From Calditrichota bacterium (GTDB taxonomy: Bacteria > Zhuqueibacterota > Zhuqueibacteria > Zhuqueibacterales > Geothermadaptataceae): a DNA stretch of 64,000 nucleotides. Of the stretch, positions 1 to 64,000 are shown in pieces. A program made the position numbers and the translations under genes. The stretch is taken from contig QQUE01000019.1 in the NCBI GenBank assembly GCA_008501765.1, forward strand, positions 1 to 64,000. The letters run 5' to 3'. Within the stretch, counting starts at the first letter, position 1. Every line of letters begins with the position of its first letter. A model generated the notes under the pieces. That model was given only the letters and a program-made list of their open reading frames with translations. It ran no database searches and was not told the DNA's origin.

Positions 1-53
1 GCACTTCTTTTGAATTCTGCGCTGTAACGACGGCGACTTTGTTTCTTGTTCAT
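1..53 (-). CDS. IS3-type transposase OrfA, 5' end only (partial)
   Basis: The minus strand opens with ATG at 53 and reads MNKKQSRRRYSAEFKRSA before leaving the window. The basic start followed by R-R-Y-S-A-E-F-K is the usual beginning of the helix-turn-helix OrfA subunit of IS3/IS911-type transposases, which binds the element ends. Only 17 full codons are visible, so intactness, OrfB and the far end cannot be judged. No clear Shine-Dalgarno is seen. The upstream end of the element should lie to the right of the start, in 54-120. Confidence 0.6.
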   Translation of the reverse strand, partial: MNKKQSRRRYSAEFKRS

Positions 54-366
54 TTTTTAAATTCTCGGTTAGTGATATGGGATTCACACTAACTTAACAT
101 TGTGTCCGTAAAAATATAGCAATATCACGAATAGAAAAAGAGAATAGATTAATAACCAATGCGAAGCTATTACACCGGTGTAAAATCATTCATGAGAGTT
201 AAATATTGTATACTATTATTGCAAAGTCATGAATGAAATGTAGGCACAAAATTATCTATTTGAGGAATATTATTACGTTTTCTTTTTGAGCAAAACTTCC
301 CATTCACCTCCTCTGTATCGATTTGCTGGATAAGAATATATTATGGTCGGTATGGATATGAATAGA
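54..366. other. AT-rich intergenic stretch beside the transposase
   Basis: No convincing gene is present. The part next to the transposase start (about 70-110) probably contains the terminal inverted repeat of the IS element, but only one end is in view, so the border cannot be fixed. No terminator was recognised behind the small lipoprotein that ends at 367. Confidence 0.4.
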
Positions 367-690
367 TCACAACGCCTTTATCTCCCCCGTAACCTCAATT
401 TTCACAAGATGGCCGCCGAGTTTTTCCGGCAGGCCTTTTTTGAGTTCGGGCGTAAGTTCTTTGACCATTATTGTGATGCAGCGTTCTTCACCACCTTCTT
501 CGACGGCGCCGACATAAATGCCAACGACACCCGGAATGGCCATTAATTCCGGTGAATGCGCTTTCAAAACAATGTTAATATCTTGTTGTTCCATATCTGC
601 AGGCCCTTTACTTTTTTCTGCGTTATTCTGACACGCAATCAATCCCACCAGAAACACAATAAAAATAATTGGTTTTATTAACCTTGGCAT
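367..690 (-). CDS. Small lipoprotein related to the N-terminal domain of the neighbouring protease
   Basis: A 107-residue protein with a type II signal peptide: basic start (MPRLIK), hydrophobic core and lipobox LIAC, then a ~75-residue domain. The start at 690 is preferred because GGAAGG lies just upstream and because the longer frame would run through a terminator hairpin at 709-748. The mature domain resembles residues ~55-128 of the protease encoded next door: both have 'ELMA..G..G', a glycine/charge-rich turn, a beta strand ending in a hydrophobic triplet, then 'P..L.G....V.VTG...AL'. It could be a free-standing inhibitor-like or binding version of that domain; this is inference. The function is unknown. 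Confidence 0.7.
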   Translation of the reverse strand: MPRLIKPIIFIVFLVGLIACQNNAEKSKGPADMEQQDINIVLKAHSPELMAIPGVVGIYVGAVEEGGEERCITIMVKELTPELKKGLPEKLGGHLVKIEVTGEIKAL

Positions 691-708
691 GTTTCCCTTC
701 CTTTCATG

Positions 709-748
709 GATAAAAAAATGGGACATCAGTAAAATCCAATGTCCCATT
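709..748 (-). terminator. Intrinsic terminator behind the protease gene
   Basis: A 9-bp perfect stem (ATGGGACAT / ATGTCCCAT, 718-726 with 739-747) is followed on the minus strand by a run of T (complement of 710-717). It separates the protease gene from the small lipoprotein, so the latter needs read-through or its own promoter. Confidence 0.75.
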
Positions 749-781
749 ATAAAATTATTGCTTGTTTAATTCAAGTCGAAA

Positions 782-1921
782 TTAATTGCCGACCATCGTG
801 GCGCTAAAAAAGCTCAATACATCATTAATCGGATTGGCAATAGCAGTTCTGTTGCTACCGGCAAAGAGAAGTCCAATAGCGCGTGGATTTGTATCTACAT
901 CTTCAACCATCAGGGAGCCTGAATCACCACCGGCGAGAAATTTACTGGCTCTGTTGGTGATGATAATCTGACCGGTAAATGTTTTTGTAAAGCTGGTGCT
1001 GCCTGCACATTCGTCATCATAAGTGATACTGACTGTGCCGTTGAGGCCGCTGATCGCACTGCGGGTCAGACCGGTTGTGCGGCCACTTTTTTTCACGGCC
1101 TGGCCGATTGAGGCAGCGACTGTAATCGCAGACAATGGGCCGATTTCCAGAATGGCGCCACCAGCGTCAACCATGCCGGGAATGACTTCGGCGATCGAAG
1201 CATCGACATTGTTGTTAGGCAGCGAGCTCGATTTTACCAACGTTGCGACCTGTTGCGCCTGATTGGCGTCACAACCAACATCGATGAGCGCAGGCTGGAT
1301 TATTGGATCACCGGTTTGGGCTGTGATGCCGTTGCCACCATCGACGATATCGGATTCAAACACGTGGTAATTACTCAGAATATACTGTTTGCCGCCAGAT
1401 TGGATCAGCGAGCCCAGTGTACCGCCGCAGCAATATCCATTGGCGAGATCGTGCTGCCAGCCACCGGAAGTGCCAAGTTGAATTGGCGGTGTTTGTATCG
1501 CCTGATGGCTAACTGCATCGGGGGGAACTGGTTTTTTTCTCAAAGCACGAAGTTTTCCTGTGACAAGGACGCGTGTCGGAATGCCTTCCAGTTCGTCCGG
1601 CACAGGTTTGGCTAAATTTTTTGCTAAGGCATTTTCAACGATGTCAAACTCGGCGAGAATCAAAACGGCTGGTTTGCCATCTTCCGTCATGCCGGTTGCC
1701 GTACCGATAATTCCTTCTTTTGCCATCAACTCTTCGGTGTGGCGGAGCTGAACATCCATTACGGTTTTTACTTCCGGATTGGAAGGATGAAGAACGAATT
1801 CCTGAACCCCTGGTGTTTGTGGATTCTGGTTGTTTTCACAAGCCATCCACATAAACGAAAAAAGCGCCAACACCACGATTAATAATGCAGTTCCCCGTAA
1901 ATTTGTACGAACACCTCTCAT
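782..1921 (-). CDS. Trypsin-like serine protease lipoprotein
   Basis: A 379-residue envelope protease. It begins with a long hydrophobic signal and a lipobox ending at Cys28. Residues ~50-128 form a domain also found as a separate lipoprotein at 367-690. The C-terminal part is a chymotrypsin-fold domain with an identifiable triad: His186 in SNYHVF, Asp240 in NVDASI and Ser334 in GGDSGS. A strong AGGAGG lies seven bases before the ATG. The surroundings of His and Ser fit secreted trypsin-like/'Nal1-like' peptidases rather than HtrA, and no PDZ domain follows. Substrate unknown. The N-terminal domain may act as a pro-domain (inference). Confidence 0.85.
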   Translation of the reverse strand: MRGVRTNLRGTALLIVVLALFSFMWMACENNQNPQTPGVQEFVLHPSNPEVKTVMDVQLRHTEELMAKEGIIGTATGMTEDGKPAVLILAEFDIVENALAKNLAKPVPDELEGIPTRVLVTGKLRALRKKPVPPDAVSHQAIQTPPIQLGTSGGWQHDLANGYCCGGTLGSLIQSGGKQYILSNYHVFESDIVDGGNGITAQTGDPIIQPALIDVGCDANQAQQVATLVKSSSLPNNNVDASIAEVIPGMVDAGGAILEIGPLSAITVAASIGQAVKKSGRTTGLTRSAISGLNGTVSITYDDECAGSTSFTKTFTGQIIITNRASKFLAGGDSGSLMVEDVDTNPRAIGLLFAGSNRTAIANPINDVLSFFSATMVGN

Positions 1922-2340
1922 GCGACCTCCTGTTAGTCGATTAGAAGTTAAGTAAGTGGAAGAAATGAATTATGGATAGAGGCCTTCAAATTAAATTGAA
2001 GACCTGCGCTTTTTTTTAGATTTATCTGTGTCTGTGGAAAATGCAGTACGTCAATACGATAAGAGTTTCTCAGAAAAATACAAGCGATTTGTGCATCAAT
2101 CTTTTTAGATTTGCACAAAAGTTGGTGCTAACCGAACAGCGATTTCCCGCAGTTTTCACAACGGAAAATTTTGGGATATCCTACCACTGGGCTTAGATTC
2201 AAGGGGCTTCGGTATTGCAAAAACACAAAGTAGGTGATAAATGAACCTGTATTTATAAATATTTGTGAATTCCTTTAATTTTGCACAACGGATTTATCTC
2301 AAATGGCAGCTTAGCCGACTGAATAGGGATATCCTGCTTT
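1922..2340. other. Intergenic region upstream of the protease
   Basis: No gene seen. Two structures are visible. A near-perfect 9-bp stem at about 1980-2005 is followed by a T-run on the plus strand, so it looks like a terminator although no plus-strand gene precedes it. An inverted repeat TTTGTGCA (2088-2095) / TGCACAAA (2112-2119) could be an operator or a small hairpin. The promoter of the protease should lie here. Confidence 0.35.
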
Positions 2341-3426
2341 TTATTGCACCAAAGATGTTGCCTTGCTTGGTTCTTTCTTTTTCGAAAGCAATCCGAAGAG
2401 CGGTCTTAAAAATGTGAATTTTCGGATGATAAAATGGTAGCTTAAAAAACACCCTGCAAATGTAAAAGCGTTGATGAGAATTAAATTGACCGCTAAAGGC
2501 AAATTATGAGGTAAAATCAGCGAAGCAGCCCAGAAAAGAAAAGCCATGTGAATGATATAAACCGGATAAGCAGCCTGGCTCAAATAACTCAGAATTTTGC
2601 TTGGTTTGTTGAGATATTTACAACCAAATCCCAGCACAGCAAAAATCCAGTTCATCGATTCGATTGATGTTAAGAAGTGCGGCGCCTGGTATTCGAAATA
2701 GAGATATCGCACCAAAAACAAGGCAGCGGCTATGGCCAGACTGGCGAGCTTAATTTTCTCCACAGCGTACCAGAATGCATCCCCGATGGCAACGAACAGG
2801 AATCCCGTGAAAAATGCCAGCATCCCGATAAAAAATCCGTGCGTAGTTCCAACATACAACGAAAAATATTCCGGGTTTGTTAATTCAGCCTCAATTATAA
2901 ACGGGATAATGAACAAATATAGAAAATACGGCCGGTTCAACAGGCCCCTCAAACCATTAAAAAATTTATAATTATAAGATCTATCCAAAAAAGCAAAGCC
3001 GATGATTTGCGATATGTAAATACAGATATTTCCCAAAAACCACAAATGACCGACATTCGCCGTATAGCTGAGATTGATATCATAATAATTCTGAAAGAAA
3101 TAATTGTGAATCGGCACGATAAAAAAACTGCCAAACACCAATGGTAGCAAAATTCTTTTCGCACGATCCAGTAGTAATTGTTTCCAATCCCTTTTTCTCA
3201 ACGCAAAACAAACGCCCATGCCGGAAACCAAAAACAGCAGTGGAATTCGCCAAACATTTAACAGGGCCATCGGTACCCAAATCGCCGAACTGGATTCTTC
3301 ACTTTGAATAAATCCAATAAACCGTGCCCAGGGCTGGAAAATGAGTACGATGTGATAAATTAAAAGCAGAGCAATCGCAACCACTCGCAACCAGTCGATA
3401 TCATATCTTCTCGCAGAATTCACCAT
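2341..3426 (-). CDS. Acyltransferase family 3 membrane protein
   Basis: An integral membrane acyltransferase of ~361 residues with about ten hydrophobic segments. The N-terminal 'RRYDIDWLRVVAI' followed by a His in the first helix (LIYHI) is the signature of the acyltransferase-3 family (OafA/OpgC type), which transfers acetyl or succinyl groups to extracytoplasmic sugars. The ATG at 3426 is chosen over a GTG at 3435 because GTGGA sits close before it. It is last in a leftward cluster behind DAHP synthase, an oxidoreductase and an ankyrin lipoprotein, with gaps below 100 bp. The substrate cannot be told from sequence. Confidence 0.85.
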   Translation of the reverse strand: MVNSARRYDIDWLRVVAIALLLIYHIVLIFQPWARFIGFIQSEESSSAIWVPMALLNVWRIPLLFLVSGMGVCFALRKRDWKQLLLDRAKRILLPLVFGSFFIVPIHNYFFQNYYDINLSYTANVGHLWFLGNICIYISQIIGFAFLDRSYNYKFFNGLRGLLNRPYFLYLFIIPFIIEAELTNPEYFSLYVGTTHGFFIGMLAFFTGFLFVAIGDAFWYAVEKIKLASLAIAAALFLVRYLYFEYQAPHFLTSIESMNWIFAVLGFGCKYLNKPSKILSYLSQAAYPVYIIHMAFLFWAASLILPHNLPLAVNLILINAFTFAGCFLSYHFIIRKFTFLRPLFGLLSKKKEPSKATSLVQ

Positions 3427-3526
3427 TTTTTCCACTTTTTGATTGTTCCGTCAAATAAGTTTAATACGTCTGAATTCGAGCTAATTTCGAATGCCTTTAT
3501 GGAGCCGATCCATCCCCTAACAACAG

Positions 3527-4156
3527 TTATTGCAGCATATCTGCAATTTGGGGCAGCATCATTTTTATACGATCGTAGTCAAGCCTGAGCCCCAGCGGTT
3601 TTAATCCGGCACCGACTGCGTCATACGCGCCGATCAAATTTTCAAACGGAATTTCAACAATCTGCTGCGCTGTTTGCCCCATTTTGTTTTTAATGGATTT
3701 ATCAACACCTTTATCGAGCAGGGATTGGACGATTTCTTCACGGCAAAAGAAGGCTGCGGTGTGCAAAGCTGTTCCACCGGTATTGTTTTGGACGTTCAGC
3801 GCAATTCCAGCATCGATTAAAAGTTGTGCGATTTCGATTTTGCCAAAAGCTGTGGCAGTGTGCAGTGCAGTCGATCCATCGGCATTTTGGTGATCCAGAG
3901 CAGCCCCGGACTCAATTAGGATTTTGGCGGCGTCAAAATTCCCCAAGGCGGCCGCGGTGATCAGCGGGCTGGACGAACGGGTTGGCTCGAGAATATTTAT
4001 ATCAGATCCAGCGCTGATGTGCTGCTTAATAATATCGAGGTTTCCCATCACAATTGCCGAATGCAGGTCAATTTTTGGGGGTTTATTCTCCTGTTTTCCA
4101 CAACCAACAAATGTAAGGAAAACGACCGTTAAGATCACAGGGCTAATTGAGCGCAT
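3527..4156 (-). CDS. Ankyrin-repeat lipoprotein
   Basis: A 209-residue lipoprotein. The signal peptide ends in the lipobox FVGC, and the mature part carries four to five ankyrin repeats, seen as recurring 'G...LHTA...G..EI.Q.L...G...' units, followed by a short C-terminal tail. GGAGG lies seven bases before the chosen ATG at 4156; a longer frame from 4189 has no such site. Ankyrin repeats mediate protein binding; the partner is unknown. It lies 77 bp from the flavoprotein gene upstream in the same direction and may be co-transcribed. Confidence 0.85.
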   Translation of the reverse strand: MRSISPVILTVVFLTFVGCGKQENKPPKIDLHSAIVMGNLDIIKQHISAGSDINILEPTRSSSPLITAAALGNFDAAKILIESGAALDHQNADGSTALHTATAFGKIEIAQLLIDAGIALNVQNNTGGTALHTAAFFCREEIVQSLLDKGVDKSIKNKMGQTAQQIVEIPFENLIGAYDAVGAGLKPLGLRLDYDRIKMMLPQIADMLQ

Positions 4157-4233
4157 TATTCTTCCTCCGCGAATAAAAATGTTTATCAATAATTGGATTA
4201 ATCAACGGTTTGATTTCAATATGTGACAGAAAT

Positions 4234-5304
4234 TTATGCCCGATTCCGTACAGTCCGCTGCAAATAATGTCTAATACTTACGTCTGCAAGTAATGTTTCG
4301 CCATCTTCTAAATGCGCGACGAAATGTTGCGCGAACCAGGGCGCCAGGGTCAAACCTTTAGCCCCAAAACCATTGAAAATACCAGCGAGTTTTTGTTGGT
4401 GATGCATCCCGATTAACGGTTTGCGGTCGATGGAAGCAGGCCGGATTCCAGCTTGATGCCCGATAATTTTAACCGGAATCTTGAAAAGGTCGTGCAGTTG
4501 ATGCTGCAAGGCAGATAATCCGTTTTGAGTAGGATTGATGTCAGGATAATCGGATTCGTACGTCGCCCCAACTTTAAAAATGCCATCGCCGTAGGGCAGG
4601 ACAATACATTTTTTTTTGATGATGTGATCGATGGGGCAATTTTCAATTTTCACCGTTAAAAATTGCCCTTTATTGATTGAAAAAGGCAGGTCACAAAATA
4701 ATGGATTTTTTGTGGCACGGACGCCCTCACAGAAAATTATTCGGTTGGCAACTTTGTCTTTCCAGCGCACAGAATCTGTCTCGAAATGCAAATCTGCAAA
4801 GTTGAAATTCTCATTTTCAAGTTGATTTTCCTGCTGCAAAAGATTGCGATAGCTCGTCAACAAGCGATTGGTATCGACATAACCCGTTTGTGAAATTTCC
4901 ATGCCACCCAGCGGATTGTGCAGCCATTTTTCGAAATGTTCATCCATCTTGTTCGCAGAAATATAAGAAACATATTCAGGGAGTTCTGCTTTTCGTAGCC
5001 ACTTGGTCTTGCGTTTTTCATCGGGATAAATACGGTAGAGTTTTCTGGGGTGAAAAAAAGTCTCATTAAACTGAGTTTCGAGTTGCCGATAGAGATCAAA
5101 TGCAAAGGGGAAGATTGTGTCGGCCATCCATGTTTTTACGAAATTATTTCCTGTAATTGGATTGCAGGTGCCGATGGCCAATTTCGTTGCGGCATTTGGG
5201 CAGTCGTCGTCGATGACACAAATGGTTTTGCCGCGCTGACGCAGAAAGTGGGCAAGCATTGTTCCGGCAATGCCCTGGCCGATAATGAGATAATCCAGTT
5301 TCAT
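4234..5304 (-). CDS. FAD-dependent oxidoreductase, D-amino-acid oxidase family
   Basis: A 356-residue flavoprotein. The N-terminal Rossmann motif 'IIGQGIAGTMLA' binds FAD and is followed by an acidic strand end (CVIDDD). Near the C-terminus 'G..AGIRPA..DRKP.IG' and 'NGFGAKGLTLAPW' are the conserved parts of the DAO fold (glycine oxidase, sarcosine oxidase, MnmC-like enzymes). It starts 31 bp behind the DAHP synthase gene, so the two are probably one transcript. The amino substrate cannot be named. There is no signal peptide, so it is cytoplasmic or loosely membrane-associated. Confidence 0.85.
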   Translation of the reverse strand: MKLDYLIIGQGIAGTMLAHFLRQRGKTICVIDDDCPNAATKLAIGTCNPITGNNFVKTWMADTIFPFAFDLYRQLETQFNETFFHPRKLYRIYPDEKRKTKWLRKAELPEYVSYISANKMDEHFEKWLHNPLGGMEISQTGYVDTNRLLTSYRNLLQQENQLENENFNFADLHFETDSVRWKDKVANRIIFCEGVRATKNPLFCDLPFSINKGQFLTVKIENCPIDHIIKKKCIVLPYGDGIFKVGATYESDYPDINPTQNGLSALQHQLHDLFKIPVKIIGHQAGIRPASIDRKPLIGMHHQQKLAGIFNGFGAKGLTLAPWFAQHFVAHLEDGETLLADVSIRHYLQRTVRNRA

Positions 5305-5335
5305 TTATAGTCCAGCTTTTCGCGATCCGACTTTT

Positions 5336-6688
5336 TCAAGCCTTTGACCTTTCAACCTTAATTTTATTTATCGCAAATGCTATTTCCAAACTTTGGATAT
5401 AATTCAGGCGCGGATCACAATAGGTTTCATAGTTTTTATGCAGATCGCCATGGCCGAGGTTGAGCGCGCCACCGGTACATTCTGTGACTTCTTCACCTGT
5501 CAGTTCAAAATGAGCCCCAACAAGTGACGACCCTTCCTGGTTGTGTGCCGCAAAAGTTTGCTCGAGTTCTGCCAAAACATCTTCAAATTTCCGTGTTTTT
5601 TGCCCGCCATTTACCGTGACCATATTTCCGTGCATCGGATCACAAGTCCACGCAACTTGATGCCCGCTTTTTTGCACAGCGCGAACCAGCCGCGGCACAA
5701 CATCCATCACTTTTCCGGCGCCGATCCGGGTAATGAGCATAATGCGTCCGGCTTCGTTTTCCGGATTGAGGGTGTCCAAAATTTTCAGCAATTCATCCGT
5801 TTCCATCGCCGGCCCAATTTTGAGACCGACGGGATTCGCAATGCCGCGAAAATATTCAATATGCGCACTTCCGAGTTGGCGCGTGCGTTCGCCAATCCAG
5901 ACCATGTGGGCACCGAGATTATAGTATTTTCCCGTCTCTGCATCCTGCCGTGTAAGTGCTTGTTCGTAACCCAGCAGCAATCCTTCGTGTGAGGTGTAAA
6001 ACTCGATTTTACCGAGCGCATCCGAGTTGACGCCGCCGAACATTTCCATGAATTGTATCGCATCAAGAATTCGTTCAACGATGTGCTCATATTCAGGCCA
6101 TTTAGCTGTCTTTTCGATTGAATGCAAATTCCAGTTGTAGGGATGGTGCAGGTCTGCAAATCCACCATCGATGAGGGAACGAATATAATTGAGCGTAATG
6201 GCGGAATGATTGTAGGCTTTCAGCAAGCGTTTTGGTTGCGGTGTGCGGGATTTAACCGTTGCGGGAAATCCATTGATGCAATCACCGCGGTAACTGCGGA
6301 GTTTCTGCCCATCCACTACTTCCGTGTTTTTGCTGCGCGGTTTGGCATATTGCCCGGCGATTCGGCCGATCCGTACGATCGGCTGTCGCAATCCGTGGGT
6401 GAGAATGACGCTCATTTGCAGCAGGATTTTTATCTTATTGGCAATAATATTTTCTGTACAATCGATAAATCGCTCGGCACAATCTCCGCCTTGCAATATG
6501 AACCGCTCGCCTCTGGCAGCCGAGGCTATTTGTTGCCGCAAATGATCAACTTCACCCTGAGAAACGAGCGCCGGATAAGCATGGATTTTATTGAGCGTGG
6601 CTTGCAGCTCTTTTTCGCTGGGATATTCAGGTTGCTGATGAATAGGGTACTGTTTCCAGCTTTCTGGTGTCCATCGATTTAAATGCAT
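5336..6688 (-). CDS. aroG: Class II 3-deoxy-7-phosphoheptulonate (DAHP) synthase
   Basis: A 450-residue class II DAHP synthase, the plant/mycobacterial type. It condenses phosphoenolpyruvate and erythrose 4-phosphate in the first step of the shikimate pathway. Visible family features are 'LQGGDCAERF' near residue 84 (the metal/PEP-binding Cys), 'RIGRIAGQYAKPRS', 'HWVGER'-like 'MVWIGERTRQL' and 'CDPMHGN' followed by the C-terminal 'GAHFELTGEEVTECTGG' block. AAAGG stands before the ATG. The length is normal. It heads a four-gene leftward cluster. The symbol follows M. tuberculosis AroG; other naming schemes exist. Confidence 0.95.
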   Translation of the reverse strand: MHLNRWTPESWKQYPIHQQPEYPSEKELQATLNKIHAYPALVSQGEVDHLRQQIASAARGERFILQGGDCAERFIDCTENIIANKIKILLQMSVILTHGLRQPIVRIGRIAGQYAKPRSKNTEVVDGQKLRSYRGDCINGFPATVKSRTPQPKRLLKAYNHSAITLNYIRSLIDGGFADLHHPYNWNLHSIEKTAKWPEYEHIVERILDAIQFMEMFGGVNSDALGKIEFYTSHEGLLLGYEQALTRQDAETGKYYNLGAHMVWIGERTRQLGSAHIEYFRGIANPVGLKIGPAMETDELLKILDTLNPENEAGRIMLITRIGAGKVMDVVPRLVRAVQKSGHQVAWTCDPMHGNMVTVNGGQKTRKFEDVLAELEQTFAAHNQEGSSLVGAHFELTGEEVTECTGGALNLGHGDLHKNYETYCDPRLNYIQSLEIAFAINKIKVERSKA

Positions 6689-7095
6689 TTATACCTTTCA
6701 ACATTGTAGTCTTTGACAAACGATGAATGTAATATTATTTTATTTTAGAAGCAATTGAACGTTTTGGATTGTTTGAATATGGGTTAGAGTGATTTTTTGA
6801 TGCATTCTCTTTTGTTTGCTTGAAAAGCAATCCGCTCAAATGTATATTGTACGAATTCATGGGAATTTTATTAGAAATTTAGTGAGACAATGCAAACATG
6901 GCAATAATTTCAGACAGGCTACCCAAATTTTCATGAAATAAAATCGCCGAAATTGGCAAAATTTTCACCTTAGCAATAAAAGAGGAAAATCCACTATTTT
7001 GATTGCATGGATTCCCACTGAAAGCATTCGGGAATGACGAATGCACTAAAAATTTTCACTAAAATTTCCATATATTTCTATTTTGGACAAGAGTG

Positions 7096-7155
7096 ATAAG
7101 TATTTAAATATTTTTTGTGAACTTAGTGCCCTTGTGTGCGAATTATTCAGGCTAT
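7096..7155. repeat. 60-bp direct repeat, copy 1
   Basis: This block recurs at 7202-7261 with about four differences; 46 bp of unrelated sequence separates the copies. Both read 'acttagtgcc...tgtgtgcgaattattcag' in the middle. Such sequence is often spread through a genome, but only these two copies were seen in the window. Confidence 0.7.
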
Positions 7156-7201
7156 TAAAATAAGCTCTCCCAAAGCCACGGGGTTTACAAAATTATGTTT
7201 T

Positions 7202-7261
7202 ATAAGTATATAAATATTTTTTGTGGACTTAGTGCCTTTGTGTGCGAATTATTCAGGCTAT
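7202..7261. repeat. 60-bp direct repeat, copy 2
   Basis: This is the second copy of the block at 7096-7155. Its right end reaches to within 30 bases of the likely acetyltransferase start and supplies an in-frame GTG and ATG that could be mistaken for the start codon. Confidence 0.7.
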
Positions 7262-7289
7262 GAAAGTTAAAAATTATGAATGGAAAATT

Positions 7290-7805
7290 ATGAAAATTAT
7301 CGAATCTGAACGCCTGATACTGCGTCAGTTAATGTTGGATGATGCACCATTTATTATTGAGCTTTTGAATGACGAAGCTTTTTTGCAGAATATTGGGGAC
7401 AAGGGAGTGCGATCGCTTGAAGATGCACGGGGATATATTACAGATGGCCCAGCCAAAAGTTATCAAGAACATGGCTTTGGACTTTACCTGACAGAACTAA
7501 AAGATGGCAACATACCCATTGGAATTTGCGGCTTGCTCAAGCGGGATTCCCTGGATGATGTCGACATTGGCTATGCATTTTTACCGGAGTTCTGTGGGCA
7601 GGGATATGCAAGTGAGTCGACTTCGGCCGTTATGGATTTCGCCCGTACAAAACTGGGAATCGACCGGGTTGTGGCTGTCGTCTCAGAAGGCAATGCAGCT
7701 TCTATCAGAGTATTAGAAAAACTGGGACTTCGATTCGAAAAAATGATGCGCTTGACCGATGACGCTGACGAATGCATGTTTTTCACCCCCAAAGAAAGTG
7801 ATTAA
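7290..7805 (+). CDS. GNAT family N-acetyltransferase (RimJ/RimL type)
   Basis: A 171-residue acetyltransferase that begins 'MKIIESERLILRQLMLDDA', the standard start of the RimJ/RimL-like Acetyltransf_3 group. The acetyl-CoA-binding motif A is seen as 'GYAFLPEFCGQGYASES', and motif B with 'GN.ASIRVLEKLGL' follows. The family acetylates ribosomal-protein N-termini or small amines; the substrate is unknown. The ATG at 7290 is chosen because family members begin exactly here. Upstream in-frame starts at 7242 (GTG) and 7260 (ATG) lie in or at the edge of a repeated sequence. It is monocistronic. Confidence 0.9.
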   Translation: MKIIESERLILRQLMLDDAPFIIELLNDEAFLQNIGDKGVRSLEDARGYITDGPAKSYQEHGFGLYLTELKDGNIPIGICGLLKRDSLDDVDIGYAFLPEFCGQGYASESTSAVMDFARTKLGIDRVVAVVSEGNAASIRVLEKLGLRFEKMMRLTDDADECMFFTPKESD

Positions 7806-7895
7806 ACCTTTGCAGAATAATTGAAATATTAACCACGCTTATTTGATCAATATTTGACTGAAATTTCCACTCCTCAATTTTCGCTTGACTTGCGC

Positions 7896-7924
7896 TTGCA
7901 TTTGAAACAAAACATTTTTATATA
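7896..7924 (+). promoter_or_regulatory. Possible sigma-70 promoter of the FGE-fold lipoprotein
   Basis: TTGCAT (7896-7901) and TATATA (7919-7924) are separated by 17 bases, 44 bases before the chosen start. The region is AT-rich, so a chance match is possible. Confidence 0.35.
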
Positions 7925-7967
7925 TGTATAATTTTAATAATTGAAATAAAATATATTGAGGGTTGTT

Positions 7968-9437
7968 TTGTTAAAATCGCTCGGGAATGTGTGGTTGATT
8001 CGGGGAATGTTTCTTTTATTCTTGTTTTTCGCCTGTAAAAATAATCCGACCGACGCCAATAAAAATATCATCGCAATTGAAATCGAGTCAGAAATATTTG
8101 AAATTTATTCTGGTGGATTGATTCAATTCTCGGCCATTGGAACGACCGGTGACGGGCAACATATCGATTTAACAAGCGATGCAACCTGGATAAATGCGCC
8201 GGTGCTCGTCGGGACAATTGATGGAAACGGTCTTTTTCGAGCTGTGAATTTGGTAACTGGATTCGAAACTGTTTTTGCACGATACGGGGAATTTGTTGAC
8301 TCGGTGCAGGTCACAATTACAAAACGCGCTTCCTTCTTTTCTATTTTACCGCGCGTCAATAATTTAAAAGCCGGGCGAACCCTGCAATGCCAGGCAGTAG
8401 CCGCTTATCAGGATGGCAGCCAGGCTTATGTGAGTGATTCGGCCACGTGGACCGTTTCCCCGGGAATAGCGGCGACTGTCGATTCTCTCGGCCGTTTGCG
8501 CTCAATAACTGGACAGTCCGGAGTTGAAATTGTCAAAGCATCTTATCAGTCCGAATCGGCAACAGCAGAAATTACTATTCAGGAAAATCCAGCATCGATA
8601 TTTGAAATTGTCACCGTGCCTGCGGGTACTTTTTCGATGGGCAGTGAAAGTGGCGCTGAAAATGAACGTCCGGTACACACTGTTTTTCTTGATCCCTATG
8701 AGATTGGAAAATATGAAGTTACCAATGCACAATACGCAACCTACCTGACGGAGGCGCTGCATCTGGATGAAATTCGTTATGAAGATGGATTTATTTTCGG
8801 AAAAAATGCACCGCACCAATATACAATGTATACACGCATAAATCAGCCGGAACTGGGACAGGCATTTATTCTCTACACTGGAACTCCGGGAGAATTAGGG
8901 GATTTTACGGTAATCGCCGGTTATGAAAATTATCCTGTGGGCAGAATGACCTGGTACGGCGCGAAAGCTTTTTGCGACTTTTATGGTTACCGATTGCCGA
9001 CGGAAGCCGAGTGGGAGCGCGCCTGCCGCGCCGATCAAAACCTGGAATACGGTACAAAAGACGGTACGATTTCAGCAGATTTGGCCAATTTACGCGGTAT
9101 TTCAGGTGCAGATATTTATGAGGAAGGTGCACCGGTCGGTTCTTTTCCTGCCAATCCACTTGGATTGTTTGATATGTGCGGCAATGTCGATGAAATCGTT
9201 TTTGATGAATGGGCCGATGATTTTTATCAGAATAGCCCGGCAGCCAACCCGATCGGTCCCGGTCAATTACTGTGGACCGGACTCGCAGATGATGATATTA
9301 TCATCGTCCGTGGAGGGAGTTGGTTGCGTAGCGCAAATGGATCGCGCTCTACAGCACGAAATATAATCGATGAACCCCACGATAATGTCGTCGTCGTTGA
9401 ATGGGCAGGATTTCGTGTTGCGCGTTCTGTAAACTGA
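7968..9437 (+). CDS. Lipoprotein with Ig-like repeats and an FGE-sulfatase (SUMF1-like) domain
   Basis: A 489-residue surface or periplasmic lipoprotein. The signal peptide ends in the lipobox FFAC, then come two bacterial Ig-like (Big_2) domains ('QFSAIGTTGDG..IDLTSDATW' and its second copy with 'ATWTVSPG'). From about residue 205 an FGE-sulfatase domain follows: 'VPAGTFSMGSE', 'YEVTNAQYA', 'RLPTEAEWE', 'MCGNVDE' and 'RGGSW....GFRVAR'. The C-terminal block has no cysteines, so formylglycine-generating activity is unlikely and a binding role is more probable. TTG at 7968 is chosen because GAGGG lies five bases upstream. It probably forms an operon with the next lipoprotein. Confidence 0.85.
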   Translation: MLKSLGNVWLIRGMFLLFLFFACKNNPTDANKNIIAIEIESEIFEIYSGGLIQFSAIGTTGDGQHIDLTSDATWINAPVLVGTIDGNGLFRAVNLVTGFETVFARYGEFVDSVQVTITKRASFFSILPRVNNLKAGRTLQCQAVAAYQDGSQAYVSDSATWTVSPGIAATVDSLGRLRSITGQSGVEIVKASYQSESATAEITIQENPASIFEIVTVPAGTFSMGSESGAENERPVHTVFLDPYEIGKYEVTNAQYATYLTEALHLDEIRYEDGFIFGKNAPHQYTMYTRINQPELGQAFILYTGTPGELGDFTVIAGYENYPVGRMTWYGAKAFCDFYGYRLPTEAEWERACRADQNLEYGTKDGTISADLANLRGISGADIYEEGAPVGSFPANPLGLFDMCGNVDEIVFDEWADDFYQNSPAANPIGPGQLLWTGLADDDIIIVRGGSWLRSANGSRSTARNIIDEPHDNVVVVEWAGFRVARSVN

Positions 9438-9484
9438 AAGCAGCGCTATTTTAGCTTTTTAATTTTCAATTGAGATTAATATCC

Positions 9485-10315
9485 ATGATTGATTTTAAAA
9501 AACAAATTTTTCTAATTTTACTAGGCGCATTATTTTTTAGCTGCGATTCGAATCCGTTTAGCAACAATGAAATTTCGGGCAACCGTGATACGATTTCAGG
9601 TAAAGTAGAGCTAAACAAGGACGATGCGGATGGTGTTTACATTTGGCTGGAATCTTTCGATGTAGGAACTTTTTCCAACCAAAATGGTGATTTTGAACTG
9701 TTACTTCCGCCCGGCAATGCCGAAACCAGCGGCACATTTAATCTCTATTTTTTTGTTGCGAATTACACACTTGATTCAGCAATAGTTGCTGTTAATAATG
9801 GCGAATTTATTTTTGGTGATCAGGATATCGACCAAAATGGCCGCCTGGCAGGAATTAAAAAGCTGGAAAAATTTTTGGAAATTGTCACGACGGCCTTGCC
9901 CGAGAGAGTCACCAAAGCACCAAATGTTCGTGAAAATATCAAGATATCAGTGGATTTTACCTCATTGACGGATTCGGCGACGATTGTGATTCCTGGATCG
10001 ATTCCTGGTTTGCTGGGCGGGGTTTTCATCGAAAACATCGAAACGCGGGAATTGTATTTATACAGCAGTCTGCCTGTCACAACCGTGACAAAACTGACTG
10101 TCGGCAAAGTGAAAATATCCCGCTCCCTGACGTTTGAATATATTGCCCTGAACTTACCAAAAGCAACATACCGTTTTGTGCCCTATTTTTTAATTCATCA
10201 TCAGCGAATTCCGGTTGAACTTATTGAAAGCATTGGGCAGAACGCATTGGCTTTTGCTCCAAATTATTTGAAATTACCATTAAAAAAGCAGGATGCTATT
10301 TTTGAAGTAAAATAG
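9485..10315 (+). CDS. Lipoprotein with a carboxypeptidase-regulatory-like domain
   Basis: A 276-residue lipoprotein (lipobox FFSC). After the anchor, 'ISGKV.L......GV.IWLESFDVGTFSNQNGDFEL.LPPG' is a typical carboxypeptidase D regulatory-like beta-sandwich, a domain common in surface proteins of this group. The rest is beta-rich and unrecognised. It follows the FGE-fold lipoprotein by 47 bp in the same direction and is likely co-expressed. ATG at 9485 is used because the upstream TTG would place extra polar residues before the signal. Function unknown. Confidence 0.75.
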   Translation: MIDFKKQIFLILLGALFFSCDSNPFSNNEISGNRDTISGKVELNKDDADGVYIWLESFDVGTFSNQNGDFELLLPPGNAETSGTFNLYFFVANYTLDSAIVAVNNGEFIFGDQDIDQNGRLAGIKKLEKFLEIVTTALPERVTKAPNVRENIKISVDFTSLTDSATIVIPGSIPGLLGGVFIENIETRELYLYSSLPVTTVTKLTVGKVKISRSLTFEYIALNLPKATYRFVPYFLIHHQRIPVELIESIGQNALAFAPNYLKLPLKKQDAIFEVK

Positions 10316-10385
10316 TTAATGACCTGCCCATTTGCTTTCATTTTATTGGCAACGAGAATTGAAACTCACCGACTTAACTCACATC

Positions 10386-12638
10386 TTATTCTTTTTTGGT
10401 AAGTTGTTCTGCAAAAACCTTGATGTCATTTGTCGGTAATTGGCACACGTAATTTTCACAGACATATGCCGTGGGTTTATTATCGATCATTGAAATTGAA
10501 CGCACAAAGGGAAGATTTTGACCCAAATATTTTTGACCTTCCTGTCCCTCGGCAAATAGCAGAACCCGGCAGCCAATGAAATTTTTACCGAGTACCTCTA
10601 ACATTTCGGCAACGTCCGGATCGTTTGGATTTGCCGCTGCTATAACTATTTGCTTTGCTTTACTCAAAGAGAAATTGAGCGCAACCATCATCTGCGGATA
10701 GGCGCTTGGGTTACGTTTTGCGATTTCACCAAAAACTTTTAAACTTAGTTCTGCATGCTGTTTCCACTCATCTTTTCCAGTCATTTCGGCCAGGCGCAGT
10801 AAATTAAGAATGGCAATGGCATTGCCGCTGGGCTCGGCGCCATCGTAAAAATCTTTCATGCGCACAATGATATTTTTATCGCGGCCGGAAGTATCGTAAA
10901 AACCACCTTTTTCATCGCTAAAAAGAGCTATTTTCTTCTCGGTCAAAGTAACTGCCAGCTTGAGCCATTCTACATCGAATGATGCCTCATACAAGTCGAT
11001 GAGCCCGTGGATAAAAAATGCATAATCCTCGAGATGTGCGGTTAGGCCAGCTTCTCCGGCACGCGACCGCCGCCAGAGCAGCCCATCTTTTTTATTGTAA
11101 TGGACTGATTTTAGGTAGGTTGCCGCTTTTTCAGCGACTTGCAGATAGACAGGATCGCGAAGTACTTGATAGCCTGTCGCAAAGGCGCTGATCATCAGCC
11201 CGTTCCACGAAGTGATGATTTTATCATCGAGCAAAGGACGCGGTCGTTTGGCTCGTTGGGCAAGCAATTTGGCGCGCATTTTTTCGAGACGGGAATGCAA
11301 GTCGGGATCACGTGAAATATTTTTTGCTGTATAAAGGACATTTTTTGTCCCAAATTCACCCTGCGGATCGGAAATCGTATTTCCGGCGGAATCAATTCCG
11401 TAATATTCACAAAATAGTGCCGCGTCTTTGCGTCCCAATATTTTTTCGATTTCATACTTTTCCCATAAATAAAAAGCACCCTCTGCTTTTTCCTGAGGAT
11501 TTTCCGGAAGTGGGCTGTCTGCATCTTCCGCCGAATAAAACCCCCCGGATGGATCTGTCATATCCCGCAGGACATAGGTAAAAATACCCTGTGCCGCTTC
11601 ACTAAAAAACGTGCTCCCGGAAATCTGATAGGCTTCGAGAAAAGAAGTCGCCAGTTGAGCTTGATCGTAAAGCATTTTTTCAAAGTGGGAAACGCGCCAT
11701 TGGGGATCAACTGAATACCGGTGAAATCCACCCCCAAGATGGTCGTGCATGCCGCCTTCTGCCATTTTACGTAACGTGACTACAGCCATTTGCCGGGCAT
11801 ATTTGTCATTTGTACGCTCGGAATAACGGAAGAGAAAATTAAATGCAGAGGGACGAGGGAATTTGGGGGCCTGCCCGAATCCGCCGAATTCAGCATCAAA
11901 ACTTTGTTGGAATTGTTGAAAAGCATTTTCAAGAATTGCCGAATTCAGAGTTTCCGCTGATGCCGTTGTCGTTTGAATTTGCAATGCCTGCGTCAGCTGA
12001 TCGGCGGATTGCATGATTTTGGCACGATCTTCCTGCCACACTTTAAGAATTCCCTCCAGCAATTGCTTGAATCCCGGCCGCCCATATTTTGATTCTGGTG
12101 GAAAATAGGTGCCGCAATAAAATGGCTTGAGCTCGTGTGTGAGGAAAACGCTCATTGGCCAGCCACCACTGCCCGTCATTGCCTGGGTTGCAGCCATGTA
12201 AACAGCGTCAACATCCGGGCGTTCTTCCCGGTCAACTTTGATGGCGATAAAATTGGTGTTGAGATATTCAGCGATCGCCTCATTTTCAAATGATTCATGC
12301 TCCATCACGTGGCACCAGTGGCATGTGGCGTAACCTATGGACAGAAAAATTGGCCTGCCAGTTTCCCGTGCTGCATGAAATGCCTCGTCGCCCCAGGGAT
12401 ACCAATCGACCGGATTGAAAGCGTGCTGCAACAAGTAGGGACTTTGTTCATTTATAAGCCTGTTTGATTTTTTTCCCGCAGCTATGTGTTGGGCAATAAT
12501 ATCGGCAATTCGGTGCGATGGATTGCCCTTCGAACTATCATCCTGCGCCGCACAACCGGTAACAAAAGCAAGCGGAAGGAGTGTGATCAACAGCAAATAA
12601 TTATCGAACATTAAGTTGGATAAATAGGACAAAAACAT
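10386..12638 (-). CDS. Thioredoxin-fold/DUF255 protein (YyaL/SPATA20 family), exported
   Basis: A ~750-residue protein. After a lipoprotein-type signal (VTGC) comes the DUF255 thioredoxin-like domain with '[18 protein letters not shown]' and the CxxC motif in '[12 protein letters not shown]', then a long (alpha/alpha)6-barrel of the glycosyl-hydrolase-like type ('[14 protein letters not shown]', '[11 protein letters not shown]'-like '[13 protein letters not shown]'). The family is widespread and its exact role unsettled; a redox or thiol-disulfide role is suggested by the CxxC. The start at 12638 is preferred because AAGGA stands seven bases before it; the ATG at 12665 lacks a site. The predicted lipid anchor is unusual, since many members are cytosolic. 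Confidence 0.85.
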
Positions 12639-12790
12639 TTGGCAATCCTTATTTCTAATATTCATTTATGACAATTTGCTAAATGAATACTAAACAATTC
12701 CCATTGATAATAAAATTCCTGAATGAGCAAATTCGCTCAGTGATTCGTTGACTTGAGTAGGGAAGTGAGATACATGGTGATCGTCGAAAT

Positions 12791-12841
12791 AAAAAAACCT
12801 GCCGCACATCTCAATTTGCGAGATGTGCTGACAGGCTTTTT
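12791..12841 (-). terminator. Terminator of the respiratory operon
   Basis: A long stem (GCCTGTCAGCACATCTC pairing with GAGATGTGCGGCAGGT) with a short AT loop and T-runs on both sides. It stands 30 bp behind the rhodanese gene and would end leftward transcription; it may work in both directions. Confidence 0.85.
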
Positions 12842-12870
12842 AAGGCGAGCTAAAATGAATCAAGGGAGAA

Positions 12871-13887
12871 TTACTTTTCTACTGGGAAATCATGTGCTTC
12901 TGTCGCTTCAGTGAATGGGCTGGCGACGCGAACAGTGGCGTCTTTTGTCCAGGACATCATTCCGAATTTCATATTGGCAGATTTATAGCCAAATGAATAC
13001 AAAACGGCTGCAGCAACAGCGCCGGTGTGACCTGTGTAGCAGTAGATGACAATTTCTTTTGATGGATCGAGTACTTTCAGGTTATCCAGTTTGGCGATTT
13101 CTCTCCAGGGAATATTGATAGCGCCAGGGATATGGCCTTTGGCATAGTCTGTAGCGGAACGTACACTGACAATGATAGGATCATTGCTTGTATCGCCATC
13201 ATTCAAATTGTCAAATACCGTTTGTGCTGTAGTGACACTAGGACTATTGGATGCTACATAATCAGCTGCGGCTTGCACGATTTCAGCTGCATCTGTGGCT
13301 TCGGTGTAGTCTGTTTCTGGCAGATCAAAAGTTGCGGTAGGCGCGTTGATTGTTGTTTCGACAGTATAATCATGAGCGTCTGTATCTTCATTGAAAGCGG
13401 CTGCAACGCGAACGGCTTGATCTGTTGTCCATGAGCCCATTCCAAACTTCAGGTTATAGGCTTCGAAGCCCATCATGTTGAGCAGAGCCGTAGCGATTCC
13501 GCCGGTGTGACCAGTGTAGCAATATACAGCAATTGGTTTGTCAGTTGGTAGCAAAGCTGTGTTTGCAGTTTTACCAACTTCTCTCCACGGAATATTGATA
13601 GCGCCAGGAATATGGCCTTTGGCAAAATCTGCACCACCGCGTACGCTCAGTACGAAATAGTCATTTGTGGCATCGCCATCGTTCATATTATCGAACAATC
13701 CTTGTGCTTTTAGGATGGCATCTTGAGATCCACCAGTATAAGCATCAGCCGCAGGCTGGATTGAATCGAGCTCAGTTGCCGGATCTGGCTTTGTAGGGTT
13801 GTCGTCATCGCAACCGACGAATACAAAGCCGATTGTGAGTACCAAAAGGATGGCAAAAAAACGGTTCATTTGAGTTAGGCTTTTCAT
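12871..13887 (-). CDS. Lipoprotein with two rhodanese-like domains
   Basis: A 338-residue lipoprotein (lipobox FVGC) built from two similar ~120-residue rhodanese domains. Each has 'SVR....DFAKGHIPGAINIPWRE' and the active-site loop 'YCYTGHTGG', so the catalytic Cys is kept in both, but the loop lacks the arginine of classical CxxxxR sulfurtransferases. The two halves are nearly identical in places, suggesting internal duplication. AGGA sits eight bases before the ATG. It follows the multiheme cytochrome by 58 bp and precedes a strong terminator, so it closes the operon. A periplasmic sulfur-carrying or sulfane-binding role linked to the cytochrome is inferred. Confidence 0.9.
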   Translation of the reverse strand: MKSLTQMNRFFAILLVLTIGFVFVGCDDDNPTKPDPATELDSIQPAADAYTGGSQDAILKAQGLFDNMNDGDATNDYFVLSVRGGADFAKGHIPGAINIPWREVGKTANTALLPTDKPIAVYCYTGHTGGIATALLNMMGFEAYNLKFGMGSWTTDQAVRVAAAFNEDTDAHDYTVETTINAPTATFDLPETDYTEATDAAEIVQAAADYVASNSPSVTTAQTVFDNLNDGDTSNDPIIVSVRSATDYAKGHIPGAINIPWREIAKLDNLKVLDPSKEIVIYCYTGHTGAVAAAVLYSFGYKSANMKFGMMSWTKDATVRVASPFTEATEAHDFPVEK

Positions 13888-13945
13888 GTCTGTGTTCCTT
13901 TGATTATAGTGAGTAAATTAGTTTAATAATTCTGTTAGAACCTTT

Positions 13946-15226
13946 TTAATCTGGTATTTTATCAACAATTACACCCTGGTTTGCAGCCTGTTCTTCAGCG
14001 GACATATTTTGTAAATCATCCTGTGTCAGAAAAACAGCCGGGTTATTATGGCACGAACTTGTGCAGTTTGCTGCTTGTGGTGTATTTTTCTTTATGTTGT
14101 GGGGTGTTGTGAATTTCCACGTCGGTAGTGCCGCAAAATTAACAAGCGCGTTTGGTTCCCATTCGTCATAAGAATCTGGTGAAATCGGAATGTGGCGCAG
14201 TGTGACGTAATCCCACGGACGCTCAGCGCTTTTCAATGGATTTTTCCCGATTTTAAAACCAAGCTCTGATGGCTGTGTGATGCCGCTTTCAACTTTACCA
14301 ACATGGCAGTTGTAGCAATTCTTGTATTCCTGACTGTGGCAAACCTGGCAGCTTAATTTATTTTTGTGAACAGCGTGATAAGCATTGCTGCTAACCTGGT
14401 GGCAGTCTTCGCAAGCAGGAGCGAGGCTGTTGTCGTACCGACTGGTTGCGCCCGGTTCAGCCGTATGCAATTCTTCCGTAGAGTGACAGGCGACGCATTG
14501 GAAACCTTTGTTATAGTGTACATCGGCGCTGATACCTGCATTTTGACCTGTGAATTCACTACCCACACGGCTGCCGTGGCACGCTGTGCAGTTCAAGGTC
14601 ATGTTTGGACGTTTGTAGAAATTATGCCCGGCATTGAATCCACCGCTCACAGAAACAGGACGGGTGACGTGACATTGGCCGCAACTCGTGTGGCATTTTG
14701 CACATTTTGCTTCAAACATTTTTTCAAGTTCGAGCGATAGTGTGGCCTGACCTGAGCGTACTCGGATTGTTTCTTTGTAACCAGCGAGCGTCGCATGCAG
14801 ACTTTCCTGATGCTGAGCGCCAAGCGTTCCGTGGCACGTATCGCAGGCTTTTACGGGATCAGACGATGGCGCTACAATTAGATCGGTATGCGCCTGTTCC
14901 ATCGATTCACCCTGTTCATTTCCATTGTGGCATGAACTACAACTTAATTTACCATGGGTTGAGGTAAGAAAATCCTCACTAACGAGAACCTGTTGCCATG
15001 CCTCTAACTGAGGCACATCGCCACCTCATGACTCGCCCGCATCTTCGGTGGAACCCTCCTCGGGAATCGCTAATACCTTCAATTTTGCTGCATCTGTGTG
15101 GCAGGTTACGCATGCGGAGACAGCCAAGCCATCATCAGGGCTTGTCGGTGTCCGTGGGTCGGAACATTGGTAAAATGATGCAATCACGAAGAGGGACAGG
15201 ATAATTGCATAAAATGAGTGCCGCAT
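13946..15226 (-). CDS. Multiheme c-type cytochrome lipoprotein with an in-frame TGA (candidate selenoprotein)
   Basis: Read as one frame from ATG 15226 to 13946 this is a 426-codon exported cytochrome with a lipoprotein signal (FYQC), ten CxxCH heme sites and one CxxxCH (CTSSCH) near the end. The first CxxCH (CVTCH) is in the 66 residues before an in-frame TGA at 15026-15028; the other sites follow it without any frame change, joined as 'EDAGES-TGA-GGDVPQLEAW'. A 6-8-bp hairpin begins immediately behind the TGA. Either the TGA is read as selenocysteine, or it is a nonsense mutation or a sequencing error. Taken separately, the downstream part would start at GTG 15016 and lack an export signal, which would make it useless as a cytochrome. 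It belongs to an operon with the TPR protein upstream and the rhodanese lipoprotein downstream. Confidence 0.8.
14997..15017 (-). promoter_or_regulatory. Candidate bacterial SECIS hairpin
   Basis: On the minus strand, 16 bases behind the TGA begins the loop AGTTA closed by the perfect stem TGCCTC/GAGGCA, extendable by two G-U pairs. The known bacterial SECIS pattern asks for an apical loop 16-37 nt behind the UGA, a stem of at least four pairs and a G among the first two loop bases; all three hold. The hairpin also codes for protein, so chance cannot be excluded. Confidence 0.5.
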
Positions 15227-15271
15227 TTTTTTCTCCTATATCGAAAATAGTATAATTATAAGTGAACCAAC

Positions 15272-15718
15272 TTATTTTAGATTGTATTTGGTTTTCAAAT
15301 TCAGCAAGCTGATTATTTTTTTAGTGCTCTCATTTTCCGGGTCTAAATTGTATGCCCGCTGAAAAAAAGAATGTGCCAATTGGCAGTCAAAAAATGTGGC
15401 CAACATTCCTGCTGCGAGGTTCTGTTCTGTTTCGTTTAACCTGGCCTTAATTTCAGAATTGAGCATTAAAAAAATTTCACGCTCAAAATCAGGATAATCT
15501 TCATGGCATGATTTGGCTATGAGTGGATTATCTGCTTGCAGCAGATCAAAAAAATAGGGCAGAGCTCGGGGTAGCTGTTTAGTCGCAAGATAACTTAATA
15601 TTAATTTTTTAATGGCGAGACCATCCTCAGGATGCTTTCCAACGGCATTCTCGAGGAAAGGAATGGCCTCCTTGTATTGGCCAGCTAAAAATTTTCGATT
15701 TCCTAACATGCGATCCAT
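15272..15718 (-). CDS. TPR-type small protein, first gene of the cytochrome operon
   Basis: A 148-residue helical protein with two to three tetratricopeptide-like units ('AGQYKEAIPFLENAVGKHPEDG', 'ALPYFFDLLQADNP', 'AHSFFQRAYNLDPENE'). There is no signal peptide, so it is cytoplasmic. AAGG lies 11 bases before the ATG; a second ATG three codons on is an alternative. It stands ~40 bp behind a sigma-54-type promoter and 45 bp before the cytochrome gene, so it is probably the leader gene of that operon and could help in assembly; this is inferred from position only. Confidence 0.7.
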   Translation of the reverse strand: MDRMLGNRKFLAGQYKEAIPFLENAVGKHPEDGLAIKKLILSYLATKQLPRALPYFFDLLQADNPLIAKSCHEDYPDFEREIFLMLNSEIKARLNETEQNLAAGMLATFFDCQLAHSFFQRAYNLDPENESTKKIISLLNLKTKYNLK

Positions 15719-15756
15719 GCGCTTAACTACCTTAAAGTATAATTTCCCCCTGTTTT

Positions 15757-15772
15757 AGCAAAAGCAAGGCCA
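15757..15772 (-). promoter_or_regulatory. Sigma-54 (-24/-12) promoter
   Basis: The minus strand reads TGGCCTTGCTTTTGCT, matching the consensus TGGCACG-N4-TTGCW at the invariant GG and GC with exact spacing. It lies about 40 bp upstream of the TPR gene, and the gene for a sigma-54 activator lies directly beyond. Confidence 0.75.
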
Positions 15773-15794
15773 AACTGAAATTTGGCTCATTAAT

Positions 15795-15915
15795 GAAACA
15801 ATGTGTTGCACGAGAGATGGGTGAAACGTTTTAATTCGAGAAAAAATAGGTTTTTAGTTGAGAATCTTCAGTTTGAAACCAACTGTTTCACTTGCAACAG
15901 TTTCTGAAACAGATT
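15795..15915. promoter_or_regulatory. Putative activator-binding region (UAS) with repeated TGAAAC/GTTTCA
   Basis: Half-sites TGAAAC or GTTTCA recur at about 15796, 15831, 15874, 15885, 15899 and 15905. The densest part reads GAAACCAACTGTTTC and CAGTTTCTGAAACAG, both inverted repeats. The region is 25-140 bp upstream of the sigma-54 promoter, where enhancer-binding activators usually dock. Confidence 0.55.
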
Positions 15916-16253
15916 GAATGAAATGGGGTGAATGGGAAAGTCTGCTGAGGAAGCAATTTACCCTTATTTAAGGGTGATAAATATTGGAGGGCGGACATGG
16001 ATAAAAATAATTTTTAACGCGAGTTTTTTGCAAGAGATAGCAGCAATTAACAAACAAAAATAAATAAAGAGAAGGGCTCTCGACGAGCTTTACGAAAGTG
16101 GGCCTCGGTGGGTCGCCTTCGGATTAAATTCTAAAACAAAGTCATTTTTTAACATAATGCTTATTTAGTCAAACTGACTTTATTTATTGATCGTTTGGTG
16201 CAAAATAAAAATCTTATTAGAAGTGGATTAATCCAAAGAGCGTGTTATGCAGA

Positions 16254-17978
16254 TCATTTCTCAAGCAGATCAAGTTCGCGCATACGACGCCATAAAGTTG
16301 TCCTGCTCATCCCTAATTTTTTAGCAGCCAGGGATTTGTTCCAGTGGCACTGCTGTAGAATTGTATGGATACGGTCGGCTTCCTCATCTTCCTGGATATC
16401 GGTATTGCCGTTTGTCGGTGGGCTGTTTGCAGATTCGGTGAACGGTACGAACTGGCGTAAATAATATGGCAACTTATTCACAGTGATAACACTGCCTTTG
16501 GTGCGGGCAAATGCGTGTTCGATAATATTTTCCAGTTCACGAACGTTGCCTGGGTAGGGATAGGCCATCAGCAAATCGTAGGCTTGATCAGCTATTTCAT
16601 TGATGTTTTTCCGCGTGAGACAGCGGTATTTTTCCATAAAGTGGTCAATAAGTGCTGCCAAATCATCCGTGCGTTCACTCAATGGTGGCAAAGCTATTGG
16701 AATGACGTTGAGGCGGTAATAGAGGTCCTCCCGGAAGGTCTCATCCTGAACCATTTGCCACAAGTCACGATTTGTGGCTGCGAGAACGCGCACGTCTACT
16801 TTTTGTGTCTGCGAGCTGCCGAGTCTTTGAAATTCACCACTTTCCAAAATTCGTAAAAGTCGCATTTGCGCGGCGGGTGTTAAATCTCCGACTTCATCGA
16901 GAAAAATAGTCCCGGTATGGGCGAGTTCAAAGCGGCCGATTCGGTCTTGATTGGCGTCGGTAAATGCTCCTTTCACGTGTCCCATGAGTTCGCTTTCGAT
17001 CAGCGAATCCGGAATGGCGGCGCAATTGACTTTGACGTAGGGTTTGTTCCGGCGCGAATTTAATTTTTGAATAGCATTCGCGACCAATTCTTTGCCCGTA
17101 CCACTTTTCCCAAGTATTAAAACCGTGGCGTTGCTTTCGGAAATTTCCTGGATAAGGTCATATATTTCCAGCATTTTTTTGTTTTTACCAAATATGCCGT
17201 GAAAGCTTTTTGCGGCGGGCTTGCTATTTTCTAAAATCTGTTTTGTGGCACTTTCACGAAAAGACATGATGCCACCCAGCGCTTCTCCGGCAGTATTGTA
17301 AAGTATTGAGGTGTTGGCGCGGATCATTATTTTTCGGCCGTCACTGCAAAGCATATCCATTTCAGATTCCATCATTGGTTTTCCACGCCGCAATGTTTCA
17401 GCAATAGGGCAACACTGCAAACAGCCGGTACAACGAAATATTTGGTTGCAATATTTCCCGACAACAGTTTCTTCTTTCCAGCCGGTGATGCGCTCTGCAG
17501 CGCGATTAAAACTCGTAATTCGCCACTCAAAATCGACGGTGAACAGGCCTTCTGCCAGTGAGCCTAAAACGGCCTCATTCGTTTCATTTGCCTGGCGAAG
17601 TAAATGGGTTTCATCCACCAGTCGAATTGTGATAATTGCCCCGTTTACATGGCCGTTGGCTTCGGCGATTGGGGTGAAATTGGCAATGCCGGTACATTTT
17701 TTATCGTCTTTTTTACGAATTTCAAACTGCTGATCCTGTATCGGTTTTCCAGCAGTTAAGGCAGAATTTACCCAGCATTTATCCAGCGGTAATCCCGGGC
17801 AGAAGACCGAACTGAAATGTTTGCCATGATTTGGGACTTGTTCGATATTTAATGCATTGGCAGCAAAAGCATTGATATGATTGACGCACCCCTCCGAATC
17901 AACAACGACAATTCCTTCGGCAACGGTATCAAGAACACCCTGCCAAATTTCATCCATTAATATATTACCAGTTACCAT
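16254..17978 (-). CDS. Sigma-54-dependent transcriptional activator (PAS-PAS-AAA+-Fis)
   Basis: A 574-residue enhancer-binding protein. Two PAS domains (about 8-122 and 130-245) precede an AAA+ domain with Walker A GKSGTGKE (about 290-297), Walker B 'TIFLDEVGDL', the sigma-54 contact loop written GAFTDA instead of GAFTGA, and the arginine-finger region 'FREDLYYRLNV'. A Fis-type helix-turn-helix ends the protein ('NKSLAAKKLGMSRTTLWRRM'). The second PAS domain holds a cysteine cluster CTGCLQCCP that could sense redox state or bind a metal/Fe-S centre. ATG 17978 is chosen for the AAGG before it. It very likely drives the -24/-12 promoter of the neighbouring cytochrome operon. Confidence 0.93.
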   Translation of the reverse strand: MVTGNILMDEIWQGVLDTVAEGIVVVDSEGCVNHINAFAANALNIEQVPNHGKHFSSVFCPGLPLDKCWVNSALTAGKPIQDQQFEIRKKDDKKCTGIANFTPIAEANGHVNGAIITIRLVDETHLLRQANETNEAVLGSLAEGLFTVDFEWRITSFNRAAERITGWKEETVVGKYCNQIFRCTGCLQCCPIAETLRRGKPMMESEMDMLCSDGRKIMIRANTSILYNTAGEALGGIMSFRESATKQILENSKPAAKSFHGIFGKNKKMLEIYDLIQEISESNATVLILGKSGTGKELVANAIQKLNSRRNKPYVKVNCAAIPDSLIESELMGHVKGAFTDANQDRIGRFELAHTGTIFLDEVGDLTPAAQMRLLRILESGEFQRLGSSQTQKVDVRVLAATNRDLWQMVQDETFREDLYYRLNVIPIALPPLSERTDDLAALIDHFMEKYRCLTRKNINEIADQAYDLLMAYPYPGNVRELENIIEHAFARTKGSVITVNKLPYYLRQFVPFTESANSPPTNGNTDIQEDEEADRIHTILQQCHWNKSLAAKKLGMSRTTLWRRMRELDLLEK

Positions 17979-18177
17979 ACCCACAGCCTTGAAGATACTT
18001 TATTCAAAATAGATTCGAATGCATAATTAATATTATTCCATATCACTGCGTTAAGAATACATAAACTAACGATGAAAGGCAAGTTATATTGCTGAAGTTT
18101 TATCGAATTCGGACTTCATTTTCATGTTAGGAAATGTAGTGATAAGCGAATATAATCAACAATATAAAGATGCAATT

Positions 18178-18867
18178 TTATCCAGTATTTTCCAATAGCT
18201 GGCCAAGTTCTCTTTCAAAATAGGTATCCCATGCTTTATTTGGCGCAGCGACCTGAGTTAACTTCTCATCACGGGTAGGGTGGGAGAGCGAGAGCGAGTA
18301 ACAGTGGAGGGCCAGGTTTTTACCGTCGAATGATGTTGGCTTGCCATAACGGAAATCGCCGAGAAGTGGATGGCCAATAGCCGCCATTTGCACGCGAATT
18401 TGGTGTGGTCGACCAGTCGCAAGTTTGATATCCACTAGACTGAATCCTTTTTGTACTGCCAGCTTTTTATAACTTAAATTGGCATATTGTGCCCCTTTTT
18501 CCCTTTGGCTCACAATATAAACATGCTCTTTCTTTTTCAGCAAATAGCTTTCACAGGTACCTGTTTCAGGGCAGGAACCATGAACGATTGCCAAATACCG
18601 TTTATCCACTGTTCGTTCGTTAAACTGCAGAAACAACCGCCGTGCTGCCTTCGAGGTGCGCGCAAAAACCATGACACCGGATGCCGGCCGGTCTAGGCGA
18701 TGCACCAGACCTAAAAATACCTCCCCGGGTTTATTGTATTTTTCTTTGATAAATTGTTTCGAAAGCGTGAGTGCATCCGGATCACCGGTGTGATCGGCCT
18801 GCGATAACAAACCGGCGGGTTTATTAATGAAGAGCAGGTGGTTGTCACAATAAAGCGGTATGATCAT
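18178..18867 (-). CDS. RluA-family RNA pseudouridine synthase
   Basis: A 229-residue pseudouridine synthase. 'NKPAGLLSQ' and the catalytic block 'LVHRLDRPASGVMVFARTSKA' with the active-site Asp (HRLD) define the RluA family, which converts uridines of rRNA or tRNA. 'TGRPHQIRVQMA..GHPLLGDFRYG' is the second conserved block. No S4 domain is present and the protein is short, as in the single-domain members of Bacteroidota-like bacteria. The target site is not predictable. Confidence 0.92.
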   Translation of the reverse strand: MIIPLYCDNHLLFINKPAGLLSQADHTGDPDALTLSKQFIKEKYNKPGEVFLGLVHRLDRPASGVMVFARTSKAARRLFLQFNERTVDKRYLAIVHGSCPETGTCESYLLKKKEHVYIVSQREKGAQYANLSYKKLAVQKGFSLVDIKLATGRPHQIRVQMAAIGHPLLGDFRYGKPTSFDGKNLALHCYSLSLSHPTRDEKLTQVAAPNKAWDTYFERELGQLLENTG

Positions 18868-18931
18868 TGAATTGTCTCATTTTATTTGCAATATTATTGC
18901 GCGTGCCTGAAATTTTCTTTTGACAGGTGAT

Positions 18932-19561
18932 TCAATCAAATTCCGCCTCAAGCATGCCGGATTTCACCCGTTTATACAAATGCCTGATTTGCTCCGGCAG
19001 AATGCGGGCAAGGGAAAGTTCGGGAAGTTCATCAATCGTAAAAAACTCAACACCGTCTGTTTCGATGCTTGTTTTTGGAAAACCACCGGTAATTTCGCAG
19101 AGGAAAAAGGCTTTGTAGCAGTGAAAAATTTCACCCGGATGGGCATGCTGATTGCGGTCGTAAAGTGCTAATAATCGAACAGCATTGGCTGTATAGCCCG
19201 ATTCCTCAAATACTTCTTTTTCAACAGCTTGCCGGGGAGACTCATTAACATCAATCCAGCCGCCGGGAAGGGTCCATTTGCCGTCCAGAATTTCACGTAC
19301 GAGCAATATTTTATCATCTTTGATGATCAAAGCCCGGCAGTCGATTTTTGGCGTGGCGTAGCCTTTTTCATTTTGAAAAAGTTTTTGCAACTCACCGAAC
19401 TCGTGATCGCTGTAAGTCGCCGTGATCTCAGCGGCAATATCCCGGAGCTGATTATAGCGTTCGATATCGTACTTGTCTTTGCTGAACGTCAAGCCAGACT
19501 GGGCAATTGCCTGCAATCTTTTCGCCCAATCAAGCCATTTTAATGAATTATTTTTTATCAA
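18932..19561 (-). CDS. NUDIX hydrolase with N-terminal helical domain
   Basis: A ~209-residue NUDIX hydrolase. The N-terminal region 'LKWLDWAKRLQAIAQSGLTF' is the small domain that precedes NUDIX in a well-known group of ADP-ribose/nucleoside-diphosphate pyrophosphatases. The NUDIX box spans 'GGWIDVNESPRQAVEKEVFEESG', with Lys replacing the usual Arg before the EVxEE core. No ATG with a ribosome site fits; TTG at 19561 is chosen and overlaps the end of the phosphoesterase gene by 14 bases, which suggests translational coupling. The start is uncertain. Confidence 0.85.
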   Translation of the reverse strand: MIKNNSLKWLDWAKRLQAIAQSGLTFSKDKYDIERYNQLRDIAAEITATYSDHEFGELQKLFQNEKGYATPKIDCRALIIKDDKILLVREILDGKWTLPGGWIDVNESPRQAVEKEVFEESGYTANAVRLLALYDRNQHAHPGEIFHCYKAFFLCEITGGFPKTSIETDGVEFFTIDELPELSLARILPEQIRHLYKRVKSGMLEAEFD

Positions 19562-20681
19562 CGTGAATTTTCTCGATGATATTTCCATTGATATCAATCG
19601 CGGTCAAATGTGCCTGTGCCGGCCCAACTTCAACTTTGACGATGTGTTCGATTTTTGATATTTTTTTAGTCTCTGGTTGCGGTGTGTCCGGTTCATACAA
19701 TCCGGCGCCGCCACCAGCAGTTGTAATGTAATGTGTCCCGCCATTAAATGCGCGGTGGTAGTGGTGATCGTGGCCATTGAGAACGACTTGCACGCCGTGG
19801 CGCTCAAAGATATCTCCCCAAAATTTCCGGCGAAGTTTCGCATCTTCAACACGCGTTTTTTTCACGCTGAAAAGTGGCTGGTGGAAAAATACAAATACAA
19901 ATCCTGCATCTTTATTTATTGTGAGCTGGTGTTCCACCCAGGCTTTCTGCTCTTCAAAATACTTCAAATTGTGATTGTTCCAGTAATATTCTCGGCTTTC
20001 TTCGGTTTTCAAATACTGCGGGGTCTGGTAATCTTCCCCTTCTGTGTCCAGGAAAAGAAACAGCGCATCGCCGACATTAAACGAATAATAGCGTTCATTT
20101 CCCGGCAGGTTGAAAAACTCGAAATAAAACTTTGAATCTTTTTCATGATTGCCCAACACGGGAAAATAGGGGATATTGCGCATGAGTTCGTTGTTCAATT
20201 CGAAAAATTTGTCCCAGTCCTGAATTCTGCGTCCGTTGCCGACCAAGTCGCCGGTGTTGACAACAAATAATGGGTTCTCGGCCATAATTCGTTCTATGTT
20301 GCGTTTGTGAATGTCGTGGCGTGAACGGGTATCGCCCAAAACAACGAATTGAAATGGTTCTATCTTTTTGGGGAATGTTGTGACTTTGCCTTTTCCGGCT
20401 GCAGAACCGTCACCAAGAACGTCGTATTCATAAGTAGTATTTTCTTGCAGGCCGTCCAACAGCATTTCGTGGTGTTCGTATTCGTTAAATTTCTGGATTT
20501 TACCATCGGGATAAGTCAGCGTGGATTGGCCAGCAAATGTGGCCCAGCAAACGACAGCACTTTTGCTGGTAACATTTTGTAGATATGGGCCGATGGCGAT
20601 TGGTTTTTTTTCGTTAGCTGAAACTGAGATTGCAGCTATGAAAAATAGAGCTATATTTTGTTTTAAAAGTCTGTAAATCAT
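19548..20681 (-). CDS. Secreted metallophosphoesterase (purple acid phosphatase-like)
   Basis: A 377-residue exported phosphoesterase. After the signal peptide (cleavage near SVSA) comes a fibronectin-like N-terminal domain ('YLQNVTSKSAVVCWAT', 'YEYDV') as in purple acid phosphatases. The calcineurin-like domain follows with its metal ligands in order: GDTR, GDLVGNG, GNHE, the 'FHQP' His and GHDHHYHR. ATG 20681 is used because GAAGGA precedes it. A degenerate TTAACA direct repeat just upstream may be a Pho box, fitting a role in phosphate scavenging. The NUDIX gene overlaps its end. Confidence 0.9.
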   Translation of the reverse strand: MIYRLLKQNIALFFIAAISVSANEKKPIAIGPYLQNVTSKSAVVCWATFAGQSTLTYPDGKIQKFNEYEHHEMLLDGLQENTTYEYDVLGDGSAAGKGKVTTFPKKIEPFQFVVLGDTRSRHDIHKRNIERIMAENPLFVVNTGDLVGNGRRIQDWDKFFELNNELMRNIPYFPVLGNHEKDSKFYFEFFNLPGNERYYSFNVGDALFLFLDTEGEDYQTPQYLKTEESREYYWNNHNLKYFEEQKAWVEHQLTINKDAGFVFVFFHQPLFSVKKTRVEDAKLRRKFWGDIFERHGVQVVLNGHDHHYHRAFNGGTHYITTAGGGAGLYEPDTPQPETKKISKIEHIVKVEVGPAQAHLTAIDINGNIIEKIHVDKK

Positions 20682-20703
20682 AATAACTTTTTCCTTCTTC
20701 AAA

Positions 20704-20720
20704 TGTTAATTCAGTGTAAG
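20704..20720 (-). promoter_or_regulatory. Weak Pho-box-like direct repeat
   Basis: The minus strand reads CTTACA-N5-TTAACA, the 11-bp period of PhoB/PhoP sites with one mismatch in the first half. It lies 23-39 bases before the phosphoesterase start. The same hexamer with the same period occurs twice in the TonB-receptor/regulator intergenic region. Confidence 0.3.
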
Positions 20721-20847
20721 TTAAGGCAATAAATCAAACCATACTATCAGTGATAAACATGATAGAAAAAAATATGGAAATATGAAACAGCAATATCTGT
20801 CGATTGTATTCTCAATCCATAACTCGTTGCAACACAAGTAAATAACC

Positions 20848-20876
20848 TTGACACAGACGAGTCCATCGCCTATATT
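20848..20876 (+). promoter_or_regulatory. Sigma-70 promoter of the NACHT gene
   Basis: A perfect -35 TTGACA (20848-20853) and TATATT (20871-20876) are separated by 17 bases. The transcript would start near 20883 and carry the REP palindrome at 20906-20946 in its leader. Confidence 0.7.
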
Positions 20877-20905
20877 CTAAACTAAAGAAATACAATGCGC
20901 TGCAC

Positions 20906-20946
20906 CACCACCCTTGCGAAGGTTTAAAACCTTCGCAAGGGTGGTG
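20906..20946. repeat. REP palindrome, copy 1 (20-bp perfect arms)
   Basis: A perfect inverted repeat centred on 20926, with CCTTGCGAAGG in the left arm. The same core flanks the RAYT transposase at 23967-23997 and 24591-24623. Here it stands in the leader of the NACHT gene, where it may act on expression as an RNA hairpin. Confidence 0.85.
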
Positions 20947-20988
20947 ATTCCACAAAAATCAAACCCGGAACAACGAAAGGAAAGTTCA

Positions 20989-23796
<2,808 letters not shown>

Positions 23797-23846
23797 TCTT
23801 TTGCACCGCTGAATCCCTGTTTGCTGAAACTCTGGAAAGAAAAACT

Positions 23847-23966
23847 ATGGTAAAAGAGAATCTTGTTATGATCAAGAAGGCGTATGAGTTTTCCAAGTAG
23901 TTGCTGAACCACACGGGTAAATTCCCGAAGAGCCACTGCTTTTCGGTTGCGGTCAAATTGCAATGC
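23847..23966 (+). pseudogene. avd: avd (DGR accessory variability determinant), broken remnant
   Basis: The frame from ATG 23847 reads MVKENLVMIKKAYEFSK, then TAG at 23898-23900, then LLNHTGKFPKSHCFSVAVKLQ, after which the REP/RAYT element begins. Avd-type four-helix-bundle proteins of DGRs have the pattern 'ENL..M.K.Y......WL....KFP..H.F....' ; replacing the TAG by TGG restores the expected Trp. About 38 of ~115 codons remain. Both the nonsense codon and the truncation show that the gene is dead. Its place directly behind a VR-carrying gene is the normal DGR order. Confidence 0.75.
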
Positions 23967-23997
23967 CCCTTGCGAAGGTTTAAAACCTTCGCAAGGG
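23967..23997. repeat. REP palindrome, copy 2
   Basis: 31-base perfect inverted repeat with the same CCTTGCGAAGG core as copies 1 and 3. It forms the left border of the RAYT element and interrupts the avd remnant. Confidence 0.85.
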
Positions 23998-24020
23998 TAT
24001 AAAAATAAAGGGGTAAACAA

Positions 24021-24581
24021 ATGAACAAACCATTCGAAAAAGGGAAGATTTATCATGTTTTTAACAGGGGCTGCAATCGTGGACTCATCTTTTTCTCAAA
24101 TGAAAATTATCTTTATCTGTTACGGAAAGTGAAATCGACTTATGAACGGTATGGTGTCGGTGTGTTGGCGTATTGTCTAATGCCAAACCATTATCATTTT
24201 CTTTTAAAACAGAAAACTGATAGACCGCTTTCAGACTGGATTAAAACTCTTTTCAATGGTTATGTTCAAGCTGTAAATAAGCAACAAAAACGTACCGGAA
24301 CCTTGTTCGAAGGCCGGGCACAGCATGTACTCGTTGATAACAACGCCTATTTTGTTCACCTTGCGAGATACATCCATTTGAACCCGGTGAAAGCAAAGCT
24401 TGTAAAAAATCCAGCCGACTGGCAGTATTCAAATTATTTGGAATGGATAGAAAAAAGAAATGGAACGTTGGTCAATCGTGAATTTATTAGAAGTTATTTT
24501 GAAAAGCCAAAATTTTACGAAGAGTTTGTAGCTGACCATATTATTGATGATAGTGATATTCAGAAGTATTTATTTGAATGA
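24021..24581 (+). CDS. REP-associated tyrosine transposase (RAYT, Y1/TnpA_REP family)
   Basis: A 186-residue single-strand transposase. 'KGKIYHVFNRGCNRG' at the start, the metal-binding HUH-type motif in 'MPNHYHFLLKQ', and 'GTLFEGRAQHVLV' with 'HLARYIHLNPVKAKLV' holding the likely catalytic tyrosine are typical of RAYTs. The enzyme recognises and cuts REP hairpins; three such palindromes are within 4 kb, two as direct flanks. GGGG stands seven bases before the ATG. The gene appears intact. Confidence 0.93.
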   Translation: MNKPFEKGKIYHVFNRGCNRGLIFFSNENYLYLLRKVKSTYERYGVGVLAYCLMPNHYHFLLKQKTDRPLSDWIKTLFNGYVQAVNKQQKRTGTLFEGRAQHVLVDNNAYFVHLARYIHLNPVKAKLVKNPADWQYSNYLEWIEKRNGTLVNREFIRSYFEKPKFYEEFVADHIIDDSDIQKYLFE

Positions 24582-24590
24582 TAGTATTAA

Positions 24591-24623
24591 ACCCTTGCGA
24601 AGGTTTCAAACCTTCGCAAGGGT
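24591..24623. repeat. REP palindrome, copy 3
   Basis: 33-base perfect inverted repeat around 24607, differing from copies 1 and 2 only in the loop base. It lies ten bases behind the RAYT stop codon and forms the right border of the element. Confidence 0.85.
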
Positions 24624-24633
24624 GGGGATGGCA

Positions 24634-24668
24634 TAAAAAAACCCGTGTGGTCACTACTCCACACGGGC
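24634..24668 (-). terminator. Terminator of the secreted-protein gene
   Basis: A 9-bp stem (CCCGTGTGG/CCACACGGG) with an 8-base loop and a run of seven T on the minus strand. It stops leftward transcription from the TonB-receptor cluster. Confidence 0.8.
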
Positions 24669-24730
24669 TTATTCGGATTACTGACTGCCCTTGCGGGCAG
24701 CCTGGTCATAGGAAGAACGAATGAATCAGC

Positions 24731-24771
24731 CCTTGACTTCCTCACTCGGCGTGAGGGAATCAAGGTTTTTT
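24731..24771 (+). terminator. Terminator behind the RAYT gene
   Basis: CCTTGACTTCCTCAC pairs with GTGAGGGAATCAAGG (one mismatch) around a TCGGC loop and is followed by six T on the plus strand. Confidence 0.75.
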
Positions 24772-24814
24772 ATCATAGCGATAACATCGCTGAAAGGCGC
24801 GATCTCATCGCAAA

Positions 24815-26464
24815 TTAGCGCATATAAACCATTTTTTTTGTCAGAATCTGTCCCGCCGTTTCCAGGCGATAGAAAAATACACCTGTGCTGACATTTCCGG
24901 CATTCCAGAAAATATTATGCGCTCCGGCTTTCACGTGGCCGTTGACTAATATGGCAACAGTCTGGCCGATGGCATTGAAAACCGTGAGTTTCACATTGCC
25001 AGCATCTTTCAATACGAAGGAGATATTTGTGCTGGGATTGAAAGGATTCGGGTAATTCTGCTCGAGTGTCAGTTCTTCCGGGATCGTAACTTCGGTAGAC
25101 TCGACCGAAGATGTGATATCGCCAAGATACCCAAGCTCGTCGAGATGCGTCCAACCTGAAAGCCAGTTATTTGCACCGAAAGCGCCACGATATTCCGTTT
25201 TCGTGAAGAAATCGTCGGAGATATCTGTAGCGCCGCTCCAGGCCGGGCTATCTGTAGCGGGGCGTGGATCAAGTCCCTGATTCATTTCACGACTGATTCC
25301 GCGCAGCATCGGATCAGTCACTTCGTTGTTGTTTTCCTGCAAATGCGCAGCAACGGCTGTCTGTGGGGCAAATTCAGCCAGCGTGTTTCCGGCGCCGAAT
25401 CCGTACCACAAGTTGTTGATCAAACCAAGATCACCCGCTTCGAGACGCTTCATGCTGTCTTCAACTTTGTCACCACTATTATCAATATCTTCAACTGTGA
25501 GACCCAGGCTGGTTGAAGCATCATCGTAGTCTGTGAAAATACTGTTGTAGTAGAAACCACCTGTGTTGTCACGGAAAATAAGGGCTTGTTCACCGTCACC
25601 TTCAGGTGTACTTCCAATACCCGCGCCAATGTAAGTTACATTTGAAAGCATTGGCTTGGCGTAAGGTGTGCCTTGCTCGTTACCACCAGCGCCATCCATT
25701 TCAGCGATACGACCGGCTTTGTCCGTTCCCTGAATTGCAAACCAGAATTGGTGCTTGCCACCAAAACCCTGATCCCAATCAAATGCATCGTCGGAGCAGA
25801 ATGCGGAGACGAGATATTTTGTATTTACAGTGCCACCGAAGAATTCGAAACCGTCATCGCCACTGGCGTAGGATTCAACATATTCGATGGTTGTACCAGC
25901 GCCAACACCAGCTACCGTCAGACCTTGAATTTCGTTTCCAGTTGAGCTCCCGATGTTGATACCGGTGTAGCGAATCGAGACGTATTTGAAAACACCAGAA
26001 CTGTGATTTGCATCGTCGCCGCCGTAGAGAGCACGAGCAGGGTCGATTTCATTGACACCTTCAACGGCTTTTGGGCTGCTGTTGTTCGTTGGAGCGAGTC
26101 CACAAAGCACCACACCGCCCCATTCGCCGCGGTCCTGGTATGTGAGTGAGCCATCATCATTTACAGAAGTAAAGATGATTGGGTTGTCTGCAGTGCCTTC
26201 TGCGAAGATTTTGCCATGGCGAGTTACAACCAAACCGGATGCAGCAGCATCCTGGCCATCTTCAGCTTGAATCAGCGTTCCTGGCTGAATCGTCAAAGTA
26301 GCTGCGCTATCGACGAATACCATGCCGTCGAGAATGTAGGTTGTGTCTGAGCTGAAGACCACATTCGAACCGACAGGAATGTCTGTATCGGTGATTGTTC
26401 GAGTTTGTCCTGCGAGTAGCGCAGGAAAGAGTACGAGAAGCGATACCTTTATCAGGTTGCGCAT
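24815..26464 (-). CDS. Secreted protein with FlgD/Por-type C-terminal sorting domain, partner of the TonB receptor
   Basis: A 549-residue secreted protein. After the signal peptide ('PALLAGQ') comes a beta-helix-like region ('TIQPGTLIQAEDG', 'EWGGVVLCG', 'IEYVESYASGDDGFEFFGG', 'DDAFDWDQGF'). The last ~90 residues are the sorting domain: 'LEQNYPNPFNPST', 'TVFNAIGQ', 'GVFFYRLETAG....KKMV'. In type IX secretion this domain directs export and anchoring. GGAGG lies five bases before ATG 26464. It follows the TonB receptor by ~100 bp, has a terminator behind it and is probably co-expressed. Its ligand is unknown; the pairing near a Pho-type regulator suggests phosphate-related uptake (inference). 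Confidence 0.8.
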   Translation of the reverse strand: MRNLIKVSLLVLFPALLAGQTRTITDTDIPVGSNVVFSSDTTYILDGMVFVDSAATLTIQPGTLIQAEDGQDAAASGLVVTRHGKIFAEGTADNPIIFTSVNDDGSLTYQDRGEWGGVVLCGLAPTNNSSPKAVEGVNEIDPARALYGGDDANHSSGVFKYVSIRYTGINIGSSTGNEIQGLTVAGVGAGTTIEYVESYASGDDGFEFFGGTVNTKYLVSAFCSDDAFDWDQGFGGKHQFWFAIQGTDKAGRIAEMDGAGGNEQGTPYAKPMLSNVTYIGAGIGSTPEGDGEQALIFRDNTGGFYYNSIFTDYDDASTSLGLTVEDIDNSGDKVEDSMKRLEAGDLGLINNLWYGFGAGNTLAEFAPQTAVAAHLQENNNEVTDPMLRGISREMNQGLDPRPATDSPAWSGATDISDDFFTKTEYRGAFGANNWLSGWTHLDELGYLGDITSSVESTEVTIPEELTLEQNYPNPFNPSTNISFVLKDAGNVKLTVFNAIGQTVAILVNGHVKAGAHNIFWNAGNVSTGVFFYRLETAGQILTKKMVYMR

Positions 26465-26568
26465 GAATACCTCCAATAATTTTCAAATTAAATGAATTAG
26501 GTATAATTCCCACCCAATTTGAGTGGGCGCTGCATTGAGTCCTGCGCTAAACACAGGACTCAACGTGG

Positions 26569-29478
26569 CTATAATTTGTAGTCCAACGAAATTCCTATAG
26601 TCGTTCCACGTTTGTATTTTTGGTAGATGAATTCTTCATTTACCTGATCATTTTCAAGTTGATAACTGAAAACCCGTGCTCTGTTGAGCAAATTTTTAGC
26701 TGTCAGAGATAAATTAATATTTCTGGTTATTCCGAGTGTGCCTTTAAAATCCAGTGTGCCGTAGGCACGTTCGTAAATATCCGGCGTTGCCGCTGTTGCC
26801 ACCAGGTACAACCGGTCACCAAAGACATTGTAAAACAGCCCGGCGGAGTTGTTATGCGAAAATGATTTATATACCATGTTTACATTCAGCAAGTAAGGTG
26901 ACTGTCCGGTGAATGGGCGAGTTGATTCAGCATTGGGATCGCCTTGCGCACGAATCTCCTCCAGCTCTGCTTGCGGAATGTCAACCTCAGAACCGACTAT
27001 CGATAAGTTTGTCCCGAGGTGGAAGTTTTTTAAATTGCTGTTAATAAAACCGAGTGCCTTTTTTGCCTCAAGTTCTACGCCGAGAACACGTGCGTTATCC
27101 ACATTCTGGATGCTCTGGAGTGCATCATCGCCTGAGGCGCCGCGTGGATCAAGAAATGGTTCGAGCGGATCGTTGAAATTCTTGAAGAAGCCACTGACCG
27201 CCAAAACTTCACCCGGATTCTGGAACCATTCCCAGCGAATATCATAATTTTGGATAAGCGTGCGACTCAATTCAGTATTGCCGCGGTAGATGAAATCACC
27301 GACAAATTCAAAACTTTGATAAGGCGCCAATTCGCGGAAAGTCGGGCGTGCTACGGTTTGTGTCGCTGCAATTCGCAGGTTCATGTTGTCTTGCGGGGCG
27401 TAAATAAAATTTATCGATGGCAGAACATCTGTATTTTTAAGATTTCCTGCGCCATCATCTGGATTCTCAGTACGGCTGTTCATCAAGGATTTTTCAATGC
27501 GTGCACCACCAATAAATCGTAATTTGCTCGTCAGTGGCAGATCAATCATCGCGTAGGCTGCAGTGACGTCTGCATCGCCATCAAAAAAGTTGGAAGGATT
27601 GATTTTTTCATTGATTGTCAAGCCGTACCATCTACGATAGCGACTGGATGAAACGGAATCAACGATCCCAACCTGAGCAAAATAAGTGTCGACATCCGGG
27701 CCATACTGGCGGTAACTCAGGTTGCTCGTATCGTATTCAAAGCGGCGTTGATCATAGCTTCTTGTAATTGATTTACCAGAGAACCCAGTTTTGAATTTGG
27801 CATCAAAACCGTTCCATTGTTTGAATGGGAAATTCAAGTTGAATTGACCTGATCGGGTCTTTTCGTTCAAATCGCGGTAATAGCGTTGCGGGCTTTGTGA
27901 GTTGGCAAGATCATTTCCATACAGATATTCACCGTCTTCATTAATGTCGTAGATATTGAAAAAATAGCGTTGATCGGGTTCGATTTGGTCATTTTCAGCA
28001 AGGGCAACTTGCCAATCAATGTTCATGTTTAATACGGAAGATACTTTGTGATCGCCCTCGAGTTGATAGCTGTTTAAACCACGTTCTGTCCACGAAAGTA
28101 CCCGGGTTTCAAATGTTCTGGTCGAGGCGGAAGATGTCCTGTCACTTGCGCGGTAACCTTCAAGATAGCGCGCCATACTTTCAGCGCTTTGGGTGCGCAT
28201 GTATGAGAATTTAATATGGCCGAAGGTGTTGTTTTTATAGGCGAGATTGGCGATTGAGCCCCAACTGATATCACGGGTTCCTTTTTTATCTTCACCGGTG
28301 AATTCGGGTGTCAGAGCTTCGACATCTTCTAAATCGCCAACCAGTTTAAAACGTCCGGTTTCACCATTTTCATAAAATGAATATTGTTGTCCCCATTTCA
28401 AGCTTCCGAAAAAGCCAATACTGTGATTTTGTGCTTCATCAAAAAAGAGTGTGTTGCCAAGGGAAAAGCCCATTGAGCTGTTGATTCCCGCGCTCGAAGC
28501 AATGGGCATCATTACATTGCTAAAGGATTTTGAAGCTTCATCGAGGTAGAGTGCTTGCTCTAAATTCTCAACATCACGCGGTGTTGGAATTTCGGCAGGT
28601 GAACTTCCAAAAATTGATGGTAATTCTCTGGAGCCGTCGTCCATCGCAAGCCAGTCATGGCCACCACTGTTAGGCTGAATGAAATTGTCATTGCCGGTTG
28701 TAACTGAATTATAACCAGAAGATGTTGACATCTGGATCGTTAGTTTTTGTGGATAATTTTTTGTTGTCACATCGACAAGACCGCCGGTGAAAGTGCCGGG
28801 TTTGTCGGGGGTAAAAGTTTTGATTGTGTTTATGTTGTTCAACATGTTCGACGGGATGAGATCAAGCTGAAAGGATTGCTTGTCCGGGTCAGCGCTCGGC
28901 AATTCGGCGCCGTTTAATGTCGTGGCCGCGTAACGATCGCCAAGGCCGCGGATGTATACATATTTACCATCGACAACTGACGCGCCAGTCACTTTTTTCA
29001 TTGCCGCGGCTGCATCGCCGGCACCCGATTGTGACATGTCTTCAGCACTGATGGCGTCGCTCACCGCTTCAGCTTTTTTGCGGTCGCGCAATAAAATGGC
29101 AGAATTATCGCGCTCGACCTGCGCCTCAACGACTACCTCTTCACCCTCGATGGTTTCCATTTTTAAGCGGAAAGAGATTTCTTTGGATATGTTGGTATTG
29201 ACGATAACTTGCAGTTCGATCTGTTTTTCATACCCGATCATCGAGCACAAGATATCGTAGGTTCCGGGAGCGAGATTAAGGGTAAAATACCCATCAATGT
29301 TGGCAGCTGTTCCTACATTTGTGCCAACGACAACGACATTCGCTCCGGGCAACGGATCAGATGTTTCTGCGTCGATCACCTGACCGGTTACCATCCCTTT
29401 TTGTGCAAATATACTTCCGGGTAAAGCAATTATGATGGCTAAAACCATCACAAAGATATAGAGTTTTGGATGTTTCAT
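26569..29478 (-). CDS. TonB-dependent outer membrane receptor
   Basis: A 969-residue receptor. Signal peptide ending SIFAQ, a carboxypeptidase-regulatory-like domain ('VTGQVIDAETSDPLPGANVVV'), then the plug ('DMSQSGAGDAAAAMKKVTGA', 'YIRGLGDRYAATTLNG') and a long beta-barrel ending in 'GTTIGISLDYKL' with a terminal Leu. It imports large or scarce substrates across the outer membrane using TonB energy. ATG 29478 is preferred because GAGGA precedes it and a proper signal begins here. Two TTAACA direct repeats upstream suggest phosphate control. It forms a two-gene operon with the secreted protein. Confidence 0.92.
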   Translation of the reverse strand: MKHPKLYIFVMVLAIIIALPGSIFAQKGMVTGQVIDAETSDPLPGANVVVVGTNVGTAANIDGYFTLNLAPGTYDILCSMIGYEKQIELQVIVNTNISKEISFRLKMETIEGEEVVVEAQVERDNSAILLRDRKKAEAVSDAISAEDMSQSGAGDAAAAMKKVTGASVVDGKYVYIRGLGDRYAATTLNGAELPSADPDKQSFQLDLIPSNMLNNINTIKTFTPDKPGTFTGGLVDVTTKNYPQKLTIQMSTSSGYNSVTTGNDNFIQPNSGGHDWLAMDDGSRELPSIFGSSPAEIPTPRDVENLEQALYLDEASKSFSNVMMPIASSAGINSSMGFSLGNTLFFDEAQNHSIGFFGSLKWGQQYSFYENGETGRFKLVGDLEDVEALTPEFTGEDKKGTRDISWGSIANLAYKNNTFGHIKFSYMRTQSAESMARYLEGYRASDRTSSASTRTFETRVLSWTERGLNSYQLEGDHKVSSVLNMNIDWQVALAENDQIEPDQRYFFNIYDINEDGEYLYGNDLANSQSPQRYYRDLNEKTRSGQFNLNFPFKQWNGFDAKFKTGFSGKSITRSYDQRRFEYDTSNLSYRQYGPDVDTYFAQVGIVDSVSSSRYRRWYGLTINEKINPSNFFDGDADVTAAYAMIDLPLTSKLRFIGGARIEKSLMNSRTENPDDGAGNLKNTDVLPSINFIYAPQDNMNLRIAATQTVARPTFRELAPYQSFEFVGDFIYRGNTELSRTLIQNYDIRWEWFQNPGEVLAVSGFFKNFNDPLEPFLDPRGASGDDALQSIQNVDNARVLGVELEAKKALGFINSNLKNFHLGTNLSIVGSEVDIPQAELEEIRAQGDPNAESTRPFTGQSPYLLNVNMVYKSFSHNNSAGLFYNVFGDRLYLVATAATPDIYERAYGTLDFKGTLGITRNINLSLTAKNLLNRARVFSYQLENDQVNEEFIYQKYKRGTTIGISLDYKL

Positions 29479-29585
29479 CTTTACTTCCTCTTCATATGAT
29501 TTACAGGCATGATCAGTTTGACTGATCATCTTTCAATAATCCGCGAGTAAAATATCCAATTATTATTAAATGAGGATAAATCCAG

Positions 29586-29602
29586 TGTTAAGTTTGTGTT
29601 AA
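29586..29602 (-). promoter_or_regulatory. Pho-box-like direct repeat A
   Basis: The minus strand reads TTAACA-N5-TTAACA, the exact 11-bp-spaced repeat described for PhoP of Bacillus. It lies ~110 bp upstream of the TonB-receptor start and between it and the gene for a PhoB-like regulator. Confidence 0.55.
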
Positions 29603-29690
29603 GGCAACGCTGCCATGTCCAGTAAATTCATTAATATTGTGAAGAAATAAATGCTTGTTTCTAATTATTTTATAATAAATATGATTCGAA

Positions 29691-29707
29691 TATTAACTAA
29701 ATGTTAA
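29691..29707 (-). promoter_or_regulatory. Pho-box-like direct repeat B
   Basis: The minus strand reads TTAACA-N5-TTAATA with an 11-bp period. It lies 75 bp before the response-regulator start, so it may serve autoregulation. Confidence 0.45.
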
Positions 29708-29781
29708 GCTGGCTGGACATCCCTTCATAAATAAAAAAACGTTGTAAATTGATGTCCCGAAGTCTAATTTTAGGGGATAAA

Positions 29782-30516
29782 ATGATGATTAAAAACCAAC
29801 TGACAGAGAATACTAAGAGCATAAATATGGTACAGAAAATTTTACTCGTTGATGATGAAGAAGATATCCTCGAATTGATCCGGTTCAATCTGGAAGGTGA
29901 AGGGTACAACGTATTTGCGGCGCAAGAGGGGCATACAGCCATCAAGTTGGCAGTAAAAGAAGTGCCTGACTTGATAATTCTCGATGTCATGCTGCCGGGG
30001 CATGATGGCTGGGAAGTCATACGTGAATTGCAGAAAAATTTGCAAACGCAACATATCCCGGTGATTTTTCTCACGGCCAAGGATAATGAAATTGATGAAA
30101 TCGTCGGATTGGAATTGGGGGCTGCAGATTATGTTGTCAAACCCGTGAGTATGCGTAAACTGGTAGCCAGGGTTAAGAATGTCTTTCGTATGCAGCAGTT
30201 GAAAGACAAAGATATCGATTCGAATTTGATAAATGCCGGCGCATTGGAAATCTATCCTGAAAATTTTCTGGCGAAAGTCGCTGGAGTATCAGTTGATCTG
30301 ACAAAAAAAGAATTTGAAATTCTTCTTTATCTTGCGGAGCGTCCCGGTCGAGTCATTTCCCGCAATACATTACTCAACGGAATTTGGGGGGATGATATCG
30401 TGATAATAGATCGCACGATTGACGTGCATATTCGTAAAATCAGGGAAAAATTAGGCGCGGAAGCTGATGCTCTGATCGAAACCATCCGCGGTGTGGGCTA
30501 TCGATTCAAAGAGTAG
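29782..30516 (+). CDS. PhoB/OmpR-family response regulator
   Basis: A two-component regulator of ~244 residues. The receiver domain shows the acidic pair (LLVDDEED), the phospho-acceptor Asp in 'LIILDVMLPGHDGW', the Thr/Ser in 'FLTAK' and the Lys in 'YVVKPV'. The C-terminal winged helix has 'LTKKEFEILLYLAERPGRVISR..LL..IWG' and 'DVHIRKIREKLG', as in PhoB. AGGGG stands five bases before ATG 29782; an internal ATG at 29827 begins directly at the receiver domain. No histidine kinase follows, so the kinase is elsewhere. The neighbouring PstS gene supports a role in phosphate response. Confidence 0.9.
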   Translation: MMIKNQLTENTKSINMVQKILLVDDEEDILELIRFNLEGEGYNVFAAQEGHTAIKLAVKEVPDLIILDVMLPGHDGWEVIRELQKNLQTQHIPVIFLTAKDNEIDEIVGLELGAADYVVKPVSMRKLVARVKNVFRMQQLKDKDIDSNLINAGALEIYPENFLAKVAGVSVDLTKKEFEILLYLAERPGRVISRNTLLNGIWGDDIVIIDRTIDVHIRKIREKLGAEADALIETIRGVGYRFKE

Positions 30517-30521
30517 GGGTG

Positions 30522-31367
30522 TTACTCCAGTTCAATGACTGGCAAGTAACCCGATTCCAGCGCTATTCGCTGCCCGGCCTGACTCATTGTCCAATCTATA
30601 AATTTTTTAACACGCCCGCGGGGCTTGTCTATCGTATATAAATATAGGTATCGGGATATGGGATAGGAAGCATCCCGAATGTTTTTTGGTGTGATTGCAA
30701 TATTGTTTATTCGCGCCATTTTCACGCCTTCCCCATAAGCAAATCCACCATAACCAATGCTAAATTTATCCTTTTGTACAGCCCGGACGATGGCTGAAGT
30801 GCCTGCCAGAACCTGAACATCCGATGTGTACGGTTGGCCTTGCAAAACATGCTGTCGCAAATAATGGTGAGTACCGGAATTGGGTGAGCGACCATAGAGT
30901 TTAATCGATGTATCCTGCCACGCCAGTTCCTGCCAATTGAGAACATTGCCAGTGAAAATGTTTTTAACTTCAGTCAACGAGAATGATTCAACCGGATTGG
31001 ACTTGTTCAGAAAAATAGCAATGGCTTCTTTTGCAACGAGAAAACTGAATCCAACTGAACCATGAATTTGGGCAATATTTTGCACCTCTGCAGAACGTAA
31101 AGGGCGGGAAGCCGTACAAATATCCGCACTGCCGGTTGCCAGGGCAGCGGCTCCGGTTGCCGTACCACCCCCTTGAACATATATTGAAACATCAGCATTT
31201 TCCTGCATGTAAGCTGTCGCCCAATGTTTGGCCAGTGGTAGTAATGTATCCGAACCCTTAATGCGTATAATCGTTTTTTTGGGTCCCAATTGCATTGAAC
31301 AGCTGGCAATATATAATAAAAAGCAAAGGGATACGAAAAATTTAACTTTACGGGAGATAGATTTCAT
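30522..31367 (-). CDS. pstS: PstS-like phosphate-binding lipoprotein
   Basis: A 281-residue lipoprotein (lipobox IASC) of the phosphate ABC-transporter substrate-binding family. The phosphate-binding segments are visible: 'IKGSDTLLPL', 'GGGTATGAAALATGSADICTASR', 'NIFTGNVLNW' and 'RSPNSGTHHYL'. It captures phosphate in the periplasm for PstCAB, whose genes are not in the window. Its ATG overlaps the end of the peptidase gene by four bases, so the two are translationally coupled. It is convergent to the PhoB-like regulator gene, with only five bases between. Confidence 0.88.
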   Translation of the reverse strand: MKSISRKVKFFVSLCFLLYIASCSMQLGPKKTIIRIKGSDTLLPLAKHWATAYMQENADVSIYVQGGGTATGAAALATGSADICTASRPLRSAEVQNIAQIHGSVGFSFLVAKEAIAIFLNKSNPVESFSLTEVKNIFTGNVLNWQELAWQDTSIKLYGRSPNSGTHHYLRQHVLQGQPYTSDVQVLAGTSAIVRAVQKDKFSIGYGGFAYGEGVKMARINNIAITPKNIRDASYPISRYLYLYTIDKPRGRVKKFIDWTMSQAGQRIALESGYLPVIELE

Positions 31368-33046
31368 CTTTTTTCAGCTATGGATTGAAGGCGAGCGATT
31401 ATAAAGGGAGAATAGTGATGGAATTGAACTGTTTTTACTTTGTTTGCCAGATTGGATATCAGCCCCAATAGAAGTTGGCAATGCTGCTCAACGGCCGCAT
31501 AATTGATAGGTTGATTTAAATCATCAAATGGAGTGTGATAGCGTTTTTCTCCCCATTCGATAAATCGTTTTATTCCGTGCTCCGGCGGCGTATTGCGGTA
31601 ATTAAATCCCTCCAAAAGTGCAACTGCTGGTATTCCCTCTTTTGCAAATGCAATTTGGTCAGAACGCCCGAAAATATTGGAATTGGCAAACATTGTGGGA
31701 ACTGAGGCATATTTGAGTGAAAACTCGTCTGCGAGCAACTTTAACACATTTTCCATTGTTGAATATTGTGCCCCGATACCTACAAAATCGTCGAAAGTAT
31801 CAAACATAGCAATGCCGTCAATATTAACTGCTGCGAAAGTTTTGTACAATGGAACGCGCGGATGGTCTACATAGTAAGTCGCCCCCAGCAGCCCTTTTTC
31901 TTCGCCGGTGGTGAAAAGAAAAACAATGGATCGTTTGGGAGAAACTGGTGCATTCTGCAGGCTTCGCGCTATTTCAATTGTGGCTGAAACACCAATTGCG
32001 TTATCTGCAAAGCCGTTATAAATCGAATCACCAGCGACAGCTGGACCGATACCGAGATGATCGTAATGGGCAGAAATTAGAACGTACTCATCCTTTAAAA
32101 ATTTATCCCGGCCTGGAATTATTCCAATGACATTGCGGTCATTAAATTCCCTTTCTTGAAAAACACCGGCAAACGAGACCTCTCCGGTCATTTTGAAACT
32201 CTGAATCAAATCGGCATTTTCCATATCGACTATGTGATGGAATTCGAACGCTGAGCCTTTGAACAGATCAGCGGCAGCAGCCGGATGGAGTAGAATATTT
32301 AAATTGGCCGAGCGGGCATAAAGCAGGGAAACATTATCAAAAGCAAATTGCTTTTGCCAGTATTCCCAGGGAATTAACTTATCCGTTCGCGGGTTGGGAA
32401 TCATAATTGTGGCCAACGCCCCGCGTGATAGCGCAACTCGACGTTTGACATCCGCGTTCGAATGAATGGTATTTTGTGCGCCAGCAAAATAATCATCCTG
32501 GTCAGCCACTGGTTCTCCAGACAAAAATACAGCAATTTTGCCGGCGATATCGATTTCCTGATAGTCGTTATAATCGTATTCTGGCGCTACGATACCGTAG
32601 CCTACAAAGACCATTTTTTGCGGCAAGGCAATGAAAGTTTGTGCACCGGAATCGTAGAGCAAATAATCCGCATTAAGTTCAAATTTTTGTTCGATTCCAC
32701 TACTGTACAATTTTAGCATTGACGATGGCAGTGCTTTGCTGCTGTGCATTGGAATATTTTGAAAATAAGTGCGCCTGTCACCAAATGCTTTCACCCCGGA
32801 TTGGTGCAATTGTCTTGCTATATAATCCGCGGCCAATTTAGCTCCCCGGCTGCCGGTACCCCGGCCCTCAAGGCTGTCACAGGCAAGTGTTTTTACATGT
32901 TTTTGAATATTATCTGTGAAAATGGGCGCGAAAAGATTCGTTTGGCAAATAGATTGAGATGATGGTGCCAGTGATAGTGGCAAGGAAATAAAAAACCAAA
33001 TTAGTGTACGATATCTGCATTTAAAATAAGTTTCGGGACAGGACAT
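31364..33046 (-). CDS. Exported M28-family metallopeptidase with PA domain
   Basis: A 560-residue zinc aminopeptidase. An N-terminal membrane/signal segment, a protease-associated insert ('GKIAVFLSGEP') and an M28 catalytic domain are seen: zinc ligands in 'SAHYDHLG' and 'GFADNAIG', the general base in 'TTGEEKGLLGA', and a late His in 'KRYHTPFDD'. The second zinc motif reads ADNAIG rather than the common DDNASG. It releases N-terminal amino acids from peptides in the periplasm. The end overlaps the pstS start. The ribosome site before 33046 is weak. Confidence 0.88.
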   Translation of the reverse strand: MSCPETYFKCRYRTLIWFFISLPLSLAPSSQSICQTNLFAPIFTDNIQKHVKTLACDSLEGRGTGSRGAKLAADYIARQLHQSGVKAFGDRRTYFQNIPMHSSKALPSSMLKLYSSGIEQKFELNADYLLYDSGAQTFIALPQKMVFVGYGIVAPEYDYNDYQEIDIAGKIAVFLSGEPVADQDDYFAGAQNTIHSNADVKRRVALSRGALATIMIPNPRTDKLIPWEYWQKQFAFDNVSLLYARSANLNILLHPAAAADLFKGSAFEFHHIVDMENADLIQSFKMTGEVSFAGVFQEREFNDRNVIGIIPGRDKFLKDEYVLISAHYDHLGIGPAVAGDSIYNGFADNAIGVSATIEIARSLQNAPVSPKRSIVFLFTTGEEKGLLGATYYVDHPRVPLYKTFAAVNIDGIAMFDTFDDFVGIGAQYSTMENVLKLLADEFSLKYASVPTMFANSNIFGRSDQIAFAKEGIPAVALLEGFNYRNTPPEHGIKRFIEWGEKRYHTPFDDLNQPINYAAVEQHCQLLLGLISNLANKVKTVQFHHYSPFIIARLQSIAEKR

Positions 33047-33118
33047 AGGTCTTAAAATAAAAAAAATGAATCAAAATTCAACTTTGATGTAATAGGAATA
33101 TCAATTCTTATTGAGCGA

Positions 33119-34219
33119 CTATTCGACTTCTGTTTTTAAGTTTTTTTCCCTTTCAAATCGCTTAATGGCGAGTTGAATTAATTTTTCAATCAATATTGAA
33201 TATGGCACGCCACTGGCTGCCCATAGCTTTGGGTACATACTAATGCGGGTAAATCCGGGGATAGTGTTGATTTCATTAACCACGATTTTTCCATTCTGCT
33301 GCAGAAAGAAATCGACACGCGCCATGCCTTCACAATTTAAAACTTGAAAAGTTTCGATCGCACATTTCTGTATTTGAGCCATGATTTCAGCCGGCAAATC
33401 AGCGGGAATTTGCAGACCGGCGCCTTCCGAATCGATGTATTTGGCCTCGTAGGAATAGAATTCATGGTGCGGGATGATTTCGCCGGCCACCGAGGCAACC
33501 GGATTTTCATTGCCGAGAACAGCGCATTCAATTTCCCGCCCGTCGATAAATTCTTCAACGATTACTTTGTTGTCGTACTTGAATGCGTCAGCGAGTGCCG
33601 AGTTGAATTGTTCCTCGTTTTCCGCCCGGTGCACACCGACCGACGAGCCCATGTTGGCGGGTTTGATGAATACTGGCGAGTTCAGTTCTTGAACAATTTC
33701 GCCAAATGAGATCTTATTTTTCTTTTGCACCGGAATGGTGATAAATTTGCCGATCGGCAAGCCGGCATCACGCAGCAGGCGTTTCATCACATCTTTGTCC
33801 ATTCCGACCGCCGAACCGAGCACACCTGCACCGACAAAAGGCACGTTGGCTAATTTTAGCAGACCCTGAATTGTGCCATCCTCTCCCAATGGGCCGTGCA
33901 AGATCGGGAAAACAACGTCGAGTTTATCGGTTGTATTCGCCGTCGCAAGACTCACGAGCTGTTCACCCTGGCGCCCGGCAACCAGCGCAACTTCCTCGTT
34001 TGCATGCTGCATCTGGATGTGCTTGGGATCGTCGGCATGCAGCAAAAAACGGGAGGCATCATTTAAATACCAGCGTCCGGATTTGTCAATACCAATGAGC
34101 GTCACTTCAAATTTATTTTTGTCGATGGCGTCGATGACATTTTTTGCTGACTGCAGAGAAACTTCATGTTCCGCTGATTTGCCTCCGAAAAGTATGCCAA
34201 CTCGAATTTTCGATCCCAT
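33119..34219 (-). CDS. ddl: D-alanine--D-alanine ligase
   Basis: A 366-residue ATP-grasp ligase making D-Ala-D-Ala for peptidoglycan. Characteristic blocks are 'VGILFGGKSAEHEVSL', 'VFPILHGPLGEDGTIQG', 'PVFIKPANMGSSVG', 'EEFIDGREIE' and 'EINTIPGFTRISMYPKLW'. The length and the order match DdlA of enteric bacteria. AAGGAG lies seven bases before the ATG. The gene stands alone between the peptidase and a methyltransferase, not inside a division cluster. Confidence 0.97.
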   Translation of the reverse strand: MGSKIRVGILFGGKSAEHEVSLQSAKNVIDAIDKNKFEVTLIGIDKSGRWYLNDASRFLLHADDPKHIQMQHANEEVALVAGRQGEQLVSLATANTTDKLDVVFPILHGPLGEDGTIQGLLKLANVPFVGAGVLGSAVGMDKDVMKRLLRDAGLPIGKFITIPVQKKNKISFGEIVQELNSPVFIKPANMGSSVGVHRAENEEQFNSALADAFKYDNKVIVEEFIDGREIECAVLGNENPVASVAGEIIPHHEFYSYEAKYIDSEGAGLQIPADLPAEIMAQIQKCAIETFQVLNCEGMARVDFFLQQNGKIVVNEINTIPGFTRISMYPKLWAASGVPYSILIEKLIQLAIKRFEREKNLKTEVE

Positions 34220-34285
34220 TAATATACTCCTTTAAAACTTTTATTCAGTACCCGCACACGTCATTCTCGATATGTTGTGCTCAAT

Positions 34286-34915
34286 TTAGACACTTGTGGT
34301 TTTTTGAAATCGACAGAAGATATAATTTTGCACGGCCCCTGATGGGGTTTTGTGATCCACCGGGACGCACTTGTTTTTTTTAAAATATGGTTGCAGAATG
34401 TCGGTTATAGATTCCTCAGAATATTGGGTAATTTCTAAACCGCTGCATTTTTGCGGGCCCTGCTTTGAAAAGGTCCCTATCACCAAATTCCCGCCCGGAA
34501 CCACGCTCCGGTTGGCAGTGTTGAGGTAATTTTTAATTTCCCCGGCATCGATTAAAAAATGAAAAGTGGCCCGGTCATGCCAAAAATCAAATTTATTTGT
34601 CGGTTGAAAGTTCAGCACGTCGGAGTAAACCCAGTTCACTTTGGTGGCACGAGGGCCAAGTCTCTTTTTGGCGCGGGCTAACGCTGTTTCGGAAACATCA
34701 AGAATCGTAACCTCGGAATAGCCGGCATCGAGAAGATAATCGACAAATAAACTGTCACCGCCACCGACATCAATAATTTTTGCAGACAGGGGAAGGTGGC
34801 ACTGCCGGAGAAAATTCAATGAGGCCACCGGCTTCGTTTGATGCCAGCCCATCTCGTCCAATGGCACATTTTGATAAATGGTTTCCCAGTGTTTTTTTCT
34901 GTTATTGTCTTCCAT
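34286..34915 (-). CDS. Class I SAM-dependent methyltransferase
   Basis: A 209-residue methyltransferase. The family start 'HWETIYQNVPLDEMGWHQ' precedes motif I 'IIDVGGGDSLF' (S-adenosylmethionine binding), an acidic strand end 'TILDVSETAL' and 'FDFWHDRATFHFL'. This matches the small-molecule methyltransferase group that often neighbours metal or thiol resistance genes; the substrate is unknown. It lies 66 bp upstream of ddl in the same direction. Confidence 0.88.
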   Translation of the reverse strand: MEDNNRKKHWETIYQNVPLDEMGWHQTKPVASLNFLRQCHLPLSAKIIDVGGGDSLFVDYLLDAGYSEVTILDVSETALARAKKRLGPRATKVNWVYSDVLNFQPTNKFDFWHDRATFHFLIDAGEIKNYLNTANRSVVPGGNLVIGTFSKQGPQKCSGLEITQYSEESITDILQPYFKKNKCVPVDHKTPSGAVQNYIFCRFQKTTSV

Positions 34916-35059
34916 TGGCCGATTTTCTTTTCTGAGGTATTAAAACCATGGTATTTTTATTACGAGTAAAAAATGGTCACAAACGAAATCTAAATTCAAA
35001 ACGGATTGTATTTTTATTGATAAATCTATAGAATCGATTATTAATTTAATCCCAAATTA

Positions 35060-35962
35060 TTATGCAATCCGTTGCAGATACTCCTGAAATAGTTCGGGAT
35101 TAAGTTCCTTCATCCTGGCACGGCGTTCGGGCATTAAATCCGCTCGTGTCCGGGCTTGTTCAGCGAAGACATACAATGAAAAAATGTGTGTGTTGCGTGC
35201 TTTGTCATAAAAATTGTTTTGTTCAAATGAATCGTCAAATTTTTTCAGGAGTTCAGCGATAAAAATATTTCCAGAATGAATTTCGATTATTCCCTCAGAC
35301 CAGGCCCGGTACGGCAAATGAGCGTAAGCCATTTTAATGGAAAAATTAGCAGTGATTTCGGTAAAAAGCGTGCGCAGCGCTTTGTTTTTTAAAGTTGCCC
35401 AGTCGATGTCAAACGGATTCGCAGCTAACAATTTTACATAGGCTGAATTGGCCTCGAAAAAATTTTGTTGGGCAAACGCAGCATCACCGAGATAACCCCA
35501 ATATCTCGCGGGAATATTCTCACCGTGTTGATCCAAAGCGTCGATGAGCAGGTCGTGCGCCGCCTGAAAATTCTTTAGATGCAGCAAGCAGGCGCTTTCA
35601 TGCAAAAAGTAATCGCACCCGGGCAGCAGTCCTTTGCTGTCGAAAGGATCCAGTTCCCGCAAACGATAAGAAAACAGGCGCAGCATTTCAACACACGCCT
35701 GTGAAGCGCCGCCGAGTTCGAGTTGCCGGGCTTTGAGTTCCTGCCAAATATCTGCAATTTCAACGTGAGTCGATTGTGGATTTAATCCGGAATTTTTGCA
35801 GGATATGGCGATCTCGCGAAAAAAATTGATATTGGCAAGCGCAGGATCGATAGATCGCGCTTCGTTTAATAAAGTAATGCATTCGTTAAATTCAAAATTA
35901 TTGAGCTTGGCCAGCGCGTCCTCAAAAAATTTCTGCCCACCGGAAAAAAGATTTGTCTGCAT
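35060..35962 (-). CDS. TPR-like protein of unknown function
   Basis: A ~300-residue helical, soluble protein with tetratricopeptide-like pairs ('DALAKLNNFEFNECITLLNEARSIDP', 'HESACLLHLKNFQAAHDLLIDALDQHG', 'GDAAFAQQNFFEANSAYVKLLAANP'). There is no signal peptide and no catalytic motif. The start is uncertain: ATG 35962 is favoured by the length of the first repeat, and ATG 35998 is possible; neither has a clear ribosome site. Members of similar type occur in secretion and surface-biogenesis loci, but the neighbours give no clue here. Confidence 0.7.
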   Translation of the reverse strand: MQTNLFSGGQKFFEDALAKLNNFEFNECITLLNEARSIDPALANINFFREIAISCKNSGLNPQSTHVEIADIWQELKARQLELGGASQACVEMLRLFSYRLRELDPFDSKGLLPGCDYFLHESACLLHLKNFQAAHDLLIDALDQHGENIPARYWGYLGDAAFAQQNFFEANSAYVKLLAANPFDIDWATLKNKALRTLFTEITANFSIKMAYAHLPYRAWSEGIIEIHSGNIFIAELLKKFDDSFEQNNFYDKARNTHIFSLYVFAEQARTRADLMPERRARMKELNPELFQEYLQRIA

Positions 35963-35998
35963 TTTTAATTTTTCTTTATTGGCATTTAAATTGAGCAT

Positions 35999-36373
35999 CG
36001 AAATTTGTCTGATTACAAGATAATTTGAATTTCGGAAAAAGCCAAGCCGGAAACTGTGAAATTATCGAGATTCTTATTCCCCTGATTTGAAATTGTCATG
36101 GATTCCCGATCTGCCCCGGGCATTAATATTCCGGAGTTGATGGTATTTTTTTTCAAGGAAAGAGAATGATCGGAATAAAGCTTCGATTGCTTTGCGCTTG
36201 CCTTTCAACAATAGATTCAGTAAGTTAGCCAGGTTTATTTTTGCAAATCCATCGGATAACTCGGTGAATTTTTTTATATTAAATTGCAAAATATGGGTGT
36301 GAATTAAAGCAGAAATATAATGAATATTTCATCCAGGATTAATCAGCGATAACCGTAATTCGAGAGCCCGATT
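35999..36373. other. Intergenic region with a weak minus-strand reading frame
   Basis: A 71-codon minus-strand frame (36289-36074) starting with TTG gives a lysine-rich, amphipathic sequence (NLANLLNLLLKGKRKAIEAL). It has no ribosome site, so a small protein is possible but not supported. Otherwise AT-rich, with the likely promoter of the adenylate kinase gene near 36320. Confidence 0.3.
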
Positions 36374-37558
36374 ATGTTGAATATTGCGCTATTCGGCCCC
36401 CCGGGAGCCGGAAAAGGCACACAGTCCGAATTCCTGATTAAAGAATACAATCTGTTTTACATCTCAACCGGGGACCTGCTTCGAAAAGAGATTGCCAACA
36501 AGACTGTACTGGGAATGCAGGCACAAAGTATCATTGCCTCCGGCGGCCTTGTTTCCGATGAAATAATCGTTCAAATTATCGAACAGACAATCACCAATAA
36601 TCCGGAAGCCAATGGTTTTTTATTTGATGGATTTCCGCGAACCTCCATTCAGGCATATATTCTTGCCGGCCTGATGATAAAATTAAACACCTCGCTGAAT
36701 TGCCTGATCAGCCTGACTTTACCGGAGGAAGAATCGGTAGCGCGATTGCTAAAAAGAGGCGAAACCTCCGGCCGCTCCGACGACAATGAAAAAGTAATTC
36801 GTAACCGGCTGAAGGAGTACTACGAAAAAACCCTGCCCGTAATGCAGTTTTATCGCGATCGCGGCATCTATTTTGAAGTCGACGGACGTGCAAGCATTCA
36901 AAAAGTAAAGCACGATATCCGCAAAATTATAAGCAGCGTGTTGAGCAACCGCCTGTTTAATGTCGTACTGTTTGGTTATCCCGGTTCCGGAAGGGGTTCG
37001 CAGGGACGGTTTTTGGCCGATAAATATGGTTTGGAATACGTAGCCACGGGCAAAATGCTGGATCAGGAGGTTCGAAATAATACGGCTGCCAGCAAAAAAA
37101 TACGGCAAGTCTATGAAAGTGGGGGATTGGTTCCAGATGAAATTGTGGTTCAATTGATCGAGAAAAAATTGGCAAATCATAACGATGCCAAGGGTTTTAT
37201 TTTCAAAGGATTTCCGCGCACGCTGGTTCAATCATATATTTTGGATGGCATGTTAAAAAAACACGGATCGTATATTTCACAGGTGATCGAATTAAAAGTT
37301 CCGACGCTGGAACTCATTCACCGATTGGATGAGCGCAGCAAAACCGACAAATGCATGCCCTACGATACCAGCACTTCAAAAATTGTAAAACGCTTGCAGG
37401 AACATGAATTAAAAACGGTTCCGGTGATTGAAAAATACAAGCAACTTCATGGGGTCAGCGAAGTCGATGGGCAAGGAACATTTGATGAAGTATCTGAAAA
37501 AATTTGCTTGGAGATTGAAAAGGGCTTTCTAAATATGCGATTGAAATTTAAAAATTGA
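36374..37558 (+). CDS. adk: Tandem adenylate kinase, second domain degenerate
   Basis: A 394-residue fusion of two adenylate-kinase domains. Residues ~1-190 form a complete short-lid enzyme: P-loop 'GPPGAGKGTQ', 'STGDLLR', 'DGFPRT' and 'RGETSGRSDD'. Residues ~193-390 repeat the fold, but with P-loop 'GYPGSGRGSQ' (the Lys replaced by Arg), 'ATGKMLD' without the AMP-binding Arg, and a lid lacking the paired arginines. The second half is therefore probably inactive and may serve structure or regulation. A normal adenylate kinase is ~190-215 residues. No clear operon partner. Confidence 0.85.
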   Translation: MLNIALFGPPGAGKGTQSEFLIKEYNLFYISTGDLLRKEIANKTVLGMQAQSIIASGGLVSDEIIVQIIEQTITNNPEANGFLFDGFPRTSIQAYILAGLMIKLNTSLNCLISLTLPEEESVARLLKRGETSGRSDDNEKVIRNRLKEYYEKTLPVMQFYRDRGIYFEVDGRASIQKVKHDIRKIISSVLSNRLFNVVLFGYPGSGRGSQGRFLADKYGLEYVATGKMLDQEVRNNTAASKKIRQVYESGGLVPDEIVVQLIEKKLANHNDAKGFIFKGFPRTLVQSYILDGMLKKHGSYISQVIELKVPTLELIHRLDERSKTDKCMPYDTSTSKIVKRLQEHELKTVPVIEKYKQLHGVSEVDGQGTFDEVSEKICLEIEKGFLNMRLKFKN

Positions 37559-37590
37559 CCTGTTTTGTTCCAGATTTATAAATTTATAAT

Positions 37591-37814
37591 AACCCGTTGT
37601 GCAGAATTCAATCTAATCTGTCCCAAGTCGACCTTTTCTCGTCATTCCGTCATGCTTTAAGACGGAATCCATCGTGTTACAGTCCATCCCATCTGGATTC
37701 CCGCTAAAATCGTGCGGAGCCGCAGGCCGGCGCCAGCAAAATGACGAAAATGATGAATAAATAGGAAAATTTGCCAACTTAATTGGAAAAATTTTCTATT
37801 CTGCACAACGAGTT
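37591..37814. repeat. 224-bp element bounded by a 17-bp inverted repeat
   Basis: AACCCGTTGTGCAGAAT (37591-37607) is mirrored at 37798-37814 with one mismatch. Inside lie a hairpin at about 37650-37675 (ATTCCGTC/GACGGAAT) and REP-like 'ggattcccgc...' sequence. No gene is inside. It has the form of a miniature inverted-repeat element, but no target duplication is evident. Confidence 0.5.
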
Positions 37815-37822
37815 AATACCAA

Positions 37823-37863
37823 ATAAAAACCCCTCATGGCCTCAGGCGGTAAGGGGTTTTTTT
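37823..37863. terminator. Bidirectional terminator between adk and czcA
   Basis: AACCCCT and AGGGGTT arms close an inner GC-rich stem (GCCTCAGGC) and are flanked by A-run and T-run, so the structure can end transcription of both convergent units. Confidence 0.8.
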
Positions 37864-37887
37864 ATGTGAGTTTTTTTAGTGGTGCAG

Positions 37888-40800
37888 TTATTTGCTCTCA
37901 CTTTCGCTCGCAGTTTTTAATTCGATTCTCTTCTCCACCCATTCATAAATCGTCGGCAAAACGAAGAGCGTTAAAAATGTGGCGGTGATCAAACCACCGA
38001 TGACAACAGAAGCGAGCGGACGCTGCACCTCGGAACCCGGCCCAACATTAAAAGCCATGGGAATAAATCCGAGGCTGGCAACCAGCGCTGTCATCAGCAC
38101 CGGACGCAGGCGATCGGCGGAGCCGAGCGTGACGGTATCCATTAAATTTGTGCTATTTTCGCGTAACTTGTTCAGGTGCTCGATGAGCACAATTCCATTT
38201 AAAACGGCAACGCCGAACAAGGCAACAAAGCCGATGGAAGCGGAGACGGACAAGTACAAACCACGCACCCAAAGCATAAAAATTCCACCGGAAAGCGCAA
38301 ACGGCAGGTTCAGGAAAATCAGCAAAACATATCGCAGCTTGCCGAACATTAAATACATCAGACCGACGATGATGAGCAGCGCCAGTGGCACGACGAGAAA
38401 AAGGTGATTTACAGCCCGTTGCTGATTTTCAAATTCGCCGCCATATTCGAGAAAATAACCTGCGGGAATCGAAATTTGCTCGTCGATGGCCTTTTGCAGG
38501 TTTTGTACATAGGTGCCAATATCGATATCCCGTAAGTTGGCGCCGACAATCACCCGCCGCCAGCCGTTTTCGCGGGCGACTTCCCGGGGGCCTTCCTGTG
38601 CCTCAATTTTTGCCAGGCGTTTCAACGGAATGAAGCCTCCACCCGGCAAATACACGGGTATTTCCCGAATTTTGTTAAACGAATCCCGGATTTCAACCGG
38701 AAAACGCAGTACGATTTCATAACGGCGCTGGCCTTCAAAAACTTCGCTCACCGGCTGTCCACCGATGCCGGTTTCAATCACATTTTGCACATCATCGACG
38801 TTCAATCCGAAAGCGGCCACAGCCTCCCGGTCGATTTCGACGTTGAGGTAAGGCTGGCCCGAGGTCTGCTCAATAAAATAATTATCGGTGCCCGGCAAGC
38901 CTGCCACCAAGCGGGTAATATCGGTACCGACCCGGTTGATTATGTCGAGGTCTTCGCCATAAATTTTTACTGCAACGTCTGATTTAACACCGCTGGTGAG
39001 CTCATCGACCCGCATGGCGATGGGCTGGGTAAAATTGTAGGCGAGTCCCGGTTCACTCAGTAGATAGGGTTCGATCTCTTCGGCAATTTTTTCTTTCGTC
39101 ATGCCGGAGCGCCATTCATCCCGCGGTTTGAGCAGGACCCACACATCGGTTTGGTGTACACCCATCCAGTCGTTCGCCAGATCGGAGCGGCCTGTTTTGG
39201 GCACAACTGTTTTTATTTCAGGAATATTTTTCATCAATTGCCCGGCAAACCAATTGGCATTTTCGACCGATTCATCCAAAGTTACGCTGGGCATGCGAAT
39301 TTGCTCGACGAGAATGGAGCCTTCGTCTAATTCGGGCAGAAACTCTGTTCCGGAGTTAAATAACAAAACCAGCGATAAAAGAAACAGAACAGCAGCGCTG
39401 ATAAGCACGATGGCTTTATTTCTAATGTGCCAGCCAAGTGCCAAAATATATTTGGGTTTGAGCCATTCCATTATACGGTTTTTCTTGACTTTAACGCCTT
39501 TTCTAAAAACGATTGATGCGATGGCGGGAACAAAAATCAACGCCAAAAGAAGTGAGCCAAACACGGCTGCAGCCACGGTGATCGCCATGGGACGGAAGAG
39601 AATCCCTTCCATACCGCTAAACGTGATAATGGGGACGTAAACCATTAAAATGATAAGAACGCCGAAGAATATCGGGCGCGAAACTTCTTTCGCAGCCGCC
39701 ATTATGACCTCAAATCGTGACTCACTTTTGTTGTTCTGCAATCGGTGAATAATATTTTCCATCATCACCACCGAGCCGTCGACAACCATGCCGAAGTCGA
39801 TTGCGCCAAGGCTCATCAGGTTGGCGGCGAGGCCAAATTCACGCATCCCGATAAAGGCAAATAACATCGATAGCGGAATAACCGAAGCGACGATCAGCGC
39901 ACCGCGCATTTCGCCCAATAAGAGCAGCAAAACGACGATCACCAGAAATCCGCCCTCGGCGAGGTTGGTAATCAAGGTATTTGTTGTGCGCTCAATGAGT
40001 TCAGATTGGCTGTAAAAAGGCTCGATTGTCACGCCTTCGGGCATGCCTTTGTGAATCAATTCAATTTTTTCTTCGATCTGCTGAATCACTTCTCGGCCGT
40101 TGTATCCACGCAGCATCATCACAATACCGGTGACCACTTCACCCTGCCCGTCTCGCGTGACCGCCCCCTGGCGCAGTTGTTTACCGACGTTAATTTCAGC
40201 AATTTCCTTCAAATACACCGGCCGGTTTTCCCGCTGGGTAATGATTATCATGCCGATGTCATTTTGGGTACGGATTTGACCGTAACCGCGGATAATGTAC
40301 TGTTCCCGGTTGTGTTCGAGATAATTGCCTCCGGAGACGCTGTTGTTGGTCGCGATGGCATCCATAATTTGCTGCAAACTTATGCCGAATGCCCGCAATT
40401 TCCCCGGGCGGATTGTCACATCGTATTGCTTGACAAATCCCCCGAAAGAATTGATCTCGGTCACGCCTTTTATATTGCGCAGTTGCGGCGCGATCAGCCA
40501 GTCCTGAATTGAACGTAACTCGGTGAGCGAATGCCCGGGTCCTTTAACGACGTATTGGTATATTTCTCCCAATGCCGTGGAAATCGGGCCAAGTTGCGGC
40601 GCAGAAACTCCGCCGGGCAAATCATCGACGATGCTTTGCAGCCGCTGACTTACGAGTTGCCTGGCGAAATAGATGTCCGTATCTTCTTCAAATTCGACGG
40701 TAACGGCAGACAGCCCAAACTGGGAAATGGATCGAACATCCGCAACATCGGGCAAACCGCTCATGACGGTTTCGATCGGAAAACTTACCAGTCGCTCCAC

Positions 40801-40980
40801 ATCGTAAGGGGAATAACGCCCCGCTTTGGTGATGACCAACACCTGCACCGGTGTCACATCGGGCAGGGAATTTATGGGGATTTCTGTCAGCGATTTATAT
40901 CCTGCAAACGCCATTAAAAATACCAGCGAAAGCGCGACAACTTTTTGTCGGAGGCTAAAATCTATCAATTTATTTAACAT
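37888..40980 (-). CDS. czcA: Heavy-metal efflux RND transporter, inner-membrane pump (CzcA/CusA family)
   Basis: A 1030-residue RND pump with the usual plan of a first helix, a large periplasmic loop, helices 2-6, a helix 7, a second loop and helices 8-12. 'LRQKVVALSLVFLMAFAG', 'IPINSLPDVTPVQV' and helix-4 'DFGMVVDGSVVMMENI' place it in the heavy-metal subclass, and the DFGxxVD form is that of Co/Zn/Cd pumps rather than Cu/Ag pumps. It expels divalent cations with CzcB and CzcC, encoded upstream (90 bp gap). A terminator follows 25 bp behind the stop codon. Confidence 0.93.
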   Translation of the reverse strand: MLNKLIDFSLRQKVVALSLVFLMAFAGYKSLTEIPINSLPDVTPVQVLVITKAGRYSPYDVERLVSFPIETVMSGLPDVADVRSISQFGLSAVTVEFEEDTDIYFARQLVSQRLQSIVDDLPGGVSAPQLGPISTALGEIYQYVVKGPGHSLTELRSIQDWLIAPQLRNIKGVTEINSFGGFVKQYDVTIRPGKLRAFGISLQQIMDAIATNNSVSGGNYLEHNREQYIIRGYGQIRTQNDIGMIIITQRENRPVYLKEIAEINVGKQLRQGAVTRDGQGEVVTGIVMMLRGYNGREVIQQIEEKIELIHKGMPEGVTIEPFYSQSELIERTTNTLITNLAEGGFLVIVVLLLLLGEMRGALIVASVIPLSMLFAFIGMREFGLAANLMSLGAIDFGMVVDGSVVMMENIIHRLQNNKSESRFEVIMAAAKEVSRPIFFGVLIILMVYVPIITFSGMEGILFRPMAITVAAAVFGSLLLALIFVPAIASIVFRKGVKVKKNRIMEWLKPKYILALGWHIRNKAIVLISAAVLFLLSLVLLFNSGTEFLPELDEGSILVEQIRMPSVTLDESVENANWFAGQLMKNIPEIKTVVPKTGRSDLANDWMGVHQTDVWVLLKPRDEWRSGMTKEKIAEEIEPYLLSEPGLAYNFTQPIAMRVDELTSGVKSDVAVKIYGEDLDIINRVGTDITRLVAGLPGTDNYFIEQTSGQPYLNVEIDREAVAAFGLNVDDVQNVIETGIGGQPVSEVFEGQRRYEIVLRFPVEIRDSFNKIREIPVYLPGGGFIPLKRLAKIEAQEGPREVARENGWRRVIVGANLRDIDIGTYVQNLQKAIDEQISIPAGYFLEYGGEFENQQRAVNHLFLVVPLALLIIVGLMYLMFGKLRYVLLIFLNLPFALSGGIFMLWVRGLYLSVSASIGFVALFGVAVLNGIVLIEHLNKLRENSTNLMDTVTLGSADRLRPVLMTALVASLGFIPMAFNVGPGSEVQRPLASVVIGGLITATFLTLFVLPTIYEWVEKRIELKTASESESK

Positions 40981-41069
40981 GGTATTCTTTACTTTTTAAA
41001 TGATTTTATTGGTTGAAAAAAATTGTTCAATTTCTCTGCTCAAAGGGGCATTTCTCCAATTGGTGCAGT

Positions 41070-42245
41070 TTAATCTGCATATTCACCATATTTGCTTAAT
41101 GCTTTGAGAGCAAATACCTGGCTGACGGCCACTTCTTCGTCTGCGGTCACACCGTTTTTTATGATGGCAAAATCTCCTGCCAGTCGCTCGATCAAAAGTT
41201 TCCGTTTATCGAATTTATTCTCTGTCAGTTTTACAAATACGGCGGCATCGTTTCCTTCATACTGAATCGCTTTAACCGGAATATAGCTCACCGGATCCGA
41301 GGTGGAAACCTGCACTTGCATGCGAATATTCTGCCCGGGTTTTAACCAGAAAGGCGGGTTGTTGTAGAATGCATTTATTGTGATCGAACGATTTTTTTCA
41401 TCCAAAATCGGAACGATATTATGCACGACCGTTTGCAGCGGATCCGCATCGTTTTCCCGCATGCTGAGGAAAATCTTGTCCCCGCTTTTAACGAATGCCC
41501 CATCTTCCGGTGCAACGTATCCTTTGAGCATAACTTTTTCGTTATTGACGATGGTGCCCATACGCTGGTAACTCTCCACCGCCTGCCCCATATCAATTAA
41601 ATGTTCCGTAATCACGCCGGCGATGGGGGAGCGGATGGGCAGGTGGGGATGGGTACTCTGATTATTTTTCCAGTTCAAAATTTCTTTATCGGTAATGCCG
41701 ACGGCACGCAAGCGTGCGAACGAGGCTTGCACCGCGGCCTCGCTGCGTTTAAAATCAACCTCCGATTTATCGAGCTCTTTGCGTGATTTTATCTTTTGAT
41801 TGTGAAGCTGCAGCGTGCGTTCGTATTGCGATTTGCGGTAGCCGGCTTCAGCGGCGTTCTGCAAATAATCCGCGACAAGATTGGCAAATTCCAAACTTTC
41901 GAGTTCAAGCAGTACATCGCCCTTTTTGACTGCATCCCCCTCATGTTTGTTAATCGTCACCACAATTCCGTTGATCGGCGCGCTCATGACAAAAATATTT
42001 TCCGGCGAAGGATGTACAAAAGCGGGAACTTCCATGTTGAATTTGAGAACTTCCCGGCGCACTTTTTCTGTATTTATTTTTAATAACTGCACTTCTTTGT
42101 CCGACAGGGTCACTAATTTTGTACCGGCATCCTTTTCTTCTGTGATGGATGGCGGGGCAGGGATATCGGCGGGTGATTCATCTTTTGCAGGCTCGCCGCA
42201 AGAAATGAATATTAACAACCCGATTATTAAAAGTATATTTTTCAT
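41070..42245 (-). CDS. czcB: Heavy-metal efflux periplasmic adaptor (CzcB family)
   Basis: A 391-residue membrane-fusion lipoprotein (lipobox FISC). It shows the lipoyl-like half-motifs 'INGIVVTINKHEGDAVKKGDVLLELES' and 'SPIAGVITEHLIDMGQAV' around a coiled-coil hairpin, then beta-barrel and membrane-proximal domains. It bridges the CzcA pump and the CzcC channel. GGAGATC lies before ATG 42245. The gene is 15 bp behind czcC and 90 bp ahead of czcA. The metal-binding Met cluster of CusB is absent, in line with Co/Zn/Cd use. Confidence 0.92.
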   Translation of the reverse strand: MKNILLIIGLLIFISCGEPAKDESPADIPAPPSITEEKDAGTKLVTLSDKEVQLLKINTEKVRREVLKFNMEVPAFVHPSPENIFVMSAPINGIVVTINKHEGDAVKKGDVLLELESLEFANLVADYLQNAAEAGYRKSQYERTLQLHNQKIKSRKELDKSEVDFKRSEAAVQASFARLRAVGITDKEILNWKNNQSTHPHLPIRSPIAGVITEHLIDMGQAVESYQRMGTIVNNEKVMLKGYVAPEDGAFVKSGDKIFLSMRENDADPLQTVVHNIVPILDEKNRSITINAFYNNPPFWLKPGQNIRMQVQVSTSDPVSYIPVKAIQYEGNDAAVFVKLTENKFDKRKLLIERLAGDFAIIKNGVTADEEVAVSQVFALKALSKYGEYAD

Positions 42246-42259
42246 TTTGATCTCCAATT

Positions 42260-43495
42260 CTATTCAGTAAATACAATTTCATGTGCCATGTGCTTTTCCA
42301 AATCCACTAAACGCAAGTAGTAGTTTCGCAAAGCATTGTAGTAATTTTCCCGGCTGATAATGTATGTCCGTTGCGTATCCAACAAATCCAGCAGGCCGGT
42401 TTCACCGAGACGGTAGCCCTCGAGCGCCAGTTCCAATAATTTATCCGAGCGTTCGCTTATCAAATTTTGATAGCGAATCAGTGTTTCGCGGCTGGTGGAA
42501 AAGCCATGCCAGGCATTTTCTATTTCCCGTTTGAAAGCAAGTCTGGTTTTTGTCAATTCAAACTGAGCGGCGCGTTTTTCTGCCCGCGCCATGCGAATGG
42601 CCGGCATCTGGTTGGAAATAAACCACAACGGAATCGAGAATCCGGCTTCAAATCCATAGAAATCATAGCCGCCGCCAAAATCCTGACGGTAAATATTAAG
42701 TGAGAAATCCGGCAAAAATTGACTCCACGCATTTTTTACAGCGTACTGATTCGCTAACACCGTTTTTTCACGACTCATCAAACCGGGCTGCAGATTCAGA
42801 TTATTGAGAATTTCATGCTGATCGATGGAAAAATCGGCAAATGCCAGGCTGTCGGGAAAAACAATATCATAACGCTGCTCCTCCGTCTCCAGCCCGATGG
42901 TTTCAAAAAGCGCATAGCGGGAATTGTCAAAATCAAGCTCGGCATTTAGTTCATCATTTTCGGCCTCAGCCAGGCTGATTTCCGTTTTCATCACTTCCAT
43001 TTCTGAGGCTTCTCCGGCCGCAAAACGATTGCGCGCCGTCTCCTGCAGGTTGCGTGCAATAGCCAGTTTCTGCTTGCTCAAATCGATCATTTTGCGGGCA
43101 TGAATCAGGTTGACATACGCCTGTTTAACTTCAGCTTTAAGATTCTTTCTTGCCTGATCCAGCCGCAAATCTGCAGCGGCATAACCGGCGGAAAAACTTT
43201 TGTAGCGGTAAAACGATGTTAGTGGAAAATCGATGTTTTGGGTAAGAGTTTGCTTTTTTTCGGCAAAAGCGCTGCCCGAAAGTTCCGGCATGCCTTCCTG
43301 CATAAAACTCAGTTTTAACGGTTGCAGTCCCAGGCTGGTGTACCGCATCAGCGATGCTTTATTGCGAGCTTCAGTACTTTGGTTTAAGTCGGGATTGTTT
43401 TTTAAGGCATAATCCAGCGCCTCTTTTATGGTGAGTTGGTCTTGTGAAAAAACCAATTGCACCGGCAGTAACATAAGTAATAAAAAACAACGCAT
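42260..43495 (-). CDS. czcC: TolC-family outer membrane channel of the metal efflux system (CzcC)
   Basis: A 411-residue outer-membrane efflux protein. Signal peptide ending VFSQ, then two homologous halves of long coiled-coil helices, 'LTIKEALDYALKNNPDL' and 'AGEASEMEVMKTEISLAEAEN', with 'YRLGETGLLDLLDTQRTYI' in the second, all TolC-family marks. It forms the exit duct for CzcAB. AGGA precedes the ATG. First confident gene of a three-gene operon; a possible small gene at 43594-43812 lies just upstream. Confidence 0.92.
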   Translation of the reverse strand: MRCFLLLMLLPVQLVFSQDQLTIKEALDYALKNNPDLNQSTEARNKASLMRYTSLGLQPLKLSFMQEGMPELSGSAFAEKKQTLTQNIDFPLTSFYRYKSFSAGYAAADLRLDQARKNLKAEVKQAYVNLIHARKMIDLSKQKLAIARNLQETARNRFAAGEASEMEVMKTEISLAEAENDELNAELDFDNSRYALFETIGLETEEQRYDIVFPDSLAFADFSIDQHEILNNLNLQPGLMSREKTVLANQYAVKNAWSQFLPDFSLNIYRQDFGGGYDFYGFEAGFSIPLWFISNQMPAIRMARAEKRAAQFELTKTRLAFKREIENAWHGFSTSRETLIRYQNLISERSDKLLELALEGYRLGETGLLDLLDTQRTYIISRENYYNALRNYYLRLVDLEKHMAHEIVFTE

Positions 43496-43593
43496 TATAA
43501 TATCCTGTTTATCATTTGGTATATAGGAGATAAATACTTTTTTAGTATTGATTTAGAACCCTAACTATTCAACGGACGAGCGCGTGCATTTCA

Positions 43594-43812
43594 TCAATCT
43601 GAGCTTTCCCGGGGGGATCGAAATATACAAAACTTCCGTTTGAAAATAAAGCACTGTAATTCCTGTTCGTCGTCAAATTGTGAATTTGTTATAAAGGTAA
43701 AATTAAAAATTTTAACCTGATTTTTATCATGTTCTCGTTGTTTTAAATGGAAATTCAACGCCACTGGCTTTTTTAGCCACGGAAAAAGTGCATTTTGAAT
43801 ATTATTTAACAC
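43594..43812 (-). CDS. Possible small protein upstream of czcC
   Basis: A 72-codon frame with GTG start and AGGA eight bases before it, in the same direction as czcCBA and 98 bp from czcC. The product has a hydrophobic start (NALFPWLKKPVALNF), then a polar, acidic part ending near two Cys. It has no recognised relative. Small leader proteins with metal-binding roles do precede some czc/cus operons, but that is analogy only. Confidence 0.35.
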   Translation of the reverse strand: MLNNIQNALFPWLKKPVALNFHLKQREHDKNQVKIFNFTFITNSQFDDEQELQCFIFKRKFCIFRSPRESSD

Positions 43813-43926
43813 AACTGTATTCCTATATAAGATTCAAATAATGTAATTAATTGGCCATGAAATAAATTATTTTGCGATTAATTATCAAAACATATCATAA
43901 TTTGATGCTAAAAAATAGAACACAAT
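43813..43926. other. Promoter region of the metal-efflux operon
   Basis: AT-rich stretch directly left of the tandem repeats; the leftward promoter of the small frame and czcCBA should be here. No operator dyad with a metal-regulator pattern was recognised. Confidence 0.3.
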
Positions 43927-45243
43927 TCAGTACGACTGGTTTGCCGGGTCTTAAGTTAAACCTGACAGGATTTGGAATCCTGTCAGGTTTACTCCATACC
44001 GTCACCTGTTTTGCCTAAATGAACGCAAACGCCAACCCTCTTTTCTGCGTAAACGTGCGCTGTGAATTTTGGAGTGCATTGCTTTTATGCAATGCAGAGC
44101 AATCCATGAAGGGATTGCGCTCCGAGCGCAGCGGATTGGATTAACGGCACTGCGTAATAATTATTTTCAACACGGATAACCATGCACGGATTTAATCTTG
44201 ACAAAACACTACTTCTGTAATTGAGAAGCGATTTAATCCTGCCAGGATTTAGAATCCTGGCAGGATTTCTCCGGATCCTCGCCAGTTTTCCTCAAAGTTA
44301 GAAAGGAGTACTGTTTAGTACGACGACAAGTAAATTGGATGCAAGTTAAACCTGACAGGATTTGGAATCCTGTCAGGTTTACTCCATACCCTCACCTGTT
44401 TCGCCTAAACGAACGCAAGCACCAACTCTCTTTTCTGCGTAAACGTGCGCTGTGAATTTTGGAGTGCTTTGCCTTTATGCAATGCAGAGCAATCCATGAA
44501 GGGATTGCACTCTGCACTCCGAGCGCAGCGGATTGGATTAAAAGCACTGCGTAATAAATATTTTCAACACGGATAGCCATGCACGGATTTAATCTTGACA
44601 AAACACTACTTCTGTAATTGAGAAGCGATTTAATCCTGCCAGGATTTAGAATCCTGGCAGGATTTCTCCGGATCCTCGCCAGTTTTCCTCAAAGTTAGAA
44701 AGGAGTACTGTTTAGTACGACGACAGTTAATTGGATGCAAGTTAAACCTGACAGGATTTGGAATCCTGTCAGGGTTACTCCATACCCTCACCTGTTTCGC
44801 CTAAATGAACGCAAACACCAACCCTCTTTTCTGCGTAAACGTGCGCTGTGAATTTTGGAGTGCTTTGCCTTTATGCAATGCAGAGCAATCCATGAAGGGA
44901 TTGCGCTCCGAGCGCAGCGGATTGGATTAAAAGCACTGCGTAATAATTATTTTCAACACGGATAGCCATTGACGGGTTTAGACTTGACAAAACACTACTT
45001 CTGTAATTGAGAAGCGATTTAATCCTGCCAGGATTTAGAATCCTGGCAGGATTTCTCCGGATCCTCGCCAGTTTTCCTCAAAGTTAGAAAGGAGTACTGT
45101 TTAGTACGACGACAGTAAAATGGATGCAAGTTAACCCTGACAGGATTTGGAATCCTGTCAGGTTTACTCCATACCGTCACCTGTTTCGCCTAAATGAACG
45201 CAAACACCAACTCTCTTTTCTGCGTAAACGTGCGCTGTGAATT
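43927..45243. repeat. Tandem array of ~390-bp units with paired palindromes
   Basis: Three full units and a partial fourth, judged by the palindrome CCTGACAGG...CCTGTCAGG at 43961, 44351, 44747 and 45136 (spacing 390, 396, 389). Each full unit also holds a second palindrome (CCTGCCAGG...CCTGGCAGG at 44238, 44635, 45024) and a hairpin GCAATCC..GGATTGC in between. Units are ~95% alike. No protein-coding frame is conserved. The array ends abruptly at 45243. Confidence 0.85.
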
Positions 45244-45349
45244 TTAATAGCGTGATCTTATTGCACAACATGCGGATTGGCTCAAAAAAAAACGCAAACC
45301 GGGGTGATGAACGAGGCTAAATAGAGTCCATCCGAGATTCCCTGGTTGT

Positions 45350-45449
45350 GTCATTCCGGTCGCCCTCTTTTTGGCGTACCGGAATCTCCTTGAGCCTACC
45401 TCAGTATGAGATTCCGGGATTCGATAAAAAACATCGAACCCGGAATGAC
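45350..45449. repeat. 100-bp inverted repeat (GTCATTCCGG ... CCGGAATGAC)
   Basis: 10-bp perfect arms at 45350-45359 and 45440-45449, with inner partial pairing (ggtaccgg-type and attccggg). It resembles REP-like elements common between genes, and related pieces lie at about 7009 and 37650. Confidence 0.6.
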
Positions 45450-45864
45450 AAAAAAGGGACATTTCCGGATGAACACTAAATAGATAGATACTCAGTAAAT
45501 ATCTTTAATTTTGCATACCAGGTGATTTGTAATAAAAAGTTTTGTTGAAAACGTTAGGATTGGCTCATAATTGAGTGAAAAACTTTTATGCAACGAATTA
45601 TTTAATTTTATTTGGGATAAATACCCCCTGTTTGTTGTCTTTCTGTTATAAGTGGGGAACGACATGCGCTGCAAGAATAAGGACTATTCTTTCGGGGAAA
45701 AGAAACATTCTTTTGCGAATGTTGAGCGGGAACCGGGATTTCTCACGGGGAACCTTGCGAGGGCGGCACGCCCTCGCAAGGATTTTGGCTGCAGGGGTAA
45801 ATAAACACAGCCGGTGCGCAGATTTAAAAACGGCTGATTACTCACATTTATTCTGGGAGGTTTT
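45450..45864. other. Intergenic region before the small membrane-protein gene
   Basis: No gene is supported here. A perfect hairpin (CCTTGCGAGGGCG with its mirror) occupies 45753-45781 and begins like the RAYT-associated palindromes. The promoter for the small gene at 45865 is probably near 45800. Confidence 0.4.
45753..45781. repeat. REP-like hairpin related to the RAYT palindromes
   Basis: 29-base perfect inverted repeat with 13-bp arms and loop GCA. Its outer part CCTTGCGA equals the outer part of the palindromes at 20906, 23967 and 24591, so it may be a target of the same transposase. Confidence 0.6.
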
Positions 45865-46080
45865 ATGGATGCTTTATGGCTGGTCAATATTTTTTGGCTG
45901 GGAATTGTAAACGCAATTTTGTTGATTTTTGTGCTGGTGTTGGCTTTTAAAATTTACACACGGCTGGGACAAATGTCTGCTGCTGGTGGGGGCGTGGCGG
46001 GAGGCAGTGGTACAAAATGGCCACCTGCTGGAGATGATCCGATTATTCCACCGCCGTTACCACCTGTGGGTGGGCCATAG
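45865..46080 (+). CDS. Small membrane protein with DDPIIPPP proline-rich tail
   Basis: A 71-residue protein with a very good ribosome site (GGGAGG, four bases before ATG). Residues 5-30 form one membrane helix (LWLVNIFWLGIVNAILLIF), followed by a short basic-glycine linker and a tail 'DDPIIPPPLPPVGGP'. No homologue is recognised. Translation signals and codon pattern suggest a real gene. The tail is repeated in a second, interrupted frame 45 bp downstream. It precedes a large CHAT-protease gene by 560 bp; the tail might be a substrate or docking signal, which is speculation. Confidence 0.7.
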   Translation: MDALWLVNIFWLGIVNAILLIFVLVLAFKIYTRLGQMSAAGGGVAGGSGTKWPPAGDDPIIPPPLPPVGGP

Positions 46081-46094
46081 TTTTAGGTTTTCTT

Positions 46095-46172
46095 ATGCGT
46101 GGTTATCATTTGACGGATGATCCGATTATTCCACCGCCACCCCCAATTAGAGGAGCATGCGCGTCAAGATAA
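46095..46172 (+). pseudogene. Second DDPIIPPPPP tail, frame split by a MITE
   Basis: The frame MRGYHLTDDPIIPPPPPIRG repeats the end of the neighbouring small protein. It now runs into a 301-bp inverted-repeat element and stops at 46172. Removing the element and one copy of its 12-bp target duplication restores 'PPPPPIRGGG' plus stop. The membrane part is missing, so it is either a partial duplication or the leftover of a second gene. Confidence 0.55.
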
Positions 46173-46456
46173 ATTCTCTGAATTTGTGGATAACTATCAA
46201 TTTTGAACCTAATATCAAAAATCGATTAACTTACTTCGGGCGAGCATCCTGAGTAGCCCCGGAAGTTTTTCCCGGGGCGTATCGAAGCTACGGTCCTGAG
46301 CGACAGTCGAAGGGGGGCGGTGATCAAAGTAATTGCTTGAAAACACGCCCGCACCCCTCGATACATCCCGCCTAAAAAGCGGCAGGATACTCGGGATGCT
46401 ATTCGGTAAATTTTTGAGTTATCAACATTTCAGTAATTCTTAACTTGACGCACATT
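46156..46456. mobile_element. 301-bp MITE with 12-bp target-site duplication
   Basis: The ends read CATGCGCGTCAAGATAA and, inverted, AATGTGCGTCAAGTTAA; similarity between the ends extends to ~40 bp, and an inner inverted repeat pairs 46243-46255 with 46388-46400. CAATTAGAGGAG occurs on both sides (46144-46155 and 46457-46468), as expected for duplication on insertion. No transposase is inside. Confidence 0.8.
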
Positions 46457-46513
46457 CAATTAGAGGAGGGGGCTAATTTTGTGCATTGCAGGCTTGCTTG
46501 AATAATTGGAAAT

Positions 46514-46557
46514 GCAGGTTTCAATTGTGCAGTTTATTTTGAAACCTGCTTTTTTTA
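46514..46557 (+). terminator. Terminator behind the small-protein genes
   Basis: 10-bp perfect stem (GCAGGTTTCA/TGAAACCTGC) followed by seven T on the plus strand. It separates the small-protein unit from the CHAT gene. Confidence 0.85.
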
Positions 46558-46604
46558 TTTTAAGCTAAAAAATGTTGTGTTTGGCATTGTTTATTTCCAT
46601 TTTG

Positions 46605-46620
46605 TTTTAAGCGCTTAAAA
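46605..46620. promoter_or_regulatory. Perfect 16-bp palindrome before the CHAT gene
   Basis: TTTTAAGCGCTTAAAA, 19 bases upstream of the ATG. The AAGCGCTT centre is typical of LacI-family operators, so it may be a repressor site; no matching repressor gene is nearby. Confidence 0.45.
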
Positions 46621-46639
46621 TCCATCAATTCTGCTGAAA

Positions 46640-49600
46640 ATGAAAAAACATACGTTTATGTTGAATAAAAAGACTGTACAGATTTTTTTATTTATTATTC
46701 TCTCCCTAGTAAATATTCCCTTATTAATGGCCGGAAAAACTTCGCAAAAATTGACGGATGAAATAGCTATCAATCGCGAATTTTCAGCCTTATGCGCCTC
46801 TTTTAAAAATCAGGATTTGCAGAAACGTGTTCCGGCTTTGTTGGGATTCATTGAAGACTATCCTAACTATATTTTAGCCTATGAGCGACTACGCAACGAG
46901 ATTTTCTGGCATAGTGAAAAGCAACTGGCTTACATAGTTTTTAACCGGCTGATCGAGAATGAAAAGACCAGTGCTGGTGGGTATTGGCTGCTCGCACAAC
47001 TGGAACGCCTGTCTGATAATTACGAAAAAGCCGATGACTATTATCAGCAGGCTGTTATGCGGCAGTTGCACGCTGATAGCTTTCTCAGTGATTTTGCAGA
47101 TTATTACTTATATTCAAAAGAATTACGCAAACGTCTGTCACTCATTGGAATAAAGAAAACAATTCCCGATAATTACGATAAATTTTCCGCTTTTTTTCTA
47201 TATAAAAAACAGGACTATGCGAGACTTGAAAAGCATTTGTACTACCTTGAGCGGGAAGGAAAAAACACAGATTCATGTTATTATATCCGTGGATTATTGC
47301 ATTCGTTGAGAGCCCAATATCCACAAGCGCGTGCATGCTGGAATGCTTTAATATCGCAGGCTAAAAACACGAAAAACAAATATAAGCAGGCGCAAGCATA
47401 TCTCAATTTGATTGCATCGCAATATGATAGCAAGGATTTTACTAAATCGCTGGTTTATGCCGATTCTGCACGTAGTTTAGCACAGGAGTTGAGTGATCCA
47501 TATTTATCGGCCAAATCAGAAATAATGTTGGGAGATATTTATAATCGTACTAATAATTATTCAAAAACATTAGTTTCCTCGGACTCATTACTGCCAAATT
47601 TTAAGATGAACCACGATTATAGATTGTTGATCATATTTTATTCTTGCCTGAGCTCAGCTAATAACAGAATTGGGAATTATATTGACGCATTGAAAGCTGT
47701 ACAAAAAGCTGAAATATATGAACAAAAATGTGGAAGCAGTGAGTTGGGATTTTATTTGCAGTTTCAAAAGGGGCAAATTTACGAAAAATTAAAACAATTT
47801 GAACAGGCCAAGCAAATTTTTCGTACCATTCAAAAAAAACTTATATCTGATGGAGATACTTATTACCGATATGGATGTCTGAAGGAATTGGGTGACATCA
47901 TGTTGCACGAACAACAATATCAGCCCGCCAGGAACAATTTTAAAAAGGCACTCCCATATTATGAATCATTGAATTATTATGTTTGGGGACGAATAGCGCG
48001 ATCCTATTTTTTGGAAAAGAACTATTCTACGGCAGAACAATACTATGTAAAAGCACACGTAGCAACACCTCAGGGTGATATGATGATTCCATGGTATGAT
48101 TTGCGACAGGGCGAAGTTGCTTTGGAGCTGGAAAAATTTGACATAGCCGCAATGAAGTTGCAAGCTGCCCTGAAATCCGGCTTGGAAAAAGATGATATGG
48201 AATTATTGTGGGAGGTTTATTTTGCAATTGGTCGTTTGAATTTCCGGCAGCAGAATTTTTCAGAAGCGATAAATGCCTACCGCCATGCGATTGTATATAT
48301 TGAAAAAGTAAGAAAAAAACTCAAACTTGATCAATTTCGTATCGGTTATTTTATCGAACCCAATGCGGTTTACGAGCATCTGGCCGAAGCCTATTTGCAG
48401 CGTTTTCAGGCAGAGATGAATCCGGCAGATCGCGATAGCCTTTTCCATTATTCGTCACTAACCCGTAGCCGTTCCTTGCAGCAGGCCACCGCAGATCGCC
48501 ATAATAAAACGTCCTTTTTGCGAGAAAGTGAAGCGGCAAAGCCGTATCGCCAGTTGCAGCAACAGGTTGCGATGCAGCAACGAAAATTGCGCACTTTACC
48601 CGATTCCGCAGATGAACAAGCGGATTCGATTTATCAATCTTTACAGATCCTGCGATTGGACATGTTAGCGCAAAAACTTCGGGCCTTAGAAAGCAGGGAT
48701 GAAAAAATACCGGCTATACAAAAAATGAAAGACATCTTTCTTGCACCTGAAAAGGTGGGCCGCAAATTAGCGCAAAATAATCAGGCCTTGCTGCACTATC
48801 ACATTTCAGACAGACAGTCGTTTGTGGTGGCGATCACACCGAGGGAAACAGCCGTTATCCCCTTGACCGTGCGTGCTGATTCGCTGGAAAAACAAGCCGA
48901 TAAATTGCTGCTTCCATTTTATAATGTGACCGAAGAAAATATCGATTCCACTATTTTTCATGCAGATATCGCCCACCAGCTTTACCAGCAATTATTGCAA
49001 CCGGTCGTGTCGCAAATTGCGCTGCCGGAAAAATTAATCATAATTCCTGATTTCCATTTAGCGAGCCTGCCGTTTGACTTACTTTTATTGGATAGAGCGC
49101 AAAAATCTTCGTACACAAACCAGGATTCTGCGGATTATGCAGCCAATCTTTTGCTCAATAAATATATAATTTCCTACAGCCCCGCGGTTAAAACTGTTTT
49201 GCAGGACTTTCCGGCGCTGCAGGCGGATAGTGCTTTGCTGGTCATCGCCAATCCAACCAACGATGAGTCCGAATATAGGCAGGCTACCCGGAGTGGATTG
49301 CGTTATCAGATCGCACCATTTGGCAAATTGGTGTCTTTGCCCAATGCGACGATCGAAGCCAAAAAGTTGGATAAATTGAAGGTGAGCGTAAAAGTGTTGC
49401 GCCACGGGGAAGGGACGGAAGCAGCCTTATTTAAACATTATCGCGATTACAAAATTTTGCACTTCGCATCCCACGGAATCGTGGACACCGTATTTGATGC
49501 GTTTTCCGCGGTGGCTTTGGCGCTCGATCCCGATGATTCAACCAGCGATGGGCTGCTCATGGGTTATGAAATCGAAGGCATGGACTTAAATTGTGATTTG

Positions 49601-50014
49601 ATTACGCTCGGTGCCTGCGAAACCGGCCGCGGCCGCGCAGTTCACGGCGAAGGCGTTTTAGGGCTGCCGCGAATCGTGCTTTCGGGCGGCGCCCGTTCGG
49701 TGATTCAAACACTGTGGAAAATTGACGATGAACCTGCCAGCATGATGATGCCGCTTTTTTATCATAATTATTTGATAGAAAAAATGGATAAAGCCGAAGC
49801 GCTCACGGTGGCAAAACGCCAGTTGCTGCGGCAGAACAAAAAATATGCGCACCCGTTTTACTGGGCCGCATTCACACTTTATGGGGATACGGGCCATAGC
49901 GAGAATGATGGAGCTTCATTCGAATCTCTGGCTAAAATTATCGTACTGTGCCTGTTAATTTTGGTTATTTCGATTCTTGTATTTCGCAGAATCAGGAACA
50001 GGCGAGTGGGTTGA
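46640..50014 (+). CDS. TPR-CHAT protease, envelope-anchored
   Basis: A 1124-residue protein. An N-terminal hydrophobic signal (FLFIILSLVNIPLLMAG) is followed by about ten tetratricopeptide-like repeats, a coiled-coil stretch (~600-700), and a caspase-like CHAT domain with catalytic His945 (HFASHG) and Cys993 (LGACETG). The extreme C-terminus is a membrane helix with a basic end (LAKIIVLCLLILVISILVFRRIR). If both segments are used, the protease faces the periplasm. CHAT proteases act in bacterial defence and cell-death systems and in processing; here neither a gasdermin nor a CRISPR partner is close. The proline-tail protein gene upstream is the only candidate partner. Confidence 0.9.
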   Translation: MKKHTFMLNKKTVQIFLFIILSLVNIPLLMAGKTSQKLTDEIAINREFSALCASFKNQDLQKRVPALLGFIEDYPNYILAYERLRNEIFWHSEKQLAYIVFNRLIENEKTSAGGYWLLAQLERLSDNYEKADDYYQQAVMRQLHADSFLSDFADYYLYSKELRKRLSLIGIKKTIPDNYDKFSAFFLYKKQDYARLEKHLYYLEREGKNTDSCYYIRGLLHSLRAQYPQARACWNALISQAKNTKNKYKQAQAYLNLIASQYDSKDFTKSLVYADSARSLAQELSDPYLSAKSEIMLGDIYNRTNNYSKTLVSSDSLLPNFKMNHDYRLLIIFYSCLSSANNRIGNYIDALKAVQKAEIYEQKCGSSELGFYLQFQKGQIYEKLKQFEQAKQIFRTIQKKLISDGDTYYRYGCLKELGDIMLHEQQYQPARNNFKKALPYYESLNYYVWGRIARSYFLEKNYSTAEQYYVKAHVATPQGDMMIPWYDLRQGEVALELEKFDIAAMKLQAALKSGLEKDDMELLWEVYFAIGRLNFRQQNFSEAINAYRHAIVYIEKVRKKLKLDQFRIGYFIEPNAVYEHLAEAYLQRFQAEMNPADRDSLFHYSSLTRSRSLQQATADRHNKTSFLRESEAAKPYRQLQQQVAMQQRKLRTLPDSADEQADSIYQSLQILRLDMLAQKLRALESRDEKIPAIQKMKDIFLAPEKVGRKLAQNNQALLHYHISDRQSFVVAITPRETAVIPLTVRADSLEKQADKLLLPFYNVTEENIDSTIFHADIAHQLYQQLLQPVVSQIALPEKLIIIPDFHLASLPFDLLLLDRAQKSSYTNQDSADYAANLLLNKYIISYSPAVKTVLQDFPALQADSALLVIANPTNDESEYRQATRSGLRYQIAPFGKLVSLPNATIEAKKLDKLKVSVKVLRHGEGTEAALFKHYRDYKILHFASHGIVDTVFDAFSAVALALDPDDSTSDGLLMGYEIEGMDLNCDLITLGACETGRGRAVHGEGVLGLPRIVLSGGARSVIQTLWKIDDEPASMMMPLFYHNYLIEKMDKAEALTVAKRQLLRQNKKYAHPFYWAAFTLYGDTGHSENDGASFESLAKIIVLCLLILVISILVFRRIRNRRVG

Positions 50015-50361
50015 TATCAATTTTTTATGGGCAAATAGCCAGGTGTACCGAGAAACCCTGACAGGATTCCAAATCCTGTCAGGGTGAGCTTGCAGCCAAC
50101 AGGTTCTGAATCGAGAAATCCTGCCAGGTTTCCAAAACCTGGCAGGATTAAATTGCACTGAACCGAGCAATCCTAACGAGACTTTTGAAAATTCTCAAAA
50201 TTTGGACCCTGAGCTTGTCGAAGGGCCCGAATTTGGGGGTAACGCCGGGCGCTTCGACAATCTCAGCGACCGATTTACCCGCTTTTTCGACAGCCTTGCC
50301 AGATTTCCAAATCCTGGCAGGATTAAATTGCAGCCACTGTTTCTAAATTGCCGCAGTAAAA
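50015..50361. repeat. Cluster of CCTG(A/C)CAGG-type palindromes behind the CHAT gene
   Basis: Three palindromes of the same two families as in the 43.9-45.2 kb array lie at 50055-50085, 50117-50149 and about 50295-50321. Between the second and third is another inverted-repeat piece (ctgagcttgtcgaag ... cttcgacaatctcag). No gene. They may affect mRNA 3' ends, but none has a T-run. Confidence 0.75.
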
Positions 50362-51390
50362 TTAATTGTCTTTGTAAATTTTCACCACCGGATTCTCCCC
50401 CGCGACAATATAGCCTCGATACATGCCTTCCGTGTTAAATGGCATCGCAATATTGCCATTTTTATCCAAGGCAATCACGCCGCCCGTGGCTTTCATCGCA
50501 CCGACTTTAGCGATGGCTTTGGCGGCCGCTTGTTCCACTGACAAATTTTTATATTCCATCATGGCTGAAATGTCGTAGGCTACCATATTTCGAATAAAAT
50601 ATTCGCCGTGCCCGGTTGCGGAAACAGCACAGGTTTGATTATTGGCATAAGTTCCGGCCCCGATAATTGGCGAGTCGCCAACACGGCCGAAACGTTTGTT
50701 GGTCATGCCGCCCGTCGATGTTCCGGCTGCGAGGTCGCCATTTTTATCCAGCGCGAGACAGCCGACGGTGCCAAATTTTTGTTCATCGCTGCTGGTTTTA
50801 ATATACGCGGATTTTTCGGCGGCTTCTTTTTGCAGCACTTTTTGCAAGCTTTTCCATCGTTTTTCGGTATGAAAATAAGCAGGATCAACGAGGTCGATGC
50901 CTTGGGTGGCTGCAAAAGCCTCGGCGCCGTCACGGGCAAATAAAACATGCGGTGAGTTTTCCATCACCCGCCGGGTCAATTGAATCGGATTTTTAATGCG
51001 CGTCACACCAGCGACAGCGCCAACATTGAGGTCGGATCCATTCATCAGTGAGGCGTCCAGTTCATTTTTGCCCTCGTGGGTGAATACGGCACCTTTGCCG
51101 GCATTAAAAAGCGGTGAATCTTCCATGAGAGTGATAACTTCAACGACGGCATCAAGGCTCGAACCGCCATCTACTAGAATTTTTTCTCCGGTGCGCAAGG
51201 CTTTTTCGAGAATGTCACGATAAGCTTTTTCTTGTTCATCGGTCATATTCTTCTTCAAAATTGTGCCGGCGCCACCATGGATAACCAGTGCAAAGTCAGG
51301 CCTTTCCGAATTGTTCGGGTTTGAAGAATTGCACTGCAGGCTGAAAAGTAGAGTGAAAATGAGCAGAATTAACAGGCTTGTTTTTTTCAT
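50362..51390 (-). CDS. Isoaspartyl peptidase/L-asparaginase (Ntn-hydrolase), lipoprotein
   Basis: A 342-residue N-terminal-nucleophile hydrolase. It carries a lipoprotein signal (lipobox LQC), then 'LVIHGGAGT' at the start of the alpha chain, 'FNAGKGAVFT' and 'ELDASLM', and the self-cleavage site before Thr in 'KFGTVGCLALD' with 'AGTSTGGMTNKRFGRVGDSPIIGAGTYA' in the beta chain. It splits isoaspartyl dipeptides and asparagine. The export signal makes it a periplasmic member. It is monocistronic. Confidence 0.92.
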   Translation of the reverse strand: MKKTSLLILLIFTLLFSLQCNSSNPNNSERPDFALVIHGGAGTILKKNMTDEQEKAYRDILEKALRTGEKILVDGGSSLDAVVEVITLMEDSPLFNAGKGAVFTHEGKNELDASLMNGSDLNVGAVAGVTRIKNPIQLTRRVMENSPHVLFARDGAEAFAATQGIDLVDPAYFHTEKRWKSLQKVLQKEAAEKSAYIKTSSDEQKFGTVGCLALDKNGDLAAGTSTGGMTNKRFGRVGDSPIIGAGTYANNQTCAVSATGHGEYFIRNMVAYDISAMMEYKNLSVEQAAAKAIAKVGAMKATGGVIALDKNGNIAMPFNTEGMYRGYIVAGENPVVKIYKDN

Positions 51391-51849
51391 GATTTCCTCA
51401 TTTGCAATTGCGAATATTTGGAGGTTTATTTAATCAATCTAAAGAATGAAATCTTTGTTTACAACCACCATTTAGCTGGGTGCCAGCTTTTATTCTAAAT
51501 TGCAAAAAATCGATTTGATCCCCCTCGAAATTGTTGTAATTTTTAGATCGGAAGTAAAATAAACGAAGCCGATAACCCTGTTGATTCGCATATACCGATT
51601 GAGTTTTATAGATTAGATTTTATGTTTACCGATTCGAGTGAATCGAATATTTTTTTAAATAGCGTGAATTCAATATAAGAAGATTTTGGACAAAACGAAT
51701 TTATTATAGGTTATAGTCCGAAGGCGTCCCGCCGAGGATAACACACGAAACGCTCGGCGAGACGCCTTCGCTCTATTTTAATTATGTTTGGCAAAGAATG
51801 TTACAGCTTACTCGAACTCACGTTAAATTATAATAAATTGAGAGATGCC
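51391..51849. other. Intergenic region with a REP-like hairpin
   Basis: A hairpin with arms CGAAGGCGTC (51719-51728) and GACGCCTTCG (51761-51770) plus inner CCGCCGAG/CTCGGCG pairing. The rest is AT-rich; promoters of the two divergent genes are expected around 51480 and 51700. No gene seen. Confidence 0.45.
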
Positions 51850-52581
51850 ATGTATCGAATTAGTGGATTGATTTTAGTCGGTCTTTTAGCCGTTGGATGC
51901 GCGGGTAAAATGAAGATTGTCCCCGGTTCGCAAACGGAAATGTTGTTTAAAAAAGAATATCGCGAGACAACCGAAATGAAATATTTAATTTACCTCCCCT
52001 CGGATTATGATGAAAAAGTGAAGCAATGGCCGCTCATGCTTTTTCTGCATGGAGCAGGTGAGCGCGGCGAGGACATCAACAAGGTCAAAGTGCACGGCCC
52101 ACCCAAATTGGTAGAAAATGGCGAAAATTTTCCATTTATCGTCATTTCACCGCAATGCCCGAAGGAGCAATGGTGGCCGTCGTTGACAGCAGAATTGATG
52201 CGTCTAATCGATGAAATTTCACAAAACTATGCTGTGGATGAAAAGCGGATTTACCTCACAGGATTGAGTATGGGCGGCTACGGAACGTGGGCACTCGCAG
52301 GTGAATTTCCAGATAAATTTGCAGCAATCGCACCGGTGTGTGGTGGTGGAACGCCTTATTTCGCGCGCAAAATGCGGCATATTCCTGCGTGGGTTTTTCA
52401 TGGCGCCCAAGACCAGGTTGTCCCACTGAAGAATTCGGAAGAAATGGTGCTCGCTTTGAGAAAAGCAGGGGGTGAAGTGAAATTCACGGTCTATCCCGAA
52501 GCCGGACATGATTCCTGGACAGAAACTTACAACAATCCAGAATTTTACGAATGGTTTCTGCAATTCGAGCGTGGGAAATAA
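51850..52581 (+). CDS. Esterase/prolyl-oligopeptidase-like lipoprotein (alpha/beta hydrolase)
   Basis: A 243-residue lipoprotein (lipobox LAVGC). It has the alpha/beta-hydrolase order: 'PLMLFLHGAGERGED' (oxyanion region), nucleophile Ser in 'LTGLSMGGYGTW', acid Asp in 'HGAQDQVVP' and His in 'EAGHDSW'. This matches the phospholipase/carboxylesterase and polyhydroxybutyrate-depolymerase-like secreted esterases. ATG 51850 is used since the signal peptide begins there; the longer frame adds a polar stretch with no ribosome site. Confidence 0.88.
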   Translation: MYRISGLILVGLLAVGCAGKMKIVPGSQTEMLFKKEYRETTEMKYLIYLPSDYDEKVKQWPLMLFLHGAGERGEDINKVKVHGPPKLVENGENFPFIVISPQCPKEQWWPSLTAELMRLIDEISQNYAVDEKRIYLTGLSMGGYGTWALAGEFPDKFAAIAPVCGGGTPYFARKMRHIPAWVFHGAQDQVVPLKNSEEMVLALRKAGGEVKFTVYPEAGHDSWTETYNNPEFYEWFLQFERGK

Positions 52582-52592
52582 AATTTAGATAT

Positions 52593-52620
52593 TAAAAAAG
52601 CGCCACCGAAATGGCGCTTC
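52593..52620 (-). terminator. Terminator of the repeat-rich secreted-protein gene
   Basis: Seven-bp stem AGCGCCA/TGGCGCT with six T on the minus strand, 57 bp behind the stop codon of the gene at 52677-54104. It may also stop the esterase transcript from the other side. Confidence 0.7.
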
Positions 52621-52676
52621 ACGCTCAAGAATTCTATCAGGGATTATACCTGTTTATTCATCCTGCACGCTGAATT

Positions 52677-54104
52677 TTATTTGAGTAATAGACATTGCCC
52701 GGTTTTTGTGAAGCCAGCGCCATAAAGGCGGTAGAAATAAACACCGGACGAAACTCGATTCCCTTCATCATTGCGGCCATTCCACTGGATATTGTGCGAA
52801 CCTGCTTCGGTAAAACGCCTGCTGATTAACTTGGAAATGATGCGTCCCTGCGTATCAAAAATTACCAGTGTTATAGCAGCATCGTGGGGCAGTGAATAGT
52901 TAATTGTCGTTTCGGGATTGAAAGGGTTGGGATAATTGCTCAAAGTAAAATCTGCCGGGATAATTTCTTCTTCTGAAACTGAGGTAGCCGGTGCAGAAAT
53001 GAGATACCTTTCGTCGTTTTCCCAGGCACCGTTGAGCCAAAGTTCAACCAGAATTTGAACGAGAACGCCGCCAGACCAGGTGTAGGTATCACGTGAGTCA
53101 TTTTCCCAGGCTGAACCTGACCAGAACAGGTACAAAATTTCACTTGTTTGATCGCCGCTGTAAAGCGATCTGATTAAATGAATATTTAGCCAGACAGCTC
53201 CGGCCCAGTCCTGGAACAATTCTTCAATCAATTGTCCGCTGCCATTGTAAGTATTCGTCAATTTATCCATGTTCATCCAACTGCTCGAGACAATATCGTA
53301 GTTTTGTCTTGTCGTCGTGGCAGAATAACCCATAGCAGTGTATGTGTAAAGAATTTTTTCCGATGGAAAACTCATGCCTCCAGCCACAATTTCCAGGACT
53401 TCTTCGAGCAATTGTCCCTGGGCATTGTTCGTATAGGTGATTTCTGAATATTCAGTCCATTCTGTACCTGCCCAGTTGTAATTCTCTTGTTTAATCAAGA
53501 ATTTATTGCCGTCGTAATACAGTTCATTTTTGGAAACATATTCCAGAGTACCGGTTGCCATCAAATCCATTTCGGTGTAAATATAGATCAGTGTATTACC
53601 ACTGTATTCATTGGTCATTTTCATGAAATCGTACCATACTCCGTTTTCCAGAATACGCAGTAGCATTTCCATCAGCAAACCGTTGGCATAGCTAAAGGTT
53701 GTGGTGGCTTCCTTCAGCCAGGCCCCGTTTTCCCAGAAATATCCTTCGTATGAAAGCAGCACTGTTAAATTTGCCTCATCGTAAACTTCGATATCTTTAT
53801 AAGCATTGACCCAGGCCCCGTTTACCCAATACTGAGTGACCGTTTCAATGATTATTGTGCCGGCCACGTTGTAGGTCTTTTTGCCGAGAGTGCGTTGATT
53901 GCTATCCCGGTTTTCCTTGAGAAAATGGTCATAAATCCGTTGCGCTTTGGCTGGGATTTGTATATCGAGATGATCCGCCTCTGCAAAAGAAGTTTTTAGC
54001 AATTTAACGATGACCGGTTGTTCCGCAGCCTGCATCGTGGTGGTGAACCCACAAATGGTGAAAATAACCAGTGTGAACAGAAATTTGTAGCATACTTTTT
54101 TCAT
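52677..54104 (-). CDS. Secreted repeat protein with FlgD/Por-type sorting domain
   Basis: A 475-residue exported protein. Signal peptide ending MQAA, then about ten ~35-residue beta repeats with a 'W..GAW.N....Y.Y' core (VNGAW, ENGAW, NGVWYDF, AGTEWTEY, SAWEND), and a final ~90-residue sorting domain 'FTLSNYPNPFNPETT', 'IFDTQGRI', 'GVYFYRL'. The repeats resemble the YD/RHS-like strands of other secreted proteins of this group. GGAGG stands seven bases before the ATG. It probably sits on the cell surface; the role is unknown. Confidence 0.8.
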   Translation of the reverse strand: MKKVCYKFLFTLVIFTICGFTTTMQAAEQPVIVKLLKTSFAEADHLDIQIPAKAQRIYDHFLKENRDSNQRTLGKKTYNVAGTIIIETVTQYWVNGAWVNAYKDIEVYDEANLTVLLSYEGYFWENGAWLKEATTTFSYANGLLMEMLLRILENGVWYDFMKMTNEYSGNTLIYIYTEMDLMATGTLEYVSKNELYYDGNKFLIKQENYNWAGTEWTEYSEITYTNNAQGQLLEEVLEIVAGGMSFPSEKILYTYTAMGYSATTTRQNYDIVSSSWMNMDKLTNTYNGSGQLIEELFQDWAGAVWLNIHLIRSLYSGDQTSEILYLFWSGSAWENDSRDTYTWSGGVLVQILVELWLNGAWENDERYLISAPATSVSEEEIIPADFTLSNYPNPFNPETTINYSLPHDAAITLVIFDTQGRIISKLISRRFTEAGSHNIQWNGRNDEGNRVSSGVYFYRLYGAGFTKTGQCLLLK

Positions 54105-54361
54105 AGCAAAACCTCCAGTTAGATTTGGGATTAATTAATAATTTATGATTTGGGCGAATTTAAAGTTGAGTGGATTTCCGTACTTTCAATTCCCCACCTC
54201 AACAGGCATCGCAAACGTAATTTGACTTTTACTTTTTTTGCAAATTTTTCGGATAAATTCAGCAATACCGGTGGCACAGTCCTGATATGAATTCAAAAAG
54301 AAATGCGTTTTGACTGAGAAGATTTACCGAATTGATGCTGGATTTATGCCAAAGAACAAAT

Positions 54362-55009
54362 TCAAAACAGATTCAAGTATGTTCCAAGATACAAGGCAAA
54401 CGGGATCATGATCAAAATGGCAGCGAGGGTAATAAGACATAGAGAGACGAGAATGGTCACCACGGATTTAATGGTTGAGAATGCGTGTGCTTCAGCGATA
54501 CTCTGAATGAAAACGTAAATACATTTTATCAGATAATAAATTGCCAATCCGGCAAATAAAAGAGCTGGAACGACAAGTAATGCGTTATCTGTATTTACAA
54601 CATACTGCCGCGAAAAGCATTTTTCTCCCCAAATAATTACTGCTGGAATCCAAAAAACGAGAGACCAGATAAATGGAATCGAGGCCCAGGCAATGGCCGA
54701 TTGTACCTGTGGTTTCTGGCCTTTACCACCAAACAGCAGCCCCAATGTGCTGATCGTATAAGAAAATGCGTGTAAAAATATGAAACCGTATAGTGGTCCG
54801 CCAAGAATACAAATGAGCAAGATTTCAAACAGGGAAAAATGGTCAGCGAGGTTTTTGTCCGCAGACCAACTGAGCATATGCACAATTCCGGCGATCGCTG
54901 ATAATTGGAAATCATACTTATTTCCATGGATGTGCCATATTTCTCGAATTGTTTGCCGTGGTTTGTTCCAGATGGATAACCAGGGATCGAGAATAGTTGT
55001 GTTGTTCAC
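54362..55009 (-). CDS. Yip1-domain membrane protein
   Basis: A 215-residue membrane protein with five predicted helices. The N-terminal 'DPWLSIWNKPRQTIREI' followed by helices with 'GGPLYGFIFLHAFSYTISTLGLLFGGKG' and 'AWASIPF' is the standard architecture of bacterial Yip1-family proteins. Their function is unknown. It stands alone; the gap to the left gene is 257 bp. Confidence 0.8.
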   Translation of the reverse strand: MNNTTILDPWLSIWNKPRQTIREIWHIHGNKYDFQLSAIAGIVHMLSWSADKNLADHFSLFEILLICILGGPLYGFIFLHAFSYTISTLGLLFGGKGQKPQVQSAIAWASIPFIWSLVFWIPAVIIWGEKCFSRQYVVNTDNALLVVPALLFAGLAIYYLIKCIYVFIQSIAEAHAFSTIKSVVTILVSLCLITLAAILIMIPFALYLGTYLNLF

Positions 55010-55119
55010 TGGTTGATTTTCTTCGCTAATTGGGACGCAAATTTACCCCCCGGATTGGGCGATTATCCGGAGGTGCAATCAATTAAATTTACAGCTGAAC
55101 AATAACAAAAGCAATCAAT

Positions 55120-55443
55120 TTATACTGTTGCGCGACGCAATGTTTTTTTCAGGTTGCGGATTTCATGACGCGCTTTTCGCAGCGCAACTTTATCTTTCGA
55201 TTCGAGGGCGGCATCCCGTTGTTTTTTAAATTCACGGATACGTTTTTTAATACTGGATTTATCAACACCGACGACTTCGTGGTGCACGTGCATATCCAAG
55301 TTGAGCGCTTTGCATATCGCTTCGAGCAAATGGTCTTTATTGAGCTGTGTATACCCTTGCACAGCTTCGTGGTCGATTTCCTTGGCTATGGCCCGCAGTT
55401 GAGCGACGGTGTTCTTCTTGAGTTCTTCGAAAGTGTAAGCCAT
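55120..55443 (-). CDS. Rho-termination-factor-N-like small protein
   Basis: A 107-residue basic protein. Its first half has the Rho N-terminal/SAP-like fold ('FEELKKNTVAQLRAIAKEI', 'LNKDHLLEAICKALN'), and the second half is a charged coiled coil ending in Arg-rich sequence. AAGGAG stands eight bases before ATG 55443. Proteins of this type bind nucleic acid; the target is unknown. It is 123 bp behind the HIT gene in the same direction. Confidence 0.75.
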   Translation of the reverse strand: MAYTFEELKKNTVAQLRAIAKEIDHEAVQGYTQLNKDHLLEAICKALNLDMHVHHEVVGVDKSSIKKRIREFKKQRDAALESKDKVALRKARHEIRNLKKTLRRATV

Positions 55444-55565
55444 TTTTTGTACTCCTTTTATGTTTGTGATTTTGTGCAATTAAAGTAAAAGCGTATTTCA
55501 GGATTTTACTCCTATCTTCTCGTTCATATTTTGGCAAAAAAATGATGTAATAATCGATCGCTAAA

Positions 55566-55913
55566 TTAAACAACCATCATGCCCAACGGCTTGCCGCCAA
55601 TGAGATGCATGTGCAGGTGAAAAACTTCCTGCCCGCCAAATTTATTGCAGTTGACGATGAGCCTGTAGCCATCTTCAGCGATGCCTTCCGCTTGGGCAAT
55701 TTTTGCAGCGACAATAAATAGATGACCGAGCACCGCTTCGTCCTTTTCGCTTACATCGTTGGCCGTCGGGATATTATAGTTTGGAATAATGAGAACATGC
55801 GTTGGCGCTTTCGGGTGAATATCCCGGAAAGCCGTCACGCGGTCGTCTTCATAGACAATGTCTGCGGGAATTTCTTTGCGAAGAATTTTGCTGAAAATCG
55901 TTTCTTGCGCCAT
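55566..55913 (-). CDS. HIT-family (histidine triad) nucleotide hydrolase
   Basis: A 115-residue HINT-type protein. '[24 protein letters not shown]' starts the fold, 'HVLIIPN' follows, and the active-site triad is 'HLHMHLIGG'. It hydrolyses nucleotide phosphoramidates as a homodimer. Length and order are typical. The dcd gene lies 23 bp upstream, so they may be co-transcribed. Confidence 0.95.
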
Positions 55914-55936
55914 TTTTTAAGTCCTCAATTGAAATT

Positions 55937-56452
55937 TTAAAAATCTTTATAAAGTAAACTTGGTTGAATATCGCTGTTATTCTGATATTTTCCACTTGTG
56001 TATTCCTCAAAATCACCTTCGATGGTGTGATAATATATTTGGCAGACCTCAACGTTGGGATAAATGCGAATTGGCTGCACACAGAAAATCTCCAGCGTCC
56101 AGAAACCGGCAAAACCGACATCCCCAAAACCGGCCGTGACATGGATAAACAATCCCAGCCTGCCGATCGATGAGCGGCCTTCGAGCATGGGAACGTAATT
56201 ATGGGTTTCTGTGTATTCGACAGTCCGCCCGAGATAGAGCTTGTTCTGTTGCAGGAGGAGTCCGTCGGATGGAATTGTGAGACGCTCGGTCTCATTGGGC
56301 GTTTTCATATCGAGGGTGTTGTTTTTGTACACCAATAATTCGTTGTGCAACCGCAGGTTATAGCTATTGGGATTAAGCCGTGACGCCTGGAAAGGTTCGA
56401 TCTTTATTTCTTTACCAATTTTGTTTTTAATTTCTTTGCCGGATAAAATCAT
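55937..56452 (-). CDS. dcd: dCTP deaminase
   Basis: A 171-residue dCTP deaminase, which turns dCTP to dUTP for thymidylate synthesis. Recognisable are 'LNPNSYNLRLHNEL', the nucleotide-binding 'EGRSSIGRLGLFIHVTAGFGD' and the catalytic Glu in 'GFWTLEI'. The C-terminal 'YTSGKYQNNSDIQPSLLYKDF' is the usual lid. It is a little shorter than the E. coli enzyme, as often outside enteric bacteria. Confidence 0.96.
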   Translation of the reverse strand: MILSGKEIKNKIGKEIKIEPFQASRLNPNSYNLRLHNELLVYKNNTLDMKTPNETERLTIPSDGLLLQQNKLYLGRTVEYTETHNYVPMLEGRSSIGRLGLFIHVTAGFGDVGFAGFWTLEIFCVQPIRIYPNVEVCQIYYHTIEGDFEEYTSGKYQNNSDIQPSLLYKDF

Positions 56453-56480
56453 AAGAAACTTGGTGCCTGATTAATTCAAA

Positions 56481-57350
56481 TTAGTCTGTCTTTTCCTGGG
56501 GGATACGATTTATCAGATCAACAGCGAGATGCCATTGATTGGCAGCATTTTTTCTGTAAATGTGCAAATAACTATAAATTTCACTTTTCCCGGCATTTGA
56601 GATATAACCGTAAGCATATCCCAAATCATTGGAAGTTGCGATATCACTGGCGATTGGATCAAAAAACCAATTTCTCTCATCTTCGGCAATTGTCTCGAGC
56701 AAAACTTCAGCGCCAATTACGGGGAAATCCTGTTTATGATAGAAACGTGTTTTTTCTGTCGCGAAGCGTTTTAATGCTTCTGCATAGCCGATTGACGCGA
56801 TATTTTCTGAAAATTTTTCCTCCAAATTTACAATTGCACTCGCTATTGCAGGCTCTGGTTTTGCCCTGGGAAATTCTTTGAAAACTGTATCAATATTATG
56901 CTCGGGAGAGGGGGTAGCATAGCCGACGCCGGCATCAAAAATGACGCGCCAGTTTGCCTCGCTGTCTTTCCTCCAGAGGGAAACAAAATGGCCAAAAAGA
57001 GTCGGTTTTTCTTCTTTCCCGGTCGGTCGCCATTCCCAGGGACCAGTGTTAAAACCCAAATCGCAATCATGTGAAATGGCGGAGTGGACCGGCTTCCACT
57101 GCAACATCCCGGGTTGTGTCGGGCTGTTTTTATAAGCTGTGTGACCATTTTCAGGCCGTGGACGAAAGACGATGGCATCTTCGGTCAGGTATGTAAGAAA
57201 GGCTTCCCGCATCCCGGATTTTTTTGATAATGCTGCAAAGGATTGTTCAGCAGATATGAGAGTTTGCAGCTCTTGCTGGAAATTTTTCTCGGCGCTGCAG
57301 GAGAAAATAAATAGTGGAAATATAATAAATATAAGTTTTTTCTTGATCAT
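56481..57350 (-). CDS. NTF2-like (DUF4440) lipoprotein
   Basis: A 289-residue lipoprotein (lipobox IFSC). The N-terminal half has the NTF2/SnoaL-like pattern ('SFAALSKKSGMREAFLTYLTEDAIVFRP', 'TGPWEWRP', 'GHFVSLWRKDSEANWRVIFDAGVGY'), and the C-terminal half repeats it in weaker form ('DDPIASDIATSNDLGYAYGY' and 'YLHIYRKN...W.LAVDLI'). Such double-domain proteins bind small ligands; the ligand is unknown. The ATG is 30 bp from dcd. Confidence 0.8.
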   Translation of the reverse strand: MIKKKLIFIIFPLFIFSCSAEKNFQQELQTLISAEQSFAALSKKSGMREAFLTYLTEDAIVFRPRPENGHTAYKNSPTQPGMLQWKPVHSAISHDCDLGFNTGPWEWRPTGKEEKPTLFGHFVSLWRKDSEANWRVIFDAGVGYATPSPEHNIDTVFKEFPRAKPEPAIASAIVNLEEKFSENIASIGYAEALKRFATEKTRFYHKQDFPVIGAEVLLETIAEDERNWFFDPIASDIATSNDLGYAYGYISNAGKSEIYSYLHIYRKNAANQWHLAVDLINRIPQEKTD

Positions 57351-57825
57351 CCTTCTGCCGAAAAATTAGGTTGAAAAGTGACAAACTTATAGCTGAATCT
57401 TCATTATAAGAAAAGTGAGGAGATGTCGAAAATCGACCTGAGACGTAAAGCAATCTAAATTTAAATTTAGAAAAAAAATAGAAAAAAGCTTGTTAATTAT
57501 AAATAAAAATCCCATTTATTCAAACCATTAGTTGCAGAAAAAGGGAATTATTCGAATTATTTAACAGCTCACTTGTTGCATTTCAAAACCCGGTGACGTA
57601 TTTTGAGCCACTTGTTTTTAAGTGAATTATGGCAAAATAATAATTCTGCATAATATACTTTCAGCGAACATAGATATTAAACCGATTTTTTTCTGAAACA
57701 CTTCTAAGCTAAAAAATCGTAAAGCCATTTTTAAAAATTAACCGTCTGAACATGGCGATTTAGAATAGCAGTTCGGAACGGGAATTCGAGAGAAATTAAA
57801 ACACAATTAAAATTTCAGGGTTAGT
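57351..57825. other. AT-rich intergenic region upstream of topA
   Basis: Very AT-rich, with no frame or hairpin that stands out. The divergent promoters of the lipoprotein gene and of topA must lie here. Confidence 0.4.
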
Positions 57826-60135
57826 ATGGGCAAGAATTTAGTCATAGTTGAATCACCTGCGAAAGCACGCACAATAAACAAATATCTCGGAAAAGATTTT
57901 GAAGTTCTCGCATCTTATGGGCATGTTCGTGATCTTATTCCTAAAGATGGCGCTGTAGATCTCGATAGTTTTGCAATGAATTACACATTGATTGAGAAGA
58001 ACAAAAAATATGTCAGTGAAATAGTGAAGGCTTTTAAAAAAGCCGATGCTTTGTATCTTGCGACCGACCCCGACCGTGAAGGTGAGGCTATCTCGTGGCA
58101 TTTGACCGAAATTTTAGCTGAGAAAAAATTGCTGAAAGACAAGCCGGTCAAACGAGTGGCATTCAATGAAATTACTCAGAGTGCAATTAATGAAGCGATA
58201 TCCAATCCGCGCGATGTGTCGATGGATCTGGTAAATGCGCAACAGGCACGCCGCGCACTGGACTACCTCGTCGGCTTCAATTTATCACCGTTGTTGTGGA
58301 AAAAAATAAAATATGGTCTTTCTGCAGGGCGTGTGCAAAGCCCGGCACTGCGGATGATTGTCGAGCGTGAGCTGGAAATCGAAGCATTTAAGGAAGAAGA
58401 ATATTGGACAATCGAGGCTGATTGTGAGAAAAGTAAACAAAAATTCGTCGGCAAATTAACCCAATTTAGTGGCAAAAAAATTCAGCAATTTTCAATAACC
58501 GATGACAAACATGCGACAGATGTTCGAACTGAATTATTGCAAGCTGCCAACGGCCAGCTTAAAGTTGTAAAAGTTGAAAAGAAACAGCGCAAACGCCGCC
58601 CGGCAGCGCCATTTATCACCTCCACTTTGCAGCAGGAAGCTTCACGAAAATTGGGTTTTTCCGCCTCACGTACGATGCGTATTGCGCAGCAGCTCTACGA
58701 GGGGGTGGATGTTGGTGGCGGCGCGGTTGGGCTCATCACGTACATGCGAACGGATTCTGTTCATCTGGCAAAAGAAGCTATTGGTGAAATCCGTGATTTC
58801 ATCCAAAACCGCTTTGGCAAGGATCAGATTCCCGGACAGCCGAACGTTTATAAAACAAAGCAAAAAAATGCCCAGGAAGCCCACGAGGCAGTCCGCCCGA
58901 CTTCCGTCAACCGTGTCCCCGATGAGATTCGCAAATCGCTGACCGATGACCAGTATAAACTTTACAATATTATTTGGAAAAGGACAGTCGCTTCACAGAT
59001 GGTTGATGCGCTCATTGATACGGTAGCTGTCGATATGTCCTGTGGTACAGGCAATGTCTTTCGTGCCAACGGATCGGCGATTCGCAAACCGGGGTTTATG
59101 GCTGTTTATCTCGAGGGGACCGATGATTCCAATAATGGCGGCGATGAGAAAATGCTACCGCAGTTGAAGGAAGGCGACGAAATCCAGTTAAACGGAATTC
59201 GGAATGAGCAGCATTTTACCAAACCTCCGGCACGATTTACTGAGGCCAGCCTGATTAAAACGCTGGAAGAATTTGGCATTGGTCGGCCTTCAACTTATGC
59301 GCAAATTATCTCAACGCTTGTCTCACGGGAATATGTCATTTTAGAGAGTAAACGGTTTTCACCCACCGATATCGGTCGGGTTGTGCACCGGTTTTTAAAA
59401 GACCATTTTGAAAAATATGTCGACTACGATTTTACCGCCGAACTCGAGGATGAATTGGATGCCGTTTCCCGCGGTGAGGATGATTGGGTGCGTTTGATGC
59501 GTTCATTTTGGACGCCATTTTCGACGCAGGTAAACGAAAAAGCACAGATGGCGAAAGACGAACTAATTGAAAATCGCGTGTTGGGCACAGATCCAAAATC
59601 AGGCAGGCCGGTGAGTGTGCGCATGGCGCGTTACGGCGCGGTGGTGCAAATCGGCACGAAAGATGATGAGGAAAAGCCCTTATTTGCCGGTCTCAAACCA
59701 AATCAAAGCATGGAAACAATTTCTCTCGAAGAAGCCTTGATTTTGTTTCAGTTACCTCGCGAACTCGGGGAAACAGCTGAGGGGGAACCTGTCTCGGCGA
59801 ATATCGGCCGCTTCGGGCCTTATGTACGCTACGGTAGTAAATTTGCTTCTATCAAAGAAGACGATCCTTATTCGATCACGCTGGAACGTGCGCTGGAAAT
59901 TATCGACGAAAAACGCAAAGAAGATGCGAACAAGATTATTCAACAGTTTGATGGCAGTACCGTGCAGGTGTTAAATGGCAGGTACGGACCTTACATCACC
60001 GATGGATCGAAGAACGCCCGAATTCCCAAGAGCATGGCTCCGGAAAGCCTGCGGCTGGAAGAATGTCTCGAAATGCTGGAAAAAGCCCCCACAAAAAAAG
60101 GGCGTGGCCGTGGTCGAAAGCCGACGAAAAAATAA
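57826..60135 (+). CDS. topA: DNA topoisomerase I
   Basis: A 769-residue type IA topoisomerase relaxing negative supercoils. The Toprim domain begins 'NLVIVESPAKARTINKYLG' with the DxDxE metal site in 'ATDPDREGEAISWH'. The active-site tyrosine is Tyr306 in 'LITYMRTDS'. 'HEAVRPTS' and 'YLVGFNLSPLLWKKI' are further landmarks. The C-terminus lacks zinc fingers and instead has three Toprim_C-type repeats ('GRFGPYVRYG', 'GRYGPYITDG') and a Lys/Arg-rich tail. An intact, normal-sized enzyme. A terminator follows. Confidence 0.98.
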   Translation: MGKNLVIVESPAKARTINKYLGKDFEVLASYGHVRDLIPKDGAVDLDSFAMNYTLIEKNKKYVSEIVKAFKKADALYLATDPDREGEAISWHLTEILAEKKLLKDKPVKRVAFNEITQSAINEAISNPRDVSMDLVNAQQARRALDYLVGFNLSPLLWKKIKYGLSAGRVQSPALRMIVERELEIEAFKEEEYWTIEADCEKSKQKFVGKLTQFSGKKIQQFSITDDKHATDVRTELLQAANGQLKVVKVEKKQRKRRPAAPFITSTLQQEASRKLGFSASRTMRIAQQLYEGVDVGGGAVGLITYMRTDSVHLAKEAIGEIRDFIQNRFGKDQIPGQPNVYKTKQKNAQEAHEAVRPTSVNRVPDEIRKSLTDDQYKLYNIIWKRTVASQMVDALIDTVAVDMSCGTGNVFRANGSAIRKPGFMAVYLEGTDDSNNGGDEKMLPQLKEGDEIQLNGIRNEQHFTKPPARFTEASLIKTLEEFGIGRPSTYAQIISTLVSREYVILESKRFSPTDIGRVVHRFLKDHFEKYVDYDFTAELEDELDAVSRGEDDWVRLMRSFWTPFSTQVNEKAQMAKDELIENRVLGTDPKSGRPVSVRMARYGAVVQIGTKDDEEKPLFAGLKPNQSMETISLEEALILFQLPRELGETAEGEPVSANIGRFGPYVRYGSKFASIKEDDPYSITLERALEIIDEKRKEDANKIIQQFDGSTVQVLNGRYGPYITDGSKNARIPKSMAPESLRLEECLEMLEKAPTKKGRGRGRKPTKK

Positions 60136-60147
60136 GATTTATATTCA

Positions 60148-60178
60148 AGGGCACCATTTAAACGGCGCCCTTTTTTTT
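60148..60178 (+). terminator. Terminator of topA
   Basis: GGGCACC and GGCGCCC arms (one mismatch) around an AT loop, followed by eight T. Confidence 0.85.
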
Positions 60179-60198
60179 AAGAATTTTGAAAATCTAAG

Positions 60199-61056
60199 CT
60201 ACAGATATCCCCACACCAGACTTTCAGCCTGCCCCAAATAACTGCTGCCAAATAAATTGAGATGATTTAAAACGTGATAGAGTTTGTAAATATTAATGCG
60301 TTCCTGCCAGCCGTGGGGCAGGGGATAGGTTTCGTTGTAGGCGCTGTAAAATTGCGGCTGGAAACCGCCGAACAAACGTGTCATCGCCAAATCGGTTTCG
60401 CGGTGACCGTAATAAACAGCGGGATCGATGAGCACAGGCTCGCCATTTTCAGCGATCATAAAATTGCCACCCCATAAATCACCGTGCAGCAGGCAGGGGG
60501 GCTCTTCGCTACCCTGCAAAATACCCTCGATTTTGTTCTCCAACTGTGAAAAACCACGGCTTAATCGCTGCGAAAGTACCCCTTTTTGTTCTGCCAATTT
60601 AATTTGAAATAACAACCTTTTGTTGAAATAGAAAGCTGTCCAATTGCTTGTTTCCGTGCCGTCCGGTTTGTTTGATTGCGCTGTGGCACCGATATAATTG
60701 TCTTCGTAAAATCCAAACTTCTCGTTTGTAAACCTGTGCATCTGTGCGAATTGACGGCCAAAATTTTCAAAGAAATTCGATCCTGCACGGCCGGTGGCAA
60801 TAAATTCTAAAATGATAAAATCGGACTCGACATGGAGCACTCGCGGAATGCGAATCGCCTGCGCTTTTGCCAATTCCCGCAGCCCGTTGGCCTCTTTTTC
60901 GAACACTGCCTGTCCGGCCACGCCTGATTTTACAAAGAGTTCCCGGCCGGATTGCAGCACCAGTTTTTCTGCATGTGCAATGCAGCCACCACCCACTGAC
61001 TGACTTTTTTTGACGGGCTCGCCAGCCCATTTTTCGATTTTCTGAAGGAGAGGCAT
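60199..61056 (-). CDS. Fructosamine/ketosamine-3-kinase family protein
   Basis: A 285-residue kinase of the fructosamine-kinase family with an aminoglycoside-phosphotransferase fold. 'GGGCIAHAEKL' starts the nucleotide loop, 'FVKSG' carries the ATP-binding Lys, and 'LLHGDLWGGNFM' followed by 'LIDPAVYYGHRETDLAMTRLFGG' are the catalytic and metal-binding blocks. Bacterial members phosphorylate ribulosamines or erythrulosamines on glycated proteins. It starts one base behind the stop codon of the phosphatase gene, so the pair is an operon. Confidence 0.92.
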   Translation of the reverse strand: MPLLQKIEKWAGEPVKKSQSVGGGCIAHAEKLVLQSGRELFVKSGVAGQAVFEKEANGLRELAKAQAIRIPRVLHVESDFIILEFIATGRAGSNFFENFGRQFAQMHRFTNEKFGFYEDNYIGATAQSNKPDGTETSNWTAFYFNKRLLFQIKLAEQKGVLSQRLSRGFSQLENKIEGILQGSEEPPCLLHGDLWGGNFMIAENGEPVLIDPAVYYGHRETDLAMTRLFGGFQPQFYSAYNETYPLPHGWQERINIYKLYHVLNHLNLFGSSYLGQAESLVWGYL

Positions 61057-61057
61057 C

Positions 61058-61531
61058 TTACATCTCTTTCATGATTTTTTTTAACAGCCCGGCACAGGCA
61101 TCTTGCAAAATATCTAAAACCAACTCAAAACCTGCATCGCCGCCGTAATAGGGATCAGGCACAGATTCTTCACGGCGATTTTGACAAAAATCCGTCATTT
61201 TATAGAGCTTGTTGTCAAATCGGCCATTTTTGTCCAGCGCCCGTAAATCACGCATGTTGTCGTCGTCCATGCCGATGATGTAATCGAACTTCTCGAAATC
61301 CGCTGCAGGCAACACCGCACGGGAAATGCTTGTGAGCTTGAAGCCCCGGCGGCGAGCATGTTTCTGCATGCGGCTGTCAGCCGGCTCCCCGGTATGATAG
61401 GCAATGGTGCCCGCCGAATCGCAGGAAATTTCATTTTCCAGCCCGGCTTTATTAACGAGACCGTTCATCACCGCCTCAGCGCTCGGCGAACGGCAGATAT
61501 TGCCCATGCAAACAAAGAGTATTTTTATCAT
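61058..61531 (-). CDS. Low-molecular-weight protein-tyrosine-phosphatase family
   Basis: A 157-residue phosphatase. The P-loop CX5R is 'VCMGNICRSPS' (Cys8, Arg14), and the general acid lies in 'VPDPYYGGD'. It either removes phosphate from tyrosine or, in view of the neighbouring kinase, from ribulosamine 5-phosphate, as shown for a similar pair in Thermus. It is the first gene of the two-gene unit with the fructosamine kinase. Confidence 0.94.
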   Translation of the reverse strand: MIKILFVCMGNICRSPSAEAVMNGLVNKAGLENEISCDSAGTIAYHTGEPADSRMQKHARRRGFKLTSISRAVLPAADFEKFDYIIGMDDDNMRDLRALDKNGRFDNKLYKMTDFCQNRREESVPDPYYGGDAGFELVLDILQDACAGLLKKIMKEM

Positions 61532-61905
61532 AAATTCCGGGTAAATAATGTCATAAAATAATTAAAGGGAATTTTGCAATTGTAGCTTAGGAATGTGCAT
61601 ACTTGAAGGTTCAATCGAGTTTCAATAATCCTTTCAAAGTATAGATTCCAACAACATATATATTAAATGATAATATGGGTACTTTTTGCACAATTTTAAA
61701 AAAAACAACATCACTTATGAAAATTTAGTGGAATCGGATTGTCCATATTTTTAATCAAACAAAATAGAGATGTATAAAGATAATCCTCATTTAAAATTAT
61801 AGCACCCGTATTCAAATGGGCATTGTTGCTAATTTTCTGGTCAGACTATGGATGAAATAAAAGCTATCTGCAGCACTATGATTGTCTTTATCGTAGTTAT
61901 TCCAC
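61532..61905. other. AT-rich intergenic region
   Basis: No gene or strong hairpin. The phosphatase promoter (leftward) is expected here. Confidence 0.4.
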
Positions 61906-62523
61906 CTACCCATATAATTTATTTTCCGATACTTCTTCTAGTTCATGAAAATCTGCACTCATTTTTTCTAGCGGGATATGGCCAAATGCTTGATTTCTTA
62001 GTTTTGAATCATGAAAACCAGCTTGGATGACTTTTTTGCCGAAGTACTCCTGAACTCTTCGTATAGCAGGAATATAATCACCATCATCGCTCATCAATAT
62101 ACAGGCATCATAATGGTCTAAAAATGCCCCCATAAGCATTTGGCAAATGATTTCCGCATCTACACCCTTTTCTTTGCCAAGTTGAAAAATTCCTTTTTTA
62201 TCTTTTTTCGAGGGTGCCCTGTTTCCGTATCGTATAATGAATCCCAATTTTCTATCTAATGCTTGAAAGTGTTTCTTATTTAGCTTCTCTTGTTCAAATA
62301 CCAGGAAATCACTTATTCCTACACAGAGAAAGGTACCTGTATGTTCCATTGCTTCAAATTCATTGTTAATGAATTTATTCTTATAGTAGCTTAAAAAAAG
62401 ACCGTTCAACTTGTCCCATATGGTAATATCTTTTTCTTTAATATTGTTTATCTTAGAATAAGAAATTGAAAAGTTATCATAATCAATAAAGATCGAAATT
62501 CGGGTGACCTTTTTTATCTCCAT
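61906..62523 (-). CDS. NYN-domain (LabA/DUF88-type) putative RNase
   Basis: A 205-residue protein with a PIN-like NYN fold. The acidic residues expected to bind metal are in 'IFIDYDNFSI', 'KGVDAEIICQM' and 'ILMSDDGDYIPAIRRV', and the last strand reads 'GKKVIQAGF'. Relatives cut RNA. ATG 62523 is used because the conserved fold starts there; TTG 62541 is possible. Two RCK genes in the same direction stand just upstream (gap 54 bp), so it may belong to their transcript; a link in function is not obvious. Confidence 0.85.
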   Translation of the reverse strand: MEIKKVTRISIFIDYDNFSISYSKINNIKEKDITIWDKLNGLFLSYYKNKFINNEFEAMEHTGTFLCVGISDFLVFEQEKLNKKHFQALDRKLGFIIRYGNRAPSKKDKKGIFQLGKEKGVDAEIICQMLMGAFLDHYDACILMSDDGDYIPAIRRVQEYFGKKVIQAGFHDSKLRNQAFGHIPLEKMSADFHELEEVSENKLYG

Positions 62524-62576
62524 AATGATTTCATCCCTCAATATGTTGCGTTGTTTACTCTAGTTCTCGATTATTT

Positions 62577-63431
62577 TTATTTTAACTCCTTTTTCTTAAA
62601 ATATTGTGCAATTTCAGGTTTTTCATATGAGATCAAAAATATTGAGTCTCCTTGTTTAAATTGATGATTCTTGGAAAAATTTCCATTTGATGAGCTTCTT
62701 GGGTTGATCGTCACTTTAATTTCCTGGATCGTTCTGCCGGTATGATTGAGTATTTTTTGATTGTTTTTTCTTTTCTCATGGGCGGATGCAAATCCAATGA
62801 GTATAATATCCTTTTCATCAATTGCAATAATGGCAGCTTCGATTTCTCGATAGGTTTTGCCTATGAAAAATTCTGGAATTTCTTCTTGATAGATCTCATT
62901 AGTATCTGCGGATTGTGTTAGTAAATCCATGTATACTTGTGAAAGTCCTGGCGTTAAAGCAGATTGCGCTAAGAGTTTTTCTGCAAGTTGCTCCAGACAG
63001 ATGATCTCATTAGCATGTGTATACTGAAAATACATCTCACTTTTTGAACTTAATAATTCAACGATAACATGAACATTAGGGTTTATTGCATCAATGGCAA
63101 GAACGATTAATATGGCTTTGGAATCGGCTTTTTCTAAACTTTCCTCATCAGCGAGAACGATAACCGTTCGGGCATTTTTTACGTCAGCCCTTTCCAATAT
63201 TTCCTTATCAGCCGGGTCACCACCTATAATCAGCAATCCTCGATATGCAGGATCTGCTGTCTTCGGTATTTTCTCCGGCTTTTCGGTGATAACAATAATC
63301 GGATTTTTATTTTTAACACTAATATCGTGAAGCTGTCGTACAATAATGTCGGCTTTATTTGACCAGTTGCAGATAATTACATGGCCATTAATACCAAAAT
63401 CTCCGGAAGTATTTAATTTGCTCTTTTCCAT
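62577..63431 (-). CDS. RCK (TrkA-N/TrkA-C) domain protein
   Basis: A 284-residue cytoplasmic regulator of ion channels. Residues ~14-140 are a Rossmann-type RCK_N domain ('HVIICNWSNKADIIVRQL', 'IIGGDPADKEILERADVKNARTVIVLAD'), and ~140-284 carry the linker 'LAQSALTPGLSQVY', 'FFIGKTYREIEAAI' and an RCK_C-like beta part ('QFKQGDSIFLIS'). There is no pore helix, so it must act with a separate channel. GGGAG lies before the ATG. The gene upstream encodes a similar protein, suggesting duplication and a heteromeric ring. Confidence 0.85.
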   Translation of the reverse strand: MEKSKLNTSGDFGINGHVIICNWSNKADIIVRQLHDISVKNKNPIIVITEKPEKIPKTADPAYRGLLIIGGDPADKEILERADVKNARTVIVLADEESLEKADSKAILIVLAIDAINPNVHVIVELLSSKSEMYFQYTHANEIICLEQLAEKLLAQSALTPGLSQVYMDLLTQSADTNEIYQEEIPEFFIGKTYREIEAAIIAIDEKDIILIGFASAHEKRKNNQKILNHTGRTIQEIKVTINPRSSSNGNFSKNHQFKQGDSIFLISYEKPEIAQYFKKKELK

Positions 63432-63449
63432 AACTAGACTCCCATGTAT

Positions 63450-64000
63450 TTATAGATGGTTTAGAATTTTTCTAAAGTCGTACTCCTGCCGTGCGAGATA
63501 AATCAGTTTATCTTTTTTATTAAGAATTGTATCGTCGTAATAGTATAGCTTGGCGGGTTCTAGAGAAGAACTTGTATTTTTATCCGGAATATTCCTTTTG
63601 CTCGGTGGATTTATTTGTATATAATGATTGGAATTTCTGATAGTCAATTTAAACTTTTCTTTCTCATGCATGTCTAAATATTTTGCGAATCCAATTATTG
63701 TCACATCCCATTTACTCAATTCAGTACGAAAAATTGTTGCAATCTCAGAAAAAGATTTCCCGATGAAAATTTCGGCTAACGGTATTGTACTGAAGCGGAT
63801 TCGTGTCGATTCAGAATCGTCAGAATCCATGCCCAACATGCTCGAAAAAACATTTGCCATACCTGGTTGAAGCGCAGATTGCGAGATAAGTTTTAGACTA
63901 AATTCAGAAACACAGACCCAATCGTTTATTTTCGTTCGCTTGAAATGATTCATACTTTGGATATCAACAATTTCAACGACTGTATGCACACTTTCATCGA
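63450..64000 (-). CDS. Second RCK-type protein, partial (runs off the right edge)
   Basis: The frame is open to the window edge; the visible 183 codons begin inside the protein. 'HTVVEIVDIQ', 'LISQSALQPGMANVF', 'IFIGKSFSEIATIF' and 'KWDVTIIGFAKYLD' parallel the downstream RCK protein segment by segment, so both belong to one family. The C-terminal part ('KLIYLARQEYDFRKIL') closes the fold. The missing N-terminus could hold a pore domain, which would make it a channel. GTG at 63989 is unlikely to be the start, since coding continues upstream. Confidence 0.8.
   Translation of the reverse strand, partial: DESVHTVVEIVDIQSMNHFKRTKINDWVCVSEFSLKLISQSALQPGMANVFSSMLGMDSDDSESTRIRFSTIPLAEIFIGKSFSEIATIFRTELSKWDVTIIGFAKYLDMHEKEKFKLTIRNSNHYIQINPPSKRNIPDKNTSSSLEPAKLYYYDDTILNKKDKLIYLARQEYDFRKILNHL

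Follow-up and report, generated by a model that had tools for sequence, protein, structure and literature searches.

The window analyzed here is a stretch of 64,000 nucleotides from a Calditrichota bacterium (contig QQUE01000019.1). Its minus strand encodes a multihaem c-type cytochrome at 13946-15226, a putative selenoprotein whose reading frame (15226-13949) runs from ATG to TAA as a single open frame of 426 codons containing one in-frame TGA only. This TGA lies at 15026-15028 (codon 67) in the context AGES-U-GGDVPQLEAW, and would encode a candidate selenocysteine (Sec) within the motif GE(G/S)-U-GG. A signal peptide and haem site 1 precede the TGA, and the other haem sites follow it. The sequence-only reading, which named no strand, had placed these two portions in one frame split by a single TGA; the minus-strand frame bears this out, the plus-strand frame being full of stops. 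A plain ORF list begins the gene at 15016, after the TGA, with loss of the start and the first haem site. The protein contains ten CxxCH motifs and one CxxxCH motif (residues 388-393, C388-H393), of which both Cys and the His never vary across the alignment of 81 members; the haem count is probably 11, the eleventh haem being presumed. It matches the Pfam families Cytochrome_C7 and Cytochrom_c3_2. The N-terminus is hydrophobic and followed by Cys21, which is at least 90% conserved in alignment A1, and this sequence suggests a surface or periplasmic cytochrome that is putatively a lipoprotein.

On the same strand, 58 bp downstream of the cytochrome, lies a gene for a lipoprotein-like, double-domain rhodanese with two CYTGHTG loops (12871-13887). 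A small TPR protein is encoded directly upstream (15272-15718) and a sigma-54-dependent PAS/AAA+ regulator further upstream (16254-17984), both also on the minus strand; their relatives lie near 10 and 11, respectively, of the 80 best-matching cytochrome loci described below (the named loci). Elsewhere in the window, a long ORF at 20914-23796 appears, from its translation judged by eye, to combine a P-loop NTPase part with an FGE-sulfatase-like C-terminus.

Bacterial SECIS elements are hairpins close behind the TGA, about 16-37 nt away, with a G early in the loop. Directly behind the TGA of the window gene, a SECIS-like hairpin spans 14997-15017 on the minus strand, comprising a Watson-Crick stem of six pairs at 14999-15015 (TGCCTC-AGTTA-GAGGCA, loop AGTTA) that extends to eight pairs with two wobbles, at a TGA-to-loop distance of 16 nt. 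This geometry is exactly as first described from the sequence, and the accompanying argument that a random nonsense mutation would not be expected to bring such a hairpin also stood: only about 2.2% of 1000 synonymous recodings of the window gene reach its score, which is likewise not attained at any other codon position tested within the gene.

Relatives were collected from two sources. A search of 99 genomes with the window protein found 25 full or near-full relatives (one a fragment) in 24 genomes; a single in-frame TGA interrupts 19 of these. Across the 24 loci compared from this set (L017-L040; the short, weak matches L041-L046 were left out of the column comparison), the TGA occupies the same column in 18, Cys in two, Leu in one and Arg in one, while the segment is missing in two; a second match in genome G070 (G070:C109), added by hand, has a TGA at the column too. 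Scanning 84,980 species-level genomes yielded 288 stretches that encode relatives, and the best 80 of these, the named loci, feature a same-column TGA in 75, Cys in two, Trp in two and Arg in one. Pooling both sets gives a same-column TGA in 93 of 104 loci, a figure that includes the window gene and 15 duplicates, i.e. loci of the first set that share the sequence behind the Sec column with named loci and are counted once in the hairpin, recoding and rhodanese counts below. The flanks on both sides of the TGA are conserved in distant homologues; the motif is almost always GEG-U-GG or GVG-U-GG, and Gly64 and Gly69 are invariant in alignment A3. By their record labels, the TGA loci belong to about nine phyla, mostly as MAGs (labels include KSB1, Calditrichota, Gemmatimonadota, Planctomycetota, Chloroflexota, Actinomycetota (Acidimicrobiia), Eisenbacteria, Neomarinimicrobiota and Thermodesulfobacteriota), and some of these labels may be wrong. 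The family includes a cultured member, Bellilinea caldifistulae (L123), whose predicted Sec-spanning peptide reads GAG-U-GGEVAPLEPWEK and whose genome has a tRNA-Sec.

The alignment of homologues proposed in the sequence-only reading thus places the TGA at one fixed column across distant homologues, with Cys at that column in L051 and L053 (L020 and L019 in the first set), the only two Cys forms among the 88 loci counted. The companion rule that Gly, Arg or Trp would indicate mutation does not count against the Sec reading. Trp (two loci, L072 and L099), Arg (one) and Leu (one, L026) do occur, but they look like later losses of Sec because they are nested among Sec forms in a tree built from the window gene, all 80 named loci and seven further ones. 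L072:7905-9227 (TGG) and L082:342-1529 (TGA) are close sisters with the same hairpin; since the hairpin of its sister is kept, the L072 Trp is either a recent, early-caught change from Sec to Trp or an assembly error. L051 derives from a MAG labeled Actinomycetota, although in the tree its cytochrome pairs at full support with the Calditrichota L053, and its sequence also agrees with a locus from a relative of the same class; its label is probably wrong.

By our own rule, a hairpin with a G early in the loop near the TGA is present in the window gene and in 79 of 81 sequences, L039 and L071 having none; the loop is GTT in 46 of the 79, AGTTG or AGTTA in 18 and GGT in seven. Conservation alone proves nothing here, because all of these sequences code for a similar peptide behind the TGA. 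Covariation is what carries the proof. Across the 81 sequences (80 distinct), 89.6% of the 480 cells of the six-pair stem are paired, versus 79.2% after shuffling and 38-64% when the stem is slid. Double changes occur at all six pairs, in 37 cells versus 7.7 expected among the 81 TGA-bearing sequences, a count inflated by kinship because much of it (19 cells) reflects a single C-G to G-C exchange at columns 16/28. Further covarying pairs comprise AU and CG at columns 15/29, and AU and GC at columns 18/26. The protein covaries with the RNA: in many members VPPLEAW alternates with VAPLEPW, Pro and Ala being exchanged between the two arms. When each gene was recoded synonymously with its own codon use, the native hairpin stood out at p≤0.05 in 60 of the 81 sequences and not in 21, with a mean score of 17.3 versus 8.5 in the recodings. 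RNAalifold did not predict a consensus structure for the hairpin region.

The source genome (5.9 Mb, 98.9% complete) contains all four of the Sec genes whose presence had been proposed as a check: a tRNA-Sec (selC; 66.4 bits, with ARAGORN in agreement), selB (342.5 bits, on the same contig at a distance of about 2 kb), selA (544 bits) and selD (353 bits). The selD gene (G000:C3:229267-230187, L130) has an in-frame TGA of its own and probably encodes a selenoprotein too. A tRNA-Sec or selA was found in 17 of the 19 TGA-form genomes from the relatives search, tRNA-Sec matches below 50 bits being left uncounted; the other two genomes are 67% and 73% complete. No tRNA-Sec was found in the TGA-form genomes G099, G101, G103 and G126, and G120 gave a match of 47 bits only. 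It was also not found in G019, the 99%-complete, TGA-form genome with the closest full-length relative, where selA is present; a divergent tRNA-Sec is possible there, and a paper on KSB1 likewise reports selC missing (PMC9012183). Both Cys-form genomes retain tRNA-Sec. For the named loci, tRNA-Sec was searched in the genomes of 33 of the 80. Sec use is common in the group, with a tRNA-Sec in 57 of the 99 relatives' genomes, so the presence of the machinery is weak evidence by itself, and we rejected tRNA-Sec presence as a discriminator.

Together, the Sec machinery, the TGA column in distant homologues and the covarying hairpin support the original proposal of a selenocysteine cytochrome. At the level of sequence the case for SECIS-directed Sec is strong, and we consider the TGA almost certain to be decoded as Sec. 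Two other accounts of it appear highly improbable. Non-Cys substitutions at the column might suggest that the gene is decaying and that the TGA is a simple nonsense mutation or a sequencing error, but the pooled recurrence of the TGA at one column refutes this account, the covarying hairpin also opposes it, and a sequencing error is implausible because the TGA recurs in dozens of assemblies. General read-through of UGA as Trp or another standard residue is equally improbable: it could draw on L072 and L099, where the column is occupied by Trp, but the genome encodes Sec machinery, the hairpin has both the spacing and the covariation described above, and in the genome of the Trp-bearing L099 the tRNA-Sec search gave nothing above 47 bits.

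The best clue to the function of the cytochrome is its adjoining rhodanese, which the sequence-only reading had passed over. When the neighborhoods of the 80 named loci were clustered, a same-strand rhodanese gene was the dominant neighbor (62 of 80), often fewer than 100 bases downstream of the cytochrome and, in another group of loci, upstream. Other neighbors of these loci were LysR regulators (22), 4Fe-4S proteins (21), beta-barrel-like proteins (13) and NrfD-type membrane proteins (8), and in Chloroflexota the NrfD and 4Fe-4S neighbors suggest a link to quinone. One LysR neighbor (L105:6659-7621) scores 202.7 bits against the cut-off of 250 of the selenium-metabolism LysR model NF040786.

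A six-frame rhodanese profile search of 88 loci (the 80 named and eight others, the window apart) found a rhodanese adjoining the cytochrome in all 53 Sec loci with more than 1.4 kb on each side, and in 71 of 80 Sec loci overall, each of the nine without one having less than 1.4 kb on one side. Where flanks sufficed, an intact rhodanese (one ORF of at least 280 residues) was present in 52 of 53 Sec loci versus none of five non-Sec loci (Fisher p 1.3e-6, kinship ignored). None of the eight non-Sec loci in all has an intact gene, the flanks of L026, L037 and L038 being short. The rhodanese of L051 is split between two frames, L053 retains an 84-residue remnant and L099 a 94-residue piece; none was found at L072, L103 or the three short-flanked loci. 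The tree requires five changes of state for Sec and rhodanese, so the joint loss represents about five independent cases. Genome G070 provides an internal control: its Sec paralogue has a rhodanese just downstream, whereas its Leu paralogue (L026) has none within flanks of 1.2-1.5 kb. On the contig of the TGA-bearing L082 no rhodanese was found, and nothing in the corresponding genome (G132) matched at E≤1e-15; along with it, the genomes of L095 and L108, which likewise carry the TGA, had no hit with the double-rhodanese profile, which omits the four-domain type, and in all three cases the contig ends near the gene.

An AlphaFold2 model built with 81 relatives has a mean pLDDT of 88.2, with a dip to 66 near the Sec that would fit a flexible arm. 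VIA-align ranks octahaem tetrathionate reductase (OTR; 1sp3) as the best match to this model (Z 9.4, 4.3 Å rmsd, 265 aligned residues, model residues 88-426), ahead of HAO (Z 5.1) and the sulfite reductase MccA (Z 3.0), and the Sec arm falls outside the matched range. A profile search of the PDB also placed 1sp3 first (E 4.9e-6), aided by CxxCH motifs, while a PDB search with the single window sequence matched nothing and Foldseek against the PDB gave nothing significant (best E 2.5). As the best structural match, OTR may hint at a sulfur link. The cytochrome has about 4.0 kDa per haem, within the range that one review calls purely electron-transferring (PMC7096707), which points to the haem part being an electron-transfer core; for this reason we would place the chemistry on the Sec and the rhodanese, away from the haem.

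Among known systems the closest parallel is ExtKL of Geobacter (GSU2937-2936; NF040886), a predicted Sec pentahaem cytochrome with five N-terminal haem motifs and the Sec after them (PMC1914089, PMC6148476). It is encoded in the ext locus, extHIJKL(MNOPQS), where extHIJKL is described as comprising a rhodanese lipoprotein, the Sec multihaem cytochrome, a porin-like protein and a divergent LysR regulator (PMC6148476). Both systems thus share a predicted Sec TGA in a multihaem cytochrome next to a rhodanese-like lipoprotein, with porin-like and LysR genes nearby. Unlike ExtKL, the window protein has 11 likely haem sites, with Sec67 between the first two. Membership was rejected, as NF040886 was absent from the six families that match the window protein at E≤10 and the layouts differ; by analogy, the window system may nevertheless work like ExtKL. 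ExtM gave weak matches in 59 of 81 members, its cut-off being unreached for the window protein. OTR, whose model TIGR04315 is listed with a Sec member, is the best structural and profile match as above, but TIGR04315 did not match the window protein at E≤10 and matched 6 of 81 members weakly (best E 1.5e-5), and we rejected membership there too. The DmsE-family decahaem cytochromes (TIGR03508) match at 23.2 bits against a cut-off of 192.2 and were likewise dismissed. Weak matches to the UshA-like (seleno)protein model NF041198 occur in 14 of 81 members of alignment A3 (best E 1.3e-5). No NCBIfam 20.0 model passes for the window family. A table from 2026 that covers 119 families of prokaryotic selenoproteins (PMC13188914) does not contain the window family; its haem-related entries include ExtKL, the MtrB-like GSU2204 family and the octahaem tetrathionate reductase family, and the window motif is noted for none of these. 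Judged against this table, the window cytochrome represents a new selenoprotein family; a search of a library of open-access papers for selenocysteine-containing cytochromes found nothing. A Sec in a multihaem cytochrome had been called unusual from the sequence: ExtKL and the listed octahaem family provide precedent, and it is the family itself that is undescribed.

In rhodaneses, sulfane sulfur is bound to a Cys in the form of a persulfide. We propose that the SECIS hairpin directs insertion of Sec; that the rhodanese lipoprotein would form a persulfide with sulfane sulfur (or selenium) drawn from thiosulfate, polysulfide or a related compound; that the Sec, held between haem sites 1 and 2 by a flexible Gly-rich arm, would accept that atom, or attack and cleave the persulfide bond; and that the haem chain would give or remove electrons, connecting this chemistry with the quinone pool or an outer electron partner. 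We infer Sec insertion, the reaction between Sec and rhodanese, its substrate and its direction. Such a mechanism predicts the observed pattern, in which the rhodanese is lost or broken where Sec is lost while the haem core stays. Functional coupling of the Sec with the rhodanese is likely, while sulfane sulfur as the substrate, suggested by the neighbors, is a tentative assignment. As a whole, the reading of a SECIS-decoded Sec in an undescribed family of extracytoplasmic multihaem cytochromes, working with a rhodanese lipoprotein from persulfide to Sec to haem, has in our estimation a probability of roughly 0.6.

The parallel with ext raises the alternative that this selenoprotein serves to reduce selenite, tellurite and related oxyanions, or to handle them in connection with their uptake, as a non-homologous counterpart of ExtHIJKL. 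The shared ingredients favor this, as do the impaired selenite and tellurite reduction of an extI deletion, from which its authors suggest that ExtKL takes part (PMC5877670), the beta-barrel-like and LysR genes near some of the named loci, the sub-threshold score of the one LysR against the selenium-metabolism model, and the weak ExtM matches. Against it, the window protein has no ExtKL match at E≤10, its haem layout and Sec position are unlike those of ExtKL, and a model search with the window rhodanese gave no hit bearing an Ext name; we regard this alternative as unlikely, while giving it some weight. Less probable again is that the Sec acts as the distal ligand of a haem, or tunes a nearby one, in place of serving as a nucleophile. 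Alignment A3 contains 11 haem-attachment His versus ten other strongly conserved His, which may leave one haem without a His as distal ligand, and the Sec segment does lie between two haem sites. However, members with Trp, Arg or Leu in place of Sec, and even those lacking the segment, keep their haem motifs, and Sec loss tracks the rhodanese.

These data suggest that a widespread family of haem-selenoproteins has apparently been missed, with relatives encoded in 288 stretches and the TGA present in 75 of the best 80. The matched loss of Sec and rhodanese yields a testable hypothesis on the role of Sec in multihaem cytochromes, a question common to Geobacter ExtKL, and a cultured member exists in B. 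caldifistulae. In its most specific form, which we advance with more reserve than the sulfane sulfur assignment, the family may constitute a new type of selenium-dependent extracytoplasmic sulfur oxidoreductase, spread over about nine phyla of cultured and uncultured bacteria and hidden from annotation by its TGA, in which the swinging Sec arm of an 11-haem wire would join the rhodanese persulfide to the respiratory chain.
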